Source: Gammaproteobacteria bacterium
Lineage (GTDB): Bacteria > Pseudomonadota > Gammaproteobacteria > Natronospirales > REEB76
DNA: 64,000 bases
Direction: 5' to 3'
Assembly (NCBI GenBank): GCA_035279405.1
Contig: DATEHU010000034.1
Span: 62,001 to 126,000, forward strand
A model generated the notes under the pieces. That model had not been told where the DNA came from and made no database searches. It worked only from the letters and a program-made list of their open reading frames with translations. Positions 1-64,000 of the stretch are shown here, piece by piece. The position numbers and the translations under genes are program-made. Each line of letters begins with the position of its first letter. Positions within the stretch are counted from its first letter, which is position 1.

Positions 1-996
1 TTTCAGCTCGCGCGCCATCAGGGCTTCAACCGCCACGCGCGGCGGCAGATGTTCGTGCAGCACGCGATACACCTGTTCGGTGATGGGCATGTCCACGCTC
101 AGATGTTTGGCGAGCTTGTGCGTGGCCGCGGCCGCGACCACGCCTTCGACCACCTGGCCGATGTCAGCTTCCGCGGATTGCCGGTCCAGCCCGCCGGCAA
201 GTCTCAGGCCCAAGCGGCGGTTGCGCGACTGATCGTCGGTACAGGTCAACACCAGATCCCCCAGGCCGCTGAGCCCCTGAAAGGTCTCGGCGCGCGCGCC
301 GAGTTTCGCGCCGAGCCGCGCAATCTCCGCCAGACCGCGGGTGATCAGGGCAGCGCGCGCGTTGGCGCCGAATTTGAGCCCGTCACTGATGCCGCAGGCA
401 ATGGCGACGACGTTCTTGACCGCGCCGCCGACCTCCACGCCGGCAATATCGCCAGCGGTGTACACGCGAAAACTCCGGCTGTGCAGGGCTTGCGCCAAGT
501 CCTGCGCAAAGCGCGCATCGTGCGACGCGACGGTGACCGCGGTCGGCAGTCCCGCGGCCACTTCGCGCGCAAAGCTCGGACCGGAAAGTGCTGCGAGCGG
601 CGCGTCTTTGCCGAACAGCTCGGCCGCCACCTGGTGCAGCAACTGACCGCTGTCGGGTTCAAAGCCCTTGGTGGCCCACGCAAGCCGCAGGTTTTTGGGT
701 TTGTGCGCGGCGAGGTGCTTGAGCGTGGCGCGAAAACCCGTGCTCGGGACCGCCACCAGCACATCATGCACGCCTGCGGCCAGGGCGCCGAGATCGGGTT
801 CGACGCGCAACGCGTCCGGGAAAGCGAAGCCGGGCAGGAAACGCCGGTTTGCCCGGTCCGCGATCAGTGGCTTGAGTTCTTCCGGGAACGGCGACCAGAG
901 ACGCACGGCGCGTCCGTTGCGCGCGAGCACAATCGCTAGTGCGGTGCCCCAGGAGCCGGCGCCAAGAATCCCGATGGGCGTGGCATCGCTCACCAT
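1..996 (-). CDS. gpsA: Glycerol-3-phosphate dehydrogenase [NAD(P)+], 3' end cut by window
   Basis: GpsA reduces dihydroxyacetone phosphate to sn-glycerol 3-phosphate for phospholipid synthesis in the cytoplasm. The frame opens with an ATG at 996-994 and soon reads GILGAGSWGTALA, the Rossmann nucleotide-binding loop of the family. It stays open to base 1, where it reads AVEALMAREL, typical of the GpsA C-terminus, so only a few residues are missing. It lies 7 bases after secB on the same strand. The secB-gpsA order, behind grxC and a rhodanese gene, matches the enterobacterial yibN-grxC-secB-gpsA cluster, which supports both the call and co-transcription. Confidence 0.95.
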   Translation of the reverse strand, partial: MVSDATPIGILGAGSWGTALAIVLARNGRAVRLWSPFPEELKPLIADRANRRFLPGFAFPDALRVEPDLGALAAGVHDVLVAVPSTGFRATLKHLAAHKPKNLRLAWATKGFEPDSGQLLHQVAAELFGKDAPLAALSGPSFAREVAAGLPTAVTVASHDARFAQDLAQALHSRSFRVYTAGDIAGVEVGGAVKNVVAIACGISDGLKFGANARAALITRGLAEIARLGAKLGARAETFQGLSGLGDLVLTCTDDQSRNRRLGLRLAGGLDRQSAEADIGQVVEGVVAAAATHKLAKHLSVDMPITEQVYRVLHEHLPPRVAVEALMARELK

Positions 997-1003
997 GCCG
1001 CTC

Positions 1004-1519
1004 TCAGCCGGGACTGTCCGCACCGGGTGCGGGCGTAGCGACCGCCGCAGCGCCGGCCTGGCCAAGACTCTGCATGTACACCAGGTCGAAATTCACCGGC
1101 TGCAGCAACAGCGCGGGCATGCTGCCTTTTTGCACCAGGTCGGAGACCGCCTCGCGTGCGTACGGGAACAGGATATTGGGACAGTAGCTGCCGAGGATGG
1201 CGCCCAACTCCTGTTCGTTGAAGCCGTGGATGCTGAACAGCCCGGCCTGGTGCACTTCCACCAAGAATACGCTGCGGCTTTCGGCCTGCGCCTCGATGGT
1301 GATGGTGAGCACCACCTCGAAACTGTCGTCGCCGAGTTTGTTGGTGTCGGCACGCATGTTGACCTTGACCTCGGGATTGAGCGGGGCGCTGAATACCGCC
1401 GGAGCCCGAGGTGATTCAAAGGAGCAATCCTTCATGTAGATGCGTTGCAGCACCACGTGCTGGGCAGCGTCCTGGCCGTTGCCGGGGGCGACGGGTTGGG
1501 CTTCGGTATTTTCGGACAT
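1004..1519 (-). CDS. secB: Protein-export chaperone SecB
   Basis: SecB is a cytoplasmic tetrameric chaperone that keeps preproteins unfolded and hands them to SecA. The 171-residue product starts MSENTEAQPVAP and carries the family core (LQRIYMKDCSFESP, then the NILFPYAREAVSDLVQ segment near residues 115-130). A ribosome site AAAGGA lies 6 bases before the ATG. The C-terminal tail is Ala/Pro rich and variable. It sits in a minus-strand run of rhodanese, grxC, secB and gpsA. Confidence 0.97.
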   Translation of the reverse strand: MSENTEAQPVAPGNGQDAAQHVVLQRIYMKDCSFESPRAPAVFSAPLNPEVKVNMRADTNKLGDDSFEVVLTITIEAQAESRSVFLVEVHQAGLFSIHGFNEQELGAILGSYCPNILFPYAREAVSDLVQKGSMPALLLQPVNFDLVYMQSLGQAGAAAVATPAPGADSPG

Positions 1520-1551
1520 GTGGATTCCTTTTATAAAGGGATTGCGAGGTT

Positions 1552-1809
1552 TCAGCCGGCCAGCAGGCGATCCAGCTCGCCACGACGGTCAAGTGCATAC
1601 AGATCGTCGTAGCCGCCGATATGCCGGTCGCCGATGAAAATCTGCGGCACGCTGCGCCGCCCGCCGCTTTTCTGCTGCATTTCAACGCGGCGTGCCGGTT
1701 CCTGGTCCACCAGATATTCGGTATACGCGATGTGCCTGGATTGCAGCAGCGCCTTGGCGCGCATGCAGTACACGCAAGCGCGCGTGCTGTATATGGTCAC
1801 CGCTGGCAT
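1552..1809 (-). CDS. grxC: Glutaredoxin 3
   Basis: This is a small dithiol oxidoreductase that uses glutathione to reduce protein disulfides and ribonucleotide-reductase-type substrates. The 85-residue protein has the CxxC active site as CVYC near residues 12-15, the cis-proline region SVPQIFIG, and the GGYDDL glutathione-binding segment. The length is normal for GrxC. The upstream rhodanese gene ends 4 bases before its start, so the two are probably translated from one message. Confidence 0.96.
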   Translation of the reverse strand: MPAVTIYSTRACVYCMRAKALLQSRHIAYTEYLVDQEPARRVEMQQKSGGRRSVPQIFIGDRHIGGYDDLYALDRRGELDRLLAG

Positions 1810-1813
1810 GCGC

Positions 1814-2245
1814 TCAACTCCGCTCGCCGCGTTCCAGCGGCAGGTGTTCGCTCTGCCAGGCCTTGATGCCGCCCTTCAGGGTGTGCACCGCCTTGAAACC
1901 GCGTTTGATGAGTGTGGCGGCGGCTTTCTGGCTGGTTTGGCCGCTGTCGCAGCAGACGATCAGGGCTTGCTCCTTGAATTTGTCCAGTTCCCCGATGCGC
2001 GTGTCCAGCTCCGCCACCGGAATGTTGCGTGCCCCGATTACGTGGCCGCCGCCGAATTCCGAGTGCGGACGGATATCCAGCACTGCCGCACCCTTGTTGA
2101 TGAGCAGCACGCTTTCCGCCGGGCGCAGTTCGCGGTATTTGCGCAGGCGCCGCAGCAGCTCATCGCCGATGAACAGCAGGATGATGATGATGGCTGCGGC
2201 GACGAGATAGGGGTGATGCTGGATGAATTCAAGCAGGCGCGGCAT
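1814..2245 (-). CDS. yibN: Membrane-anchored rhodanese-like sulfurtransferase (YibN type)
   Basis: The 143-residue protein has an N-terminal membrane segment (about residues 12-27, VAAAIIIILLFI) followed by one rhodanese domain. The active-site loop reads CCDSGQTS, with the catalytic cysteine near residue 97, so transfer of sulfane sulfur is plausible. Its substrate is unknown. It is the first gene of the minus-strand cluster with grxC, secB and gpsA and is divergent from envC, as yibN is in enterobacteria. The symbol is given by synteny. Confidence 0.9.
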   Translation of the reverse strand: MPRLLEFIQHHPYLVAAAIIIILLFIGDELLRRLRKYRELRPAESVLLINKGAAVLDIRPHSEFGGGHVIGARNIPVAELDTRIGELDKFKEQALIVCCDSGQTSQKAAATLIKRGFKAVHTLKGGIKAWQSEHLPLERGERS

Positions 2246-2353
2246 GCACGAATCTGGGCGGCAAACGGGCGCGTAGTATAGCAGCCGACCTGCAAGCCTT
2301 TGTGCGGCCGGAAGAATCTCCTAGAATCTGCGCACCTCCGCCGGAATCGAGAA

Positions 2354-3541
2354 ATGCCCGCCTCCCCGCTGCCGGCCCCACCGCGTATTTTTTGCTTGCT
2401 GCTCGGCGCATTGCTGCTGGCGGGCACGGTCCAGGCCGGCGGCAGTGATCAGACCGCCGCCCAGCAGGCGCAGCTCAAGCAGCTGCGCGCGCGCATCGCG
2501 GGCGTGCAAGCCAAGCTGGATCGCGAAGTCCGCGAGCGTGGCCAGGTGCAGGGGCAGTTGCGCGCCACGGAAAACCGGATTGCGCAACTCAGCGCCGGAC
2601 TGCGGCGCCTGGATGATTCCGTGGCGGGCGCGCAGGCGCGACTTGACAGCCTGCAGCGCCAGCAACAGGTGCAACAGAAACGGCTGGATCAGCAAAAGCA
2701 GGCGTTGGCGGCGCAGTTGCGCGCGGCTTACATGCAAGGCCAGGACTCGCAACTGAAATTGCTGCTGAATGCGGAAGATCCGGCCAGCATCGAACGCTTG
2801 CTGGCCTATTACCAGTATTTCAACCAGGCACGCGCGCAGCGCATCCAGGCGGTGCGCGCGCAACTCGCGACCCTCGCAGACATCAACGCGCAGGTGCGGC
2901 AGCAGCTTCAGCAGCTCACGGGGTTGCGCACGCAGCGTGCCGCGGCGCTGGCAGAGGTGAAACAGGAACGCAATACGCGGCACCAAACGCTGATCGCGCT
3001 GAATACCAGCATCCACAGCCGCAGCCAGCGGCTCGCGCGCATGCGCCAAGATGAACGTTCGCTGCAGGATTTGATCGCCAACCTGCAGCAATCCCTGGCT
3101 GACATTCCCGCCGATCTCGAAGGCCATCACCGCTTCGCAAGTCTGCGCGGACGGCTGCCCTGGCCGGTCGACGGCAAATTGATTCAGGACTTTGGCGCGC
3201 CGATTGCCGGTGGCCGGTTGCGCGCTCAGGGCGACCTGATCACCGCACCCATGGGCACGCCGGTGCATGCGGTTGCCTACGGGCGCGTGGTGTTTGCCGA
3301 CTGGCTACCGCATTTCGGCCTGCTGGTGATCGTGGATCATGGCGACGGTTATCTCAGTATCTATGCGCACAATCAGAGCGTGTATGTACAAGTCGGAGAC
3401 TGGGTAAACATGGGGGAGACCGTGGCGACGCTCGGCGACAGCGGTGGCCAGAACCAGCCGGCGCTGTATTTCGAAATCCGTCATCGTAATGTCGCGCTCA
3501 GTCCGCGCGACTGGTGCCACGGCCGTCTGCCGCGCGGCTGA
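2354..3541 (+). CDS. envC: Murein hydrolase activator EnvC (degenerate M23/LytM domain)
   Basis: EnvC is a periplasmic cell-division factor that activates the amidases AmiA/AmiB. The 395-residue product has a signal peptide (hydrophobic core LLLGALLLAGTV, cleavage near VQA), a long Gln/Arg-rich coiled coil (about residues 30-250) and a C-terminal LytM domain ending near ALYFEIRHRN. The first zinc ligand of true M23 peptidases is replaced (the block reads RLRAQGDLI, without the HxG..D pattern), as in E. coli EnvC, so it should act as an activator and not as a hydrolase. The ATG at 2354 is preferred because the signal peptide follows directly; an earlier ATG at 2300 would add 18 unlikely residues. 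Confidence 0.92.
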   Translation: MPASPLPAPPRIFCLLLGALLLAGTVQAGGSDQTAAQQAQLKQLRARIAGVQAKLDREVRERGQVQGQLRATENRIAQLSAGLRRLDDSVAGAQARLDSLQRQQQVQQKRLDQQKQALAAQLRAAYMQGQDSQLKLLLNAEDPASIERLLAYYQYFNQARAQRIQAVRAQLATLADINAQVRQQLQQLTGLRTQRAAALAEVKQERNTRHQTLIALNTSIHSRSQRLARMRQDERSLQDLIANLQQSLADIPADLEGHHRFASLRGRLPWPVDGKLIQDFGAPIAGGRLRAQGDLITAPMGTPVHAVAYGRVVFADWLPHFGLLVIVDHGDGYLSIYAHNQSVYVQVGDWVNMGETVATLGDSGGQNQPALYFEIRHRNVALSPRDWCHGRLPRG

Positions 3542-3609
3542 AGCGCGCTGCACGCGCCATGCTATCTTGATTGCGTTTCATTGCAGGCCGTAACGGCCGG
3601 AGATTTCCC

Positions 3610-4917
3610 ATGTTGGCGCATCTTTCAAAGTCCGCGCCTGGGCGCGCAGGTCTGGTCTTGGCGTTGGCTTGCGGCGCTGCAATCCCCGCATTCGCCGCGC
3701 CACCCACCACTGCGCCCACGGCCACGACCGCGCTGCCCTGGCAGCAGGTCAAATTGCTCGCGGATGTGATGCAACTCGTGCGGCAGGATTACGTTGCGCC
3801 CGTGGATGACACCACGCTCATCGACAACGCCATAAGCGGCATGCTCGCCGGCCTGGATCCGCATTCCGCTTATCTCGACAAGAACGCTTACCAGCAACTG
3901 CAAATCATCACCACCGACCGGTTCAGCGGCTTGGGCCTGGAAGTCACTCAGCGGGCGGGCGCAGTGACGGTGGTAGCGCCGATTGACGGCACGCCCGCGG
4001 CCAAGGCCGGCATGCAGAGCGGCGATGTAATCCTGCGCGTCAACAATACCGCGCTGGACGGCATGACACTCGACGAGGCGGTGGCGTTGATGCGCGGCAC
4101 GCCCGGGAGCACGGTAACGCTTCTGGTGCAGCGGCGCAGCGTGTCCAAGCCGCTCAGCTTCACGCTCACGCGCGCCGAAGTGCATCTCACGAGCGTGCGC
4201 AGCCGTCTGCTGCAACCAGGCTACGGTTACCTGCGTATCAGCCAGTTCAGCGAGGACACCGCCGATGGCGTGCGCGATGCGCTCCAGGCGCTGGTGAAAC
4301 AAAACCACGGCGCCTTGAAGGGCCTGGTGCTGGATCTGCGCAACAATCCCGGCGGCCTGCTGGATGCGGCGGTGGACGTGTGCGACGACTTCCTGAACAG
4401 CGGTGTGATCATCTCGGGGCGCGGGCGCGCGCCCGATTCCAATTTCGTGCGTCGTGCCACGCACGGTGACATTCTCAATGGCGCGCCCATGGTGGTGCTG
4501 GTGAATGCGGGTACTGCCTCGGCTGCCGAGATCACCGCCGGTGCGCTCAAGGACGATCACCGTGCGCTGATTCTCGGCACGCGGACTTTCGGCAAGGGCT
4601 CGGTGCAAACCGTGATTCCGCTGCCCGAGGGCGGCGCGCTCAAGCTCACCACTGCGCTGTATTACACGCCCTCGGGCCGTTCGATCCAGGCCGAGGGCAT
4701 CGCCCCTGACCTCGTGGTGCCGGAGTTCAAGCTGAGTGCGCCGGCCGCGGCCGAAAACCTCAGCGAAGCCAATCTCGAAGGCCATTTCACCAACAATGCA
4801 CCCACGCCGCAGGCCGAGGGAAATCTGCTTACCGGCGACCAGTTGGCGCAACAGGATTTCCAGCTCTATTCGGCCCTCAATGTACTCAAGGGTCTGACCA
4901 TCGCCGGCGGCAACTGA
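3610..4917 (+). CDS. ctpA: Carboxy-terminal processing protease (S41, PDZ)
   Basis: This is a periplasmic serine protease of the CtpA/Prc type. The 435-residue product has a signal peptide ending near AFA, a PDZ domain (about residues 95-175, with GMQSGDVILRVN), and the S41 core. The catalytic serine lies in NAGTASAAEI and the lysine in GTRTFGKGSVQ. A GGAG site lies just upstream of the ATG at 3610; an upstream in-frame TTG at 3571 is a weaker start. It stands between envC and yibQ, a conserved cell-envelope trio, so control of peptidoglycan hydrolases at division is the likely role. Confidence 0.94.
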   Translation: MLAHLSKSAPGRAGLVLALACGAAIPAFAAPPTTAPTATTALPWQQVKLLADVMQLVRQDYVAPVDDTTLIDNAISGMLAGLDPHSAYLDKNAYQQLQIITTDRFSGLGLEVTQRAGAVTVVAPIDGTPAAKAGMQSGDVILRVNNTALDGMTLDEAVALMRGTPGSTVTLLVQRRSVSKPLSFTLTRAEVHLTSVRSRLLQPGYGYLRISQFSEDTADGVRDALQALVKQNHGALKGLVLDLRNNPGGLLDAAVDVCDDFLNSGVIISGRGRAPDSNFVRRATHGDILNGAPMVVLVNAGTASAAEITAGALKDDHRALILGTRTFGKGSVQTVIPLPEGGALKLTTALYYTPSGRSIQAEGIAPDLVVPEFKLSAPAAAENLSEANLEGHFTNNAPTPQAEGNLLTGDQLAQQDFQLYSALNVLKGLTIAGGN

Positions 4918-4918
4918 C

Positions 4919-5731
4919 ATGCGGTCCGCAGCGTTTTGGCCGCTGGTCATTGGGCTTGCGGTCGCGCCCGCGTGGACGCGCGCGGCGCCGGCCGTACATC
5001 CGGTGATCGCCGTCATCATTGACGATCTCGGCAACGGCCCGAGCGAGGGTCTGCGTGCGGCGCAACTGCCGGGGCCGGTGGCGTGCGCGATCTTGCCGCA
5101 CACGCCCTACGCTGTAATGCTGGCCGATGCCTGCCACGCGCGAGGCAAAGAGGTGCTGCTGCATCTGCCGATGCAGGGGCTGGATGACGCGCCGCTCGGC
5201 CCCGGCGGCATTTCACTCGCCATGACCGAAGTGCAGATCCAGAACACCGTGCGTGGCGACTTGCGCTCCATTCCCCACGCCGTCGGCGTCAACAATCACG
5301 AGGGCAGTCTGATCAGCATGCACCCCGGCGATCTCGCCTGGATCATGCAGACGCTGCATGCCACCGGCGGATTGTATTTCGTGGACAGTTACACCACCGC
5401 CGACAGCATTGCCTACCAGATCGCACGCGAGCACGGCATCCCGGCGGCGCGCCGCGACGTGTTCCTCGACGACGTCAACACCGAAACGGCGGTGCGCTTC
5501 CAGTTCAGCCGCTTGCTTGACATCGCGCGCCACAAAGGCTTCGCACTTGCCATTGGCCATCCGCGACCGGCAACGCTCGCGGTGCTCAACGCCGAACTGC
5601 CGCGGCTCGTGGCACAGGGCACGGAACTCGTGCCGGTGTCTGTCATCATCAGACTGCAGCAGCAGCATCCCATCCCTTGGCCCGAATCCCTGTATCCTTT
5701 ACCGACTCACCCGGCCAATCTGGCCCATTGA
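4919..5731 (+). CDS. yibQ: Divergent polysaccharide deacetylase family protein (YibQ)
   Basis: The 270-residue secreted protein starts with a signal peptide (cleavage near TRAAPA) and has the NodB-like fold of the divergent polysaccharide deacetylase family: IAVIIDDLGNG at the start of the domain, VGVNNHEGS in the middle and AIGHPRPATL near the end. The substrate is unknown; a glycan of the envelope is inferred. Its ATG lies 1 base after the ctpA stop, so the pair is translationally linked. Its 3' end overlaps by about 25 bases the convergent diiron gene. Confidence 0.88.
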   Translation: MRSAAFWPLVIGLAVAPAWTRAAPAVHPVIAVIIDDLGNGPSEGLRAAQLPGPVACAILPHTPYAVMLADACHARGKEVLLHLPMQGLDDAPLGPGGISLAMTEVQIQNTVRGDLRSIPHAVGVNNHEGSLISMHPGDLAWIMQTLHATGGLYFVDSYTTADSIAYQIAREHGIPAARRDVFLDDVNTETAVRFQFSRLLDIARHKGFALAIGHPRPATLAVLNAELPRLVAQGTELVPVSVIIRLQQQHPIPWPESLYPLPTHPANLAH

Positions 5732-6651
5732 TTCAGAGCATACGCGCGTACTCGCGTGTAGAAATCCGTATAAATCTGGTCGTAGGATTTTATCCGCGTG
5801 CTGCCTTCGCCCCAGAGCAGATAGCGGGACAGAAATGCGATCATCGGTGCCATCGTTTTCTGCACGCGCAGATTCAGGTCCAGTGGTTTGAGCGTCATCT
5901 TCACGCTCATGGCGTGGGGAAACTGCGGCCCCATGAGGTAACGGCCCCGTTTCTGGATGATCCGGTACAGGCGATTGTTGAAAGACGTGTTGGGATGCAG
6001 GATGCCGTAGGCATGTTTCAAGGCAATGCTGCTGTCCTCGCCGTCTATCATGCGCAAGCGGTGCAGGATCGTCCGGAAGATTTTCCAGCGGCCCATGTTT
6101 TCGCGTTTGCGGTAGCGCAGAAAATATTGGTAGAAATACTTGTAGTGCCGCACTTCATCTTCACGGATCAGCTGTGTGAGCAGGTGCAATACCGGCTCGG
6201 GGCTCAGGCGGCTCAGAGTGGTGTAATAGCTCGCGGTACCCATCTCCACGATGCAGCGCGACACCATTTCCAGGCAGCGGCTGGGTTCCAGCGCCTCAAT
6301 CACGCAGTTAGCGGAAAACTCCGCGAAGAATGCCTGGTATACCCGATCCCAATCAAAGTCCGGCCAGGCGGTTTGCACGTAGCGCTTGAGCGCGCGGCCG
6401 TGCTGCAATTCCTCATGCTGCCAGTGCTGCTCCAGCCATGCGGTCACTTCTTCATCGCCGGCGTAATATTCAATGAGATTGTGTGCGTAGGTGTCCGTGG
6501 CGGTTTCGATGAACGAGGCGGTGGTGAGGAGATAAAACAGTAGTTCCTGATCCGCGATCTGGGTACGGTCAAGGCTCTGCCACGGGATGTCATCAAGTGT
6601 CCAGCGTTGATGGATGGGCGAACGCCGGGGCAACGAGGAAACGGGGCTCAT
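5707..6651 (-). CDS. Ferritin-like diiron protein, acyl-ACP-desaturase-like
   Basis: The 314-residue protein has two carboxylate-histidine signatures of a four-helix diiron centre: HEELQHGRALKRY near residue 90 and EDEVRHYKYF about 80 residues later. The EExxHG form resembles soluble acyl-ACP desaturases and related ferritin-like oxidases. The substrate cannot be read from the sequence. The ATG at 6651 is chosen because upstream in-frame sequence looks non-coding, but no strong ribosome site precedes it. It is divergent from uvrD and overlaps the end of yibQ. Alternatives are an N-oxygenase (AurF-like) or a stress ferritin-like protein. Confidence 0.72.
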   Translation of the reverse strand: MSPVSSLPRRSPIHQRWTLDDIPWQSLDRTQIADQELLFYLLTTASFIETATDTYAHNLIEYYAGDEEVTAWLEQHWQHEELQHGRALKRYVQTAWPDFDWDRVYQAFFAEFSANCVIEALEPSRCLEMVSRCIVEMGTASYYTTLSRLSPEPVLHLLTQLIREDEVRHYKYFYQYFLRYRKRENMGRWKIFRTILHRLRMIDGEDSSIALKHAYGILHPNTSFNNRLYRIIQKRGRYLMGPQFPHAMSVKMTLKPLDLNLRVQKTMAPMIAFLSRYLLWGEGSTRIKSYDQIYTDFYTRVRAYALNQWARLAG

Positions 6652-6788
6652 GAGGAATATCCGGAAGTGGTGCGGCAGTGTATGCTCATCTTTGACAATT
6701 ATCAGATTGACGAATTCCCATTTCTTGCCGAGTCTGGGCAAAACGCAAGGTGCCCAAGGCCATGATTGTGCTCTGCTAAAATCGCCGC

Positions 6789-8945
6789 ATGCATGTGAGC
6801 GCGCTGCTTGAACCCCTGAATCCCGCACAACGTCAGGCGGTGACCGCGGAAACCGGCGCGCTGCTGGTGCTGGCGGGCGCCGGCAGCGGCAAGACCAGGG
6901 TGCTGGTGCATCGCATCGCCTGGTTGATCCAGGTGCGCCAGGTGTCGCCGTTCGCCATCCTGGCGGTCACCTTCACCAACAAAGCCGCGGCCGAGATGCG
7001 CACGCGCATCGAACACATGCTGACGCAGCCCGTGCGTGCCATGTGGGTGGGGACGTTTCACGGGCTGGCGCACCGGCTGCTGCGCCAGCACTGGCGTGAA
7101 GCCAAACTGCCGCAGAATTTCCAGATTCTAGATGCCGAGGACCAATACCGTCTGCTGCGGCGCGTGCTCAAGAGCCTGGATCTGGATGAAGCACGCTATG
7201 CGCCGCGGCAGCTACAGTGGTTCATCAATGCGCGCAAAGATCAGGGCCTACGCGCCAAACACCTGCAGGCATCCGCCGATCCCGTTGAGCGCCAGCTGCA
7301 GCGTGCCTATGCGGCTTATGAAACTGCCTGCGAGCGCGGCGGACTGGTGGATTTTGCGGAGCTCTTGTTGCGCGCGCTGGAGTTGTGGCGCAATGACGCC
7401 GCGCTGCTCGCGCACTATCAACGGCGTTTTACCCATATTCTGGTGGACGAATTCCAGGACACCAATGCCATTCAGTATGCGTGGATCAAGCTGCTGGCCG
7501 GCACGCAGGCCGCGCCGTTCGTGGTGGGCGATGATGACCAGTCCATCTACGCCTGGCGCGGCGCGCGCATCGAGAACATCCTGAAATTCGAGCGCGATTT
7601 CCCCGGCGCCCGCGTGGTGCGCCTGGAGCAGAACTACCGATCCACCGGCATCATTCTGAAAGCCGCGAATGCGCTCATTGCCCACAACCAGACGCGCCTC
7701 GGCAAAAACCTCTGGACCAGCGGCAACGACGGCGTACCGATACGCTTATACGCCGCGTACAACGAACAGGACGAAGCACAGTTCGTGATCGACCGCATAC
7801 AGCACTGGCAGGCGCAGGGCGGCGCGCGCCGCGAAATCGCGGTGCTGTATCGCTCCAACGCCCAGTCGCGCGTGTTCGAGGAGCGCTTGCTGGCCGAACG
7901 CATTCCCTATCGGGTGTACGGCGGCTTGCGATTCTTCGAGCGCCAGGAGATCAAGGACGCACTCGCCTATCTGCGCCTCCTCGAGAATCGCGCGGATGAC
8001 GCCGCGTTCGAGCGCATCGTCAATTTGCCGGCCCGCGGCATCGGTACGCGCAGCGTGGACAGTCTGCGGGAAACCGCGCGGCGTGAGCAGCGGCCACTGT
8101 GGGCGGCATTGCAGATGATGTTGGCCAAAAAGGATGCCGCGCCGCGGGTGCTGACGGCGTTGCAGGCGTTCACCCGGCTCATAGACGGCATGGATGCCGC
8201 AGTGCGCGGACTGGAACTGCATGAACAAGTGGACCATGTGATTCATGCCAGCAAGCTTGTGGAACATTACCAGGCCGAAAAAGGCGAACGCGGCGAAGCG
8301 CGCGTCGAAAACCTGCAGGAACTGGTGAGCGCGGCGCGCAGTTTCCGGTCCGAAATCTTGGACGCGGGCATGACGCCACTGGCCGCATTTCTGTCGCACG
8401 CGGCGCTCGAAGCGGGTGAAGGCCAGGCGGACGCCTGGGAGGACTGCGTGCAGTTGATGACGCTGCATTCCGCCAAGGGCCTGGAGTTTCCGCTGGTTTT
8501 CATCTGCGGCATGGAAGACGGCCTGTTTCCCCATCAGCGTTCCAGCGAGGATCACGATGGCCTCGAGGAAGAACGCCGCCTGTGCTATGTGGGCATGACG
8601 CGCGCGATGCGCGAGCTGATCCTGAGCTATGCGGAGAGCCGCCGCCTGCACGGCACCGACAGTTACGCCGTGCCCTCGCGCTTTCTGCGCGAGATTCCCG
8701 CAGAACTGATCGAGGAGATCCGTCCGCGCGTGCAGGTGACGCGGCCGTTGACGCCGTCCAGCGTGCATCTGGATAGCGCGCCTACCGGCCTGCAGCTCGG
8801 CCAGCACGTGCAGCATCCCAATTTCGGTGAAGGTGTGGTGCTGGATTACGAGGGCAGCGGGCCGCAGGCGCGTGTGCAGGTCAATTTTCGTGCGGCCGGC
8901 GCCAAATGGCTGGTCGTGGCGTATGCCAACCTGCGGCCGGTGTGA
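6789..8945 (+). CDS. uvrD: DNA helicase II (UvrD)
   Basis: UvrD is a 3'-5' superfamily 1 helicase used in mismatch and nucleotide-excision repair. The 718-residue product has the normal length (E. coli 720). Visible motifs are Walker A LAGAGSGKT near residue 32, motif Ia FTNKAAAEM, motif II VDEFQDTN, motif III VGDDDQSIYAWRGA, motif IV QNYRS, motif V TLHSAKGLEF and motif VI YVGMTRAM. The C-terminal segment GQHVQHPNFGEGVV is the UvrD/PcrA-type tail that binds RNA polymerase in relatives. The next gene starts 1 base after its stop. Confidence 0.97.
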   Translation: MHVSALLEPLNPAQRQAVTAETGALLVLAGAGSGKTRVLVHRIAWLIQVRQVSPFAILAVTFTNKAAAEMRTRIEHMLTQPVRAMWVGTFHGLAHRLLRQHWREAKLPQNFQILDAEDQYRLLRRVLKSLDLDEARYAPRQLQWFINARKDQGLRAKHLQASADPVERQLQRAYAAYETACERGGLVDFAELLLRALELWRNDAALLAHYQRRFTHILVDEFQDTNAIQYAWIKLLAGTQAAPFVVGDDDQSIYAWRGARIENILKFERDFPGARVVRLEQNYRSTGIILKAANALIAHNQTRLGKNLWTSGNDGVPIRLYAAYNEQDEAQFVIDRIQHWQAQGGARREIAVLYRSNAQSRVFEERLLAERIPYRVYGGLRFFERQEIKDALAYLRLLENRADDAAFERIVNLPARGIGTRSVDSLRETARREQRPLWAALQMMLAKKDAAPRVLTALQAFTRLIDGMDAAVRGLELHEQVDHVIHASKLVEHYQAEKGERGEARVENLQELVSAARSFRSEILDAGMTPLAAFLSHAALEAGEGQADAWEDCVQLMTLHSAKGLEFPLVFICGMEDGLFPHQRSSEDHDGLEEERRLCYVGMTRAMRELILSYAESRRLHGTDSYAVPSRFLREIPAELIEEIRPRVQVTRPLTPSSVHLDSAPTGLQLGQHVQHPNFGEGVVLDYEGSGPQARVQVNFRAAGAKWLVVAYANLRPV

Positions 8946-8946
8946 C

Positions 8947-9525
8947 ATGCGACGTGGAGTGCGCGCGGCGCTTGGCTGTTTGCTGGGATTGCTGATAGGC
9001 ACGCTCGCGGCTCCGCGCGCCTGGGCCGATGCCGGCGAACTGGATCTCGTGGTGCTCGGCAGCGGCGGTTTCTCGGGCAACAGCAATCCGTACAACAACG
9101 GTTATTACACCACCGGCCTCAGCAGCTATGCGTTCACCGCCAATCTTGGTTATTGGTTCGACGACAGCTGGGAGGCCGGCGTGGGCGCCGGGCCAGGACG
9201 CACGCAATATCAGAGTTGCAACAGCCAGAACGTATGTGCCAACGCCACGCAGGCCACGGTGCAGTTCACGGTGTTTGGCCGCTACAACTTCACCTCAGAT
9301 TACGGTGCACAGTATTCTTTCACCGGTTTGCAGGTGAATCAGATAAATGCGGGCCGCGCGCTCGGCAGTGTGACTGTGCTGCATCCGGTCGCGGGCTACC
9401 GGTTTTCGCTCATGGAGAATTGGTCATTGGAACTCAGCGTCGGCGCAGGCATACCGGTCGCCGGTGACACCGCGCGCTTTCCAGTCACCTATGATGTGCA
9501 AATGGGCCTGGTGATACCACTTTGA
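8947..9525 (+). CDS. Putative outer-membrane beta-barrel protein
   Basis: The 192-residue product begins with a signal peptide (hydrophobic stretch LGCLLGLLIGTLAA, cleavage near AWA) and continues as Gly/Tyr/Asn-rich alternating strands (GELDLVVLGSGGF, YAFTANLGYWFDDSW, FTVFGRYNF) with a C-terminal strand ending in LVIPL. This is the look of a small barrel of the OmpA/OprF-like or acyloxyacyl-hydrolase-like type, but no family is certain. The ATG lies 1 base after the uvrD stop, so it is probably co-transcribed with it. Confidence 0.7.
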   Translation: MRRGVRAALGCLLGLLIGTLAAPRAWADAGELDLVVLGSGGFSGNSNPYNNGYYTTGLSSYAFTANLGYWFDDSWEAGVGAGPGRTQYQSCNSQNVCANATQATVQFTVFGRYNFTSDYGAQYSFTGLQVNQINAGRALGSVTVLHPVAGYRFSLMENWSLELSVGAGIPVAGDTARFPVTYDVQMGLVIPL

Positions 9526-9603
9526 CACACTGCAACTTGAAGACACGTGGACTCACGATCTGCGCGCGCCCTTACCGGACATGTATACCTACGGAGTGAG
9601 GTC

Positions 9604-10317
9604 ATGACCATCCAGGATAAACCGGCTGCCAAGCCGGGCGAAGACCGCCTCAGCCGCGAAGCGTGGAAACTTTTCCGCATGATGGCGGAATTCGTCGAGG
9701 GCTATGAACGCCTCGTGGCCATCGGCCCGGCCGTGAGCATTTTCGGTTCGTCGCGCACCGCTCCCGGGCATCCGTACTACGTACTGGCGGAGCAGATTGG
9801 CCGGGCGCTGTCCGATGCCGGGTTCTCGGTGGTGACCGGCGGTGGTCCGGGCATCATGGAAGCCGCGAGCAAGGGCGCGTACGCCGGCAAATCCACCAGC
9901 GTGGGGCTCAACATCCAGTTGCCGCACGAGCAGACGAGCAACGCTTATCAGGATATTTCCCTGAGCTTCAGACATTTCTTCGTGCGCAAAGTGATGTTCG
10001 TGAAATACGCCTCGGCCTACGTGGTGCTGCCGGGCGGGTTTGGCACGCTGGATGAACTCGGTGAGATTCTCACCTTGACGCAGACCGGCAAAACGCCGCG
10101 CGTTCCGATCCTGCTCGTGGGACGGGAGTTCTGGTCGGGGCTGGGCGACTGGATCCAGGCGCGGTTGGTGGCCGAGCACATGATTGACGCCAGCGATATG
10201 GATCTGTTTCAGCTCGTGGATCGTCCCGAAGACGTGGTCAATACCATCGTGCAGCACTACGGCACGCGCAGCTTCGAGCCCTCGGACCGGGAACGCCAGG
10301 CGCTGCTGGAACTTTAG
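9604..10317 (+). CDS. LOG family protein (putative nucleoside 5'-monophosphate phosphoribohydrolase)
   Basis: The 237-residue protein carries the LOG family signature: VSIFGSSRT, then VTGGGPGIMEAASKGA and VVLPGGFGTLDEL, the PGGxGTxxE motif that holds the catalytic residues. Family members hydrolyse nucleotide monophosphates, in plants releasing cytokinins; the bacterial role is mostly unclear. The ATG at 9604 follows a GGAGTGAG ribosome site with good spacing; an upstream ATG at 9547 gives an improbable leader. It is convergent with the small gene at 10328. Confidence 0.9.
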   Translation: MTIQDKPAAKPGEDRLSREAWKLFRMMAEFVEGYERLVAIGPAVSIFGSSRTAPGHPYYVLAEQIGRALSDAGFSVVTGGGPGIMEAASKGAYAGKSTSVGLNIQLPHEQTSNAYQDISLSFRHFFVRKVMFVKYASAYVVLPGGFGTLDELGEILTLTQTGKTPRVPILLVGREFWSGLGDWIQARLVAEHMIDASDMDLFQLVDRPEDVVNTIVQHYGTRSFEPSDRERQALLEL

Positions 10318-10327
10318 CTGCGCCGGC

Positions 10328-10585
10328 TCAGCGTTCGGGTTTTCCCACGTCCAGGTTTTCGAGATCCTGGGAATAGTCGGTGGCCAGGATGCGGCGCGCA
10401 CGCGCGGCATCCACACGTTGCACGCACAGCTTGATGCCGCCCAGCGCGATGGCGTACAGCCAGTCCATCTGCACCATGTTGTCATCGTACAGCATGGCGT
10501 GCACACCTTCCGCCGCCAGCCGCCCCAGCGCGATGTGCGCGTCCGTGGTTTTGTCGAAGGTGGCAATGGTCACATACTCGTCCAT
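10328..10585 (-). CDS. DUF2007-type putative signal-transducing protein
   Basis: The 85-residue cytoplasmic protein reads MDEYVTIATFDKTTDAHIAL followed by LAAEGVHAMLYDDNMV and an acidic end. This is the alpha-beta pattern of DUF2007 (GlnB-like fold) proteins. The function is unknown. The start at 10585 is the only ATG that gives a family-like N-terminus, with a weak GCGGA site ahead of it. It lies downstream of the terminator of the RNA candidate at 10782-10950 and is probably transcribed separately. Confidence 0.72.
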   Translation of the reverse strand: MDEYVTIATFDKTTDAHIALGRLAAEGVHAMLYDDNMVQMDWLYAIALGGIKLCVQRVDAARARRILATDYSQDLENLDVGKPER

Positions 10586-10781
10586 GTCCGCACGCGTGTA
10601 GGTGGGTTGGCCGCGCCGATTGCCACGCATGTGCATGCGGTCGTGGCGGGCGGCGGCCAGTTTGGTACCGCCGGACAGCAACAGCTGTGAAAAAGCGCGG
10701 AATAACGCGAGACTGAGCACGCTGGACCGCCGGGATAACGGATTGATAGGTGCGATTACAGCACAAACCGGTGGAGCGGCG

Positions 10782-10813
10782 AAATTAAAAACCCGGCGGG
10801 GTTGCCGCCGGGT
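10782..10813 (-). terminator. Rho-independent terminator, minus strand
   Basis: The arms ACCCGGCGG (10791-10799) and CCGCCGGGT (10805-10813) pair perfectly around a 5-base loop. On the minus strand the hairpin is followed by TTTTTAATTT. The only candidate transcript entering it is the GGA-rich RNA proposed just upstream on that strand. Confidence 0.85.
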
Positions 10814-10950
10814 CAAAGCCTTCATGGCTGGAGGTGATTGAGTGTTCAACTCGCAAAGGGCGTGAGCGTCCGTGCTGTTCCCTGCCCCGCCCGGGTCCAT
10901 CCCACTTCCTGTCCCGCCATCCACTGGCGGTCTGGGCGGAGTCCACTTTG
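10782..10950 (-). ncRNA. Candidate CsrB/RsmZ-like regulatory RNA (5' end not defined)
   Basis: No protein gene fits this stretch. On the minus strand it holds eight GGA trinucleotides within 76 bases (10869-10944). One of them sits in the loop of a perfect hairpin, CCGCCA-GTGGA-TGGCGG, and others occur as CAGGAAG, GGGATGGACC, AGGGA and ACGGACG. The region ends in a strong terminator at 10782-10813 and lies 3' of a GacA-type palindrome (10995-11012). GGA in hairpin loops, a terminal terminator and an upstream GacA box are together the signature of RNAs that sequester CsrA/RsmA. This is inference: the start site is unknown and no clear sigma-70 box is visible. It could instead be the leader of an unrelated transcript. 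Confidence 0.6.
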
Positions 10951-10994
10951 ACACTGGATGGGTCAGGAAATAGTCGGGGGAATGCGTGACCGGA

Positions 10995-11012
10995 TGTAGG
11001 AAAATACCTACA
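10995..11012. promoter_or_regulatory. GacA/UvrY-like upstream activating palindrome
   Basis: The minus strand reads TGTAGGTATTTTCCTACA, an 18-base palindrome with 6-base arms and a 6-base spacer. It matches the layout of the GacA box (TGTAAG-N6-CTTACA) with one symmetric change per arm. It lies about 50-70 bases upstream of the GGA-rich RNA candidate on the minus strand and about 70 bases upstream of the pip start on the plus strand, so either or both could be controlled. Confidence 0.55.
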
Positions 11013-11084
11013 TGGTAGGCTGCGCTCGGGGTCCGATTACGGTAGAAAATGCCCGGTATTCCGCCATGCTCAGACGCCCACCCC

Positions 11085-12053
11085 ATGAAAAACAGCCTGC
11101 GCACGTTGTTTCCACCGCTCGAGCCTTATGCCAGGCGCCGGTTGCGCGTACAGGCGCCGCATGAAATTTACGTCGAGGAATGCGGCAATCCCGCCGGGTT
11201 GCCGGCTGTTTTTGTGCACGGCGGGCCGGGCGGGGGCTGCGTGCCCGACAACCGCCGGTTCTTTGATGCGGCGCGCTATCGCATCGTGTTATTCGACCAG
11301 CGCGGCTGCGGGCGCTCCACGCCGCACGCCGAGCTGGAACACAACACCACCCAGGCACTGATCGCGGACATGGAACTGATCCGCGCGACGCTGGGCATCG
11401 AACGCTGGCTGGTATTCGGCGGATCCTGGGGCTCGACGCTTGCGCTGGTGTATGCTGAAACCCATCCGCAACGGGTCTTGGGACTGATCCTGCGCGGGAT
11501 ATTCCTGGTTACCGCGTCGGAGTTGCGCTGGTTCTATCAGGACGGAATACAACATCTGTTCCCGGATTATTACGAGGACTTTGTCGCGCCGGTCCCGCCG
11601 GACGAGCGCAATGACTTGATGCGCGCTTATTACCGCCGGCTCACCGGCCCGGAACTGCGCGTGCGGCGCACCGCGGCGGAAGCCTGGTCGCTGTTCGAGG
11701 CCCGCTGTTCGTCACTGCTGCCCAGCAAAGCGATCGTCGAGCATTTTTCCGAACCCGAAATGGCTATGGCGATCGCACGCATCGAGTCCCATTACTTCGT
11801 GAATGACTGCTTTCTCGAACCCGATCAGATTATCCGTGATGCGCCGCGCATCCGGCACATCCCGGGCGTGATTGTGCAAGGTCGCTACGACGTAGTGTGT
11901 CCGACGGCTTCCGCCTGGCGCCTGCACAAAGCCTGGCCGGAAGCAGAGTTCCGTCTGGTTCCCGACGCTGGTCACGCGTCCAGCGAGCCGGGCATCTGTG
12001 CGGCGCTCATCGAAGCCGCGGATTCCTTCGCGCGGCGGCTTGCGACCGCATGA
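11085..12053 (+). CDS. pip: Proline iminopeptidase (alpha/beta hydrolase)
   Basis: This cytoplasmic enzyme releases N-terminal proline from peptides. The 322-residue product starts [15 protein letters not shown], typical of the family, then shows the oxyanion motif VHGGPGGGC, the family sequence FDQRGCGRS, the nucleophile elbow GGSWGS (Ser near residue 112), and the distal Asp and His in GRYDVVCP and [10 protein letters not shown]. The ATG at 11085 fits the family better than the one at 11049. Its stop overlaps the dtd start as ATGA, so the two are translationally coupled. Confidence 0.93.
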
Positions 12054-12505
12054 TCGGACTGCTGCAGCGCGTCAGCCGCGCTTCGGTGGAAATTGAAGGC
12101 CGGGAAGTCGCGGCCATCGGCAATGGTCTGCTGGTGTTGCTCGGCGTGGAGCGCGGCGATACCGAAACCCAGGCCGCGCGACTGCTGGAGAGGCTGTTGG
12201 CGTATCGCGTGTTTCCGGATGCCGCGGGGCGCGTGAACCGGGATGTGCGCGCCATCGGCGGCGGGCTGTTGCTTGTGCCGCAGTTCACGCTGGCTGCCGA
12301 CACGCGTAAAGGCAACCGGCCAAGCTTTACCCCGGCGGCGGCTCCGGAAACCGGCGCGCGCCTGTTCGGGTATTTATGTGAACAGGCTCAGCAGCAGTAT
12401 GCGCATACCTGCTGGGGCGTGTTCGGCGCACACATGCAGGTCGCACTAGTCAACGACGGCCCGGTCACCTTTTGGCTGCGGGTCAATCCCGGTACTGAGC
12501 GCTGA
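12050..12505 (+). CDS. dtd: D-aminoacyl-tRNA deacylase
   Basis: Dtd removes D-amino acids, and glycine mischarged on tRNA-Ala, from tRNA. The 151-residue product begins [13 protein letters not shown] and holds the two Dtd signatures: VPQFTLAAD with the SQxT-like motif (here PQFT), and a late NDGPVTFWL block that corresponds to the NGPVT cross-subunit Gly-cisPro motif. The length is standard. It overlaps the pip stop by 4 bases. Confidence 0.95.
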
Positions 12506-12712
12506 AGCGGCTTGATTGTGCACTGTGCGGCTCTGGGCTAGGATAAATTGCCGAGCGTTTCCGGGGTGTAACTACGGTACTGCAGATAAATCGCGCTTGC
12601 CGCCTGCCCATCTTCACTGAGCTTCCCACGCCATGCGTTCGTGTCCTGGATACACGCCTTCCCGGTTTTGGTACCCGCATTATGCGCACCTCACCGGCAA
12701 AGGATTACGCGC

Positions 12713-13441
12713 GTGCTGCTGATCCCGACCATTTCTTCTGCCAACCCCAATCCGGGAGTCGCGCGCGTCTCGACCTCCGACCAGCTCTCGGCTGCTGAGC
12801 CGCTGCACACCGCCGAACGCTGGATCCAGGCCGGCGCGCGCCGCCTGCATGTGGCCGAGGTCGACGGGGTGACGGCGGGCAAGACCACGGGCGCCGATCT
12901 GATCCGGGCACTCGCGCATGCCCACCCCGGGATTGCGCTGCAAGTGAGCGGCGCAGTGCGCGACGCGCAGGCCGTGGAAAAGTACCTCGCGGCCGGCGCC
13001 GAGTACGTGATCCTCGACGCCAAGGCGGCACGCACGCCGCACCTGATCAACGATTTATGTCTGGAATTTCCCGGCCACATTCTCGTGGCCATGGAAGCCA
13101 GACACGGGAAGCTGGCGGCCGAAGGCGGGTCGAAGCTCGCGCAGCAGCCGGCGTCGGATGTAGTCATGCATTTGCAGCGCGAGGGCGTGGCCGCAATTAT
13201 CTACCGTGTCGCCGACAGCGAGCGCGGCGCGGATGATTATGACGGCGCGCAATCCCTGGCGCAGGCACTCACCATTCCGGTACTGGTGAGCGGCGGCCTG
13301 AACTCGATCGAGGCCGTGACCAGATTTTGCCGCCGTGGCGCGGCGCTCGGCGGCGCGGTCCTGGACGCCGAATTCGCGGCCGCCCCCGCGGACATCGCCA
13401 AAGTCCTGCAACTGGCCGAGCGTGCGCCGGTTGCGGAATAA
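12713..13441 (+). CDS. HisA-like (beta/alpha)8 barrel protein lacking catalytic residues
   Basis: The 242-residue product has the barrel layout of phosphoribosyl isomerase HisA: an LLIPTIS first strand, QVSGAVRDAQAVEKYLAAG, and a second phosphate motif LVSGGLNS. The residues HisA needs are changed. The general base Asp of AID is Ser (TIS), the second Asp of the SLD block is Glu in AMEARHGK, the GGGIR phosphate loop is VSGAVR, and the HT-EIEKDGT segment is absent. Catalysis as HisA is therefore unlikely. The start is a GTG at 12713 after an AAAGGA site. It lies directly before tatABC; in pseudomonads hisI-hisE precede tatABC, so this may be a relic of a his-tat cluster. Confidence 0.75.
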   Translation: MLLIPTISSANPNPGVARVSTSDQLSAAEPLHTAERWIQAGARRLHVAEVDGVTAGKTTGADLIRALAHAHPGIALQVSGAVRDAQAVEKYLAAGAEYVILDAKAARTPHLINDLCLEFPGHILVAMEARHGKLAAEGGSKLAQQPASDVVMHLQREGVAAIIYRVADSERGADDYDGAQSLAQALTIPVLVSGGLNSIEAVTRFCRRGAALGGAVLDAEFAAAPADIAKVLQLAERAPVAE

Positions 13442-13535
13442 ATACCGCTCCGCGGATGTAAAATAAGCGTCCACGCGCCCGTTTGGGCGGCGTTGTAATG
13501 ATTGCGGCTCCGCGCGCGGAACCGCAGGAGTCTGT

Positions 13536-13745
13536 ATGGAACTCAGTGTAGGCAAGATACTTCTGATTCTGGTAATCGTGGTGCTGGTGTTTGGTACCGC
13601 GCGACTGCCCAAAATCGGCGAGGACATCGGCCGCGCCGTGCGCAGCTTCAAGAAGGGCGTGCACACCGGCGATGACGAAACCGGTGCCACCGCGAAGCCG
13701 GCCGACGACAAACCGCAGTCCGGTACCGGAAACAGCTCTCACTAA
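13536..13745 (+). CDS. tatA: Twin-arginine translocase subunit TatA
   Basis: TatA polymerises to form the folded-protein export pore. The 69-residue protein has an N-terminal membrane helix (ILLILVIVVLVFG), the hinge GTARLPKIGEDIG with the family Gly-Ala/Leu-Pro pattern, an amphipathic helix (AVRSFKKGV) and a polar tail. It begins the tatABC operon; tatB starts 5 bases after its stop. Confidence 0.96.
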   Translation: MELSVGKILLILVIVVLVFGTARLPKIGEDIGRAVRSFKKGVHTGDDETGATAKPADDKPQSGTGNSSH

Positions 13746-13750
13746 CCTCC

Positions 13751-14017
13751 ATGCTTGAAGGCAGCTTCTGGGAGCTGGCACTGATTTTCGTGCTGGCACT
13801 GGTGGTGTTCGGCCCGGAACGCCTGCCGGGACTGGCGCGCAGTGTGGGCCTGTGGGTGGGCCGGGCGCGCGCCGTGGTGCGCAACTTGAGCGTGCAGATC
13901 GAGCGTGAACTGGAGGCGGAGGAGCTGCGCAAGGCCGCAGGCGAGGTGCGCGACACACTCAAGGAGCCGATCAAGCCGCCCGAACACGGTGCCGATCCTC
14001 CGCAGCGTGCGCCGTGA
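13751..14017 (+). CDS. tatB: Twin-arginine translocase subunit TatB
   Basis: TatB pairs with TatC to bind twin-arginine signal peptides. The 88-residue product has the TatB start FWELALIFVLALVVFGPERLP, where the Glu in the membrane helix and GPERLP separate it from TatA, followed by a long charged amphipathic helix. It is on the short side for TatB (often 130-170 residues). Its stop overlaps the GTG start of tatC as GTGA. Confidence 0.95.
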   Translation: MLEGSFWELALIFVLALVVFGPERLPGLARSVGLWVGRARAVVRNLSVQIERELEAEELRKAAGEVRDTLKEPIKPPEHGADPPQRAP

Positions 14018-14805
14018 GTACCGTCCCCGATCCGCCGTCACCCGGACCCCTGCTCAGCAGTTCGGCGATTGGCCATCTCCTGGAAGTTCGCCGCCGCCTG
14101 CTCTGGTGGGTGGCATCATTGCTGGCAATTTTCTTTGTGCTGTTCCCGTTTCAGAACCGGGTGTTTGATTTTGTCGCCACCCCCATGCTGCGGCGGTTGC
14201 CGGTCGGTTCCAGCATGATCGCCACCGGTGTGACCTCGCCGTTCATGACACCGCTCAAGCTCACGCTCATGACGGCGCTGTTTCTGAGCATGCCGGTATT
14301 TCTGTACCACCTGTGGCGCTTCATCTCGCCGGCGCTGTACAAGAGCGAGCGCCGCATGTTTTTCCCGCTGCTGGTGTCGAGCGTGGTGCTGTTCTATAGC
14401 GGGGTGGCATTCGCGTATTTCTTGCTGTTCCCGGTGGCGTTTGCGTTTCTGACCTCGGTGGCACCCGCGGGCGTCAAGGTCATGACCGACATCAATGCCT
14501 ATCTGGACTTCGTACTCACCATTTTCTTTGCCTTCGGCCTGGCGTTCGAGGTGCCGGTGGCCATCGTGCTCGCCACCTGGGCGGGGTTCACCACGCCCGG
14601 CAAGCTCAAGAAGCTGCGGCCCTATGCGCTGGTCGGCTCGTTCGTGATCGGCATGATCCTGTCGCCACCGGATGTGGTGTCCATGACCCTGTTGTCGGTG
14701 CCGATTTATCTGCTGTATGAAGCCGGCATGCTCATGGCCCGCATCTTGGTGCCCGGTTCACGCCAGGTAGATGAGCAGCGCGAACAGCAGCCGGGCGCGC
14801 CGTGA
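14014..14805 (+). CDS. tatC: Twin-arginine translocase subunit TatC
   Basis: This is the six-helix inner-membrane receptor for Tat substrates, 263 residues long. The family block FMTPLKLTLMTALFLSMPVFLYHLWRF is split across two helices; then come ISPALYKSERR, FLLFPVAFAFL and a conserved Glu in FGLAFEVPVAIVL. The start is a GTG that overlaps the tatB stop. The C-terminal polar tail is Gln rich. Confidence 0.97.
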   Translation: MSTVPDPPSPGPLLSSSAIGHLLEVRRRLLWWVASLLAIFFVLFPFQNRVFDFVATPMLRRLPVGSSMIATGVTSPFMTPLKLTLMTALFLSMPVFLYHLWRFISPALYKSERRMFFPLLVSSVVLFYSGVAFAYFLLFPVAFAFLTSVAPAGVKVMTDINAYLDFVLTIFFAFGLAFEVPVAIVLATWAGFTTPGKLKKLRPYALVGSFVIGMILSPPDVVSMTLLSVPIYLLYEAGMLMARILVPGSRQVDEQREQQPGAP

Positions 14806-14905
14806 TCCCGCTGCGGGCGCGCACTGTATTTACCTCGCTACCAAGCTCGATTTGCCGATGCGCGCATCACGGCAGCCGTGTAATGGAGAGCCGCATTGGC
14901 TCTTT

Positions 14906-14929
14906 GCCCGGCGGATGCGTCCGCCGGGC
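14906..14929. repeat. Perfect 10-bp inverted repeat between tatC and the EamA gene
   Basis: GCCCGGCGGA (14906-14915) and TCCGCCGGGC (14920-14929) pair around TGCG. There is no T run on the plus side and only AAAGAG beyond it on the minus side, so it is not a standard terminator. It may stall transcription leaving tatC or be a short dispersed palindrome. Confidence 0.6.
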
Positions 14930-14974
14930 ACGCGTGTAGAATAAGCGCCCTTTCCCCGCCCCCTTGCACACACC

Positions 14975-15895
14975 ATGAGCAGCGACAGCCGGCGCCGGCT
15001 GCAAATCCTGGTCGCGTTTGCCGTGGTGTACATCGTATGGGGATCCACGTATCTCGGTATCCGCATAGGTGTACGAGATATTCCACCGGCCCTGCTTGCC
15101 GGCGTGCGCAACCTCATCGCCGGTCTTGTCATCATCGGCATTGCCTGTGTGCGCGAGCGTACCTGGCCGAACAATGGGCGTGACTGGCTGCACGCGCTGG
15201 TTATGGGTGTGCTCATGGTGGCGGCCGGCAACGGCCTGGTTACCTGGGCGGAGGTCGAACTGCCATCCAATCAGGCCGCGCTCATTGCCAGCACCTCGGC
15301 GCTGTGGGTCGCGTGGTTCGGTACTCTGGGTCCGAGGGGGCATGCGCTCAGCTTGCGGGTAAAAATCGGCCTGATCATTGGGTTTGCCGGCACGGTGCTC
15401 ATGCTGCTGCCCGGTGCGCATTTCACCCTCGGCCACTTCGGCGCACAGCTGCTGATCCTGGTTTCCTCGCTGTGCTGGGGAATCGGGGTGATTTACGGGC
15501 GTAGTTTCAGCCTGGACATATCGCCGTTGATGCTCTCCGGCATGTTGCTGTTCTGCGGCGGAGCCTTGCTGACGATAATCGGCGTGGCGACGGGCGAGCC
15601 GGCGCGCTGGCACTGGAGTGTGCTCGGCATCGGCGCCCTCGTCTATCTCACGGTGTTTGGTTCCTGCGTCGCATACAGCACCTATGTGTGGCTCATTCAC
15701 CATGTCACGCCCGACAAGCTCAGCACCACCGCCTATGTGAACCCGGCCATTGCTTTGGTGCTCGGTTGGGCGGTACTCGATGAGCAGGTGCAGGGCGTAC
15801 GCTTGCTGGGAATGCTGGTGATTCTGTTCGGCGTGATCCTGGTGACCACGCGCTACGGGGTGTCTTTCAGGCGCTGGATGAAAACCGGCGCTTGA
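14975..15895 (+). CDS. EamA/DMT-family permease (YedA-like)
   Basis: The 306-residue inner-membrane protein has about ten hydrophobic helices in two repeated EamA halves. The first opens with AFAVVYIVWGSTYLGIR, the second near LLILVSSLCWGIGVIYGR, and it ends NPAIALVLGWAVLDEQV. Family members export metabolites or amino acids; the substrate is not predictable. The ATG follows a long non-coding gap after tatC, so it is probably its own transcription unit. Confidence 0.88.
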   Translation: MSSDSRRRLQILVAFAVVYIVWGSTYLGIRIGVRDIPPALLAGVRNLIAGLVIIGIACVRERTWPNNGRDWLHALVMGVLMVAAGNGLVTWAEVELPSNQAALIASTSALWVAWFGTLGPRGHALSLRVKIGLIIGFAGTVLMLLPGAHFTLGHFGAQLLILVSSLCWGIGVIYGRSFSLDISPLMLSGMLLFCGGALLTIIGVATGEPARWHWSVLGIGALVYLTVFGSCVAYSTYVWLIHHVTPDKLSTTAYVNPAIALVLGWAVLDEQVQGVRLLGMLVILFGVILVTTRYGVSFRRWMKTGA

Positions 15896-15914
15896 CGGGA
15901 ACCGCCCCTCACTC

Positions 15915-15945
15915 TTGTCTCTCCCCGAAGGGGGAGAGAAGACAA
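15915..15945. repeat. Dispersed CTCTCCCC/GGGGAGAG palindrome, copy 1
   Basis: TTGTC-TCTCCCC (15915-15926) faces GGGGAGAG plus GACAA (15931-15945) across a short loop. The end (GAGAGAAGACAAAGTGG) resembles copy 2 at 51394, which continues AGAGACTAAAGTGAGG. The shared hairpin and flank suggest one small repeat family placed between genes. Here it lies between two convergent genes, where it may also end transcription. Confidence 0.6.
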
Positions 15946-15971
15946 AGTGGCGATGCGAGGCATCGCGTTGG

Positions 15972-17552
15972 TCAGTCGGTATCGAACTGTTCCCACCAAT
16001 GCCACGGCGGCGGTACCGGCGTTTCCGGCACGCGCATGGTGACCGCGGCCGGCAGTACCCGGTACAAGGCCATCGGGTCTTCGGCCTTCACGCGCAACAC
16101 TTCCTTGAAATACGGCGCCTGCGGCGGCGGCAGGAATTTCATGTCGTCCGGCGGGCCGCCGCCCGGCAGGTACTTGGTGTTCACCAGAATGTAATTGCCT
16201 GGCTTGATTTTGCCGTCGCGGATCTCCGCGTAGAGCTGGCGGCTGGAGCGCACGTAATCCATGGGCGCGCCCAGCACGTAAAGTGTCATCGGCCTTGGCC
16301 ACTGGAAGCTCACGATGCGACCCGGCGTTTTGGCCACCAATGCCTTGATCTGGTCAAACCCCTCCAGTCCGCCGATCGTGCGGTCGTGAAACGGCAGCCA
16401 TGCGATCACCAGGGCACCAAAGAACACGATGAACGCGACGGCCCAGCCCTGCAACACGGCTCGGACCCAGACACGCCAGCGCGGATTGAACAGCGGCGCG
16501 AGGCTCGCAAGCCCGAGCAAGGCGATGGCGGGTGCCGCCGGCAGGATGTATTTGCTCTGTTTCGAAGCGGAGACAGTGAAAAACAGAATCGTGAATAAAG
16601 CCCACACCAGCAACACGCGCCAGCGGAATTCGCGCAGGTGGCGAATGGCGAAGTAAATCCCGAACGGGAACAGCAGCGACAGCGGGAACAAATCGCCCCA
16701 GATGGTCTGGAAATACATCCACCACGGCTGCAGGTGATCGAAGCCCACCAGGAAGCGCGTGAAGTTCTGGTACACCAGCACCGCGCGTACGAAATCCCAG
16801 CCCACGGTGAAACCGGCGGCGATGTACCAGGGCACGATGCCGAGGAGTGCCAGTGCGATACCGCGCAACGGTGCGAGCCGCCAGGCTTCGTGCCAGATCC
16901 ATCCCAGACGCGCGCCCAGGCCGCGGCGCTCGCTCATCACCGGCTGGAAACTCAGGAACGCCGCCAGCGCGATCTCGATGGCCATGACCGGCAAGGTGAT
17001 GGCCAAGCCCACCGGACCTTTGGCTGCCGTGGCGAGCAGCACGCCCAGCCACAGCTCCCAGGGAAAACCACGCCGCATCGGATCGGTGCGCAGCCGCACG
17101 AATCCGGTGAGCGCAATGAGCGTGCCCAGGATCAACAGGCTGTCGGACTGGGCGGTGAAGAAGTTGTAGAGAATCGCCGGCAGCGCGGCCGCGGTGAGCG
17201 CCAGCAGCCAGCGCGGCCAGTTCGGGAACAAGTCCTTCTGCAGGCGCGCCAGCCACCATACCCACAACAGGAACCCGATATAGCCCGGCAGGCGGATGGC
17301 GGCGAGCAACGGCAGGCCCGCAACACGGCCGATGAGCGCCAGCCAGAAGTACAGCGGCGGATATTCGATGTAGGGCACGCCGTTCTTGATGGGAATCAGC
17401 CATGCGCCGCGCGCAAACATCTCGCGCACCGCTTCGGCAAAGCGCGGCTCCATCGACGGTATGGGACCGTGATTGAACAGTGCGACGCCGTAGATCACGG
17501 CGAGCGCGAGCAGCAGCCAGTGCAGAGGGCTCAGGCGCTTGAGCAAATGCAT
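15972..17552 (-). CDS. Family 39 membrane glycosyltransferase (ArnT-like)
   Basis: The 526-residue integral membrane protein has about 11-12 helices and the GT39/ArnT layout. The first periplasmic loop has the acidic SMEPRFAEAVREM followed by YIEYPPLYFW, where Glu/Asp residues coordinate the polyprenyl donor. A late SKQSKYILPAAPA motif matches the (R/S)Kxx.YILP block of ArnT and PMT-like enzymes. It probably transfers a sugar from an undecaprenyl carrier to lipid A or a protein. No arn operon is nearby, so aminoarabinose transfer is not implied. Confidence 0.85.
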   Translation of the reverse strand: MHLLKRLSPLHWLLLALAVIYGVALFNHGPIPSMEPRFAEAVREMFARGAWLIPIKNGVPYIEYPPLYFWLALIGRVAGLPLLAAIRLPGYIGFLLWVWWLARLQKDLFPNWPRWLLALTAAALPAILYNFFTAQSDSLLILGTLIALTGFVRLRTDPMRRGFPWELWLGVLLATAAKGPVGLAITLPVMAIEIALAAFLSFQPVMSERRGLGARLGWIWHEAWRLAPLRGIALALLGIVPWYIAAGFTVGWDFVRAVLVYQNFTRFLVGFDHLQPWWMYFQTIWGDLFPLSLLFPFGIYFAIRHLREFRWRVLLVWALFTILFFTVSASKQSKYILPAAPAIALLGLASLAPLFNPRWRVWVRAVLQGWAVAFIVFFGALVIAWLPFHDRTIGGLEGFDQIKALVAKTPGRIVSFQWPRPMTLYVLGAPMDYVRSSRQLYAEIRDGKIKPGNYILVNTKYLPGGGPPDDMKFLPPPQAPYFKEVLRVKAEDPMALYRVLPAAVTMRVPETPVPPPWHWWEQFDTD

Positions 17553-17613
17553 GCCGGGAACGCAATGGAACGGGGCTCCATCATAGCAACACTTTGTATG
17601 CCATCATCGGTGC

Positions 17614-18474
17614 ATGAATTATCGCCACGCTTACCACGCCGGCAATTTCGCCGACGTCTTCAAACACACGTTGCTGATAATTCTGCTGACCGCTTTGAAC
17701 CGCAAGCCGGCACCCTGGTGTTATTTTGACAGCCATGCCGGCGCTGGCCTCTACGATCTGCAGGGCGCCGAGGTACGGCGCGGCGACGAGGCCGCGGGCG
17801 GCATTCACCGCTTGTGGCCTTTGCGTGCCACGGCGCCCGCACCGGTGGCCGAGCTGTGCTCGGCCGTCGCCGCCGTCAATCCCGGACTCCCGGCCGATGC
17901 GTTACCGCGCTTTTATCCGGGTTCACCGCTGATCGCGGCGGGACTGGCGCGCCCGCAAGACCGCCTGGTGCTTGCAGAACTGCGCTCCGATGAAGTCCAA
18001 CTGCTGCGCACACACTTGCACCGCGATGCGCACGCCGCGATACACGCGCGCGATGGTTACGAGATGCTCAGGGCGCTCACGCCGCCGGCGGAACGCCGCG
18101 GCCTGGCTTTGCTGGATCCGACATTTGAACTACCGACCGAGTTTGTACAAATGCTTCAGGCGTTGAGCGCGGCGTACCAACGCTGGCCGGAGGGCGTGTA
18201 TGCGCTATGGTATCCGCGCAAGGACGGGCCGGCGACGCGGCGTTTGGAGCGCGAGCTGCTGCGTTTGAAACCGCAGCGCATGCTGCGCGCCGATTTTCGC
18301 ATTGCGCCGGAGGACACGCCGCAGTTTGGCGCTTGCAGCCTGGCGCTGATCAATCCGCCGTGGCAAAGCGAACACGCCATGCAGGTTTCTCTGGCGTTTT
18401 TGCGCGATGCCCTGGCGCCGCAGGCCGGCAGCTATCACCTGCACTGGCTTACGACCGCCAGTCTTGACAAGTGA
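17614..18474 (+). CDS. rlmJ: 23S rRNA (adenine(2030)-N6)-methyltransferase RlmJ, altered motif IV
   Basis: RlmJ methylates A2030 of 23S rRNA. The 286-residue product begins MNYRHAYHAGNFADVFKH, diagnostic of RlmJ, and has the SAM-region sequence YFDSHAGAGLYDL. The catalytic motif IV, normally DPPYE, reads DPTFE here (about residue 169), which loses the second proline. The rest of the fold and the length (E. coli 280) are normal, so activity may be kept or reduced. Its stop codon lies inside the TetR operator at 18472-18505. Confidence 0.92.
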   Translation: MNYRHAYHAGNFADVFKHTLLIILLTALNRKPAPWCYFDSHAGAGLYDLQGAEVRRGDEAAGGIHRLWPLRATAPAPVAELCSAVAAVNPGLPADALPRFYPGSPLIAAGLARPQDRLVLAELRSDEVQLLRTHLHRDAHAAIHARDGYEMLRALTPPAERRGLALLDPTFELPTEFVQMLQALSAAYQRWPEGVYALWYPRKDGPATRRLERELLRLKPQRMLRADFRIAPEDTPQFGACSLALINPPWQSEHAMQVSLAFLRDALAPQAGSYHLHWLTTASLDK

Positions 18475-18505
18475 CCTTTGGTCATTCATAAATGACCAAA
18501 GGTCA
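18472..18505. promoter_or_regulatory. Double TetR-type operator
   Basis: The arms TGACCTTTGGTCATT (18472-18486) and AATGACCAAAGGTCA (18491-18505) form a perfect 15-bp inverted repeat with a 4-base spacer. Each arm holds its own palindrome TGACC-N3-GGTCA, centred 21 bp apart, two helical turns. It ends 14 bases before the TetR start codon, so autorepression by two dimers on one DNA face is likely. Confidence 0.8.
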
Positions 18506-18519
18506 GAGTAGAGCCAGCC

Positions 18520-19188
18520 ATGCGTCCACGCAATCGTGCGGTCAGTGACGAGCAGAAAACCGAGCGGCGCAATGCCATCCTGCAGACCGCGCTCGCCGGC
18601 TTTGCCGACACCCCTTACGACGAACTCACCATGGATCATATTGCCGCAGACGCAGGCCTCGCCAAGGGCACCTTGTACCTGTACTTTCGCAGCAAGGAGG
18701 AAGTCTTCCTGGCGCTGTGCGAACGCGAGCTGAGCCAATGGTTCGACGATCTGGATACTGCCCTGCAGACGCGGCGGGCGGAGATGAGCGTCAACAGTCT
18801 GGTCGCGTTGTTCGCCACCTCGTTTGCCGGACGGCCGCGGCTGCTGCGATTGCTTGCCATTTTGCACACCGGGCTGGAGCATAACGTGCCCTACGCCGCC
18901 GCGTTGAGTTTCAAGACGTTATTGAAAACCCGCACGGCCGCAACTGGCGCGCTGCTTGAGAGTTACCTGCGCTTTCTTGAGCCCGGCCAGGGTGCGGCGC
19001 TGCTCATCAAAATTTATGCACTTATAATCGGCTTCGAGCACCTGTCGGAGCCCTCGGGCGTGGTACGCGAAGTGCTCAGCCAGCCGGACATGGAGTTGTT
19101 CCGTGTGAATCTGCAATCTTCCTTGCTGGATACGCTCAAGATCCTGCTCATGGGCCTTGCCTACGAGGCCAAGTACCGGCAGGCCTGA
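18520..19188 (+). CDS. TetR/AcrR family transcriptional regulator
   Basis: The 222-residue protein has an N-terminal TetR HTH (about residues 18-65): AILQTALAGFADTPYDELTM, then HIAADAGLAKGTLYLYFRSK, the helix-turn-helix with the family Y-L-Y-F-x-S-K end. The C-terminal half is a helical ligand domain with no recognisable ligand. A double operator lies just upstream. The next gene starts 2 bases after its stop, so the regulator and the HutD/Ves gene form an operon. Confidence 0.92.
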   Translation: MRPRNRAVSDEQKTERRNAILQTALAGFADTPYDELTMDHIAADAGLAKGTLYLYFRSKEEVFLALCERELSQWFDDLDTALQTRRAEMSVNSLVALFATSFAGRPRLLRLLAILHTGLEHNVPYAAALSFKTLLKTRTAATGALLESYLRFLEPGQGAALLIKIYALIIGFEHLSEPSGVVREVLSQPDMELFRVNLQSSLLDTLKILLMGLAYEAKYRQA

Positions 19189-19190
19189 GC

Positions 19191-19886
19191 GTGCAGGAAT
19201 TGGCCGCCGGTGTGCAGCGACTGATGCCAGGCGATTACCGGCGCATGCGCTGGAAAAACGCCCGCGGCTGGACCACGGAATTGGCGGTACATCCGCGTGA
19301 CGCGCAGCTTGACGGCCAGCCTTTCGAATGGCGCGTGAGTCTCGCGGAGGTGGAAAGCGACGGTGAGTTCTCCGCGTTTCCCGGCTACGATCGGACGATA
19401 CTTCTGGTGCAGGGCGGCGGAATGGAACTCAGCTTCGCGGAGGCGCCGTCGCAGCGCATCGCACAGCCTTTCCAGCCGTTCAGTTTCAAAGGCGAATGGC
19501 GCACCCGCTGCCACCTGCTGAACGGCGCGGTGCGCGATTTCAACGTGATAAGCCGGCGCACACTGTTTACCCAGCGCTTTGCAATTCTGCGGCCAGGCGA
19601 TTTTCCCCAGCCGCTGGCGGATGAGGGCCAGGTCAGACTGGTGTATGTCTTTCGGGGCGCGGTGACGCTCGTGAGCACGGTTTTCCCTCCGGCCACGCTT
19701 GCTGCCGGCCAGGCTTTGCGGGTCGAAAACGACAATCCAGCCGGCCGATTCCAACTCAACTGTGAAGCCGCCGGAACCGTGGCCGTATTGATTGCTTTCG
19801 CCGCCGTGACCGGGGCAAGCGCTGAAAACTCCGGCATGCGATACCGCAGCGTCTTACCTGACGACCCTGGCTTTCCAACTGCCTGA
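19191..19886 (+). CDS. HutD/Ves family cupin protein
   Basis: The 231-residue product has the HutD signature: MRWKNARGWTTELAVHP near the start, FEWRVSLAEVESDGEFSAFPGYDR and LLVQGGGMEL, all in a double cupin fold. HutD proteins occur with histidine-utilisation genes, and Ves is a cold-linked paralogue in E. coli; the activity is not established. No hut genes are present in the window. It starts with GTG and is coupled to the TetR gene. Its last 33 bases overlap the convergent GGDEF/EAL gene. Confidence 0.85.
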   Translation: MQELAAGVQRLMPGDYRRMRWKNARGWTTELAVHPRDAQLDGQPFEWRVSLAEVESDGEFSAFPGYDRTILLVQGGGMELSFAEAPSQRIAQPFQPFSFKGEWRTRCHLLNGAVRDFNVISRRTLFTQRFAILRPGDFPQPLADEGQVRLVYVFRGAVTLVSTVFPPATLAAGQALRVENDNPAGRFQLNCEAAGTVAVLIAFAAVTGASAENSGMRYRSVLPDDPGFPTA

Positions 19887-22184
19887 TTGCCACCACTGCT
19901 GGAAGTGTTCGGCGTGCTGCGGCCGGCTGATGTAGTTGCCCTGGGCGGTGTCGCAGTGCAGCTTGCGTAGCAGCGCCAGGCTGGCGCGTGATTCCACGCC
20001 TTCGGCGGTAACGCTCAGGCCCATGTTGTGGCCGAGTTCGATGATGGAACGCACGATGATCGCATCGTCCGTGTTCTGGTTCATGTCGATGACGAATGAC
20101 TTGTCAATCTTGAGTTCATCCACCGGCAAGCGCTTGAGCTGTGCCATCGAGGAGTAACCGGTGCCGTAGTCGTCGATGGATAGCATGAGGCCCAGCCCGC
20201 GCAGGCGACGGAAAGTTGCGGCACTCTGGTTCACGTCTTCCATGATCGCGCTTTCGGTAATCTCCAATGCCAGCAGCTGGGGATCGCACTGTGCGGCGCG
20301 CAGCATGCGTTCCAGCTCACGCGCAAAATTGCCCTCACGCAGATCGTGCGCGGAAATGTTGATGGCCACACGTACGGCCATGTCGGCCTGTTGCCAAGCT
20401 TTGGCTTGGGCGATGGCGCAATGCAACGCCCACTGCGTGACGGTACCGATGTTGCCGGTCTGCTCGAGCATGGGGATGAACTCGGCGGGCGGAATCAGGC
20501 CGTAAGCCGGGTGCTGCCAGCGCACCAGGGCTTCGGCCGCAACCACGGTGCGCTCGTTGAGGCTGAGCTTCGGCTGATAATGCAGTTGCAGTTCGTTGCG
20601 GTTGATGGCGTTTTGCAGTTCCGCCAGCAAGCTCAAACGCAGCAGACTGTGGCGATCCTGGCTGCCGTCGTAAATCGAATATGGCAGCCGCCGGCTCTTG
20701 GCCGTGCCCTTGGCCATGTCGGCATGACGCAGCAGCGCGCTGGCGTCGCGGCCATGGTCGGGGTAAATCGCCACGCCGGTGCCGGCGGTGACGTGCAGCG
20801 TCAGGCCCTCGGCCGGATGCGGCTCGCTGAGCGCCGCTACGATGGGATCCAGACGGGTGTGCAGCTCGCTGACGGTGATGTTGCATAGCAGCAGGCCGAA
20901 TTCGTCGCTGCCGATGCGCGCCACCACGTCGTCAACGGCCACAATGGCGCGCAGGCGCTTGCCGACTGCGCGCAGCAAACGGTCGCCGGCATCGTAGCCA
21001 AGCGAATCATTGATGTCCTTGAAGCGATCGAGATTCACGATCAGCACGGCGAGGCGCCGGTTGGCGGCGTCCGCTTTGTCGATTTCACGCCCGATGTGCT
21101 TTTCCAGTGAAAAACGGTTGGCCAGTCCGGTCACTGGATCGTGCTCGGCCAGATGGCGCAGCGAATTTTCGCGCTGGCTGACGGCCGCCTGCATGCGGTT
21201 GAATTCGCGCATCAACTCTCCCAGCTCGCCGCGTTGGCGCAGCGTGATCGGCTCGGTGGAACTGCCGGTGGCCACCGCGCTCGCGTGGCTGACCAGCAGC
21301 TGTACCGGCCGCACAATGTGGCGCGCCAGCAGCCAGGCGCCGATCAGCGCGAGTAGCAAGGCGCCCGCTAACACGCCGATCACCTGTCGCCACCAGGAGC
21401 GGTTGCGCACCAGTGCCGCCGCCTGCGAAGTTTGCAGCAGGACGCTCACCGGCGTGGCCGAGGCTGGCGACAGCAAGGTCGCCAAGCCTAGATACTTGTC
21501 CCCGGCGAGCGGCAACAAGCCGTCGGTCGTCGGCGCGTCCGTGGCCTGCAGGTGCCGCGCGAGATCAGCGCGCGGCTCGGCGGGCAGTGATGAAGCCACC
21601 ACTTGCCAATGCCCACCGGTGTCGCGGCGCAGGAATGTAACTTCGAGCGCGGTGCTGCCCGCCAATTGCTGGGCGAGCGTCGCATCGATGCGAAAACCAA
21701 GGTAAATCCAGCCCACGCGGGTCGGCGCGTTGATCGGAGCGCCCGCCATCTGATACAGCATGCCGGCGTTGTCGAAGAACAGGCTGTCCGAGGGGTCGCC
21801 AGCGGGCAGCCGAAAGGTCGGCTGCGGCAGGGCGGGGTTTCCGGTTTCGGCGAGAATTTTGCCGCCCTTGTCCACCACGACGGCCAGGTCGGCGCCGACC
21901 CGTTGCTGGCGGACGAGCAGTGCATCGCGCAAGCTCTTCGACCCGGCGTGGAACGCCGCCAGCAGGCCGTAATCCTTGGCCAGGATTTGCGCGTACACAT
22001 TGAGCGCTTGGGTGCGCGCGCGGAACTGGCTTTGGAAAATCTGCTGGCCCTGTTGCAAGTGTGCGTTGAGACCATTGACGGTGTCCGCGCGCATGTGCTG
22101 ATAGAGCACGCCCAGGCTCAGGCACTCGACGAGCAGCAGCAGGCCCACCACGAGCGCAAAGATTTTGAGTTGCAGGCTTTGCAT
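19854..22184 (-). CDS. Membrane sensor with GGDEF (GSDEF) and EAL domains
   Basis: This 776-residue cyclic-di-GMP protein has a first membrane helix (IFALVVGLLLLVE), a periplasmic sensor of about 240 residues, a second helix (VIGVLAGALLLALIGAWLL), HAMP, GGDEF and EAL. The cyclase active loop reads RIGSDEFG, GSDEF in place of GGDEF, so synthesis may be weak or lost. The EAL domain looks complete: AEALVRW, NISAHDL, EITESAIM, DDYGTGYSSM, KIDKSFV and AEGVES. It is most likely a phosphodiesterase. It starts 3 bases after the cupredoxin-like lipoprotein gene, whose product may feed the periplasmic sensor. Confidence 0.9.
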   Translation of the reverse strand: MQSLQLKIFALVVGLLLLVECLSLGVLYQHMRADTVNGLNAHLQQGQQIFQSQFRARTQALNVYAQILAKDYGLLAAFHAGSKSLRDALLVRQQRVGADLAVVVDKGGKILAETGNPALPQPTFRLPAGDPSDSLFFDNAGMLYQMAGAPINAPTRVGWIYLGFRIDATLAQQLAGSTALEVTFLRRDTGGHWQVVASSLPAEPRADLARHLQATDAPTTDGLLPLAGDKYLGLATLLSPASATPVSVLLQTSQAAALVRNRSWWRQVIGVLAGALLLALIGAWLLARHIVRPVQLLVSHASAVATGSSTEPITLRQRGELGELMREFNRMQAAVSQRENSLRHLAEHDPVTGLANRFSLEKHIGREIDKADAANRRLAVLIVNLDRFKDINDSLGYDAGDRLLRAVGKRLRAIVAVDDVVARIGSDEFGLLLCNITVSELHTRLDPIVAALSEPHPAEGLTLHVTAGTGVAIYPDHGRDASALLRHADMAKGTAKSRRLPYSIYDGSQDRHSLLRLSLLAELQNAINRNELQLHYQPKLSLNERTVVAAEALVRWQHPAYGLIPPAEFIPMLEQTGNIGTVTQWALHCAIAQAKAWQQADMAVRVAINISAHDLREGNFARELERMLRAAQCDPQLLALEITESAIMEDVNQSAATFRRLRGLGLMLSIDDYGTGYSSMAQLKRLPVDELKIDKSFVIDMNQNTDDAIIVRSIIELGHNMGLSVTAEGVESRASLALLRKLHCDTAQGNYISRPQHAEHFQQWWQSGSWKARVVR

Positions 22185-22187
22185 TGC

Positions 22188-22880
22188 CTAATTCAACGTG
22201 AGGCGCACGAGTTGTTCGCGGCCGACGCTCGCCGTCACGTCGGCGGTCAATGCGTCGCGTGCGCCGTTGTGCGCATCGGCGTACCAGAGCTGTACGCGGT
22301 AATGCCCGGGTGATAAGTCGCCAAAGCGCAGAAATCCGTTGGTGTCGGTCGTGCCGAAGACCGTGGCATCGGTCACCACCATGTAGGCCAGCATGCCGTT
22401 GTGAATCTTGCACCCGAGCGTAAGCACCATGGGGTGGTTCGGGGCGATCACGCGACGGCTTTGACCGGGGCGCAATTGCAGTGTGAGCGCGGGCTCAGTG
22501 GAGAACGAATAAATCACATGTTCCACGTCGTCGAGGTTGTTGAAAACCACCGGGCCGCCGCTGTGCACAATCTGTACGCGTGGCTGGAACTGCCGGTCGA
22601 TCAGGTCCACGGTGTCTGCGCGCGTCGCGCGCAGCATGCGGGTGTCCCTGCCGGTGTCGAGGGCTTGCAGATAAACGGCGGCGTCGGCCAGCGGCGTGCC
22701 GTCGGCGCGCGTCGCGTACACCGCGACTGCGGCGCGCGGCGCGGGCTTGATCACGGCTTCCTGCCAGGGGATGAGCGGGATGCAGCCGGCCAGCAGCAGG
22801 CACAATGCGCCCGCAGGCAGCAGCCGTGCTCGAGCGCTGCACACCCGGGGAAAAACTCCCTTGAACAACGTTCGCTTCAT
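22188..22880 (-). CDS. Cupredoxin-like lipoprotein (methylamine-utilisation-type)
   Basis: The 230-residue secreted protein has a lipobox LCLLLAGC, which places it on a membrane. A carboxypeptidase-regulatory-like strand region follows, then a cupredoxin-like block VVFNNLDDVEHVIYSF ... LGCKIHNGMLAYMVV, whose His, Cys and Met spacing suits a type I copper-like site. The ATG at 22880 has AGGA 8 bases ahead of it and is preferred to the ATG at 22889. It forms a pair with the downstream GGDEF/EAL gene. Metal binding is inferred, not shown. Confidence 0.78.
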   Translation of the reverse strand: MKRTLFKGVFPRVCSARARLLPAGALCLLLAGCIPLIPWQEAVIKPAPRAAVAVYATRADGTPLADAAVYLQALDTGRDTRMLRATRADTVDLIDRQFQPRVQIVHSGGPVVFNNLDDVEHVIYSFSTEPALTLQLRPGQSRRVIAPNHPMVLTLGCKIHNGMLAYMVVTDATVFGTTDTNGFLRFGDLSPGHYRVQLWYADAHNGARDALTADVTASVGREQLVRLTLN

Positions 22881-22923
22881 GCGCCCCATCCTGCACGCAG
22901 CGGTATAGACGATTACAAAAAAA

Positions 22924-23235
22924 TGGGCCCGGAAGGACTCGAACCTTCGACCAAGGGATTCACTTATTCACGCCGTTTCCAGCGTGCGTGGACTATCTCT
23001 TCACCCGCCGCCAATGCGGGTAGGGTGCGGGACGCTTCAACCTGTCATTAAGGGCACTCCAGCCCTCAGGTAGTCTCTGCACCTTCCGGCGGTGTACTGC
23101 CGGCTTGGCTCAGGGTTGCCAGCGGCGTGAGCCGTGGAGGTTTCCCTGAATTCATCCCGTTTGCATCTGCGCCTTTCGACGCAGAGTCACCATTGAAGAT
23201 GAGTCCCCTGCTCTAACCAACTGAGCTACAGGCCC
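22924..23235 (-). tRNA. tRNA-Ile(CAU), interrupted by a group I intron
   Basis: The 5' exon runs from GGGCCTGTAGCTCAG to the anticodon CAT (plus bases 23199-23201), and the 3' exon resumes at AATCCCTTGGTCG (from 22960). Joined, they fold as a complete tRNA: a 7-bp acceptor stem with one G-U, a D arm, anticodon stem GGGGA/TCCCT with loop CTCATAA, variable loop TGGTC, and a T arm with TTCGAGT. The body resembles tRNA-Ile2 of proteobacteria, whose CAU is changed to lysidine, more than elongator tRNA-Met. No CCA is encoded; seven T follow the discriminator A, so the CCA enzyme is needed. Confidence 0.9.
22961..23198 (-). ncRNA. Group I self-splicing intron (IC3-like) in the tRNA anticodon loop
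   Basis: The 238-base insert lies directly after anticodon base 36 and ends in G, as omega-G requires. Core elements are visible: P2 CTGCGTC-GAAA-GGCGCAG with a GAAA tetraloop; the P4 strand TTCAGGGAAACC (23139-23150) pairing with CCCTGAGCCAAGCC (23102-23115); the P7 strands GGTGCAGAGACTA (23071-23083) and AAGAGATAGTCC (22990-23001), with GACTA facing TAGTC. An internal GUG near the 5' end can pair with exon CAU, as in the Azoarcus tRNA-Ile ribozyme. It encodes no protein. Confidence 0.9.
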
Positions 23236-23410
23236 AACGTCTATACACTGAACCATCCATGGTGGCTCGTCCAGACCAGCCGCTACGCTTCGCGATCCTG
23301 CTTCGGTTGCGGTCCAAGGCGCACATCCTGATGCGCTCGTCCGAAGCTCCGCTTCGAACCCATGCTGGCCGTTCGCTGGGAGGAAGCATCGTTTCGCGTA
23401 AAGTCCCTAG
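23236..23410. other. Non-coding GC-rich spacer with small palindromes
   Basis: This stretch lies between the intact tRNA and a broken tRNA half. It has several short inverted repeats (for example CCATCCATGGTGG and GAAGCTCCGCTTC) and no convincing gene or intron core. TATAGA at 23245-23240 (minus) is a possible -10 box for the tRNA, without a clear -35. It may be a dispersed repeat inserted beside the tRNA. Confidence 0.45.
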
Positions 23411-23446
23411 CTTACCCCTGCTCTAATCAATTGAGCTGAAGGCCCA
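23411..23446 (-). pseudogene. Degenerate 5' half of a tRNA-Ile(CAU)-like gene
   Basis: The minus strand reads GGGCCTTCAGCTCAATTGAT then TAGAGCAGGGG. This matches the acceptor, D-arm and first anticodon-stem strand of the intact tRNA at 23235 with four changes, then diverges exactly where the anticodon loop would begin. No 3' half follows. It is a partial duplicate in the same orientation, probably left by an insertion or a lost intron-bearing copy. Confidence 0.7.
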
Positions 23447-23510
23447 TGTATGAATTCTACTCGGCCAGTATTTGGTTCCGCATCAAATAATGGATTATGA
23501 TCATTTTCAT

Positions 23511-23930
23511 ATGAAGAAATATTTCGTGTCCGACGGTAGCTGTGTGATTTGCGGGCGTTCACTTAAGGGTCGGCAAAACAAATATTGCAGCCGCAAGTGC
23601 AAGAATTCAGATACTAATAATCGGCATCAGAACTACGTTTGCCAACAAGCGCGGGGCTTAGGTCGGAAATTGGCGTTGATTGCAGAGAGAGGCGGTCGCT
23701 GTCAACGCTGCGGGTACAACAAGAATTATGCGGCATTGGCATGGCACCACAAGAATCCTGCTGAAAAGCAAATGGAATTAGATTTGCGCGCAATGTCCAA
23801 TAGAAGTGGTAAGGCATTGCGAAAAGAAATTGCAAAATGCGAGCTTCTTTGTGCCAATTGCCATGCAGAAATTCATCATCCGGAATGCACTTTGACTGGC
23901 AATAGCAATGGCAAAGCAAAGGCCGTGTAA
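23511..23930 (+). CDS. HNH endonuclease with N-terminal zinc motif
   Basis: The 139-residue protein has a first Cys cluster (CVICGRSL ... KYCSRKC), a second CxxC (CQRCGY), and the HNH core AWHHKNP ... KCELLCANCHAEIHH, which holds the HH, N and H residues of a beta-beta-alpha-metal nuclease. Base composition is clearly more AT rich than its neighbours, which indicates transfer. It lies next to an intron-bearing tRNA and a tRNA fragment, so a homing endonuclease origin is plausible, although it is outside the intron. The start could also be the ATG at 23490. Confidence 0.82.
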   Translation: MKKYFVSDGSCVICGRSLKGRQNKYCSRKCKNSDTNNRHQNYVCQQARGLGRKLALIAERGGRCQRCGYNKNYAALAWHHKNPAEKQMELDLRAMSNRSGKALRKEIAKCELLCANCHAEIHHPECTLTGNSNGKAKAV

Positions 23931-23965
23931 ACGCGCCCTTGGTCAGGTACGCACGACCCGCGTGG

Positions 23966-25909
23966 TCAAGACGAGGATTCGTCGAGAAAGCTGCGCAACT
24001 GGTCGGAACGCGACGGATGGCGCAGCTTGCGCAGTGCCTTGGCTTCAATCTGGCGGATGCGCTCGCGCGTGACGTCGAATTGCTTGCCGACTTCCTCGAG
24101 CGTGTGGTCGGTATTCATGTCGATGCCAAAGCGCATGCGCAGCACCTTGGCTTCGCGCGGCGTGAGGCTCGCCAGCACCGCGTGCGTCTGTTCGCGCAGG
24201 CTTTCGTTGGTGGCCGCGTCGACGGGCGAGGTCACCGAGGCATCCTCGATAAAGTCACCGAGATGGGAGTCCTCGTCGTCGCCAATGGGCGTTTCCATGG
24301 AAATCGGTTCCTTGGCGATCTTTAGCACCTTGCGTACCTTGTCCTCGGGCATTTCCATCTTGACCGCAAGCTCATCCGGGGTCGGCTCGCGGCCCATTTC
24401 CTGCAGCAACGTACGCGAAATGCGGTTCAGCTTGTTGATGGTCTCGATCATGTGCACCGGAATGCGGATAGTGCGCGCCTGGTCGGCGATCGAACGCGTG
24501 ATGGCTTGGCGAATCCACCAGGTTGCGTAGGTGCTGAATTTGTAGCCGCGCCGGTATTCGAACTTGTCCACCGCCTTCATCAGGCCTATGTTTCCTTCCT
24601 GGATGAGATCCAGGAACTGCAGACCGCGGTTGGTGTATTTCTTGGCGATCGAGATCACCAGGCGCAGGTTGGCCTCCACCATCTCCTTTTTGGCACGGCG
24701 TGCCTTGGCCTCGCCTATGGACATTTGGCGGTTGATTTCCTTGAGTTCCTGGATCGAAAGGTGCGTGTCCTTCTCGATGGTCGTGAGGCGGTGCTGGATG
24801 CGCACCACTTCGGGCTTCTGCCTCGCCAGGGCGGCCGACCACTTGCGCTTGGATTTGATCTGGCGGTCCAGCCAGCGCGTGTTCGTCTGGTTTTCCGGAA
24901 AGCTCTTGATGAAATCCTTGCGCGGCATGCCGGCCTTGGCGACGCACAGACTCATGATTTCGCGCTCGTGTGCACGCACGGTGTCCACCATGTGCCGCAG
25001 GCTGCGGATGAGCAATTCGGTCATGCGCGGCGTGAGCTTCAGCTGCAGGAACGCCTCCACCAGCTGTTTGCGCGCGCGTGCGGTGCTCTTGTGGGCGGTG
25101 CCGTGCTTGAGGATGGCCTTGACTACCCTGTCGTGCAGTTTCTTCAGCTGGGCAAAGCGACGCGCGGTTTCTTCCGGATCCGGGCCCGTGTCCGCAGGAT
25201 TCGATTCGGCGTCGGCGTCGCTGTCTTCTTCCTCGTCGTCGCCGGGTTTGGCGGGTTTGGCCTTGACCGGCGATTCCTCTTCGGGGGCTTCTTCGCTATC
25301 GGCGTCCGTCTCTTCCGCCGCGGCTTCCGCCACCGCCGGCGCTTCCGGCGCACTGGGCGCTGCTGCCACCTGGATGTCGGCGTTCGGGTCAATGAATCCG
25401 GTGATGATGTCGCTGAGTTTGTTGCGGCCTTCGGCCACGCCCGCGTATTCGGAAACCAGCAGTGCCGAGGACGCCGGATACGCGGCCACTGACGCCAGCA
25501 CCTGGGTCAGACCTTCCTCGATACGCTTGGCGATCTTGATTTCGCCTTCGCGCGTGAGCAGCTCAACCGTGCCCATCTCACGCATGTACATGCGCACCGG
25601 ATCGGTGGTGCGCCCGAATTCCGCGTCCAGCGAGGCCAAGGCAGCTGCGGCTTCTTCGGCGACCTCTTCGTCATCCGGACTCGTGGCCGGCGCATCCCCG
25701 AGCAGCAGCGTGTCGGTATCCGGGGCCTCCTCGTGCACCGGGATGCCCATGTCACCGATCATGGCGATGATTTCTTCGATCTGCTCGGGATCCACGATGT
25801 CGTTGGGCAGATGGTCGTTGACCTGCGCGTAGGTCAGGTAGCCCTGTTCCTTGCCCTTGGCAATCAGGAGCTTGAGCTTGGACTGCTTGTCTTCGTTACG
25901 GTCGTTCAT
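23966..25909 (-). CDS. rpoD: RNA polymerase sigma factor RpoD (sigma-70)
   Basis: This is the primary sigma factor, 647 residues. Region 1.1 opens the protein, region 1.2 reads [21 protein letters not shown], an acidic Glu/Asp/Ala-rich non-conserved insert lies near residues 200-245, region 2 reads [20 protein letters not shown] and [17 protein letters not shown] (regions 2.3-2.4), and region 4.2 reads [20 protein letters not shown]. It ends the rpsU-yqeY-dnaG-rpoD macromolecular synthesis cluster. Its stop lies 36 bases from the end of the convergent HNH gene. Confidence 0.98.
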
Positions 25910-26003
25910 GGCGTCTCAGGTGAAAAACGGCGCCCGTTGGGCGCCGGAGGGGAACCGGTAAGTTTATCAGAAAGTTGCATTTTTTCCAGATAAATCAACT
26001 GCT

Positions 26004-27755
26004 TCATAACTTGGGGGCGCCCAATCCCGTGCGCCGGGCTGTAATTAGCCGGGTCAGTTCCGCCTTTTCTTCATTACCCAGTGGGCGCAGCCGGGAGGTC
26101 TCGACTAAGGCCGCCAGGCGTTGTTCGTCGCGCCGTCCTGCCAGATCCGCGACCACTGCCCGAAACTCGCTTTCCATGCCATCGTCAGGCGTGAGCAGTT
26201 CGGCTTGGGCCAGCTTCATGAGGTAACTGCCGGTCTCAGTGTCACGCCAGTGCTCCAGCAGTCCAGCTCCCGTGATATGTGGGTGTTCCTGGGCAAATTC
26301 CAGCACCGCCTGCAGCGTTTCCACACCCTTGAGTCCCGTATCGGCCAAATTGGCCGGGTTTCCGGTAAGCGCCGCCAGCGCCGGCTGGTGCAGCAGCAGA
26401 GCCAGCGCCTTGCGTACCGGGCCGGTCAGCGCCGGTCCGGCTGGCGTGGGCTGCTGGTCCCCTGTGGCCTTGCGGCTGGATGCCCGGTTAAGCATAGTCA
26501 ATTTTTCCGGGTTTACCTGGGCGCGGCGGGCCAGTTCCGCCCCCAGCATTTCCCGATAAACCCCGGCCGGCAGCCTGGCCAGGTGCGGGCGGGCGAGTTC
26601 CACCAGCCTGGCCCGGCCGTCCAGGCTGGAGAGGTCGGTCTGGGCGCTGAGGTTGTCCATCAGGAATACCGACAAGGGCACCGCCTGCCTGATGCGTGAT
26701 TCGAACGCTTCGCGGCCCTCCTTGCGCACCAGCGTATCAGGGTCTTCGCCTTCCGGGAGAAACAGGAATTTGAGTTGCCGGCCGTCGCGCGCTTCGGGCA
26801 GCGCATTTTCCAGCGCGCGCCAGGCCGCAGCCCGGCCGGCGCGATCGCCGTCAAAGCAAAACACGACTTCCGAGGTGACGCGGAAGGTTTTCTGCAAATG
26901 CTCGGGCGTGGTGGCGGTGCCGAGCGTGGCCACCGCGTAGCACAGGTCGTGCTGGTGCAGGGCCACCACGTCCAGGTAACCTTCCACGACCAGCAGCCGC
27001 GGGATATCGCGCAGTGCCTGGCGCGCTTCATACAAGCCGTAGAGTTCACGTCCCTTGTGGAACAGCGGCGTTTCCGGCGAATTCAGGTATTTGGGCTCGT
27101 CGTTGTCGATGACCCGGCCGCCAAAACCGATGACGCGTCCGCGCGCGTCGCGGATCGGGAACATGACGCGCTCGCGGAAACGGTCGCGCGTCCGGCCGTC
27201 CTCGGCGCGGATCACCAGCCCCGCGTCCAGCAGATTCTGCTGCGCCGCTGCGTCCTTGCTGAGTGCTTTCAGCAAACGGTCCCACCCGGCTGGCGCGAAA
27301 CCAATGCCGAACTCCGCCGCGATCTCGCCGCTCACGCCACGGCGCTTGAGGTAGTCCACGGCTGTGGGCGATTCCTTCAGCTGCGCGTGAAAGAAGCGTT
27401 GTGCATCGTGAAGTACCGCGTAAAGCGGCGCGAAATTGGCGCGGTGGTCGCCGCCGGATTCCACCGGCACTTCCATGCCCACCTGTTCGGCCAGCTGGCG
27501 CACGGCTTCCGGGAATTCCAGGTGTTCGTACTCCATGAGAAAACCCAATGCGGTGCCGTGCGCGCCGCATCCAAAGCAATGGTAAAACTGCTTGCTCGGG
27601 CTGACGGTGAACGACGGTGTCTTCTCGTTGTGGAACGGGCAGCAGGCGGTGAATTCGCGACCGTGCTTCTTGAGCGGTACGCGCGCGTCAATCACCTCCA
27701 CGATGTCCACGCGGCTCACGAGTTCGTCAATGAAGGACTGGGGAATGCGCGCCAT
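26004..27755 (-). CDS. dnaG: DNA primase
   Basis: DnaG makes RNA primers at the replication fork. The 583-residue product has the N-terminal CHC2 zinc finger (CCPFHNEKTPSF ... HCFGCG, residues about 38-65), the RNA polymerase core with RVMFPIRDARGRVIGFGGR, the Toprim motif VVEGYLDVVALHQ and an acidic cluster FCFDGDRAG. The C-terminal helicase-binding domain is present. It sits between yqeY and rpoD, the conserved order. Confidence 0.97.
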   Translation of the reverse strand: MARIPQSFIDELVSRVDIVEVIDARVPLKKHGREFTACCPFHNEKTPSFTVSPSKQFYHCFGCGAHGTALGFLMEYEHLEFPEAVRQLAEQVGMEVPVESGGDHRANFAPLYAVLHDAQRFFHAQLKESPTAVDYLKRRGVSGEIAAEFGIGFAPAGWDRLLKALSKDAAAQQNLLDAGLVIRAEDGRTRDRFRERVMFPIRDARGRVIGFGGRVIDNDEPKYLNSPETPLFHKGRELYGLYEARQALRDIPRLLVVEGYLDVVALHQHDLCYAVATLGTATTPEHLQKTFRVTSEVVFCFDGDRAGRAAAWRALENALPEARDGRQLKFLFLPEGEDPDTLVRKEGREAFESRIRQAVPLSVFLMDNLSAQTDLSSLDGRARLVELARPHLARLPAGVYREMLGAELARRAQVNPEKLTMLNRASSRKATGDQQPTPAGPALTGPVRKALALLLHQPALAALTGNPANLADTGLKGVETLQAVLEFAQEHPHITGAGLLEHWRDTETGSYLMKLAQAELLTPDDGMESEFRAVVADLAGRRDEQRLAALVETSRLRPLGNEEKAELTRLITARRTGLGAPKL

Positions 27756-27805
27756 TGAAGTTATGGGTGAGGCGGGAGGAAGTGAAGAGCCGGCTTGAGC
27801 GTGGT

Positions 27806-27842
27806 GTTACCCCTTGCTCCTCACCCCTCACTCCTCACCTCA
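27806..27842. repeat. Short purine-rich direct repeats between yqeY and dnaG
   Basis: On the minus strand the 140-base gap holds near-tandem GTGAGGAG and GTGAGGGG units, with more GTGAGG and GGAGGA copies up to the dnaG start. No terminator hairpin was seen. It may only be a purine-rich leader upstream of dnaG. Confidence 0.4.
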
Positions 27843-27899
27843 ACGGGCATTACAAGAATAGAACAGGTTGACGATTGCTGTGTATGGGCAACGCCGCAA

Positions 27900-28346
27900 T
27901 CAGCCGCCGAGCTTTACCTTGATGCGCGCGCTCACTGCACCCATGTCGGCGCGGCCCTGCACCTGTGGCTTGAGCAGGGCCATGACCTTGCCCATGTCGC
28001 GCATCGAAGCGGCAGCGCTTTGCTGCACCGCCTCGGCAATCAGCTTGTCGAGCTCCGCTTCGGCCAGCTGCGCGGGCAGATAAGAGTGGATGACGGCGAC
28101 CTCCGCCTGTTCCTGGGCGACGAGATCCGCGCGCTGGCCTTGCTCATATTGCACGATGGATTCGCGCCGCTGCTTGAGCATCTTGTCGAGCACCGCAAGC
28201 ACCTGGGTGTCGTCGAGCTGAATGCGCTCGTCCACTTCGCGTTGTTTGATGGCGGCCAGCATCAGGCGGATGACTCCCAGGCGCGGCTTGTCGCCGGCGC
28301 GCAGCGCATCTTTCATGTCGGCGGTGATGCGGTCTTTGAGTGGCAT
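27900..28346 (-). CDS. yqeY: GatB/YqeY domain-containing protein
   Basis: The 148-residue product (MPLKDRITADMKDALRAGD ...) matches the stand-alone YqeY protein, related to the tail domain of the GatB amidotransferase subunit. The signature IRLMLAAIKQREVDER and the C-terminal MGKVMALLKPQVQGRADM are clear. It may bind tRNA; the role is unproven. AGGAG lies ahead of the ATG at 28346. It lies between rpsU and dnaG as in pseudomonads and Xanthomonas. Confidence 0.95.
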   Translation of the reverse strand: MPLKDRITADMKDALRAGDKPRLGVIRLMLAAIKQREVDERIQLDDTQVLAVLDKMLKQRRESIVQYEQGQRADLVAQEQAEVAVIHSYLPAQLAEAELDKLIAEAVQQSAAASMRDMGKVMALLKPQVQGRADMGAVSARIKVKLGG

Positions 28347-28485
28347 GCATGTGCTCCTGTGACCTCGTGAGGTCTGCTGCGCGGCGCGCACTGGCGGCGA
28401 TCGGCAGGACCGGTGGCGCGCAAAAACAAACGGCGCTTGTCGCAAGCGCCGTCGTTGAAATCATCGGGACCCGTGCGCGCTCGAA

Positions 28486-28701
28486 TCAATATAAACGGAT
28501 GTGACGGGAGTGCTCGCGGGACAGTTTCTTTAGATGGCGCTTCACGGCGGCCGCCTGCTTGCGCTTGCGTTCCTGCGTGGGCTTCTCGTAGAACTCGCGG
28601 CGGCGCAGCTCGGTCATCACTCCGGCCTTTTCGCAGGCGCGCTTGAAACGCCGCAGCGCGGCATCGAAATGTTCGTTGTCTTTCACACGTACGCTGGGCA
28701 T
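28486..28701 (-). CDS. rpsU: 30S ribosomal protein S21 (bS21)
   Basis: The 71-residue protein starts [20 protein letters not shown] and has the basic tail [20 protein letters not shown] of bS21, which helps mRNA docking near the anti-Shine-Dalgarno end of 16S rRNA. AAGGTGAT lies 7 bases before the ATG at 28701. It leads the rpsU-yqeY-dnaG-rpoD unit. A TAGAAT box on the minus strand near 28768-28763 is a fair -10 candidate. Confidence 0.97.
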
Positions 28702-28795
28702 GCGGCCATCACCTTGAATTTGCTTGGATTCTGCGGCCGCGGACCGGCCGTAAGGGGCGGGAATTCTACCGACCGCCGTGTAGAATTGCAAAGTC
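28702..28795. promoter_or_regulatory. Divergent promoter region of rpsU and tsaD
   Basis: This 94-base gap separates two conserved divergent units. TAGAAT occurs on the minus strand (28768-28763), about 60 bases before the rpsU start, and on the plus strand (28781-28786), 9 bases before the tsaD ATG. If the second is used as -10, the tsaD mRNA would be almost leaderless. The -35 boxes are not clear. Confidence 0.5.
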
Positions 28796-29809
28796 ATGCG
28801 CGTGCTCGGCATTGAGACTTCCTGCGACGAGACCGGGGTTGCCGTCTACGACGACCGCCGCGGGCTGCTGGCGCATGCACTTTACAGCCAGGTCCGGCTG
28901 CACCGAGAGTACGGCGGCGTGGTGCCGGAACTCGCCTCCCGGGATCATGTATGCAAGCTCCTGCCCATGATTCAGCGCGCCTTGGAGCAAGCCGGCTCAA
29001 GCCCGCAGCAGATTGACGGTATCGCCTACACCGCCGGGCCCGGATTGGTGGGCGCGCTGCTGGTCGGCGCCTGTCTGGCACGCGGCTTGGCGTTCGCCTG
29101 GCGCGTGCCGGCCGTCGGCATCCATCACATGGAAGGCCATCTGCTGGCGCCCATGCTGGAAAACCCGGCGCCTGCGTTCCCCTTCGTGGCCTTGCTGGTT
29201 TCGGGTGGACACACCCTGCTGGTTGAAGTCCGCGACGTCGGCCGCTACACCACGCTCGGCGAATCGCTGGACGATGCGGCCGGCGAGGCTTTCGACAAGG
29301 TCGCCAAGCTCCTGCAGTTGCCGTATCCGGGCGGGCCGGCGCTCGCCAAACTGGCCGAGAGCGGCGTTGCGGGACGTTTCGAGTTCCCGCGGCCCATGAC
29401 TGACCGGCCAGGGCTGGATTTCAGTTTCAGCGGCTTGAAAACCGCGGTGCTCACCGCACTCAAGCGCGCGCCGCAGGACGCGCAAACCAAAGCCGATGTG
29501 GCGCGCGGATTCGAGGAGGCGGTGGTGGATACGCTCGTGATCAAATGCGAGCGCGCGCTGCAGCAGACCGGCGAGCAGCGCTTGGTGGTGGCTGGCGGCG
29601 TGGGCGCGAACCGCAGATTGCGCGCACGGCTCAAGCAGCGCGTGGCCGCGCTCGGCGGCGAGGTGTTCTATCCGCGGCTGGAATTCTGCACCGACAACGG
29701 CGCCATGATTGCGTATGCGGGTTACCTGCGCTTGCGCAATCTGAAAGCCACGGACGTACCCGCGGCCGTGCGCACGCGCTGGCCGCTGGATACCCTGGTG
29801 GCGCCGTGA
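28796..29809 (+). CDS. tsaD: tRNA N6-adenosine threonylcarbamoyltransferase TsaD
   Basis: TsaD transfers the threonylcarbamoyl group to A37 of ANN-decoding tRNAs, such as tRNA-Ile. The 337-residue product shows the Kae1 signatures [14 protein letters not shown], the metal motif HHMEGHL (two His, near residues 111 and 115), LVSGGHTLL, and [10 protein letters not shown] near the end. The length is standard. Its stop overlaps the GTG start of folB. Confidence 0.97.
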
Positions 29810-30183
29810 GCCGTGCGACTTCCGCGGATACCGTGTTCATACGCGAGCTGCGCGTACAAACCGTAGTCGGCATATTCGACTGGGAGCGGTGCATCCGGCA
29901 AACGGTGATTCTGGATGTGGACATGAGCGCGGATATCCGCCGTGCCGCGCGCAGCGATCGCATCGAGGACACGCTCGATTACAAGGCGGTGGCCAAGCGC
30001 GTCACGCAATTCGTGAGCAGCGCGCAATTTCAGCTGGTAGAAACGCTCGCGGAACAGGTTGCCGATCTCATCCTGCGGGAATTCCACGTGGCGCATGTGA
30101 AAGTGACGCTGCACAAGCCGGGCGCGGTGAGCGGCAGCAGGAGCGTCGGCGTGAGCATCGAAAGGGACGCGCCTTCCGCATGA
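29806..30183 (+). CDS. folB: Dihydroneopterin aldolase
   Basis: FolB converts 7,8-dihydroneopterin to 6-hydroxymethyl-dihydropterin in folate synthesis. The 125-residue product holds [21 protein letters not shown], the family's first strand with the catalytic Glu, and DYKAVAKRV and [14 protein letters not shown]. The start is a GTG overlapping tsaD as GTGA, and its stop overlaps folK as ATGA. The chain tsaD-folB-folK is therefore translationally coupled. Confidence 0.94.
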
Positions 30184-30668
30184 CCACGGTGTTCGTCGGC
30201 GTCGGCAGCAATGTCGAGTCCGAGCAGCACGTGCGCGCAGCCGTGCGGCTGTTGCGCCAGCGCTTTGGCGCACTGCAAGTATCACCCGTGTACCGCAACC
30301 CGGCGGTGGGCTTCAAAGGCGATGATTTCCTGAATCTGGCGGTGGCGTTCGAAACCGGCGCGGACGTGGTGCAGGTGCACGCGGCGCTTGACGCCATCGA
30401 AGTGCAATGCGGGCGAACGCGCGGCGGTCCGCGCTTCGCGCCGCGCATGCTGGATCTGGACCTGCTGCTGTACGGGGCGCTGGTGGCCGGATCGCCGCTG
30501 CGGTTGCCGCGCCCCGAAATCCTCAAGTATGCCTATGTGCTCAAGCCGCTGGCCGACCTCGCGTCCGGGCAGCGTCATCCCGGGACCGGCCGCAGTTTTG
30601 CCGAGCATTGGCGTGAATTTGCCGGCAAGGATCAGCCGCTTGTGGCGGTGACGCTTGAAGGTCTATAA
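30180..30668 (+). CDS. folK: 2-amino-4-hydroxy-6-hydroxymethyldihydropteridine pyrophosphokinase
   Basis: FolK phosphorylates the FolB product, the step before dihydropteroate synthase. The 162-residue protein starts [13 protein letters not shown], carries SPVYRNPAVGFKGDDFLNLAV, and has the ATP and Mg motif PRFAPRMLDLDLLLYG with the two catalytic Asp. It overlaps folB by 4 bases. Confidence 0.95.
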   Translation: MTTVFVGVGSNVESEQHVRAAVRLLRQRFGALQVSPVYRNPAVGFKGDDFLNLAVAFETGADVVQVHAALDAIEVQCGRTRGGPRFAPRMLDLDLLLYGALVAGSPLRLPRPEILKYAYVLKPLADLASGQRHPGTGRSFAEHWREFAGKDQPLVAVTLEGL

Positions 30669-30698
30669 CGTTCAGCGCGGCATCAAACGGAGATGGCC

Positions 30699-32009
30699 AT
30701 GCGCAAGCTGGTGATGGGCGCGCTTTCATGCACGCTGGTGCTGCTGGTGTCAGGCTGCGGCGGTTCGGGCGGTGTTTCCCAGGCCCAGACCGCCGGCGCG
30801 TGCTCGGTAACCGGACAAAACCAGCAGATTCTCGCCATCATGCAATCCTGGTACTACTGGAACCAGTACCTGCCGGCGAATGTCAGCCCCGCCGCTTATG
30901 GCGATACCACCTCGTTCCTGGATGCGCTGTTGTACCAGCCGCTGGATCGGTTCAGCTATATCACCACGCAGGCGGCCAATCAGGCGTTTTATGGCGCTGG
31001 CCAGTATGTGGGCTTGGGCTTCGGCGAGGCGATCGTCAACGGCAATCAGTTGCAGCTGACCGACGTGTATTCTGGCAGCGCGGCGGCCGGCGCCGGGTTC
31101 GTGCGCGGCGGCTATATCCTGTCCGTGAACGGCATCGCGGTCGCGACCCTGATTGCCAACAATCAATTGAATTCCGCTTTTGGTCCTGCAGATGTGGGCG
31201 TGACGGTGACGCTTGAATATCAGTCGCCCTCCGGCGCAACCCAGACCGTGACACTCACTAAGACCGTCGTCACCCAGCCCAATGTTTCGCGGGTGCAGAG
31301 TTTCAGCGCCGGCGGCCGCAACGTGGGTTATTTCTTTTTCCAGAATTTCATCACGCCTTCCAGCAACGAACTGCAGCAGGCATTTGCGCAATTGCAGGCG
31401 GACGGCGACAACGAATTGATCATTGACGAGCGCTACAACGGCGGCGGGCTGCTGTCGGTAGCGCAGTTTCTCGGTTCATTGATTGTCGGCGACGCCGGCC
31501 AGACCTTCGCCACGCTGAATTACAACAGTCTGCACACCGATCAGGATCAGACGCTGGCCTTCCAGAGCGTGAGCAATTCCCTGAACCTGAGCCGCGTGGT
31601 GATCATCACCACCGGCGGCACCGCATCCGCCGCGGAATTGCTGATCAACGCGCTCAAACCCTACATAGACGTGGTGACCGTGGGCAGCACCACGTTCGGC
31701 AAACCGGTGGGCGAAAACGGCTTCGATTTTTGCACGAGCGTGCTCTATCCCATGACCTTCAACATGCTGAACGCCGCCGGCGCCGGCAATTATTTCGGCG
31801 GCATCGCCCCGACCTGCCCGGCGGTGGACGACCTGAGTCATGCGCTCGGCGACAGCGGCGAAGCCTCGCTGGCGGAAGCCCTGTATTACATCGCCAATGG
31901 CAATTGCGGACCGACTGCGCCCGCCGCGGAACGCGCCAATGCACGTGCCGCGGCATGGCGCCCGTTACCCGAGCGCTATGGCTGGCAGAATCTGGTCAAT
32001 GCGCATTGA
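30699..32009 (+). CDS. S41 family peptidase, lipoprotein with PDZ domain
   Basis: The 436-residue exported protein has a lipobox LVSGC, a helical N-terminal region, a PDZ-like segment (YVGLGFGEAIVNGNQLQLTD ... FVRGGYILSVNG) and an S41 protease core with IDERYNGGGLL, the catalytic Ser in TTGGTASAAELL and the Lys in GSTTFGKPVG. It is a second tail-specific-type protease, distinct from ctpA. A GGAG site 6 bases before the ATG at 30699 favours it over the ATG at 30693, which touches the site. Its substrate is unknown. Confidence 0.85.
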   Translation: MRKLVMGALSCTLVLLVSGCGGSGGVSQAQTAGACSVTGQNQQILAIMQSWYYWNQYLPANVSPAAYGDTTSFLDALLYQPLDRFSYITTQAANQAFYGAGQYVGLGFGEAIVNGNQLQLTDVYSGSAAAGAGFVRGGYILSVNGIAVATLIANNQLNSAFGPADVGVTVTLEYQSPSGATQTVTLTKTVVTQPNVSRVQSFSAGGRNVGYFFFQNFITPSSNELQQAFAQLQADGDNELIIDERYNGGGLLSVAQFLGSLIVGDAGQTFATLNYNSLHTDQDQTLAFQSVSNSLNLSRVVIITTGGTASAAELLINALKPYIDVVTVGSTTFGKPVGENGFDFCTSVLYPMTFNMLNAAGAGNYFGGIAPTCPAVDDLSHALGDSGEASLAEALYYIANGNCGPTAPAAERANARAAAWRPLPERYGWQNLVNAH

Positions 32010-32086
32010 GACCACGGCCGTTTGTGGTCAGGCCGTAATGCTTTGCGAACCGGATTTGTGCGGGTTGCCATAATCCGGAAACCAGC

Positions 32087-33247
32087 ATGCGCCGCAGCCA
32101 GCTTCGAGTCGAATTGCCGCCGCCTGCGCCGGACGCGCTGGCCCACAGCGCGCGTCTCCGGGAGCGCATGCGTGCGGAAATTCAGGCGCATGGCGGCGCC
32201 ATCAGCTTCGAACGTTACATGGATCTCGCGCTCTTCGCGCCGGGACTTGGTTATTACAGCGCCGGCGCGCGCAAGTTCGGTGCGGCTGGCGACTTCGTCA
32301 CCGCGCCGGAGCTCTCGCCCTTGTTTGGCCGCTGTCTTGCGGTGCAATGTGCGGAGTTGCTGAAACTCCTGGGTGGCGGCGACGTTCTGGAGCTCGGCGC
32401 AGGCTCCGGCGCAATGGCAGCGGATCTGTTGGCAGAGCTGGAAACCCTCGGCACTCTGCCGGAGCGTTACTGGATTCTGGAAGTCAGCGCAGAACTGCGC
32501 GAACGCCAGCGCCTGACCCTCACAGAACGCGCGCCCGCATTGTTGCAGCGCGTGCATTGGCTGGAGCGTCTGCCGGCGGCATTTTCCGGAGTAATCCTCG
32601 GCAACGAAGTGCTGGACGCCTTGCCCGTCAGCCGTTTCCGGCGCGCGGTGCGAGGGTTCGAAGAATATTGCGTCGCGGACCGGGACGGCGAACTCGTGTG
32701 GCAACTCCGGCCCGCGAGCGCAGATTTGCAGAGCGCGCTCGCGGCATTGGAGGCCGACCTGTCGCAGCCCCTGGCCGCAGGCTACAGTTCCGAAATCTGC
32801 CTGCGCCTGCCCTTGCTCATCGCCAGCCTCGCCGACGCTCTGACGCGCGGCGCGCTGCTGTTCACGGATTACGGGTATACGCGCGCCGGCTACTACCATC
32901 CTGAGCGCCACATGGGCACGCTCATGTGTCATTACTGCCAGCGCGTGCACGACGATCCGTTCCTCTACCCCGGCCTGCAGGACATCACCGCGCATGTGGA
33001 TTTCACCGCGATGACGCACGCCGCGACGCAGGCCGGACTCACGCTTGCCGGATACACCACGCAGGCCCATTTTCTGCTGGCGCTCGGCATCGCGGAACGC
33101 GGCGTGGATCTGTACACCGCGCGTGAAGTGAAACTGCTGACGTTGCCGGAAGAAATGGGCGAGCGTTTCAAGGCCATCGGTTTCGTGAAAGGCATGGACT
33201 CGGCACTGCGGGGATTCAGCCTGCGCGACTTGAGCCACAGCCTGTAA
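32087..33247 (+). CDS. MidA/NDUFAF7-type SAM-dependent methyltransferase
   Basis: The 386-residue product matches the DUF185/MidA family: FERYMDLALFAPGLGYYSAG, DFVTAPELSPLFGR, the SAM loop LELGAGSGAMAADLL and GNEVLDALPVSRF. The mitochondrial homologue NDUFAF7 methylates an arginine of a complex I subunit. The bacterial target is not known. The ATG at 32087 follows the S41 gene by 77 bases. Confidence 0.92.
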   Translation: MRRSQLRVELPPPAPDALAHSARLRERMRAEIQAHGGAISFERYMDLALFAPGLGYYSAGARKFGAAGDFVTAPELSPLFGRCLAVQCAELLKLLGGGDVLELGAGSGAMAADLLAELETLGTLPERYWILEVSAELRERQRLTLTERAPALLQRVHWLERLPAAFSGVILGNEVLDALPVSRFRRAVRGFEEYCVADRDGELVWQLRPASADLQSALAALEADLSQPLAAGYSSEICLRLPLLIASLADALTRGALLFTDYGYTRAGYYHPERHMGTLMCHYCQRVHDDPFLYPGLQDITAHVDFTAMTHAATQAGLTLAGYTTQAHFLLALGIAERGVDLYTAREVKLLTLPEEMGERFKAIGFVKGMDSALRGFSLRDLSHSL

Positions 33248-33280
33248 AGCACGCGCCGCAGTGTGCGACGCGGGCGTTGC

Positions 33281-34498
33281 TCACGCGGGCTTCTTGGCAA
33301 GCGCCTCGCGCACCGCCAGCAGCCGCGCCTGGTTGAGGCGCCGGCCGATTTCAGCGCCGGAAACACCGTCGGGAATGCTCACCGCGGCCGCGGCGGCGCG
33401 CGCGCGTTGCAGGCGTTCCGCCTGCGGATAAGGCCGAGCCTCGAGACCGGTGCGGCCGCGCGCGTCGGCCTCGCAGGCCAACAGCAGCTGCTCGAAGCGC
33501 TGCGGCCGGCGGAAGGCATCGCAGTCCTGCAGCAAGCGCAGTGCCGTTTCGGGCCGCAATTCCGCCGCGCGGTGCACTTTGCCGTGAAAGCGCGCGGCAA
33601 GCAGCGCGAGTTCGCGGAATTCACGCGGTACCCGCAGCCGTTCGCACAGCGCATCCACCAGTTCCACGCCGCGCTCCTCGTGACCGTAATGATGCGGCAG
33701 TTTGTCCGCCGGTGTCGTGCCTTTGCCGAGATCGTGAACCAGCGCCGCGAAGCGCACCGCCGGATCGGGCGACAGGCGCGCGGCCTGATCAAGCACCAGC
33801 ATCACGTGCACGCCGGTGTCGATCTCAGGATGATGTTCTTTGGGCTGTGGAACGCCGAACAAGCGATCGAGTTCGGGGAACACCTTGGCAAGCGCGCCGC
33901 ATTCACGCAAGGTCTGAAAGAACACCGAAGGTTTGTCCGCGGCCAGCGCCTTGACGGTTTCCTGCCACACGCGCTCGGCCACCAGCGCGTCCACCTCGCC
34001 GTTTTCCGCCATCGTGTGCATGAGCGCGAGAGTTTCCGCGGCCAGCTTGAAACCGAGCGGCGCGAAGCGCGCGGCGAAGCGTGCCACGCGCAGCACACGC
34101 ACCGGATCCTCGGCAAATGCCGGCGACACGTGGCGCAACACGCGTGCAGCGAGATCGCGCTGGCCGCCGTAGGGATCAATCAGCTTGCCCTGTGCGTCTT
34201 CGGCGAGTGCATTGATGGTGAGATCGCGGCGCTTAAGGTCGTCTTGCAGCGTTACCTGCGGTGCGCTGTGAAATTCAAAACCGTGATAGCCGCGACCGGT
34301 CTTGCGCTCGGTGCGCGCGAGCGCGTATTCCTCGTGCGTTTCGGGATGCAGGAACACGGGGAAGTCCTTGCCCACCGGTCGGTAACCGAGCGCGAGCATG
34401 TCATCCGGCGTAGCGCCCACTACCACCCAGTCACGCTCCTGGACCGGCAGGTCCAGCAGCTTGTCGCGCACCGCGCCGCCGACGAGAAAGATTTGCAT
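33281..34498 (-). CDS. cca: Multifunctional CCA protein (tRNA nucleotidyltransferase with HD domain)
   Basis: This enzyme adds or repairs the 3' CCA of tRNAs. The 405-residue product starts [15 protein letters not shown] (GGAVRD is the nucleotidyltransferase motif), has [46 protein letters not shown], and an HD phosphohydrolase domain with [11 protein letters not shown]. The ATG at 34498 matches the family start. The nearby tRNA-Ile gene lacks an encoded CCA, so at least one tRNA here depends on this enzyme. Confidence 0.97.
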
Positions 34499-34539
34499 GC
34501 ATTCATGGTAGCAGAGCCCTTTTGCTATGCTGACCCGCC

Positions 34540-35617
34540 ATGCGGCCGGCCACGCGCATTGTTCCCCTGCTGCTGACACCGGTCCTCGGGGGCTGTGCGT
34601 TGCCCGGCTATTACGGTCAGGCGGTGAACGGCGAACTCAGCCTGCTGTCCGCGCGCGTACCCATCCAAAGCCTGCTCGCGAGTCCCGAAACTCCGGCCGC
34701 GCTCAAGACCCGACTGCAACTGGCCGCGGAAATCCGCCGCTACGCCAGCGCGCAACTGGGATTGCCGCGCAACGGCAGTTACACGAGCTACGTGGCGCTC
34801 GACCGGCCCTACGTGAGCTGGAACCTGTTTGCCACCAAACCATATTCATTATTCATTGCAGCCGCTGACCCGGTGTTTTCCCATCGCCGACTGTGTGCCG
34901 TATCGCGGCTACTTCAGGCAGGCGGTGGCGCAGGCGTTCGCCGCCAAACTGCGCGCCCAGGGTGATGACGTGTACGTTGGCGGTGTGCCGGCATTCTCCA
35001 CGCTCGGCTGGTTCGACGATCCGCTGGTCTCGAGCATGCTCGGCTGGGGCGACACTGCGCTCGTGAATTTCATCTTCCACGAACTCGCGCATCAGGAGCT
35101 GTATCTGCAGGGCGACGCCGACTTCAACGAATCCTTCGCGGTCACGGTGGCGGACGTGGGCGTGCGTCGCTGGCTCGCGGCCACGGGGCGCGCATCTCAA
35201 CTGCCGGCCTATGAGGCCGGGCAGCGTCACTGGCACATGATCGTGCGGCTGGTGGACAGCGCGCGCGGCCGCCTGGGCGAGTTGTACGCCTCAGGCTTGC
35301 CAAAAGCGGACATGGCGGCGCGCAAACAGCAGATTTTCGCGCAACTGCGCGCGAGCTACGCGGTACTGCGCCCGCAACTGGGAACCGATACGGGCTACGA
35401 CCGTTTTTTCAACGGCCCGCTCAACAACGCGAGCCTGTTGACCGTGACTACTTACACCCGCTGGGTTCCGGCGTTTCGAGCGCTGCTTGCGCAAAGCAGC
35501 GGCGACCTGCCGGCGTTTTACCTTGCGGTGAAACGCTTGATGCGCTTGCCGCCCGGCCAGCGCGACGCCGAGTTGCAGAAGCTCATGGTCAAAAGCGCGG
35601 CCGCCTCGGGCGGGTAA
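34540..35617 (+). pseudogene. Predicted zinc aminopeptidase (COG4324 type), frameshifted by a 7-bp duplication
   Basis: Two overlapping frames together make one protein. The first (34540-34965) has a lipoprotein signal ([10 protein letters not shown]) and YVSWNLFATKPYSL. The second carries QPLTRCFPIADCVPYRGYF, GGVPAFSTLGWFDD and the zinc motif FHELAHQELY. The frames change at TATTCAT TATTCAT (34843-34856). Removing one 7-base unit restores YSLQPLTRCFPI and a 356-residue protein of family length. So the gene is broken by a recent tandem duplication, is switched by slippage, or holds an assembly error. The HELAH motif and all downstream sequence look intact. Confidence 0.85.
34843..34856 (+). 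repeat. 7-bp tandem duplication TATTCAT x2
   Basis: The unit TATTCAT occurs twice in direct contact inside the aminopeptidase gene. One copy fits the reading frame and two shift it. It is the sole cause of the frame break visible in that gene. Confidence 0.9.
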
Positions 35618-35641
35618 ACCTGCGCATTGCCAGCGCCGCCC

Positions 35642-36418
35642 TCAGGGCACGATGGCGGTCCATGCCGGAGTTTCGAATTTTTCCGCCGCCAATGCGCGCG
35701 CCTGCGCGAGTTCGTTCTCCGTCAGGCGATCCTCCGTCAAACCGTGCAGCCGCCGAAACGTCGCAATCATGCGCTCGATCACCGCACTGCGCGCCAGACC
35801 CGTCTGACTGCGCAGCGGATCCACGCGTTTGACGGCGCTCGCGATGCCCTTGTCGGAGAGTTTCTCGCGGCCGATGCGCAGCACCTGCAGCATTTTCGTG
35901 GCATCAATGTCGTAGGCCATGGTCACGTGGTGCAGCACCGCGCCGTTGCGCCGCGCCTGGGCGGCGCCCGCGATTTTGCCGGCCGGCGAGGTGATGTCGT
36001 TGAGCGGCTGGTAACGCGCTTCGATTCCGAGCGTGCGCAACGCTTCGATGACCCAGGCATCCAGAAACGCATACGCTTCGCGGAACGACAGGCCCTCGAC
36101 CAGCGACGCCGGTGCGTACAGCGAATAGGTGATGGTGTTGCCGGGTTCCACGAACATCGCGCCGCCGCCGCTGATGCGGCGCATCACCGTGATGTCGTGC
36201 CGGCGCGCGCCTTCGGGGTCCACTTCGTTGCGCAGCGACTGGTAGCGGCCGATGATCACGGCCGAGGCTGCCCACTCCCAGATGCGCAGCGTGGGCGCGC
36301 GCTGCCCGCTGCCGACCGCTGCGGTCAGGGTTTCGTCGAGCGCCATGTGCAACGCGGGCGCTTGCGCGGACGCGTGGATCAGACGCCAGCCGTAGTCCTC
36401 CCAGCGGCTGCGGCTCAC
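35642..36418 (-). CDS. lplA: Lipoate-protein ligase, catalytic subunit (bipartite LplA type)
   Basis: The 258-residue protein has the biotin/lipoate ligase fold: LRIWEWAASAVIIGRYQ, the lipoyl-AMP loop RRISGGGAMF near residue 80, TYSLYAP, and the ligase lysine in PAGKIAGAAQ. The accessory C-terminal domain of E. coli LplA is absent and is encoded by the gene directly upstream, as in the two-subunit LplA-LplB enzyme of Thermoplasma. The start is GTG, overlapping that gene's stop as GTGA. It should attach lipoate to 2-oxoacid dehydrogenases or GcvH. Confidence 0.88.
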   Translation of the reverse strand: MSRSRWEDYGWRLIHASAQAPALHMALDETLTAAVGSGQRAPTLRIWEWAASAVIIGRYQSLRNEVDPEGARRHDITVMRRISGGGAMFVEPGNTITYSLYAPASLVEGLSFREAYAFLDAWVIEALRTLGIEARYQPLNDITSPAGKIAGAAQARRNGAVLHHVTMAYDIDATKMLQVLRIGREKLSDKGIASAVKRVDPLRSQTGLARSAVIERMIATFRRLHGLTEDRLTENELAQARALAAEKFETPAWTAIVP

Positions 36419-36699
36419 CGTGCGTGTCCCAGTGCACGCTGCACTGCGCGTGCAATCGCCTCTTCCGAAATGCCGTACATCGCCGCGCGCCCGTCGAGCG
36501 CGGCCTTCAGATGCGCGGCCAGTTCCGCCTCGCCACTTTCGGCCGGCTGACCGTTGAGGGCTGCGTCAATCCAGTCGAGCGCGCTGTCGGGCTCCAGAAA
36601 GAAATCCCCACTTACCTGCACGTGACACAGACGCCCGCCGCGCACCTCGAGGTCCGCCACCACCAGCTTGCCGCCCGGCATCTTGTATTCGCCGTGCAT
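36415..36699 (-). CDS. Lipoate-protein ligase accessory subunit (LplB-like)
   Basis: The 94-residue protein (MHGEYKMPGGKLVVADLEVR ... HVQVSGDFFLEPD) matches the C-terminal domain of LplA, which in some organisms is a separate subunit needed to form lipoyl-AMP. The GDFF segment and the K-MPGGKLV strand are typical. Its ATG shares one base with the stop of the methyltransferase gene upstream, and its own stop overlaps lplA, so the three are coupled. Confidence 0.85.
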   Translation of the reverse strand: MHGEYKMPGGKLVVADLEVRGGRLCHVQVSGDFFLEPDSALDWIDAALNGQPAESGEAELAAHLKAALDGRAAMYGISEEAIARAVQRALGHAR

Positions 36700-37409
36700 C
36701 ACCGCGCTCCACGCTGCAGGCGGTAGACGGCGGTCGCGAGCGCGCTCAACCCCGCCTGCGCGAATCTGGGCTGCGATGCCAGAATATCGCGCCGCTCGAG
36801 CAGCTCGAGTTTCCACCCGGTATCGAGCAGCCGGTGGAGTTCCGCTTCGCCCACCGAAAACGGCGGTCCGGGCATTTCAGCTTGCGGATATTCGAAGGTG
36901 ATCATTAGCCCGCGGCAATCGGGAGGCAGCTTCCCGTAAACCTCGTGCGCGTAGCGTGGGCGCAGCTCCGGGGGCAGGGCGATGATTGCGGCGCGGTCGT
37001 ACACCGCGGTGCAGGACTCGAACACGCGTGCCGCCACCTTGAAGATGTCGCCCTGGATCACTTCGATGTCGCCGGCCGCGTAGTGCACGCCGTCCACCTC
37101 GCGCTGCGACTGCACCGCAATATGGTTTTCGGCGAAGAACTGCTTGACCGCGAGCGGCGCGAGTTCCATGCCCAACACTGTAAATCCCTGCTTCGCCAAC
37201 CACAGCATGTCGAGCGATTTCCCGGCCAGCGGCACCAGCACGCGGCTGCCCGCAGGCAGGCCGAGCGCGGACCAATGCCGAATCAGCAACGGCGTGGGTT
37301 CGCTTTGGTGCCAGCCGGTGCGGCCTTCCCGCCACCGCTGCAACCAGTCCGTGTCTTGCGCCTCTGTCACTCCGCGTCCCGCCTGGGTTGGTGACGCTAC
37401 CCCGCTCAC
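36699..37409 (-). CDS. tpm: Thiopurine S-methyltransferase family protein
   Basis: The 236-residue product has the TPMT signature WLQRWREGRTGWHQSEPTPLL, SAM motif LVPLAGKSLDMLWLAKQG, and DRAAIIALPPELRPRY. Bacterial Tpm enzymes methylate thiopurines and also selenite or tellurite. The first GTG at 37409 overlaps the stop of the NDUFA9-like gene; a later GTG (VTEAQDTDW) is an alternative start that gives a more usual length. Confidence 0.9.
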   Translation of the reverse strand: MSGVASPTQAGRGVTEAQDTDWLQRWREGRTGWHQSEPTPLLIRHWSALGLPAGSRVLVPLAGKSLDMLWLAKQGFTVLGMELAPLAVKQFFAENHIAVQSQREVDGVHYAAGDIEVIQGDIFKVAARVFESCTAVYDRAAIIALPPELRPRYAHEVYGKLPPDCRGLMITFEYPQAEMPGPPFSVGEAELHRLLDTGWKLELLERRDILASQPRFAQAGLSALATAVYRLQRGAR

Positions 37410-38371
37410 GGCACCACGCCGCGCATGCGGCGGTATTTGTCGAGTTCCGCCTGGGCGGTGAAGCGCCCGAGATACGTGGGCAGCACCGCCTCCACGGCCA
37501 CCGGGTGCATGCCGAACGCGGCAAAACCGTTATCGGTACACACGCCGGGCACCTGCAGCGAATGAAAGTTGTCGAGTGAAAACGGTTTGCCCGGCAGCCA
37601 TTCCATAACCACGGCTTGCAACCACGAAAGCGGCCGTGGCAGGCCGAAAATCAAGCGCCGGTGGCCGGTGAGGCGGCGCAGATAGCGCAGCAATTCGCGC
37701 AGCGTATAAACCTTCGGTCCGCACAGGGCATAACGCCGACCGAAACATGCACGCTCATCCAGGCTGCGCAGCATGGCTTCGGCCACGTCGCCCGCGGACA
37801 CCGGCGCCAGCTTTGCGTTGGGACAAGGCAGCGGGAAAACGCCGGGCGCGAGGCGCAGGAAGCGTGCAAAGCGGTTGAGGAAGTGATCACCGGGGCCGAA
37901 TATCACGCTCGGCTCGAACACGGTGACCTGCAGATCTTTCGCGGCCAGCACCAGCTCGGCGGCCTCTGCCTTGGTGCGCAGATAATGGCTGGGCGCGTTG
38001 CGTGCGGCGTTGAGTGCGCTCATGTGCAGCAGGCGTGGCACGCTCGCCGCGCGACAGGCTTCGATGATCTTGCGCGGCAGTTCCACGTGCACCTGCCGGA
38101 AGCCGCGTCCGCGGTGGCCGCGTTCGTTGAGGATGCCGACCAGATTGACCACCGCCGTGCAGCCGGCGAACTCGCGCGTGAGCGTCGCGGCGTCGTGCAC
38201 GTCCGCCTCGACCAGCGTGACTGTGGGTAACACCACGAGGTCGTAGTGGCGCGCACGCGAGCGCGTCAGGATTTTCACGTTGTAATCCCGCTGCGCGAGG
38301 CGTGCGGCCAGATGGCGCCCGACAAAGCCGGTGCCGCCCAGCAGACAAATCGTGGCTGTTGGCATTTGCAT
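37406..38371 (-). CDS. NDUFA9-like NAD(P)-binding epimerase/dehydratase family protein
   Basis: The 321-residue product is an atypical short-chain dehydrogenase: Rossmann motif CLLGGTGFVGRHLA near the N-terminus, a changed active-site motif (HYLRTK in place of YxxxK), and a family-like FEPSVIFGPGD. It matches the complex I NDUFA9 subunit family of bacteria, whose role is unclear. The ATG at 38371 is preferred; one at 38365 is also possible. It begins the four-gene chain with tpm and the lipoate ligase genes. Confidence 0.85.
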   Translation of the reverse strand: MQMPTATICLLGGTGFVGRHLAARLAQRDYNVKILTRSRARHYDLVVLPTVTLVEADVHDAATLTREFAGCTAVVNLVGILNERGHRGRGFRQVHVELPRKIIEACRAASVPRLLHMSALNAARNAPSHYLRTKAEAAELVLAAKDLQVTVFEPSVIFGPGDHFLNRFARFLRLAPGVFPLPCPNAKLAPVSAGDVAEAMLRSLDERACFGRRYALCGPKVYTLRELLRYLRRLTGHRRLIFGLPRPLSWLQAVVMEWLPGKPFSLDNFHSLQVPGVCTDNGFAAFGMHPVAVEAVLPTYLGRFTAQAELDKYRRMRGVVP

Positions 38372-38439
38372 TACCGTCCGTGAGGCGAACTTATCCCGCG
38401 GTCGGCGCTGGGCCACAACGGGATAAGCTGTACTCCATG

Positions 38440-40458
38440 TTACCGCAAGGCCGGCGGTACCGATGCTCCGGCACTCGTCGCTGCCGGTGCCGATGTGGTT
38501 GCCGCGGCGGCGGGCGGGCTTGCGCTGCCTGCGCTCGGCGCCGCGATCCGGCCGAGGCGCGCACTCAAGCGTTCGCTGTGGCGGTGCAGACGCCAGTCAA
38601 AGATGACCGCCGCGCTGAACACGTTGCGCACGTAACTGCGGGTTTCCCAGAACGGAATGCTATCCACCCACACGTCCGCGGGCAGGCTGCCGCTGCGCGG
38701 CAGCCACGCCAGTACCCGGTCGGAACCGGCGTTGTAAGCGGCCGTGGCCAGCAGCTCGTCGCCGTCGAAACGTTGCAGCAGGTGGCCGAGATAGGAACTG
38801 CCGACCGCCAGATTGGTGTCCGGATCCAGCAGGGCGCGGTGACCGTCGAGCGTCAGGCCGAGTCGCGCCGCTACGCGCCGACCGGTGGCCGGCATGAGCT
38901 GCATGAGACCCAGCGCACCGGCAGCCGACACAGCATCGGGACGAAACACGCTTTCCGAACGGATCAGGCCATACACCCAGGGCAAATCCAGTCCCAGTTG
39001 CTGCGCGCGGGGGGAGAGCGTATCGGCGTACGCCAGCGGATAACTGATGGTGAGATCGCCCCAGCAGCCGGCATTCGCGAGCGTCTGCATGGCGCGGCCC
39101 GACCAGCCCCATTGCTGTGCCATGAGTGCGGTCTGACAGCGCGCCGCTCTGGAGAGCGTCGTGCTCGCAGCCACCCACTCCGCATTCGCGTAGCCATACA
39201 GGCCGGCATAAAACAGTTCACGTGCGCGCACGAATCCCGGCCGCGAACCGAGTTGCGCGATGACTTCCGGTGCCGGCTGACCGGGTTCCTGGGTGATGTT
39301 GTAGTCCAGATTGAGGCGGTCGGCGGCGAGAAACGCGTAATAGTCCATGCCGTCGGCCAGCGACTCATAGAGCGCGACGGCGCGGTTATCCTGCCCGGTA
39401 GCCGCAAGCGCGCGCGCCTTCCAGTAGCGCCATTCGGGCTTGCTGGCGGAGGCACCGAGCGCAGGCAAGGTCTTGAGCACGGTTTGCCATTGGAGATTGC
39501 GCAGCGCGGTGCGTACCCGCCACTCGGCGACGCGCGCATCGCCGAAGTGCCGTACCTGGGCCAGCAGTACGGCGGCATCCGGCTGCAGTTGCCAGGCGGA
39601 TTCCAGCGCCAGCGTTACCTGCATGGCCCGGCTATCATCCATTCCGAAGTGATAGCGCTGCGCGAGCACAGTCCACAGATGGCGCGCGCGGTCCGGATCG
39701 GTGCGCGCCACCAATTGCACGCCGTTTAGCAACATACTCTGGTAACGCGGCTCGTCCGGCACCTGCATGTTCTCGAGCACCTGTGCCGGGTCCGCCGCCA
39801 TCTCCAGCCAGATACGCGCCCAGGGCCGATCCACTGCGGCCAGCTGCGGCACGAGGGTGCGTGCCAGCGCGTAGTCGCGTGACTGCAACGCGGCCTGGAT
39901 GCGTTGCATTACCATGCCGTTGGTGATGCGGTGATGCGCTTGCAGATATTGAAACGCCGCGTCACAGGTGGCCGATTGCGCCTGCGGCGCGAGCCACAGA
40001 TGTTGTGCCACCACTACCCAGGCGTCACGATCCTCGCGGTCGCGGCCTGCGAGGTGCGCACTCACCGCACCACAGCGTACCGGCGGGTCGGTCTCATCGC
40101 GGTACTGCGCCAGAAAATCCTGCCAGTCCTGTTGTTGGGCGAGTTGCACCAGCCAATCGTGCCGCAGGCGCTCGGCCACCGGCAGATCGGCCTGTGCCTT
40201 AAGGAATGCTTCAATGGCGCCCGGCGGTTGGTTCGCAAGCGTGCTGTCGAGGTAGGCGTAGCGCAGATACGGATACAACGGATAGTCGCTCAGCTCGTCG
40301 AGATACGGCGTGAGCGCGGCGAGGTTCCCCTGTTGGGCCGCGACCCAGGCCTGTTTGAACGCGGCACGTTGCGCCGCAAGGTCCGCGGCTGACACCGGCG
40401 AGAATGCACACAGCAATAGGCAGAAAACAATGAGACGCGACGTCCAGGTCATGCGCAT
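38440..40458 (-). CDS. slt: Soluble lytic murein transglycosylase (Slt70 type)
   Basis: This periplasmic enzyme cleaves peptidoglycan to 1,6-anhydro-muropeptides. The 672-residue product has a signal peptide ending VSAA, a long alpha-superhelical ring domain (residues about 30-440) and the C-terminal SLT catalytic domain: LIRSESVFRPDAVSAAGALG with the catalytic Glu, GLMQLMPATGR, and NLAVGSSYLGHLL ... AAYNAGSDRV. The Ala/Ser/Pro tail of about 40 residues is extra. Confidence 0.94.
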   Translation of the reverse strand: MRMTWTSRLIVFCLLLCAFSPVSAADLAAQRAAFKQAWVAAQQGNLAALTPYLDELSDYPLYPYLRYAYLDSTLANQPPGAIEAFLKAQADLPVAERLRHDWLVQLAQQQDWQDFLAQYRDETDPPVRCGAVSAHLAGRDREDRDAWVVVAQHLWLAPQAQSATCDAAFQYLQAHHRITNGMVMQRIQAALQSRDYALARTLVPQLAAVDRPWARIWLEMAADPAQVLENMQVPDEPRYQSMLLNGVQLVARTDPDRARHLWTVLAQRYHFGMDDSRAMQVTLALESAWQLQPDAAVLLAQVRHFGDARVAEWRVRTALRNLQWQTVLKTLPALGASASKPEWRYWKARALAATGQDNRAVALYESLADGMDYYAFLAADRLNLDYNITQEPGQPAPEVIAQLGSRPGFVRARELFYAGLYGYANAEWVAASTTLSRAARCQTALMAQQWGWSGRAMQTLANAGCWGDLTISYPLAYADTLSPRAQQLGLDLPWVYGLIRSESVFRPDAVSAAGALGLMQLMPATGRRVAARLGLTLDGHRALLDPDTNLAVGSSYLGHLLQRFDGDELLATAAYNAGSDRVLAWLPRSGSLPADVWVDSIPFWETRSYVRNVFSAAVIFDWRLHRHSERLSARLGRIAAPSAGSASPPAAAATTSAPAATSAGASVPPALR

Positions 40459-40547
40459 AGATTAACGCGAAGCGCGAATTCGGCGCTATGCTCGCGGTTC
40501 GAAGCCTGCCAAATATGTTTCATCGCGTGTATTTTCCGGAGTGCAAC

Positions 40548-41912
40548 ATGAATTTCACCGCCATCAATCCCGCCAACGGCGAACAGTTCAAGCAGTATCC
40601 GATGTGGGACGCGGCGCGTCTTGAGGAGACGCTGGCACTGACCGCAGCGGCAACGCCGGCGTGGAGCACGCGGCCGCTGGCGGAACGCGCGGCATTGCTG
40701 CAACACGCCGGCGAAGTGCTGCTCAAGCGCCGCGACGACTATGCCGCGCTCATGAGCCGTGAAATGGGCAAGCTCATCGGCGAAGCGCGCGCGGAGATCG
40801 AGAAATGCGCACGCTGCTGCGACTACTACGCGCAACACGCGGCCGGATTCCTGGCCGACGAACCGTCAACCAGTGACGCCGGGAAAAGTTACGTCGCCTA
40901 TCAGCCGCTCGGCACTGTGCTCGCCATCATGCCGTGGAATTTTCCTTTCTGGCAGGCGATGCGCGCAGCCGTGCCGGCGCTCGCCGCGGGTAACAGCGTG
41001 GTGCTCAAACACGCCGACAACGTGCCCGGTTGCGGCCTGGCGCTGGAAGCCGTGTTTCGCGAGGCGGGTTTACCCGCTGGCGTATTCCAGACGCTCATGA
41101 TCGGCATTCCGCAGGTCGAGTCCGTGATCAAGGACCCGCGCATCGCGGCGGTGACGCTCACCGGCAGCGAGCGCGCCGGACGCGCGGTGGGCCGCGAAGC
41201 CGGCGAAGTGCTGAAGAAATGCGTACTGGAACTCGGCGGTTCCGACGCCTGCGTGGTGCTGGAGGACGCCGACATCGCCAAGGCCGCAGAAACCGGCGTG
41301 CAATCACGCTACCAGAATGCCGGCCAGAGCTGCATCGCCGCGAAGCGTTTCATCGTGGTGGAAAAGGTCGCCAACGCGTTTATCTCGGAATTCAAGGCGC
41401 GCGCCGCGGTGTTGAAATGCGGCGATCCGCTGGTTGAAACCACGACGCTGGCGCCGATGGCGCGTTTCGATCTGCGCGACAGCCTGCACCGGCAGGTTGC
41501 GGACGCGGTGCAGCACGGCGCCAAAGTGCTGCTCGGCGGCGAGCCACTCGCCGGCCAGGGCGCGTTCTACCCACCCACGATTCTCGATGGCGTGCAGCCC
41601 GGCATGCGCGCCTGGACCGAGGAGCTGTTCGGCCCGGTGGCGAGCGTGATCCGGGTGCGCGACGAAGCCGCGGCGCTGGAAGTGGCCAACGGCAGCGCTT
41701 ACGGTCTGGGCGGCAGCGTGTGGACGCGCGATGCTAAGCGCGGCGAAGCGTTTGCGCGGCGCATGCAATCCGGCAGCGCCTTCGTCAACGGTCTGGTGAA
41801 AAGCGATCCGCGTCTGCCGTTCGGCGGTGTGAAGAATTCCGGCTACGGCCGTGAACTCGCGCGCCAAGGCATCCACGAGTTTGTGAACGTCAAAACCGTG
41901 TGGATTGCGTGA
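40548..41912 (+). CDS. Succinate-semialdehyde dehydrogenase-like aldehyde dehydrogenase
   Basis: The 454-residue product is a class 3-like ALDH: AIMPWNFPFWQ, the NAD loop TLTGSERAGRAVG, catalytic Glu in LELGGSDACVV and catalytic Cys in QNAGQSCIAAKRF. The end PFGGVKNSGYGRELARQGIHEFVN is typical of Sad/GabD-type enzymes. It oxidises a short semialdehyde, probably succinate semialdehyde, though the cofactor cannot be fixed from sequence. GGAG sits ahead of the ATG at 40548; the ATG at 40488 lacks such a site. Confidence 0.88.
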   Translation: MNFTAINPANGEQFKQYPMWDAARLEETLALTAAATPAWSTRPLAERAALLQHAGEVLLKRRDDYAALMSREMGKLIGEARAEIEKCARCCDYYAQHAAGFLADEPSTSDAGKSYVAYQPLGTVLAIMPWNFPFWQAMRAAVPALAAGNSVVLKHADNVPGCGLALEAVFREAGLPAGVFQTLMIGIPQVESVIKDPRIAAVTLTGSERAGRAVGREAGEVLKKCVLELGGSDACVVLEDADIAKAAETGVQSRYQNAGQSCIAAKRFIVVEKVANAFISEFKARAAVLKCGDPLVETTTLAPMARFDLRDSLHRQVADAVQHGAKVLLGGEPLAGQGAFYPPTILDGVQPGMRAWTEELFGPVASVIRVRDEAAALEVANGSAYGLGGSVWTRDAKRGEAFARRMQSGSAFVNGLVKSDPRLPFGGVKNSGYGRELARQGIHEFVNVKTVWIA

Positions 41913-41924
41913 TGCTCCGTGCGG

Positions 41925-43448
41925 TCAAGAAGCCGCGGCGGCTTTCGACTTGCGTGCCCAGGAAAGCATTTCCCTGAACTTGGGCGGCGCGCCGGTATTC
42001 AGTAACCCGCGCTGGAAGATGCGGCCGGACAGGTAAAGCGCGACCACCACGGTCGCAAGCAGCAGCACGGTCGTCGCCACGTAGTCAATCGTGGGTGGCG
42101 GCTCACCCGAGCGGCTCATCATCAGAAACGGCGTGAGCGGTGGAACATAGGAAAGCACCCGCGCCCAGAGCGCGGTCGGATCCTGTGCCACCGGCACCAT
42201 GAGAATCAGCGGCAGAATCATGAACATTATCACCGGTGTCATGTAGGGCTGGGCTTCGCGGATGTTGTTGACCGCGGCGCCAATCGCGCCGGTGACCGCG
42301 GCATACAGCAGGAAGCCGAGCACGAAGTACACCAGGAACCACGCGATGTTCCAGGCGCTGATGGCGGCAAGAATCGCGGATACGAAGCCGCCGAGTTGAA
42401 ACATGCTGCCGAATATCGCAAGCAGCCCGAGTATCAGGATCAGCCATCCGCCCACAAGCGTCACGCCCACACAGGCCACGCCCAGGGTTTTCCCGGCCAT
42501 GATGTCGGAGGGCTCGAGCGCTGCCAGCAGCATTTCAGCGATACGGCTGGATTTCTCCTCGATCGTGGACATCATGAGCAACTGCGCGATCTGCATGATG
42601 GAAAGGAACAGCAGATACACGTAACCCACCGGCAGCCATTGCGCGGCCTGTTCAGCCGACGTCGCGGTCCTGGCGCCGTGCTTGGTGACCAGTTGGTTAT
42701 CGAACTCCACGATCTGGCTGATGAGTTTGGCCTGGGCGGGCGACAACCCGGCTTGCGCCGCGCGGCGTGCCTGCAACACCGCGGATACCTGGGTGGCAAA
42801 CCAGTCGCGCAAGTCGGTGTTGGTGAGATTATGCGAGGCGTAAACGAATTGCGCGCCCGGCGCGAGCGCATCGGCGGGCAGGATGAAATACGCGTAAAGG
42901 CTGCCTTGCTCGACGCCCGCCTGCAGCGCATCCGGCGCCGGCGCAATACGATGGAAGCGCGCGATTGCGAGGTCGCGATCCACGCTTGCCGCCGCCTCAG
43001 GTGTGAGTGCTGCGTACCATCGAACCAGCGCAGCGCGCTGCCGCCAAATGGCCAGCGCGTCCGGCGTAGTGGGCAGAGGAGTTCCGGCCGCCAGCGCCTG
43101 CGCCAACGCCTCGCGGCCCTGATGGTCCAGCTGCGCCGCTTCCGGCGCAATGGCAGCCAGCACCGTCGGCAGACCTGAGCGTGCCGGCGTGGGCGTGCGT
43201 GCGGCCAAAGCCAGCAGTTTGGCGTAATCCTCGCCGGCAATACGTTGCTCGACCGCCGGTAGCAGCCAACCGGAATGATCCACCACGGCGTAGTCGTGGG
43301 CACTGCTGTAATGCTGGATGAGCGCCGGCACCAGCATGATGGCGAGCAGGATTGCGGGCGACAGCGCCAGGCTGATCCAGAAGCGCCGACGCATCACGTA
43401 GGCAACATAGTCGCGTTGCGCAACCAGCCAGACCTTATGCGGCGTCAC
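41925..43448 (-). CDS. ABC-2 type permease (NatB-like)
   Basis: The 507-residue inner-membrane protein has one N-terminal helix (ISLALSPAILLAIML), a large extracytoplasmic domain of about 200 residues, and five C-terminal helices with LMMSTIEEKSSRIAEMLLAAL, the NatB-type signature. It is the membrane part of the exporter whose ATPase is encoded just upstream with a 14-base overlap. NatAB homologues export sodium; the substrate here is unknown. The start is a GTG. Confidence 0.88.
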   Translation of the reverse strand: MTPHKVWLVAQRDYVAYVMRRRFWISLALSPAILLAIMLVPALIQHYSSAHDYAVVDHSGWLLPAVEQRIAGEDYAKLLALAARTPTPARSGLPTVLAAIAPEAAQLDHQGREALAQALAAGTPLPTTPDALAIWRQRAALVRWYAALTPEAAASVDRDLAIARFHRIAPAPDALQAGVEQGSLYAYFILPADALAPGAQFVYASHNLTNTDLRDWFATQVSAVLQARRAAQAGLSPAQAKLISQIVEFDNQLVTKHGARTATSAEQAAQWLPVGYVYLLFLSIMQIAQLLMMSTIEEKSSRIAEMLLAALEPSDIMAGKTLGVACVGVTLVGGWLILILGLLAIFGSMFQLGGFVSAILAAISAWNIAWFLVYFVLGFLLYAAVTGAIGAAVNNIREAQPYMTPVIMFMILPLILMVPVAQDPTALWARVLSYVPPLTPFLMMSRSGEPPPTIDYVATTVLLLATVVVALYLSGRIFQRGLLNTGAPPKFREMLSWARKSKAAAAS

Positions 43449-44343
43449 GTTCGTTCCCCACGGCGTTCAAGAATATCTGCTTGAGCGAAGCCTCGCGCGT
43501 ATCGAAGCGCCGGATACGCACGCGCTCGACGAGTGCGCGCAACAGTGCCTGGGTGTCGGCCCCCGGCGCGAGGCGCAATTCCGCGTGCTGGCCGCTGTCG
43601 TCGGCCGCTTGCACGCCCGGCAAGGTTTGCCACGCACCCGGGGTCCCTTCGTAATCCACGACCACGTTGCGCTCGGCCTGCATCTTGATTTCCGCCAGCG
43701 GGCCGGCAAGTTTGCGCTGACCGCGATCAATGATGATGACCGCGTCGCAGATCTGTTCGGCGTGTTCCACCACGTGCGTGGAAAAAATCACGCTGCGGCC
43801 CTCGCGTTTGAATTGCTTGATCAGGGCCAGCACCATTTCGGAATTCACGGGATCCAGTCCCGAGAACGGTTCATCCAGCACCACGAGTTCCGGATCGTGC
43901 AGCAGCGTGGCGATGACCTGGGCTTTCTGCGCCATACCCTTCGACAGGGTGTTGCACTTGGTCTCGAGACGTTCACCGAGACCGGCCGCCGCGAGACGCG
44001 TGCGTGCGCGCTGCCGCGCCTCACGCCGTTCGAGGCCGCGCAACTGGCCGAAGTAAGTCACCATGTCCAGCACCTGCATGTCTTTGTACAGGCCGTTTTC
44101 CTCGGGCAGGTAGCCGGTGCGCGCGCGCACGGTCTTGGGCGCACGGCCGCCGAGCACTGTCACGCTGCCGGCATCCGGATCGAGGATGCCGGTGATCATG
44201 CGCAAGGTGGTGGTCTTGCCGGCGCCATTGCGGCCCAGGAATCCGTAGATGGTTCCGGCCGGCACCTCCAGCGACAGCTGATCCACGGCCGTGTGCGTGC
44301 CGAAGTATTTGCTGGCGCTGCGGATGGAAATCGCTGCGGACAT
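43435..44343 (-). CDS. ABC transporter ATP-binding protein (NatA-like)
   Basis: The 302-residue ATPase has Walker A FLGRNGAGKTTTLRM, Q-loop GYLPEENGLY, signature LSKGMAQKAQV, Walker B LVVLDEPFSGLDP and the switch His in STHVVEHAE. The extended C-terminal domain is typical of DrrA/NatA-type exporters. It overlaps the permease gene and forms a two-gene operon with it. AGGAG lies about 10 bases before the ATG. Confidence 0.92.
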   Translation of the reverse strand: MSAAISIRSASKYFGTHTAVDQLSLEVPAGTIYGFLGRNGAGKTTTLRMITGILDPDAGSVTVLGGRAPKTVRARTGYLPEENGLYKDMQVLDMVTYFGQLRGLERREARQRARTRLAAAGLGERLETKCNTLSKGMAQKAQVIATLLHDPELVVLDEPFSGLDPVNSEMVLALIKQFKREGRSVIFSTHVVEHAEQICDAVIIIDRGQRKLAGPLAEIKMQAERNVVVDYEGTPGAWQTLPGVQAADDSGQHAELRLAPGADTQALLRALVERVRIRRFDTREASLKQIFLNAVGNERDAA

Positions 44344-44483
44344 TCAGTCAATCTCCTAGGATCAAGTCGGGAGATTATAGAAGGTACGGTTGCGCAGCTT
44401 TGGCCGCAGGCCGCTATTGAACCGGCAATAAAGCGGGGCCGCTTGCGCGGCCCCGGTGATTTACCTGCAACGGTGCTGACCGT

Positions 44484-44714
44484 CTAGGCCGGCATGTGAC
44501 CGTCTGTGGTTGCCGGGGGTGCCGGCGTTTTGGTAGTGCTGGTAGTCGTGGGCGACACTTTGTGCGTGGCACCCGGCTGGACCTTGTGCGTAGCACTGGA
44601 TGTCGCCGTGTTGGTGGTGCTGGGTGGCGGCGGCGTTTGTTGCGCCCAACCGGCATTCGCCAGCAGCAGCCCGAGGCAACCTGCAGTCAGCAACATTTTT
44701 TTCATGACGTCCAT
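44484..44714 (-). CDS. Small secreted Thr/Pro-rich protein
   Basis: The 76-residue product has a signal peptide (LLTAGCLGLLLANAGWA) and a mature part of only about 50 residues made of Thr, Pro, Ser and Ala, with the repeated motif ATHKVQP-GATHKVSP. GGGAG lies 7 bases before the ATG. The neighbouring DUF2914 protein carries the same ATHKVQP motif near its C-terminus, so the two may have arisen by duplication or share a partner. The function is unknown. Confidence 0.6.
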   Translation of the reverse strand: MDVMKKMLLTAGCLGLLLANAGWAQQTPPPPSTTNTATSSATHKVQPGATHKVSPTTTSTTKTPAPPATTDGHMPA

Positions 44715-44778
44715 GGCAAACTCCCGAAAAGTTGAATTGGCCTGCGGGATGTCACTCCCGGATGATTTGTAAAAACCT

Positions 44779-45333
44779 TTACCTGCCGCCGTGCGTGACG
44801 GCCGCCGGCGCCGGTGTCATGGGTGTAGTCGTCGCCTGCGGCTGGACTTTGTGGGTTGCGCTCGGGGTGACGCCCGCAGCCGCGGTGTAATCCAGCGTCT
44901 TGGACGTCAGCACATTGCCGCCGCCGTCCACGACTTCCACGGTCCAGGTGCCGGTCTGGCTGGGCAACAGCATCTTGCTCGACCACACACGCCAATGGTT
45001 GGCCTTGGGCTCGAACTTCACTTCCGCCATGGTCTGACCGTTGTACACCCAGCGATGCGTGATCGTCTGGCCGGCGGCGTCTTTCAGGGCGGTGAAAAAG
45101 AATACCTGGTTGTGGCTGTTGTCGAGCGTGCTGATGTTGTCGGCCGGCTCGCGGTTATTCACAGCCGTGGTGAACTGCGCCTGGCTTACGCTGGCCGTAG
45201 CGGCGGCCGGCGCGGTGGCTGCGACCGACGCAGCGGCTGGCATAGCGGTGGTGCTCTGAGCCTGGGCCGTCCCCACTGCCAGCACCAGGGCTCCACCCAG
45301 CAGTGCGGCAAATGTCTTGTTGATTGGATGCAT
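44779..45333 (-). CDS. DUF2914 domain secreted protein
   Basis: The 184-residue exported protein has a signal peptide (cleavage near AQAQ), an Ala-rich linker, and a DUF2914 domain: VFFFTALKDAAGQTITHRWV then EVKFEPKANHWRVWSSK and TGTWTVEVVDGGGNVL. The Pro/Thr tail contains SATHKVQPQA, shared with the small protein downstream. The ATG at 45333 has AAGGAG ahead. The role is unknown; DUF2914 is an Ig-like strand domain. Confidence 0.82.
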   Translation of the reverse strand: MHPINKTFAALLGGALVLAVGTAQAQSTTAMPAAASVAATAPAAATASVSQAQFTTAVNNREPADNISTLDNSHNQVFFFTALKDAAGQTITHRWVYNGQTMAEVKFEPKANHWRVWSSKMLLPSQTGTWTVEVVDGGGNVLTSKTLDYTAAAGVTPSATHKVQPQATTTPMTPAPAAVTHGGR

Positions 45334-45462
45334 GTGGATACTCCTTGGTAAGCGCCCGCAAATTTGCCGGGTGGCTGGAGTATATATCCTCCCGCAGACA
45401 TGATGGCTGGCGCACCATGGCCGGATAGCAGACATAATCCTTTAAGCCGCCCAGAACCACAA

Positions 45463-45497
45463 TTAAAAAAGGCCCGTATCAACTTGTGATACGGGCC
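45463..45497 (-). terminator. Rho-independent terminator after the DegP/Q gene
   Basis: GGCCCGTATCA (45471-45481) and TGATACGGGCC (45487-45497) pair perfectly around ACTTG. On the minus strand the hairpin is followed by TTTTTTAA. It lies 27 bases beyond the protease stop codon. Confidence 0.92.
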
Positions 45498-45523
45498 TCT
45501 CACATACGGGATTTGAACAGCGA

Positions 45524-46906
45524 TTATCCGCCGAGCACCACGTAGAAGACTTGATCATTGCGCCAGATACGCAGCGCCACGGTGCCGCCGGCCTGATTAA
45601 GGGCCTTGCGGAACTCCGCTACATTGCCCACGGCTTCGCGGTTGACCGCGGTGATTACGTCGCCTTGGCGTATGCCGGCCATGTAGGCCTCGCTGTTAGG
45701 ATCCACGCCGGTGACCTGTACGCCCTTGACCTGGCCGTACGCAGGTGAACTCTCGTTCAGGTTGCCGACACTGATACCGCGCAGTTGCGGATGCTCGGCC
45801 GAGGCGATTTTCTCGGACTGGGTATTGCCGATCTTGGCCTGGATGGTGATCTGCTGGCCGTTGCGCAGGATGCCCAGGGTCACCGGCGTGCCCACGCGCA
45901 GCAGACCGATGACATTGCTCACATCCTGGGCGCTGCTCACCGGATTGCCATTGACGCTCACGATCACGTCGTTGGGTTTGATGCCGGCTTTTTGGGCCTG
46001 CGAACCCGGCACCACCTGCATGACTACGGCGCCCTGGTTCTGCGCGAGCTTGAGCGCCTGCGCCAGTTCCGGCGTCAGCGTCTGCACCTGCACACCCAGC
46101 ATGCCGCGCTCGACCTTGCCGTACTTGATGAGCTGATCCATGACGTTCTTGGCCATGTTGATGGGAATGGCAAAACCGATGCCGATGTTGCCGCGGCTGC
46201 CGCCGCTGGTGACGATCATGGTGTTGATGCCCACCAGTTGGCCTTCGAGGTTGACGAGCGCGCCGCCGGAATTGCCGGGATTGATGGCCGCATCGGTCTG
46301 GATGAAGTCGGAATATTTGCCGTCCTGCACCTGGGTGCGGCCCATGGCGCTCACGATGCCGGCGGTCACGGTGTGATTCAAGCCGAAGGGGTTGCCGATG
46401 GCAATCACGAAGTCGCCCACCTGCAGCGTCGAGGAATTGCCGAGCGGAATCTGCACCAGGTCCTTGGCGTCAATCTGCAGCACCGCGATGTCAGTATCCG
46501 GGTCGCGGCCTACCACTTTGGCCTTGAAGCTGCGGCCGTCGTAGAGCGTGACGGTGATCTTGTCGGCATTTTCAATCACGTGGTTGTTGGTGAGGATGTA
46601 GCCCTTGGCGGCGTCCACGATCACGCCCGAGCCGAGTGCCTGGAAATTGCGCTCCATCGGTTGATTGGGCATGCCGAAAAACTGCTGGAAAAACGGGTCG
46701 TTGAAGAATGGACTCTGCTGCACCGTCACGTGGCCGCTGGTGGAGATGTTGACCACCGCCGGCGACACGCGCTTGACGATGGGCGCAAGCGACGGCACCG
46801 GCTGACCCGCCACGAACGGCGGCGGCATGTGCGCGAATGAAGGCAGCGGAGCAAATCCCAGGATGGCCGCACACAGGACGGCCGCGAGACTGATGGAACG
46901 TTTCAT
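45524..46906 (-). CDS. degQ: Periplasmic serine endoprotease DegP/DegQ
   Basis: This HtrA-family protease and chaperone degrades misfolded envelope proteins. The 460-residue product has a signal peptide (cleavage near SFA), a trypsin-like domain with catalytic His in TNNHVIENAD, Asp in DPDTDIAVLQ and Ser in GNSGGALVN, and two PDZ domains (about residues 275-365 and 385-455). AGGGAAG precedes the ATG at 46906. A strong terminator follows it. The exact paralogue (DegP, DegQ or MucD) is not settled. Confidence 0.93.
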   Translation of the reverse strand: MKRSISLAAVLCAAILGFAPLPSFAHMPPPFVAGQPVPSLAPIVKRVSPAVVNISTSGHVTVQQSPFFNDPFFQQFFGMPNQPMERNFQALGSGVIVDAAKGYILTNNHVIENADKITVTLYDGRSFKAKVVGRDPDTDIAVLQIDAKDLVQIPLGNSSTLQVGDFVIAIGNPFGLNHTVTAGIVSAMGRTQVQDGKYSDFIQTDAAINPGNSGGALVNLEGQLVGINTMIVTSGGSRGNIGIGFAIPINMAKNVMDQLIKYGKVERGMLGVQVQTLTPELAQALKLAQNQGAVVMQVVPGSQAQKAGIKPNDVIVSVNGNPVSSAQDVSNVIGLLRVGTPVTLGILRNGQQITIQAKIGNTQSEKIASAEHPQLRGISVGNLNESSPAYGQVKGVQVTGVDPNSEAYMAGIRQGDVITAVNREAVGNVAEFRKALNQAGGTVALRIWRNDQVFYVVLGG

Positions 46907-47139
46907 TTTCTTCCCTCTTGCTGACACGATGAACAGCACACTGGCCGCAAGGCCGGAGTGCCGGTTTTTCCAGCCCCGCTTTGCGCGGAGTTGATGCGAA
47001 ATTTGTTGCTGGGTCGCCGCGGTAAAAAAAGTCCTCAGCGCGCGAACGCGCGGCTTGCGCGCGTTAACCTGAGATTGGCGGCTCCACTCTCTAGAGTCCG
47101 ATATGTGCGGAAAAGTTCCGTAACACCATGCTAGATAAC
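46907..47139. other. Intergenic region upstream of the DegP/Q gene
   Basis: No gene is visible. It holds a GC-rich palindrome (CACTGGCC-GCAA-GGCC-GGAGTG, about 46939-46961) followed on the plus strand by TTTTT, a GCGCGCGAACGCGCG stretch, and a small CGGAA-AAG-TTCCG hairpin. The promoter of the protease should lie here, but no clear sigma-70 or sigma-E box was found. Confidence 0.5.
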
Positions 47140-47178
47140 GCTGCGCGCACCTTGCACAAGGTGCGCGCAGCGGGGTTT
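47140..47178. terminator. Strong hairpin after hsp20, possibly a bidirectional terminator
   Basis: GCTGCGCGCACCTTG (47140-47154) and CAAGGTGCGCGCAGC (47157-47171) form a 15-bp stem. The T run (GGGGTTTTGG) is on the plus strand, but no plus-strand gene leads into it. On the minus strand it lies 34 bases after the hsp20 stop without a good T run. It may end hsp20 or an unseen plus-strand RNA. Confidence 0.55.
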
Positions 47179-47204
47179 TGGTTGCGTGACGTGCTGAAAA
47201 ACTC

Positions 47205-47651
47205 TCAGGACGCCTTGACCGTGATGCGGCGCGGCTGGGCCTTGGGCTGCTTCGGAATGCTGATTTCCAGCACGCCGTTCACGCCCTTGGCGCTCACACC
47301 TTCGGCATCCGCGGTATCCGGCAGCGTGAAGCGGCGGAAAAACTGGCCGCTGACGCGCTCCACGCGGTGATAGCCGTCACGTTCCTCGCGGGTCTCGCTC
47401 TTGCGCTCGCCCTTGAGCGTGAGGATGCCGTCTTCCATGGTGATTTCGATGTCTTTGGGATCGACGCCCGGAACGTCGGCGTGGATCAGAAAGCGGTGGT
47501 CCTCTTCCTTGATGTCCACAGCCGGGATCCAGTCGCTGGCGGTCAGCCCGGACTCGCGATCCTGGCCGGGATAGCCACGGTCGAACAGCCGGTTGATGTC
47601 GCCGTGCAACTGGTTCACGAAGCCCCAGGGTTCATAACGGATGAGATTCAT
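47205..47651 (-). CDS. Hsp20/alpha-crystallin family small heat-shock protein
   Basis: The 148-residue chaperone has a short N-terminal arm (MNLIRYEPWGFVNQL), an alpha-crystallin domain from about residue 40 (WIPAVDIKEEDHRFLIHADV, then ILTLKGERKSE and FFRRFTLPDTAD) and the GVLEISIPK edge strand. It binds unfolding proteins without ATP. GGAGGA lies just upstream of the ATG. It is a single gene, divergent from the nrdJ region. Confidence 0.93.
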   Translation of the reverse strand: MNLIRYEPWGFVNQLHGDINRLFDRGYPGQDRESGLTASDWIPAVDIKEEDHRFLIHADVPGVDPKDIEITMEDGILTLKGERKSETREERDGYHRVERVSGQFFRRFTLPDTADAEGVSAKGVNGVLEISIPKQPKAQPRRITVKAS

Positions 47652-47825
47652 GTTGGGTTCCTCCACACAATTTGGGTTGCAGATGCTCCTTAAGTTGGTC
47701 CGCCTGCGCATTTCTCAAGAGCCGCAATCGCCGGCGTGGCGAATTTCGGGCGGCGGCGGGGCGTCGCTTTTCAACCCGGAAAATTTATGATTTACTCCCG
47801 CCGTCCCAGATATTGTGTTTGCTTT

Positions 47826-47867
47826 CGACCTCGGTTCAGCCTGAGATTCGGCTAGAACCAGGTCGAG
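47826..47867. repeat. Long imperfect inverted repeat upstream of nrdJa
   Basis: CGACCTCGGTTCAGCC and GGCTAGAACCAGGTCG pair with two small offsets around TGAGATTC, giving about 15 bp. There is no T run beside it. It may be a leader or attenuator structure of hsp20 or nrdJa, or a small repeat. Confidence 0.5.
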
Positions 47868-47907
47868 TTGTGTCTAGTAACTTATTGATTTACAAGTATA
47901 ATATCAT

Positions 47908-47936
47908 TTGACAAAAACGAGAACTGGGTCTACGCT
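47908..47936 (+). promoter_or_regulatory. Candidate sigma-70 promoter for nrdJa
   Basis: A perfect TTGACA (47908-47913) is followed after 17 bases by TACGCT (47931-47936), a weak -10. A second TTGACA lies at 47937-47942 without a fitting -10. A TATAAT at 47897-47902 stands alone. The start site is unproven. Confidence 0.4.
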
Positions 47937-47964
47937 TTGACAGGGTTTCGCCGGGTGCCGCCAG

Positions 47965-47978
47965 CACAAGATCTTGTG
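47965..47978. promoter_or_regulatory. Palindrome CACAAGATCTTGTG, possible NrdR box
   Basis: This perfect 14-base palindrome lies 126 bases before the nrdJa start and just after the candidate promoter. It resembles the NrdR operator pattern (ACAC-A-ATAT-T-GTGT) in outer bases and length. A weaker half-like copy (CACAAGTTATCCC) occurs about 33 bases downstream, near the normal NrdR box spacing. The assignment is tentative. Confidence 0.4.
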
Positions 47979-48104
47979 ATCTGTAGTACCCAGCTTTCCC
48001 ACAAGTTATCCCAAGGATTTACCCATGCTGGGGCGCGGATTCCGGCAGGTTTGGACCCTTTTCAGTAGAAAAAGCAATAGAAAACACGGAGGACCGGACC
48101 CATT

Positions 48105-51100
48105 ATGAATACTGTGTTGAAAGCCCACGCCGCCGCTGCGGCCGAGATTCCCGTGCAGGACGCCTCCGTCGATATCTGGGACAAGAAGTACCGCCTCAAG
48201 GCCAAAGACGGCACGGTCCTGGATGTGACCGTGGACGACACCTGGAAGCGCGTGGCCCGCGCCCTGGCCGACGTCGAGGCTCCGGAAAAGCGCGAGCTTT
48301 GGTACGAGAAATTCCTGTGGGCGCTGCGCCACGGGGCGATTCCCGCCGGGCGCGTGACCTCGAACGCCGGCGCGCTGGAACACAAGCCCGCGACCTCCAC
48401 CATCAACTGCACTGTGTCCGGCACCATCCGGGACTCCATGGATGACATCCTCGCCAAAGTGCACGAAGCGGGACTTACATTGAAGTGCGGATGCGGAATC
48501 GGATATGAATTTTCGACGCTGCGGCCGCGCGGTGCCTACGTGGCAGGCGCCGGCGCCTACACCAGCGGGCCTATGTCGTTCATGGATATCTACGACAAGA
48601 TGTGTTTCACCGTGTCTTCGGCGGGCGGGCGGCGCGGTGCGCAGATGGGCACCTTCGACGTGGGCCATCCCGACGTCATGGATTTCATCCGCGCCAAACG
48701 CGAGAACGGCCGACTGCGCCAGTTCAACTTGTCGCTCCTGGTCACCCACGATTTCATGGAAGCGGTCAAGGCCGACGGCGATTGGCCGCTCGCCTTCCCG
48801 CTGAAACAGAAAGAGGCGGAAGCGGACAGCATTGATTTGAATGACGCGTCGAAGGTGATCTGGCGCGAGTGGCCGGTCACCGAAGGTTACATCACCAACG
48901 CTGTTGGCCAGGTGGCTTGCAAGGTCTACAAGACCATCCACGCGCGGCGCCTGTGGGACGTGATCATGTCTTCCACCTATGACTTTGCCGAGCCGGGCTT
49001 CGTGCTCATCGACAAAGTCAACGAGATGAACAACAACTGGTGGTGCGAGAACATCCGTGCCACCAATCCCTGTGTCACGGCGGATACCTGGGTACAGACC
49101 GAAAATGGGCCGCGTCAAGTGCAAGACCTGTTGGGTGCCGGATTCGTGGCGCGAGTGGACGGTTCAGATCACCGCAGCGGCGTCGAAGGCTTCTTCCGCA
49201 CTGCCAAGAAACCGGTAGTCCGCCTGGAGACGGCGGAGGGCTACAGTTTGCGGCTGACCGCCGATCACCTTGTGCGCCGCGTAACACGTTTTACGCGCTA
49301 CGTCACCGACACTGAATGGTGCGCTGGCGGGGATCTCAAGCCAGGCGACCGGGTGCTCTTGAACGATCATCGCAGCAACTCAGATTGGGGCGGTGTACAT
49401 AACGAAGCGGAAGGTTATCTGCTTGGCCTGCTTATGGGCGATGGCACTCTCAAAGCCGACATGGCGGTGCTGTCCGTGTGGCGGCCCATGGCTGTGGCCA
49501 ACGGCGCCGAAGCGATGCTGCCCGCCGGTGTACAAGCGCTGATGCAGCGCGCGGAGCAGGCTGCGCAGGCATTACCGCATCGCAGCGATTTCCAGGGTTG
49601 GCACGAGGTGGCAGGCCGCGGCGAATACCGCTTGCAATCCGCTGCTTTGCGGGACTTGGCTTTTTCATTGGGCCTCAAGCCCGGCGACAAGTCCGTGACG
49701 CCGGCGTTGGAGCAATGTTCCAGCGAGTTCTACCTCGGGTTCCTGCGTGGATTTTTCGACACGGATGGCTCCGTGCAAGGCAGCCAAACCAAGGGCGTGA
49801 GCGTGAGACTTGCCCAGTCCGACTTGCCGCGGCTCGAGGCCGTGCAACGCATGTTGCTGCGTTTGGGAATAGCTTCGGTTATCTACAAGAACCGGCGGCG
49901 CGAAGGCACAAGTCGCCTGCCGGACGGTAAGGGCGGCTATGTCGATTACCCCATCCAGCCGCAACATGAACTCATGGTGAGCGGCGCGAACCTGCTGCGT
50001 TTCCGCGATCTCATAGGATTTGGCGACAGCGACAAGGTCGCCAAGCTGAATCGGTTGCTGGTTTCCTACAAGCGTGAACTCAATCGTGAACGATTCACCG
50101 CCCGCGTCACGGGCATAACACCCGTCGGTGTTGAGGATGTGTACGACGTACGGGTGCCGGGCATCAACAGTTTCGATGCGAACGGCTTGCATGCACACAA
50201 CTGTGGGGAGCAGCCGCTTCCGGAGTACGGCTCTTGTCTGCTCGGCTCGGTGAATCTCACGCAATTCGTGCGCGAGCCGTTCACGCCGCACGCGCGTTTC
50301 GACTGGGACGAGTACCGCGAAGTGGTGCGCGTGTTCACGCGCATGCTGGACAACGTGGTGGAAATCAACGGCCTGCCGCTTGCGCGTCAGCGCGAGGAAA
50401 TCCTGCGCAAGCGCCGCCACGGCATGGGTTATCTCGGCCTCGGCTCCACGCTCACGCTGCTCGGCATGAAATACGGCGCACCGGAATCGGTGAAATTCAC
50501 CGAGGACGTGTCGCGCGAGATGGCCGTGGCCGGCTGGGAAGAGGGCCTGGAACTCGCGAAGGAAAAAGGTCCGGCGCCCATCATGCTCGAGGAATTCGAA
50601 GTCACTCCGGAGATGCTGCGCAAGCGCCCGGAGATGAAGCGCGACGGCTGGAAGGTCGGCGACCGCATCAAGGGCAAGGACCTGCACGCGAGCTACAGCC
50701 GCTACATGCAGCGCGTCGCCCAAGTGGCGCCGGATCTGGTGGAGGCGCTCACCCACACCGGCGCGCGCTTCACGCACCACACCTCCATCGCGCCCACCGG
50801 CACGATTTCGCTGTCGCTCGCCAACAATGCGTCGAACGGCATCGAGCCCTCGTTTGCGCACCATTATTTCCGCAACGTGATCCGCGAGGGCCGCAAGACC
50901 AAGGAAAAGATGGACGTGTACTCCTTCGAACTCCTGGCCTACCGTGCGCTGGTGAATGCCAAAGCCACGCCGGGCTCCGACAAGCCAGAGGAAAAACTCC
51001 CGGAGTACTTCATCACCGCCGAAACCATCACGCCGCGCGAGCACGTGGACATCCAGGCGGCGGCACAGAAGTGGGTGGATTCCTCGATTTCCAAGACCGC

Positions 51101-51383
51101 GAACGTGCCCACGAATTATCCTTACGAGGATTTCAAGAACATCTATCTGTACGCCTACGACAGCGGCTTGAAGGGCTGTACTACGTTCCGCTTCAACCCC
51201 GAGGTGTCGTCGGGCGTGCTGGTGAATGAAAAAGACCTCAAGAACACCATTTACGAGTTCACGCTCGAGGATGGTACCGTCATCACCGCACGTGGCGATG
51301 AAGAAATTGAGTATGACGGCGAGATTCACACGGCAGCGAACCTGAAAGACGCCTTGGCCGAAGGCTATTACGGGAAATTCTAA
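48105..51383 (+). CDS. nrdJ: B12-dependent ribonucleotide reductase large part NrdJa, with intein
   Basis: This class II reductase makes deoxyribonucleotides using adenosylcobalamin. The 1092-residue precursor contains a 377-residue intein (residues 323-699), so the mature protein has about 715 residues. The extein carries CTVSGTIRDSMDDI, LTLKCGCGIGYEFSTLRPRG, the NP-CGEQPLPEYGSC block interrupted by the intein, and HHTSIAPTGTISL. The C-terminal redox part is missing here and is encoded by the next gene, as in the NrdJa/NrdJb pair of Pseudomonas. GGAGGA lies 11 bases before the ATG. Confidence 0.95.
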   Translation: MNTVLKAHAAAAAEIPVQDASVDIWDKKYRLKAKDGTVLDVTVDDTWKRVARALADVEAPEKRELWYEKFLWALRHGAIPAGRVTSNAGALEHKPATSTINCTVSGTIRDSMDDILAKVHEAGLTLKCGCGIGYEFSTLRPRGAYVAGAGAYTSGPMSFMDIYDKMCFTVSSAGGRRGAQMGTFDVGHPDVMDFIRAKRENGRLRQFNLSLLVTHDFMEAVKADGDWPLAFPLKQKEAEADSIDLNDASKVIWREWPVTEGYITNAVGQVACKVYKTIHARRLWDVIMSSTYDFAEPGFVLIDKVNEMNNNWWCENIRATNPCVTADTWVQTENGPRQVQDLLGAGFVARVDGSDHRSGVEGFFRTAKKPVVRLETAEGYSLRLTADHLVRRVTRFTRYVTDTEWCAGGDLKPGDRVLLNDHRSNSDWGGVHNEAEGYLLGLLMGDGTLKADMAVLSVWRPMAVANGAEAMLPAGVQALMQRAEQAAQALPHRSDFQGWHEVAGRGEYRLQSAALRDLAFSLGLKPGDKSVTPALEQCSSEFYLGFLRGFFDTDGSVQGSQTKGVSVRLAQSDLPRLEAVQRMLLRLGIASVIYKNRRREGTSRLPDGKGGYVDYPIQPQHELMVSGANLLRFRDLIGFGDSDKVAKLNRLLVSYKRELNRERFTARVTGITPVGVEDVYDVRVPGINSFDANGLHAHNCGEQPLPEYGSCLLGSVNLTQFVREPFTPHARFDWDEYREVVRVFTRMLDNVVEINGLPLARQREEILRKRRHGMGYLGLGSTLTLLGMKYGAPESVKFTEDVSREMAVAGWEEGLELAKEKGPAPIMLEEFEVTPEMLRKRPEMKRDGWKVGDRIKGKDLHASYSRYMQRVAQVAPDLVEALTHTGARFTHHTSIAPTGTISLSLANNASNGIEPSFAHHYFRNVIREGRKTKEKMDVYSFELLAYRALVNAKATPGSDKPEEKLPEYFITAETITPREHVDIQAAAQKWVDSSISKTANVPTNYPYEDFKNIYLYAYDSGLKGCTTFRFNPEVSSGVLVNEKDLKNTIYEFTLEDGTVITARGDEEIEYDGEIHTAANLKDALAEGYYGKF
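49071..50201 (+). mobile_element. LAGLIDADG intein in NrdJa
   Basis: The intein starts with Cys (CVTADTWVQTENG, block A), has block B in LRLTADHLVRRV, two LAGLIDADG helices (YLLGLLMGDGTL and YLGFLRGFFDTDGSV, both with the acidic residue), and ends VYDVRVPGINSFDANGLHAHN with the His-Asn pair before Cys+1. All splicing residues are present, so it should splice, and the homing nuclease looks intact. The Cys that follows is in the NPCGE motif, which in class II reductases holds the radical cysteine. Confidence 0.95.
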
Positions 51384-51393
51384 TTTCATATTT

Positions 51394-51415
51394 CTCTCGC
51401 CCCTTCAGGGGAGAG
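51394..51415. repeat. Dispersed CTCTC-CCCC/GGGGAGAG palindrome, copy 2
   Basis: CTCTCGCCCC (51394-51403) and GGGGAGAG (51408-51415) pair around TTCA with one mismatch. The flank AGAGACTAAAGTGAGG resembles that of copy 1 at 15915. It lies between nrdJa and nrdJb. Confidence 0.6.
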
Positions 51416-51543
51416 ACTAAAGTGAGGGGTGGATGAATTTTCACTCCCGAGCCTCCATATAGTGGTTACGGGGAGTGGGAGAAACAAGGAGCGGGACGCG
51501 GCGCCGAAAGCCCAAAGTCCCGCGGATTGAGAGGAATACAGAC

Positions 51544-52302
51544 ATGAGCATCAAGATCGAAAAGAAAATCGTGAAATACGCGGTGCAGAAGCCCGAGGCA
51601 CCCGCCGCGCTGGCCAAGCCCAGCCAGGCTGAAGTCAAAGCCGCGGCACTCGCCGTGTCCGCCAAGCCGGTGGAGAAGATCATCGCGGAGAAGCGCCCCA
51701 AGGCCGAAGTCATCCGCATGCACGAGAAGCTGGAGCGGCCGGACATGCTCATCGGCTCCACCTACAAGGTGAAGACGCCGGTCTCCGACCACGCCATGTA
51801 CATCACCATCAACGACATCCTGCTGAACGAAGGCACGCCCTACGAGCAGCGCCGGCCGTTCGAGATCTTCATCAACTCCAAGAACCTGGATCACTTCCAG
51901 TGGATCGTGGCCTTGACGCGCATCATCAGCGCGGTGTTCCGCAAGGGCGGCGACGTGACCTTCCTGGTGGAGGAATTGAAAGCCGTGTTCGACCCGCGCG
52001 GCGGCTACTGGAAGCCGGGCGGGCACTTCATGCCCTCGCTCATCGCCGAAATCGGCGAAGTCATCGAGAAGCACCTGGTTGCCATCGGCCTGATGCACAA
52101 GGACGAGCCGGACGAGCACCAGAAAAAACTCATCGCCGAGAAGCGCGCAGAATTCGAAGCCGCCGCCAAGCAGACCGACGCCTTCGCCGAATCCAAATTC
52201 CCCGCCGGCGCCCAGCTCTGCGCCAAGTGCAACAACGCCGCGGTGGTGATGATGGATGGGTGTATGACGTGTCTTAACTGCGGCGATTCGAAATGCGGCT
52301 AG
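51544..52302 (+). CDS. Ribonucleotide reductase class II C-terminal subunit NrdJb
   Basis: The 252-residue product corresponds to the C-terminal part of single-chain NrdJ. It has a charged N-terminal linker, a domain with MYITINDILLNEGTPYEQRRPFE and FDPRGGYWKPGGHFMPSL, and the Cys-rich tail LCAKCNNAAVVMMDGCMTCLNCGDSKCG written here in two parts: LCAKCNNAAVVMMDGC and MTCLNCGDSKCG. The tail cysteines should re-reduce the NrdJa active site. AGAGGA precedes the ATG at 51544. It forms a two-gene unit with nrdJa. Confidence 0.9.
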   Translation: MSIKIEKKIVKYAVQKPEAPAALAKPSQAEVKAAALAVSAKPVEKIIAEKRPKAEVIRMHEKLERPDMLIGSTYKVKTPVSDHAMYITINDILLNEGTPYEQRRPFEIFINSKNLDHFQWIVALTRIISAVFRKGGDVTFLVEELKAVFDPRGGYWKPGGHFMPSLIAEIGEVIEKHLVAIGLMHKDEPDEHQKKLIAEKRAEFEAAAKQTDAFAESKFPAGAQLCAKCNNAAVVMMDGCMTCLNCGDSKCG

Positions 52303-52332
52303 CGCTGCGCCAGCGACGCCGAATACTGCGTT

Positions 52333-52394
52333 AAAAAGGCCGCCGTGAATGCTCATTACCTGCTCTGGTAACTCCGCTTCCCGGCGGCCTTTTT
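52333..52394. terminator. Inverted repeat AAAAAGGCCGCCG...CGGCGGCCTTTTT after nrdJb
   Basis: The 13-base arms (52333-52345 and 52382-52394) are perfect and enclose a 36-base loop. With A and T runs at the two ends it could end transcription both ways. It also marks the border where GC content drops into the accessory island. Confidence 0.65.
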
Positions 52395-52496
52395 GCCTCG
52401 TCTCGCCGGCGCTGGCTGTGCGCCCTGTTTGGCTACACATAACTTTCGACGGTTGTATATCGGGTACGACACGCTCCGTTTATAGCACTTGAAAGA

Positions 52497-53339
52497 ATGG
52501 TCAAGAAGTTAAAAAAGCGGATCGCTGTTTTACTGCGTGATTGCGAAGAGACGCTCTCCTTGAAGTTTGTTTTGACAGTTCACGATCACCTTACCAAAGC
52601 GTTTGAGCGCACTGAAGACCCGATTTCTCCACCTGGCCTGAGAGATCAGGCTTTGCTTGAAATGGCCGTGTCCAGACAGGATGTTGGATTTGGCAACATT
52701 CGTAAGTATCCGAGTGCTTGTGCAAATGCTGCATCCTTAATGTATGGAATATGCAATGACCATCCTTTTCTAAATGGCAACAAACGCACTGCCTTAATAT
52801 GTGGGATCATGCACTTGGATAGAAATGGGCTTGTCTTTGAGGATGTGAGCAAGGACCACCTCTATCAGCTCATGATTGATATCGCTTCTCATAAGTTCTC
52901 AAGGAGCGACAAAGCTGATGGCAAATATGCAGATCCGAAGCCAAATTCGGACAAAGAAGTTGCTGCCATAGAAGTGTGGTTAAAGCAGCGCGTGAGGAAG
53001 ATCCAACACGGCGAGCGAGTAATAAGATACAGGGAGCTGTGGACAATTCTTCATAGATTCAACCACCTGATTGTTCAAAAGAATGAAAATACAGTTTCAA
53101 TCTATGTTGAAAGGTCAGGATTCTTTGGCATGGGTAAGCGGCAAAGTAAGGTGTACAGTTATCACAACCCTGGGGATGGTCGCGAGGTACCCAAGGGGCA
53201 AATTAAAGAATTGCGTGAGCACTTGAAACTGTCTGAAAGTGACGGCGTTGATGCAGTTAGCTTTTACGACAAACAAAAAATGATTGATGAGTTCATACTA
53301 GAGCATAGATCTGTCCTAAGATTACTCGCTCATGCTTAA
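52497..53339 (+). CDS. Fic/Doc family protein with extra C-terminal domain
   Basis: The 280-residue protein has the Doc-type Fic motif HPFLNGNKRTA near residue 88, preceded by SLMYGICND. The motif has Lys where AMP-transferring Fic enzymes have Gly, as in Doc, which phosphorylates EF-Tu. The first half (about 130 residues) equals a whole Doc toxin; the second half, with RYRELWTILHRFNH, is unrecognised. The gene is AT rich compared with its surroundings. No Phd-type antitoxin gene lies beside it, so inhibition may be intrinsic or by its tail. Confidence 0.82.
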   Translation: MVKKLKKRIAVLLRDCEETLSLKFVLTVHDHLTKAFERTEDPISPPGLRDQALLEMAVSRQDVGFGNIRKYPSACANAASLMYGICNDHPFLNGNKRTALICGIMHLDRNGLVFEDVSKDHLYQLMIDIASHKFSRSDKADGKYADPKPNSDKEVAAIEVWLKQRVRKIQHGERVIRYRELWTILHRFNHLIVQKNENTVSIYVERSGFFGMGKRQSKVYSYHNPGDGREVPKGQIKELREHLKLSESDGVDAVSFYDKQKMIDEFILEHRSVLRLLAHA

Positions 53340-53405
53340 TTGCTAATTGATAAATGAAATTAGAACAACCAAGGATAGACCACGTTTCTTTGATAGAGAT
53401 ACTAC

Positions 53406-54176
53406 GTGGATGTGAGCTTCGACAAATCCGTCGCCGCCGGATATAGAAGCCCCGCTCAAAAAGCTCGGGTGATGACGGAGTCGTGGGTTGGATCACAAGT
53501 CTACTGTCCAAGCTGTGGGCAGGGATCGCTGAACCAATATCCCAATAACACTCCGGTCGGGGATTTTTTTTGTCCGCAGTGCAGCGAACAGTTCGAACTC
53601 AAAGCAAAGCGGGGTACTTTTGGCGCCAAGGTAGTGGACGGTGAATATCGCACTATGCTTCGGCGACTGAGCAGCAGTGAAGTTCCGAACTTGTTTGCGT
53701 TGAACTATGACCAGACGCGAGGTCGCGTGCAGAATCTGTTAGTGATTCCAAGTCATTTCTTTGTACCGGAGATCATCGAGCGCCGGAAGCCGCTGGCCCG
53801 CACCGCCCGCCGCGCCGGCTGGGTCGGCTGCAACATCCTGTTCAGTCAAATCCCGCTAGCGGGACGTGTGAGTTTGGTATCGGAGGGCAGGCCGGTGAGC
53901 AAACCCACCGTTTTGGCAGCGTGGCAGCGCACTCTGTTCCTGCGGGATCAAAAGAAGGTTGAGGCCCGTGGCTGGACGTTGGATGTGATGCGTTGCGTCG
54001 AGCAGCTGAGCATGCCGGAGTTCAGTTTGGCGGATATTTATACTTACGAAGGCCGGCTTTCGAAGCTTCACGCCAATAATCGCCACGTCCGAGCTAAGAT
54101 CAGGCAGCAGCTCCAGGTACTGCGCGATGCAGGGTATTTGGAGTTCATCGGTCAGGGACGATATAGGGTGGTATGA
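53406..54176 (+). CDS. dpnI: DpnI-family restriction endonuclease (cuts methylated GATC)
   Basis: The 256-residue product aligns by eye with pneumococcal DpnI over its full length (254 residues). It keeps Zn cysteines C34, C37, C56 and C59, and catalytic D53, E64 and K66 (GDFFCPQCSEQFELKAK), the core RKPLARTARRAGWVGCN, and the C-terminal winged-helix NNRHVRAKIRQQLQVLRDAG, which also reads methyl-adenine. DpnI cleaves G-m6A-TC and spares unmethylated DNA, so the host should lack Dam methylation. No methylase gene accompanies it, as expected. The start is GTG. Confidence 0.93.
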   Translation: MDVSFDKSVAAGYRSPAQKARVMTESWVGSQVYCPSCGQGSLNQYPNNTPVGDFFCPQCSEQFELKAKRGTFGAKVVDGEYRTMLRRLSSSEVPNLFALNYDQTRGRVQNLLVIPSHFFVPEIIERRKPLARTARRAGWVGCNILFSQIPLAGRVSLVSEGRPVSKPTVLAAWQRTLFLRDQKKVEARGWTLDVMRCVEQLSMPEFSLADIYTYEGRLSKLHANNRHVRAKIRQQLQVLRDAGYLEFIGQGRYRVV

Positions 54177-54370
54177 ATATGTCGATTCGTGTACCCGCAT
54201 TTCTGGCCCGTTTTACACTGTGGATACAGCAGTTCACCGGTGGATATCTTGTCGTGTGTCGTGGATATAACGAAGACGACGTAAATTTCACCGAACTAGT
54301 CTGGGAAGACGATAAGGGTTTGGATTTCTGCGACAGACAGAGCTATCCGGAATTTCAAATCTGGATATAA
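54173..54370 (+). CDS. Small hypothetical protein coupled to the DpnI gene
   Basis: This 65-residue frame begins at an ATG that overlaps the DpnI-gene stop (ATGA). It reads RVPAFLARFTLWIQQFTGGYL then an acidic tail (NEDDVNFTELVWEDDKGLDF). No family is recognised. Coupling to the nuclease gene hints at a linked role, for example as a small regulator, but nothing shows this. A second ATG at 54179 could be the start. Confidence 0.45.
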   Translation: MNMSIRVPAFLARFTLWIQQFTGGYLVVCRGYNEDDVNFTELVWEDDKGLDFCDRQSYPEFQIWI

Positions 54371-54392
54371 CGGCATGGCTTCGGAGGACGAA

Positions 54393-54575
54393 ATGGAAAG
54401 ATATTATGTGTATCAATTTGACTCTGAGACATTTGTTGTCGGCGACGACGTGACTAATCGCGAAATCTGTATTTGTGGTGATTATGATGACCTTGCTGAC
54501 GCGCGGCAGAGAGCCAACAGAATCGCTGAATTGCTCAATGGCGAGCCTCAAGCTCGGCAGGTTGAACAACAATAG
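54393..54575 (+). CDS. Small acidic hypothetical protein
   Basis: The 60-residue product (MERYYVYQFDSETFVVGDDV ... DDLADARQRANRIAELLNG) has a strand-rich start and one helix. GGAGGA at 54383-54388 fits the ATG at 54393 well. No family is recognised. It follows the previous small gene by 22 bases in the accessory island. Confidence 0.5.
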   Translation: MERYYVYQFDSETFVVGDDVTNREICICGDYDDLADARQRANRIAELLNGEPQARQVEQQ

Positions 54576-54610
54576 TCTGGTTGAAATTGTTTATTGAATT
54601 TGGCGGAATC

Positions 54611-54937
54611 ATGAACGAGCATATTATTTCTGGCAATCAAGCGATTTTCGATCAGCAGGTGCTCCAATCCGAGTTGCCCGTGCTCGTGGACTATTGGGCC
54701 AAGTGGTGCGCGCCGTGCAAGGCCATGGCGTCGGTGCTGGATGAAGTCGCTGAGGAATACCGCGACCGGCTGCGGGTGGTGAAATTGAACGTGGAGCAGG
54801 AGCCGCAGATTGCACGCCAGTACTCTGTGCGTAGCCAGCCGACGCTGATGCTGTTCAAACACGGATTGGTGGAAGCCCAGAAAGTCGGCGTCCTATCCAA
54901 ATCGCAGCTCAAGGCCTTTATCGAAATAAATCTTTGA
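54611..54937 (+). CDS. Thioredoxin family protein
   Basis: The 108-residue product is a thioredoxin with LVDYWAKWCAPCKAM. The active site is WCAPC in place of the common WCGPC, and the cis-proline loop reads SQPTLMLF where thioredoxin 1 has GIPTLLLF. Such changes occur in TrxA paralogues and tune redox potential. The start at 54611 follows GGCGGA. It lies within the accessory island, and its GC content is nearer that of the core genome. Confidence 0.9.
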   Translation: MNEHIISGNQAIFDQQVLQSELPVLVDYWAKWCAPCKAMASVLDEVAEEYRDRLRVVKLNVEQEPQIARQYSVRSQPTLMLFKHGLVEAQKVGVLSKSQLKAFIEINL

Positions 54938-55076
54938 TATATGCCGGCGAAGCAATCGTAGGTTGGGCTGACGAAGGAAGCCCAACGATGATCACAGCCG
55001 CATGACCCGTCGTCTTCAACTAAACTAACACCACACGGAGGTTTTCGCTCCAGTCCAGACTAAGGGGTTATTCGGG

Positions 55077-55973
55077 ATGAGCTACACAGAGCTTGCGGCG
55101 TATCGCCATTGCTTTGATCGGATCACCTCGGCTTGGCCGGGGTTCCGGGATATGCATCGGGACCGGCTGCGGCACGGCGGTGAAAGCGAAAAGGTCGCGG
55201 AAGGCATTCTTGAAGACCTGTTCACGTCCGTTCTGGACTGGAGCCGGGGCGATCTCGCCTATCAGATCGAATACGCCGACATTGTCTTAAGCCACAATCT
55301 CGCAAAATACCTCGTCATTGAGGTGAAGCGACCGGGTTCGTTGGCCCGCAGCCGTCGTGCATTGGATCAGGCTCTGGAACAAGCCCGCCGCTATGCCGAT
55401 GCGCAGAAGATCATACGTGTGGCGGTATCGGATGGCTGCATCCTGTATGCCGCCGATATTGAGCACGGCAATCTCAAGGATCGTCTGTTCGCCGATCTGA
55501 CTGCCGACCAGGCCCCGAGCGGACTCTGGTGGTTGAGCGTCCATGGGGTTTACCGCCCATGCGAGGCGGTGGAACGCGGCTGGCACCTTTCTGAGCAAGA
55601 AGCGACAACGAGAGACGATACCGATCTCTTGGGCGATCCACTCCTGCATCACAAATACAAACTACCGGCGCGTTGCTTTGCGTACGTCGGCGACGCCAAC
55701 GACACGCATACCTGGAAACTCCCTTACCGTCTGGCCGATGGCCAGGTTGATAGCAAACGCTTACCCAAAGCCATCCAGGCATTGCTGAGTAATTACCGCG
55801 GTGCCAGGGTCGGCGGCATTCCTGAACCCGCAATCCCGGAAATCTTCAAACGTCTGGCTTCGGCAGCAGAAGCCGAAGGCCATTTACCTCCGAAGAATCC
55901 ACAACCCGCGCCAGCCTACCAGCATTTGCTGGAAGTGTTGGAACAACTCGGGATTTCTATTACTAACTTATGA
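55077..55973 (+). CDS. Putative PD-(D/E)XK nuclease-like protein (HsdR N-terminal-like)
   Basis: The 298-residue protein has a nuclease-like core: a Glu helix near residue 47 (EDLFTSVLDW), then YADIVLSHNLAKYLVIEVKRPG with D about residue 69 and E-V-K near 83, which fits the D-Xn-ExK pattern of type I restriction N-terminal domains. The C-terminal part (about residues 180-298) has no known fold. It has no translocase or methylase partner here. A role in defence is inferred from its position next to a DpnI gene. Confidence 0.6.
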   Translation: MSYTELAAYRHCFDRITSAWPGFRDMHRDRLRHGGESEKVAEGILEDLFTSVLDWSRGDLAYQIEYADIVLSHNLAKYLVIEVKRPGSLARSRRALDQALEQARRYADAQKIIRVAVSDGCILYAADIEHGNLKDRLFADLTADQAPSGLWWLSVHGVYRPCEAVERGWHLSEQEATTRDDTDLLGDPLLHHKYKLPARCFAYVGDANDTHTWKLPYRLADGQVDSKRLPKAIQALLSNYRGARVGGIPEPAIPEIFKRLASAAEAEGHLPPKNPQPAPAYQHLLEVLEQLGISITNL

Positions 55974-56060
55974 TTAGACTGAAGCATCAAAAATGCCAAA
56001 CTTAATTCGGGAAATAGGGTCAGAGCGAATATCTATGATCGCGACCCGTGAATCCCACAT

Positions 56061-56088
56061 AAAAAACGGGGCGGTATTCCGCCCCGTT
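56061..56088 (-). terminator. Rho-independent terminator of the CMD-family gene
   Basis: AACGGGGCGG (56065-56074) and CCGCCCCGTT (56079-56088) pair around TATT, and the minus strand continues TTTT. It lies 21 bases after the stop of the gene at 56110. Confidence 0.9.
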
Positions 56089-56109
56089 GAATCGGCGTGA
56101 ACCGGAACT

Positions 56110-56664
56110 TCAGCTCGCTTTCTTCCACACCTTCGGCTCGAACTGCGCGTCGAGTGGGGTCTTGGCGATAAGGTTCGTGTAGTTGGTCAACGTCACCATG
56201 CCGACGGCCAGCACGATCTCGAGGATGTTGGCGCGGGTATACCCGGCATCCAAGAACTCCTTGACGTCGCTCTCGTCCAACTGACCGCGCTCATTCACGA
56301 TCTCCGCCGTAAACGACCGCAGCGCTTCCAGCTTCTTGTCCTTGAGCGATGCGCCGGTGCGCACGGCTTCGATGACCTCGGCCGGTACGTTGTGCTTCTC
56401 GGCAGCGCCGCTATAGACGGCTGTGCAGTAGCTGCTGTCATTCTCGCGACTGGCCGTCAGCAGCACGATCTTGCGTTCCTGCTTGTTGAGCGATGTCTTT
56501 TCGAAAAGCTCTTTAAGCGCCACATGACCCTTCAGCAGCGAGGGGGACTCGGCCATGACCGCGTACACATTGGGGATATTGCCGTGATTCAGCTTGATCT
56601 TTTCGAGATCAACGCGTGAATCGGACGGGGCATTGGTAATGTCATAGACTTTGAACTCATTCAT
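56110..56664 (-). CDS. Carboxymuconolactone decarboxylase (AhpD-like) family protein
   Basis: The 184-residue helical protein matches the CMD/AhpD family: LLKGHVALKELFEKTSLNKQ, RKIVLLTASRENDSSYCTAV, and EIVLAVGMVTLTNYTN. In AhpD the redox centre is CxxC with a nearby His; here the first Cys is Ser (SSYC) and the AH pair is absent, so a peroxidase-type disulfide cycle is doubtful. It stands alone with its own terminator. Confidence 0.85.
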   Translation of the reverse strand: MNEFKVYDITNAPSDSRVDLEKIKLNHGNIPNVYAVMAESPSLLKGHVALKELFEKTSLNKQERKIVLLTASRENDSSYCTAVYSGAAEKHNVPAEVIEAVRTGASLKDKKLEALRSFTAEIVNERGQLDESDVKEFLDAGYTRANILEIVLAVGMVTLTNYTNLIAKTPLDAQFEPKVWKKAS

Positions 56665-57356
56665 GATCCTTCTCCTGATGATTCACCGACGCGCTGGATT
56701 CGGGCGAATTCACGTCCGCAATATCGCGGGCGCACGATACCCTTCCACACGGCAGCTGTCGCTGGCGGATCGCATTCACAACTTCAGTGGGAGCCTGGGA
56801 ATGGGAACGGCTGAGACAGATTCTGACTCTACTCTCTTTCGCATCATATAGATACAGCACTCCGCGTGAGAATCCATCGCGGATTTGCGTCACAGATATT
56901 TTGCATTCAGATTTTGGAACGCATCTGCATGCAGCGGGCGTGTGCATTGCGGTAATGTTTCAGTCGCAGCGCACAAGCATGACGTGTTCACGCTGCGTGC
57001 TGATCGTGCGGATGTTTGGCACTTGTAATTGGTTTGCTGAGGCCGCACAGGCGTGAATCACAGCCGCGCTGCATGCTGTATCCGTCAAAATTGGCCGGTC
57101 ACATGATATTTACACCCAAATCCGCACGCGCATGCGTTTCAGTGTATAGTCGCGCTACGCACTGCATATAGTGTGGTTTGCTCAAGATACGCCAAAACAG
57201 CGGCTTCGTTACCTTCCGTTTTGGATCTCCTCACCGAAACGAATCCCGCTGCCTCCGTACGAAGCAGTCATCGTCAATAGCGCACACATGTCGGCGCCAT
57301 CGTCGCCGCCTGTCCGGTCAAATTCCATGGAACTATCGAATCAAGGATTAAATTTC
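56665..57356. other. Intergenic region of about 690 bases without a recognised gene
   Basis: Base composition is lower in GC than the core genome. Open frames are short and lack family features or ribosome sites. No tRNA, terminator or strong repeat was found. It separates the CMD gene from a low-complexity gene and may be degraded accessory DNA. Confidence 0.5.
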
Positions 57357-57785
57357 ATGCATCATTCCAAATACAACCCGAAATACGACCCCAAACACAG
57401 TTCAAACCGGCCGGAGACGGCTGCGCTTGTTACGCCGGTACCCGCCACATTGACTCCGGCCGTGGATATCCAGCCTGTACAAGCAACCGCGGTCCCACAG
57501 ATCGCGACCAAGAGTCACGACCCAGTGGTTGCGGATCCGAACCATCAAGATATGAAGTCGGATTCTCAAGGCGCCCCGGTGGACGTGAAAGCGGATGCAG
57601 CCATCTCTGGCAAGGATATGCATGCCCCGGTCCGCGACCGCCGCCAGCCAGCCGCCGGCAAAAGCGTACATGCCGCGCGGGAGCCCAGCGCCCTGACGGG
57701 CGGACTGCCCGACCCTGCGGCAGCAGAGACCGGCCGCGCGGCCGGCGAAAATGCGCCGGATCTTTCGGGCAAAGCAGATGCGTAA
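57357..57785 (+). CDS. Hypothetical disordered Pro/Ala-rich protein
   Basis: The 142-residue frame from ATG 57357 has AAGGA 9 bases ahead of it. The product (HHSKYNPKYDPKHSSNRPET ...) is rich in Pro, Ala, Asp and Lys with no hydrophobic core, so it should be disordered. The frame extends upstream to 57171 without a better start. No family is recognised, and it may not be expressed. Confidence 0.4.
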   Translation: MHHSKYNPKYDPKHSSNRPETAALVTPVPATLTPAVDIQPVQATAVPQIATKSHDPVVADPNHQDMKSDSQGAPVDVKADAAISGKDMHAPVRDRRQPAAGKSVHAAREPSALTGGLPDPAAAETGRAAGENAPDLSGKADA

Positions 57786-57863
57786 GCTTTGATTTGCGGG
57801 AATCCATAACCGACAACAGGGTTGCCGGCTTTTAATTCAGGCAGGAAAACTGGACTACAGAAA

Positions 57864-58013
57864 ATGTATATAAATTATTTTGTCGACCGTAAATGGTGGT
57901 ATTTGCCGGCAATTTCGGCGGTAGCCGCAACAGTCATCCTGCTGAGCGCCTATCTGATTGCTATCAGCCAATTCGGCTCCGACATGGTATTCATGTTCAG
58001 GAATCTTATCTGA
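57864..58013 (+). CDS. Possible single-span membrane miniprotein
   Basis: The 49-residue frame MYINYFVDRKWWYLPAISAV continues with one hydrophobic helix (VAATVILLSAYLIAI) and a short tail. The ribosome site is weak. It could be a small membrane protein, but the evidence is only the frame and the helix. Confidence 0.35.
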   Translation: MYINYFVDRKWWYLPAISAVAATVILLSAYLIAISQFGSDMVFMFRNLI

Positions 58014-58103
58014 TGCCTGCGCATCGAATAACCAGGGGCAGATCACGCTTGTGTGATTGCTCCGGCGGTGTTCGATTGCGGCAAAAGACTCAGTCGGGCC
58101 GGC

Positions 58104-58505
58104 TTAGGCCTCACGCTTTTTGAACAAGATGCGGTCCACGCTCAAGCTTCCTGCGCCGAACGCGATGTAACTCACCAGACCGCCGATCATGCCAAGCTCG
58201 GCGAGCACCAGGATCAACAGCAAGTTGTTCGCGGGCGGCAGCAGGAAGATCGCGATCGCGGCGATGGAGTAGGCGGCCAGCAAGACAGAAACCAGCCGCG
58301 TCAGCAAGCCCAGCACCAGCGCGATTCCTCCGCCGAGTTCCAATGCGATTACCAACGGAAGCAGGTGCCCGCTGACATGGTGGGCGTTCATGAGCTGCTC
58401 AAATTGCGCAGATGCCATGCTTTTAGCGATACCCCCATAAACAAAAATGGCCGCGACCAGCAAACGGCCGAGCAGCGCGAGGATGTCTTGCACGTGGGTT
58501 TTCAT
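58104..58505 (-). CDS. DoxX family membrane protein
   Basis: The 133-residue inner-membrane protein has four helices and the DoxX pattern LGRLLVAAIFVYGGIAK near the start and ALELGGGIALVLGLLTRL in the middle. DoxX-like proteins are linked to thiosulfate oxidation or redox stress, but most are uncharacterised. GGGGAG precedes the ATG at 58505. A second DoxX gene lies at 60942. Confidence 0.85.
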   Translation of the reverse strand: MKTHVQDILALLGRLLVAAIFVYGGIAKSMASAQFEQLMNAHHVSGHLLPLVIALELGGGIALVLGLLTRLVSVLLAAYSIAAIAIFLLPPANNLLLILVLAELGMIGGLVSYIAFGAGSLSVDRILFKKREA

Positions 58506-58646
58506 TGGATTCTCCCCGAACAAACATAAACCGACCGACCGTGGGTTTCAGCCGCGGGTCTCGGTGCGGACGCGAATCTTACAGCAGTGGTGCCGCCGGC
58601 GCGCGGCCCGGCACCGGAAGTCGGCGTTGGCCGCCGGTTTCCGGCA

Positions 58647-58676
58647 ATTTGGCTATAATAGCCAATATAGCCAAAT
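58647..58676. promoter_or_regulatory. Operator and -10 box of the Phd-zeta toxin-antitoxin pair
   Basis: ATTTGGCTATA (58647-58657) and TATAGCCAAAT (58666-58676) are perfect 11-base inverted arms with an 8-base spacer. TATAAT at 58654-58659 lies inside and can serve as the -10 box. This fits autorepression by the antitoxin. It ends 12 bases before the antitoxin ATG. Confidence 0.75.
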
Positions 58677-58688
58677 CAGGAACCGGTC

Positions 58689-59033
58689 ATGTCAACCCAC
58701 GGCGTGCGCCACCCCCGCGGCGCGAAGGTCAAGGCCTTCAGCGCCACCCTCGCGAAGAATGCCTTCGGCAACGTGCTGGATAAGGCGCTCGCAGACGGCA
58801 TGGTGCTGATCACGCGCCACGACACCGCACGCGCGGTGCTGCTGTCGGTGCAGGAATACCAGGCGCTGCTCGCGCGCGTACCGGACCCGTTGCAGGCGCT
58901 CGGCGCGGAATTCGAGTCGCTGGTGACCAACATGCGCAAGCCCAAAGCCCGCATGGCCGCGCGCATGCTGTTCAAGGCCACGGGCGCGGAACTCGGCAAG
59001 GCCGCGGTGACCGGCGCGCGCAAGCGTGGCTAA
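58689..59033 (+). CDS. Phd/YefM-type antitoxin
   Basis: The 114-residue protein has a Phd/YefM fold: AFSATLAKNAFGNVLDKALA near the start, DGMVLITRHDTARAVLLSVQEYQALL, and a basic C-terminal tail that may bind the toxin. It should bind the palindrome just upstream. Its stop overlaps the toxin start by 8 bases, the usual toxin-antitoxin order. Confidence 0.85.
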   Translation: MSTHGVRHPRGAKVKAFSATLAKNAFGNVLDKALADGMVLITRHDTARAVLLSVQEYQALLARVPDPLQALGAEFESLVTNMRKPKARMAARMLFKATGAELGKAAVTGARKRG

Positions 59034-59667
59034 ACCGGCACCCTGTATCGGCGTGCTGGCGGGAGCGAACGGGGCGGGCAAGAGCAGCATCGCCGGCGCG
59101 TTTCTGCGGCTGGCGGGCGGCGAGTTTTTCAATCCCGACGAAACGGCACGGCGGATTCTGGCAGCGCATCCGGGACTGCCACAGGCGGAGGCCAACAGCC
59201 TCGCGTGGCAACTCGGTTTGCAGCAGCTGCGAGATGCAGTGCGCGCGCGCCGCGATTACTGGTTCGAGACCACACTGGGCGGCCGCACGATCACCACGAC
59301 TCTGGCCGCGGCCGCCAAGGCGGGAATGGCGGTGCGTATCTGGTACGTGGGTCTCGACAGCGCGGAGCGCTGCATTGCGCGCGTCGCGACGCGCATCAAG
59401 CGCGGCGGTCATGCCATTCCGGCGGAACTGATCCGCCGACGCTACGACAGCAGCCGGGTCAATGTGATCAAACTGCTGCCGCAACTCGCCGAACTCGTGG
59501 TGTTCGACAACAGCGCGGAAGCCGATCCGGCCGAGGGCCAACGTCCGGAGCCGGTGGAAGTTCTGCATTTGCGTGGCGGAAAACTACTCGGCCCCGGGGA
59601 TTTGTCCGCCACGCCGGAATGGGCCAAACCGATTGTGGCCGCGGCACTCAAGGCGCGGCAGGCGTGA
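59026..59667 (+). CDS. Zeta-toxin-like ATPase/kinase
   Basis: The 213-residue protein has Walker A LAGANGAGKSS near residue 12, FNPDETARR (the zeta-type substrate-binding DE pair), and FETTLGGRTI, the zeta motif next to the catalytic Arg region (IKRGGHAIPAELIRRRYD). Zeta toxins phosphorylate UDP-N-acetylglucosamine and block cell-wall synthesis. The partner here is Phd-like and not epsilon-like. The start is a GTG inside the antitoxin gene. Confidence 0.86.
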   Translation: MAKPAPCIGVLAGANGAGKSSIAGAFLRLAGGEFFNPDETARRILAAHPGLPQAEANSLAWQLGLQQLRDAVRARRDYWFETTLGGRTITTTLAAAAKAGMAVRIWYVGLDSAERCIARVATRIKRGGHAIPAELIRRRYDSSRVNVIKLLPQLAELVVFDNSAEADPAEGQRPEPVEVLHLRGGKLLGPGDLSATPEWAKPIVAAALKARQA

Positions 59668-59682
59668 AGCGCAGAAGCCCGT

Positions 59683-60069
59683 TCAAGTCGAAGAGGAATT
59701 GGTATCGCGGTTCCAGTGATTCGCCAGCATGTACAGCCCGCCGATGATGATGAATACCGGCCACCACAGGGTCCAGTCGAGATTCAGCAGAAACATGAGC
59801 GCCACTACGATGATGGCGGCGGCCGAGATCAGCGAGTGCAGCACCCCGCCGTCGAAGCGGCGCTTTTCACGGTAGCGGTGCAGCGCGTAGGAGAGCGGTC
59901 CGACCGCACCGATGAGGATGAACAGCGCCCACCAGTTCCGGTAGCGCATGAACGGCAGCCGCACATCGAAATTCCACAACAGGAATGCCACACCGACGGC
60001 AATCACCACCAGGCCGGTGGTCAAGCCGCTCCAGTGCCTGTACGCCGTTTTCGATTCTGGGTCTTGCAT
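59683..60069 (-). CDS. Small membrane protein (LiaF/DUF5668-like)
   Basis: The 128-residue protein has four hydrophobic helices (GLVVIAVGVAFLLWNF, WWALFILIGAVGPLSY, SLISAAAIIVVALMFLL, WWPVFIIIGGLYML), paired as a WW-PxxIxxxG repeat that resembles the LiaF-type transmembrane domain. No signal is seen for function. Its 3' end is 15 bases from the convergent zeta gene. Confidence 0.7.
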   Translation of the reverse strand: MQDPESKTAYRHWSGLTTGLVVIAVGVAFLLWNFDVRLPFMRYRNWWALFILIGAVGPLSYALHRYREKRRFDGGVLHSLISAAAIIVVALMFLLNLDWTLWWPVFIIIGGLYMLANHWNRDTNSSST

Positions 60070-60206
60070 GGCAGTCTCCCGCTTGGGCTGTTGATATTAC
60101 AGTAGTGGCGGAGCCTCTGTGCGGCCAGTGATGAACGTCATGTCTTTCAGGTGATACGCTTCACATGCCCGGACGCCACAAGCCGGGACTTCGGGATCAA
60201 AATCGC

Positions 60207-60818
60207 ATGAACCGCAAGCTGCATTGGGAAGACGTGTACCGGCAGAAGCCGGAGAATACCGTGAGCTGGTTTCAGCTGCGGCCGGAAATTTCCCTGGGAT
60301 TGATGCGCGCGGCCGGATTGCAGAAAACCGACGCGCTGATCGACGTGGGTGGCGGCAGCTCTCATTTGGCGGATCATCTGCTGGCGGAAGGTTTTACGGA
60401 CGTGAGCGTGCTGGATATTGCGGAGCCGGCGCTCGAAAATGCCAAAACGCGGCTCGGCGCATCCGCCTTGCGGGTGCACTGGATCGCGGCGGATATCACC
60501 GAGTGGCAGCCAAAGCGCAAGTATCGTTTATGGCACGACCGCGCGATGTTTCATTTTCTGACCGATCCCGCCGAGCGCGCCGCGTACCGCCACACGCTCG
60601 AAGCCGCGCTCGTCCCCGGTGGCACCGCGATCATTGCAAGCTTCTCGCTGGCAGGTCCGGAGCGCTGCAGCGGGTTGCCGGTACAGCGTTACTCACCGGA
60701 AACTCTGGCGGCCGAACTCGGTAGTCAGTTCGAACTCAGGGAGTGGCGCGAAGACGCGCACACAACACCCGCTGGCAAAACCCAGCATTTTCAGTATTCG
60801 ATGTTCGTGCGGGTATAA
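60207..60818 (+). CDS. Class I SAM-dependent methyltransferase
   Basis: The 203-residue product has the Rossmann SAM loop LIDVGGGSSHLADHLL, acidic motif II (VSVLDIAEPALENAK), and HDRAMFHFLTDPAERAAY, common in small-molecule methyltransferases. The start MNRKLHWEDVYRQKPENTVSWFQ suggests the thiopurine/tellurite-like group. The ATG at 60207 is preferred to 60165. The substrate is unknown. Confidence 0.85.
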   Translation: MNRKLHWEDVYRQKPENTVSWFQLRPEISLGLMRAAGLQKTDALIDVGGGSSHLADHLLAEGFTDVSVLDIAEPALENAKTRLGASALRVHWIAADITEWQPKRKYRLWHDRAMFHFLTDPAERAAYRHTLEAALVPGGTAIIASFSLAGPERCSGLPVQRYSPETLAAELGSQFELREWREDAHTTPAGKTQHFQYSMFVRV

Positions 60819-60941
60819 ACTGTGATTCCATCCGCCATGAATCGAACCCACGAACGGCGGGCCATGGTGATTCAGGTTTCATTTCACCGCCGCGATGCGG
60901 ACTGAATTCCAAGCTGACCGGATTGGCGACAGGAGCACTGC

Positions 60942-61349
60942 ATGAACTGGAAAACCGATGATCTGGGCAAGTTGTTGCTGCGCCTCACAGTCGGGGTACT
61001 GCTGATCCTGCATGGAGTGCATAAAATCTACGCGGGTCCGAATGAGATTATTGAAATCGTCACCGCCAATCACTGGCCGGCCTTTACTGCTTACGGCGTA
61101 TATCTGGGCGAAGTGCTGGGGCCGCTGCTGGTGATTTTCGGATTCTTCACACGCATCGGCGGTGTGCTGATTTTCATTGATCTCATCATCGCGGTGATCC
61201 TGACGCGCGGCGGGAACGTCTGGCATTTGGGCGGCAGCGGCAACTGGGTCATCGAGTTGGAAGCACTCTTTGGCCTGGGTGGCTTGGCGATTGCGTTGCT
61301 CGGCGCCGGCAAGTACAGCGTGACGGGAGCGACCGGCAAATTCAATTGA
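60942..61349 (+). CDS. DoxX family membrane protein
   Basis: The 135-residue protein has four helices with LLLRLTVGVLLILHGVHKIYAG at the start and GVYLGEVLGPLLVIFGFFTRIG in the middle, a clear DoxX pattern. It is a paralogue of the gene at 58104 but not its neighbour. A palindromic repeat follows its stop by 1 base. Confidence 0.88.
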   Translation: MNWKTDDLGKLLLRLTVGVLLILHGVHKIYAGPNEIIEIVTANHWPAFTAYGVYLGEVLGPLLVIFGFFTRIGGVLIFIDLIIAVILTRGGNVWHLGGSGNWVIELEALFGLGGLAIALLGAGKYSVTGATGKFN

Positions 61350-61350
61350 G

Positions 61351-61411
61351 AAAATCCCCCCTTACCCCCCTTTGCAAAGGGGGGAGCACGCTTTGCGTGC
61401 TGGGGGATTTT
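61351..61411. repeat. Nested palindromic element (61 bp)
   Basis: The outer arms AAAATCCCCC (61351-61360) and GGGGGATTTT (61402-61411) enclose two further hairpins: CCCCCCTTT/AAAGGGGGG (61365-61384) and AGCACGC/GCGTGCT (61385-61401). The whole unit is a symmetrical, REP- or MITE-like insertion between two convergent genes. Confidence 0.8.
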
Positions 61412-61435
61412 CGAGGGAGGGGGCTTTCAACGTAC

Positions 61436-62134
61436 CTATATCGCGCGACCTTCGAAGGTTTCCTGTTGCAGGTTGTCGAGAAAGGCCTTGAGTTGCGCTA
61501 CGCGGTTGGCGCCGATGCGCTTGGCGGTGTTGGTGATGAGGCTGGGCGGGATTTCCTTGAGGAATCCGTTCAACGTCTTGATTGCCGGCGCGAAGCTCGG
61601 TGCCTGGGCGCCGGTGAGTGCAATGATACGCGCCGCGCCGATGGCGCCGAGGAAATCCAGGGAATCGGCGTCGTGCAGCACGATGGCCGTGGGATCGCTG
61701 CCGGGCTTGCTGTAGAACATGTGCCCGCGTTCGGCCTGCTGCACGGCCGCGAGTTTCTGCATGGGAAAGCCGGTGCCCTCCAGCATTTTTTGCGCCTGGG
61801 TGGCCGCGCACTCGCCGTGCTCCATCTTCTTGTCCGCGCAGGGCATGAAGGCCGACATGTCGTGCAGGAACGCGGCGGCAAACAGCACGTCGGTGTCGAT
61901 CTTTAGGTGGTCGCCTTTGGCGAGCCGCACGGCCAGCAGGTAATCGCGTTCCGAGTGCTGCCAGCCCCAGGCCGGATGCAGGAATTTCGTGTGTGCCAGC
62001 TCGTAGATTTTGACTTTCCAGGGAGCATTCAGCGGAATGCCGGCCGCGGTGATTGCAGGTGCGGATGCGAATGCCGGCGCGGCGCAAACCATAATCAGGA
62101 ACACACTCAGCAACACGGCAGTGGTAGTTCTCAT
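61436..62134 (-). CDS. Exported HD-domain phosphohydrolase
   Basis: The 232-residue protein has a signal peptide (cleavage near AFA) and an HD domain: FLHPAWGWQHSERDYLLAVRLA (first His), AAAFLHDMSAF (His-Asp) and LHDADSLDFLGAIGAAR (last Asp). HD proteins hydrolyse phosphate esters with metals. An exported HD protein is less common; the substrate is unknown. The C-terminal part resembles metal-dependent HD proteins of the YedJ type. Confidence 0.82.
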   Translation of the reverse strand: MRTTTAVLLSVFLIMVCAAPAFASAPAITAAGIPLNAPWKVKIYELAHTKFLHPAWGWQHSERDYLLAVRLAKGDHLKIDTDVLFAAAFLHDMSAFMPCADKKMEHGECAATQAQKMLEGTGFPMQKLAAVQQAERGHMFYSKPGSDPTAIVLHDADSLDFLGAIGAARIIALTGAQAPSFAPAIKTLNGFLKEIPPSLITNTAKRIGANRVAQLKAFLDNLQQETFEGRAI

Positions 62135-62176
62135 GGCAATCTCCAGTGGGGCGGTCGGACAAAAACAGCAGCATTT

Positions 62177-64000
62177 TCACCCAGACTCGGCCTGATTTTT
62201 CACGCCGTGCGCCAGAGCGGCGGCCAGCAATTTGGCCGCAAACCACTGGCGCAGGCCGGCGGGCCGGTCGAGGCCCATGCGTTGCAGGTAGGGCCGGCAG
62301 GCGGCTTTGCCGGTTGACGCGACCAGCGCCGCCGCCATTGCAGCCAGGCGCCCCGGCCAGGTCCCGGTGCGGCGCTTGAGATTGAGCAGCGCCTTGCCGA
62401 GTACCAATTCCTCCGCGGTGAAATCGCAACCGAAGGGGAATTCCGGGAACAAGCCGGCTTTGCGGAAAGGTTCGAGCCCGGCGTGAAGTTCTTGCGGCGT
62501 GTTGTGCCGGAAGATTTCCGGAATTTGATAATCCGCCATGATCTTGCCGGCACGCTTGGCCTGCACCAGCAGTTCATCCTGGAAGCGCGAGTCACAGATG
62601 TTGAGCAGCGCGGCGATCACTTCCCAGTCCTGTCTGCCGCGTAGGTCGGCGATGCCGTACTCGGTAATCACGAGGTCGCGCAGGTGGCGCGGAATGGTGC
62701 ACTGGGCGTAGTCCCATACCAGGTTGGAAACCGTGCGGCCGCGTTCTTCGCGGGTGCTTTTCAGCATCAGTACCGAGCGGGCTTCCCTGAGTGCGTGCGC
62801 CATGGCCACGAAGTTGTACTGGCCGCCGACGCCCGACACCACCTGGCCGCCCGCGAGCGTATCGGAAGCCGCGGCGCCGAGCAGCGTCATCTTCATGCAG
62901 GTGTTGAGGAAGCGCGAGTGGCGGTGCTGGCTTTGCTCGAGGGCCACGTCGCTGAAGATTTCGTTGACCTTGGACACCGCGGTCATGCTGAACAGCCGGC
63001 GCTCCGGTTCCGGCATCCGACGCAGCTCGTCGTAGAACCAGTTGGAGCCGAGGAAGAACGCGCCGTGCAGCAGCACGCCGCCGGTCAGCCGCGTGCCGAG
63101 GGCCTGCGTGACGATGCGGGCGAAGTTTTCACGATCTGTCAGGTCCGGTTTGAGGCGGGTGCCGTCCGCCAGAATCAGCACGTCCCCGTCGCAGCGCACC
63201 TCCGCGCGCAGGATGCCGTAGCGTTTGAGGAAAATCACATCTTCGGCGGTTAGCGTTGCGTGAATTGCGCCGGCCTTGAGCAGCACGCTGAGCGTGTCCG
63301 GCCCGATGCTTTCGGAAAGTTTGCCCGCATTCAGCAGTTTCTGGATGGCGTCGTGATCGTACACGCGGCGCTTGAGAATGCCGGCGCGGTAAAGATGCAG
63401 CAGGCTGTCGCTGAACATTTCGCTGCCGGCATACAGGCCGGTCCCAAACGGTGCCGTTTCACCGAGTGCCGCGATCACGCGCTCGAACTTTGCCCGCACG
63501 CCCAGCGTTTGCAGCAGTTCCAGATAGCGCGGATTGTCGGCATGCCGCAGCCGCGTCGAGTACACGAAGGCATCGCCCAGCGAACCGATGCCCACCTGCA
63601 GGGTGCCGCCGTCCCGGACAAGCGTGCTGGCGTACAGGCCGATCATGTGTTCGGCGGGATCAATCGCGAGGTTGGGCACGGCAAACAGCTGGTGCGCATA
63701 CCGCGGGTTGTCCACCAGCATGTCGAAGAACTCCGCGCCGACCTCGGCATCGCCGTGCATGTAGGGCAGATGGTTGTTGACCAGTCCCACGACCGCGACT
63801 TTGCGGCCGGCTTTTTCGGCGGCGCGCAGCGGCGGCAGGATGTCGAGCGTGAGATCCGGGTTGCCGGAGAGGCTGTAGAACCTGCGGCCGTCGCGTTCCT
63901 GTTTGGCGACCATCTGCAGGATTACATTCACGCCCGCGGCCAGCATGTCGCGTACCACGTGCGTGTAATTGCTGCTGACGTAGTGCTGCTGCGCATGCGC
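62177..64000 (-). CDS. Acetyl-CoA hydrolase/transferase family protein, 5' end cut by window
   Basis: The frame is open from base 64000 to its stop at 62177, giving at least 607 residues without the N-terminus. It matches the acetyl-CoA hydrolase/CoA-transferase C-terminal domain: VVSGVGGQYNFVAMAHALRE, LVITEYGIADLRGRQDWE, and DLTDRENFARIV. Family members move CoA between short acids (acetate, succinate, 4-hydroxybutyrate). The final 60 residues are an extra basic tail. Confidence 0.9.
   Translation of the reverse strand, partial: AHAQQHYVSSNYTHVVRDMLAAGVNVILQMVAKQERDGRRFYSLSGNPDLTLDILPPLRAAEKAGRKVAVVGLVNNHLPYMHGDAEVGAEFFDMLVDNPRYAHQLFAVPNLAIDPAEHMIGLYASTLVRDGGTLQVGIGSLGDAFVYSTRLRHADNPRYLELLQTLGVRAKFERVIAALGETAPFGTGLYAGSEMFSDSLLHLYRAGILKRRVYDHDAIQKLLNAGKLSESIGPDTLSVLLKAGAIHATLTAEDVIFLKRYGILRAEVRCDGDVLILADGTRLKPDLTDRENFARIVTQALGTRLTGGVLLHGAFFLGSNWFYDELRRMPEPERRLFSMTAVSKVNEIFSDVALEQSQHRHSRFLNTCMKMTLLGAAASDTLAGGQVVSGVGGQYNFVAMAHALREARSVLMLKSTREERGRTVSNLVWDYAQCTIPRHLRDLVITEYGIADLRGRQDWEVIAALLNICDSRFQDELLVQAKRAGKIMADYQIPEIFRHNTPQELHAGLEPFRKAGLFPEFPFGCDFTAEELVLGKALLNLKRRTGTWPGRLAAMAAALVASTGKAACRPYLQRMGLDRPAGLRQWFAAKLLAAALAHGVKNQAESG

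Follow-up and report, generated by a model that had tools for sequence, protein, structure and literature searches.

A predicted Gac/Rsm-type small RNA of Natronospirales with a conserved 3′ element shared with other gamma-proteobacterial families

The Gac/Rsm switch has been described chiefly in enterobacteria, pseudomonads, vibrios, and legionellae. In Pseudomonas, its RNAs RsmX, RsmY, and RsmZ are 100–200 nt long, with an upstream GacA box, GGA motifs in hairpin loops, and an intrinsic terminator, and the E. coli counterpart CsrB (Rfam RF00018), a GGA sponge under UvrY, has 369 nt and 22 GGA motifs. The UvrY site of E. coli csrB, TGTAAG-N6-CTTACA, is centred at −183/−182 (PMC4682653), and RNase E cleaves CsrB past its last CsrA sites, in an unstructured segment that leads up to the terminator and that CsrA protects (PMC5027483). 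In the 64,000-nucleotide stretch of DNA analysed here (hereafter the window), the anatomy, conservation, and compensatory base changes of one intergenic locus, together with the partners encoded in the genome, point very probably to a single Gac/Rsm-type sRNA of about 150 nt, which would be transcribed under activation by GacA bound to its box and would bind and titrate CsrA.

The 18-bp palindrome TGTAGGTATTTTCCTACA (TGTAGG-N6-CCTACA; 10995–11012, minus strand) is predicted to be the GacA/UvrY box. No other site in the 2.46-Mb genome matches TGTARG-N6-CYTACA exactly, and 0.27 exact matches would be expected by chance at its G+C. Two further elements of the minus strand keep a constant spacing from the box in most members, those of other families included: a conserved hexamer CCGACT (10972–10977; YYGACW in relatives), possibly the −35 element or a second contact site, and a predicted extended −10 element TGT-CAAAGT (10945–10953), which was derived from the aligned promoters and reads TGG-CAGAAT, TGG-CATGAT, or similar in relatives, the window's own version (CAAAGT) being weak. 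From these fixed offsets, the RNA start is expected near 10938–10940, and the centre of the box thus falls about 65 bp upstream (near −65). The divergent neighbour (11049–12053, plus strand; Pfam Abhydrolase_1, 3e-31) encodes an alpha/beta hydrolase, interpreted as a proline iminopeptidase (pip), the true start of which may be the ATG near 11085, and a small ORF (10723–10331, minus strand) follows about 60 bases past the terminator. Either pip or dtd adjoins the RNA gene across the order.

The predicted RNA occupies 10786–10940 of the minus strand, as delimited by its match to a covariance model of the whole RNA (R1), with a score of 163.5 bits, the window's own copy being part of the training set. 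The original prediction, made from the window sequence alone, had described on the minus strand a GacA-like palindrome of 18 bp, eight GGA in 76 bases, a GGA in the 5-base loop of a perfect hairpin, and a Rho-independent terminator, in a region that no protein gene fits, and all of these were recovered. The palindrome is present at 11012–10995, and the count of eight GGA is exact for the 76 bases from 10944 to 10869; as the first GGA (10944) abuts the predicted −10 element, seven are expected in the transcript. The 5′ hairpin CCGCCA-GUGGA-UGGCGG (10930–10914, minus) is a perfect helix of 6 bp that presents GGA in its 5-base loop as a predicted CsrA site, and the GGA cluster at 10869–10914 of the same strand (10914, 10909, 10902, 10898, 10881, and 10871) would offer more such sites. 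Further downstream, a small hairpin AGCC-AUGAA-GGCU (10817–10829, minus) is flanked on one side by a conserved 3′ element, described below, and on the other by the intrinsic terminator ACCCGGCGG-CAACC-CCGCCGGGT-TTTT with its T tract (10813–10787, minus). Non-triplet indels between relatives and the position of the stretch between two genes argue against a coding function.

Taken alone, the window sequence, with its modest GGA enrichment, is suggestive. The seven GGA in the 99 bases ahead of the 3′ element gave P = 0.006 against mononucleotide shuffles and P = 0.055 against dinucleotide shuffles, and a single GGA-loop hairpin gave P = 0.21. The whole stretch folds with only somewhat elevated stability (z = −1.7), and single-sequence predictions offer competing folds for part of its GC-rich middle. 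It is the conservation among relatives, as judged by sequence comparison, that places the feature far beyond chance and decides the case.

The close relatives of the window genome are MAGs titled Natronospirales or Gammaproteobacteria. By DNA search, the locus was recovered from each of the 11 genomes of the genus and from one other genus of the family, and in these 12 family loci the box, YYGACW, the −10 element, the GGA hairpin, the 3′ element, and the terminator are kept together. In 12 of 12 loci, the GacA box carries at most one mismatch and stands at the same distance, with 169 to 175 bases from the box to the 3′ element, and five to seven GGA precede this element in every family member. 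RNAalifold analysis of the 12-sequence alignment (A2) gave a consensus of five helices, in which 96.9% of cells were paired, compared with at most 58% when the partners were slid, and 19 cells (7 pairs) were changed on both sides, compared with 6.7 in shuffles. The 5′ hairpin helix is paired in all 12 sequences, where C-G pairs are replaced by U-A and G-U, and its loop holds GGA in every one of them (GUGGA, AUGGA, AGGAA, GGGAA, and UGGAU). Moreover, the small hairpin underwent a two-sided A-U to G-C change in 4 of 12 sequences, and the terminator helix is 99% paired among the 12 relatives. The GacA box is kept in relatives, and so are the GGA loops, whose conservation the original prediction had proposed to check.

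Related RNAs also follow an exact box in three other genera (two further families of the order), and their GGA hairpins are mostly clear (GCGACAGGAUGUCGC, ACGAACAGGAUGUUCGU, GUGCCAGGACGGCAC, and GGUGACAGGAUCGUCACC); the first three are textbook CsrA hairpins by sequence, and the RNAs lie next to pip or dtd as in the window. The RNA is present in family f4 as well, with a diverged box that is the palindrome GTCAG-N6-CTGAC in locus L014 and retains only the right half in L013. Separately, in two loci of family f65 (L084 and L087), a GGA-rich, terminator-closed RNA lies beside dtd with no recognisable GacA box, and this may be the same gene controlled by a different regulator.

The most conserved part of the RNA, above the GGA region, is one that the original prediction had not seen. 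Shortly ahead of the terminator, in the arrangement UCAAUCACCU(C)yAGCCA / ACUCAAUCACCUCCAGCCAUGAAGGC, lies the nearly invariant, single-stranded 3′ element ACUCAAUCACCUCC (10830–10843, minus). Within it, CAATCACC is invariant in all 13 sequences of alignment A4 and present in 17 of the 18 sequences of alignment A3, the remaining one having CAAACACC. The core across the order is UCAAUCACC, and outside the genus the element occurs without its CCUCC part (CAAUCACCUUUCGC, CAAUCACCCACG, and CAAUCACCAAGG). When named genomes were searched for the 3′ pattern, the matches were Natronospirales or Gammaproteobacteria MAGs, except for L060, which was rejected as a chance match inside an apparent coding sequence. 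Two-mismatch matches elsewhere in the class were mostly taken as chance, and the one inspected (L056) looks coding. The pattern was not found in viral contigs. As an observation apart from the RNA, two short ORFs in tandem (G000:C26:345100-345320; L151 and L153), 48 and 51 aa long, have nearly the same ribosome-binding site and one hydrophobic stretch each, and look by eye like filamentous-phage coat proteins.

For a wider survey, 369 genomes of the class were searched with R1 and with a model of the 3′ end only (R2), trained on 13 sequences, three of which came from outside the order (L091, L092, and L095). In other families, both models retrieved RNAs that are rich in GGA and preceded by exact GacA boxes, and in the R2 matches these boxes lay 160–290 bases upstream. 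Exact boxes outside the order include TGTAGGAATATTCCTACA (L091), TGTAGGATAATTCCTACA (L095), TGTAGGATTTATCCTACA (L093/L100), TGTAAGAATCATCCTACA (L106), TGTAAGAAAATCCCTACA (L122), TGTAGGACATATCCTACA (L111), and TGTAGGAACATTCCTACA (L125). Among the 22 R2 matches outside both the order and the training set, three of which belong to genera represented in that set, seven had an exact box and three a one-mismatch box within 300 bases upstream, as compared with about 0.00003 to 0.00007 exact boxes expected by chance per match. In L111, L112, and L125, the box is present and the 3′ element has diverged. About ten low-scoring R2 matches with neither a box nor clear GGA enrichment look false or doubtful; L113, L115, L116, L119, L124, and L126, having no box and few GGA, were taken as false. 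From the TGTAGG/CCTACA arms, the original prediction had suggested that the RNA might be a lineage-specific class; the arms are not limited to this lineage, for they also precede related RNAs in several other families. By these comparisons, the 3′ element marks a widespread family of predicted Gac/Rsm RNAs that is missing from Rfam. In two genera of family f125 (L110 and L118), a related 3′ end TGTACTCCTCCACCCCTGTGAGG with a terminator was seen with no GacA box, perhaps belonging to another small RNA.

The proteins expected to act with such an RNA are encoded in the window's genome. The original prediction had made its reading depend on the presence of gacA and csrA, and both were found: CsrA (2.6e-26) and a GacA/UvrY orthologue above the NCBIfam cut-off, with uvrC immediately downstream. 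A BarA/GacS-like kinase of 911 aa with a BarA-type sCache_4 domain is also encoded, although the domain match is weak (24.5 bits; the cut-off is 22.1), and Hfq is encoded too. With the box, the conserved GGA loops, the terminator, and these partners, the sequence evidence supports the reading as a Gac/Rsm-type RNA. Presumably, the BarA/GacS-like kinase activates GacA, which in its phosphorylated form would bind the palindrome, some 65 bp ahead of the start, and activate transcription of the sRNA, which would end at the intrinsic terminator. CsrA dimers would then be bound by the GGA site of the 5′ hairpin loop and by about six others, and the withdrawal of CsrA from mRNAs would relieve CsrA-dependent repression. 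The single-stranded 3′ element beside the terminator may govern the stability of the RNA.

This last role is a guess by analogy: the element occupies the position of the RNase E segment in CsrB, so that a turnover site is the leading candidate. Rather tentatively, the RNA could be bifunctional, uniting the CsrA sponge with a separately conserved UCAAUCACC module, so far undescribed and common to Gac/Rsm RNAs of many gamma-proteobacterial families, and the module may in that case be a dedicated protein site, a regulated cleavage site, or a base-pairing seed. It is very unlikely that the locus encodes instead a GacA-controlled, Hfq-dependent base-pairing sRNA, in which UCAAUCACCUCC would pair as an antisense seed with ribosome-binding sites, with GGA motifs that are incidental or secondary. 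Such a seed would suit an element that is single-stranded, better conserved than the GGA part, and placed ahead of the terminator as in Hfq-bound RNAs, in a genome with Hfq; however, the complementary 11-mer sites GAGGTGATTGA in ten related genomes lie mostly inside coding regions, and no translation start recurs among them across several genomes (one exact 11-mer, ten genomes), which makes an antisense seed less likely. The resemblance to an anti-Shine-Dalgarno sequence is seen in the window's genus, whereas the CCUCC part is lost outside it, and the GGA hairpins are both conserved and covarying. A turnover or protein site is the more likely role of the element. Pairing in cis with the dtd start was also set aside, because such complementarity, observed for one genus (AGGTGATTG at the start of dtd, L072), is absent from the window genome. 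Even less credible than a base-pairing sRNA is a reading with no separate RNA, in which the stretch would be the 5′ leader or an attenuator for the gene downstream (10723–10331, minus), or else part of the promoter of the divergent pip: the small ORF does begin about 60 bases beyond the terminator and the box does lie upstream of pip as well, but the RNA is closed by a strong terminator with a T tract, and in other families, where dtd takes the place of pip and different genes lie downstream, the box is still found together with the RNA and its terminator.

The predicted CsrA-titrating RNA belongs to no family in Rfam. With Rfam 15, the covariance search that the original prediction had proposed for the CsrB and Rsm families gave no match in the window, either at gathering or at permissive thresholds (up to E = 10, for the CsrB model RF00018 and the RsmY/RsmZ models alike), and none in 21 related loci up to E = 1, whereas E. 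coli csrB, as a positive control, scored 380 bits in the same search. In a text search for CAAUCACC over literature that is mostly free of subscription, the matches listed were unrelated. Elsewhere in the window, Rfam identified a group I intron (RF00028, 73 bits, E = 1e-16; 22969–23211, minus) in a tRNA at about 23232–22924. It interrupts the anticodon loop, and the joined exons read CTCATAA with anticodon CAU (tRNA-Ile/Met-like); ARAGORN, with introns allowed, called the same intron-bearing tRNA Gln.

If correct, these predictions extend the Gac/Rsm switch to an uncultured lineage and to several other families with sponge RNAs outside Rfam. With the 3′ element, such RNAs could be searched for by sequence, whereas their fast-changing GGA regions make them difficult to detect by other means. 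The element also hints at a step that these RNAs share, perhaps regulated decay.

Collectively, the locus is, as read from sequence, a regulator of a known kind in a sequence family absent from Rfam, with an extra conserved module. A weak likeness to anti-hemB (RF02837) in the last hairpin and terminator (20.8 bits, E = 0.019 in a 601-base search) is far under the family cut-off of 49.5 bits and confined to the terminator region. The palindrome has the geometry of the E. coli UvrY/GacA site, although the box of the window RNA (about −65) is nearer the promoter than that of E. coli csrB. With about 150 nt and about seven GGA, the RNA is smaller than CsrB, which it resembles as a GGA sponge under a UvrY-type regulator and in the unstructured segment that separates its last GGA sites from the terminator. 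In layout, it is most like RsmX, RsmY, and RsmZ, and GacS/GacA and CsrA, the proteins of the Pseudomonas cascade, have counterparts in the window's genome; it differs from the Pseudomonas RNAs in matching neither the RsmY nor the RsmZ model, and its box near −65 and the UCAAUCACC ahead of its terminator may be further differences.
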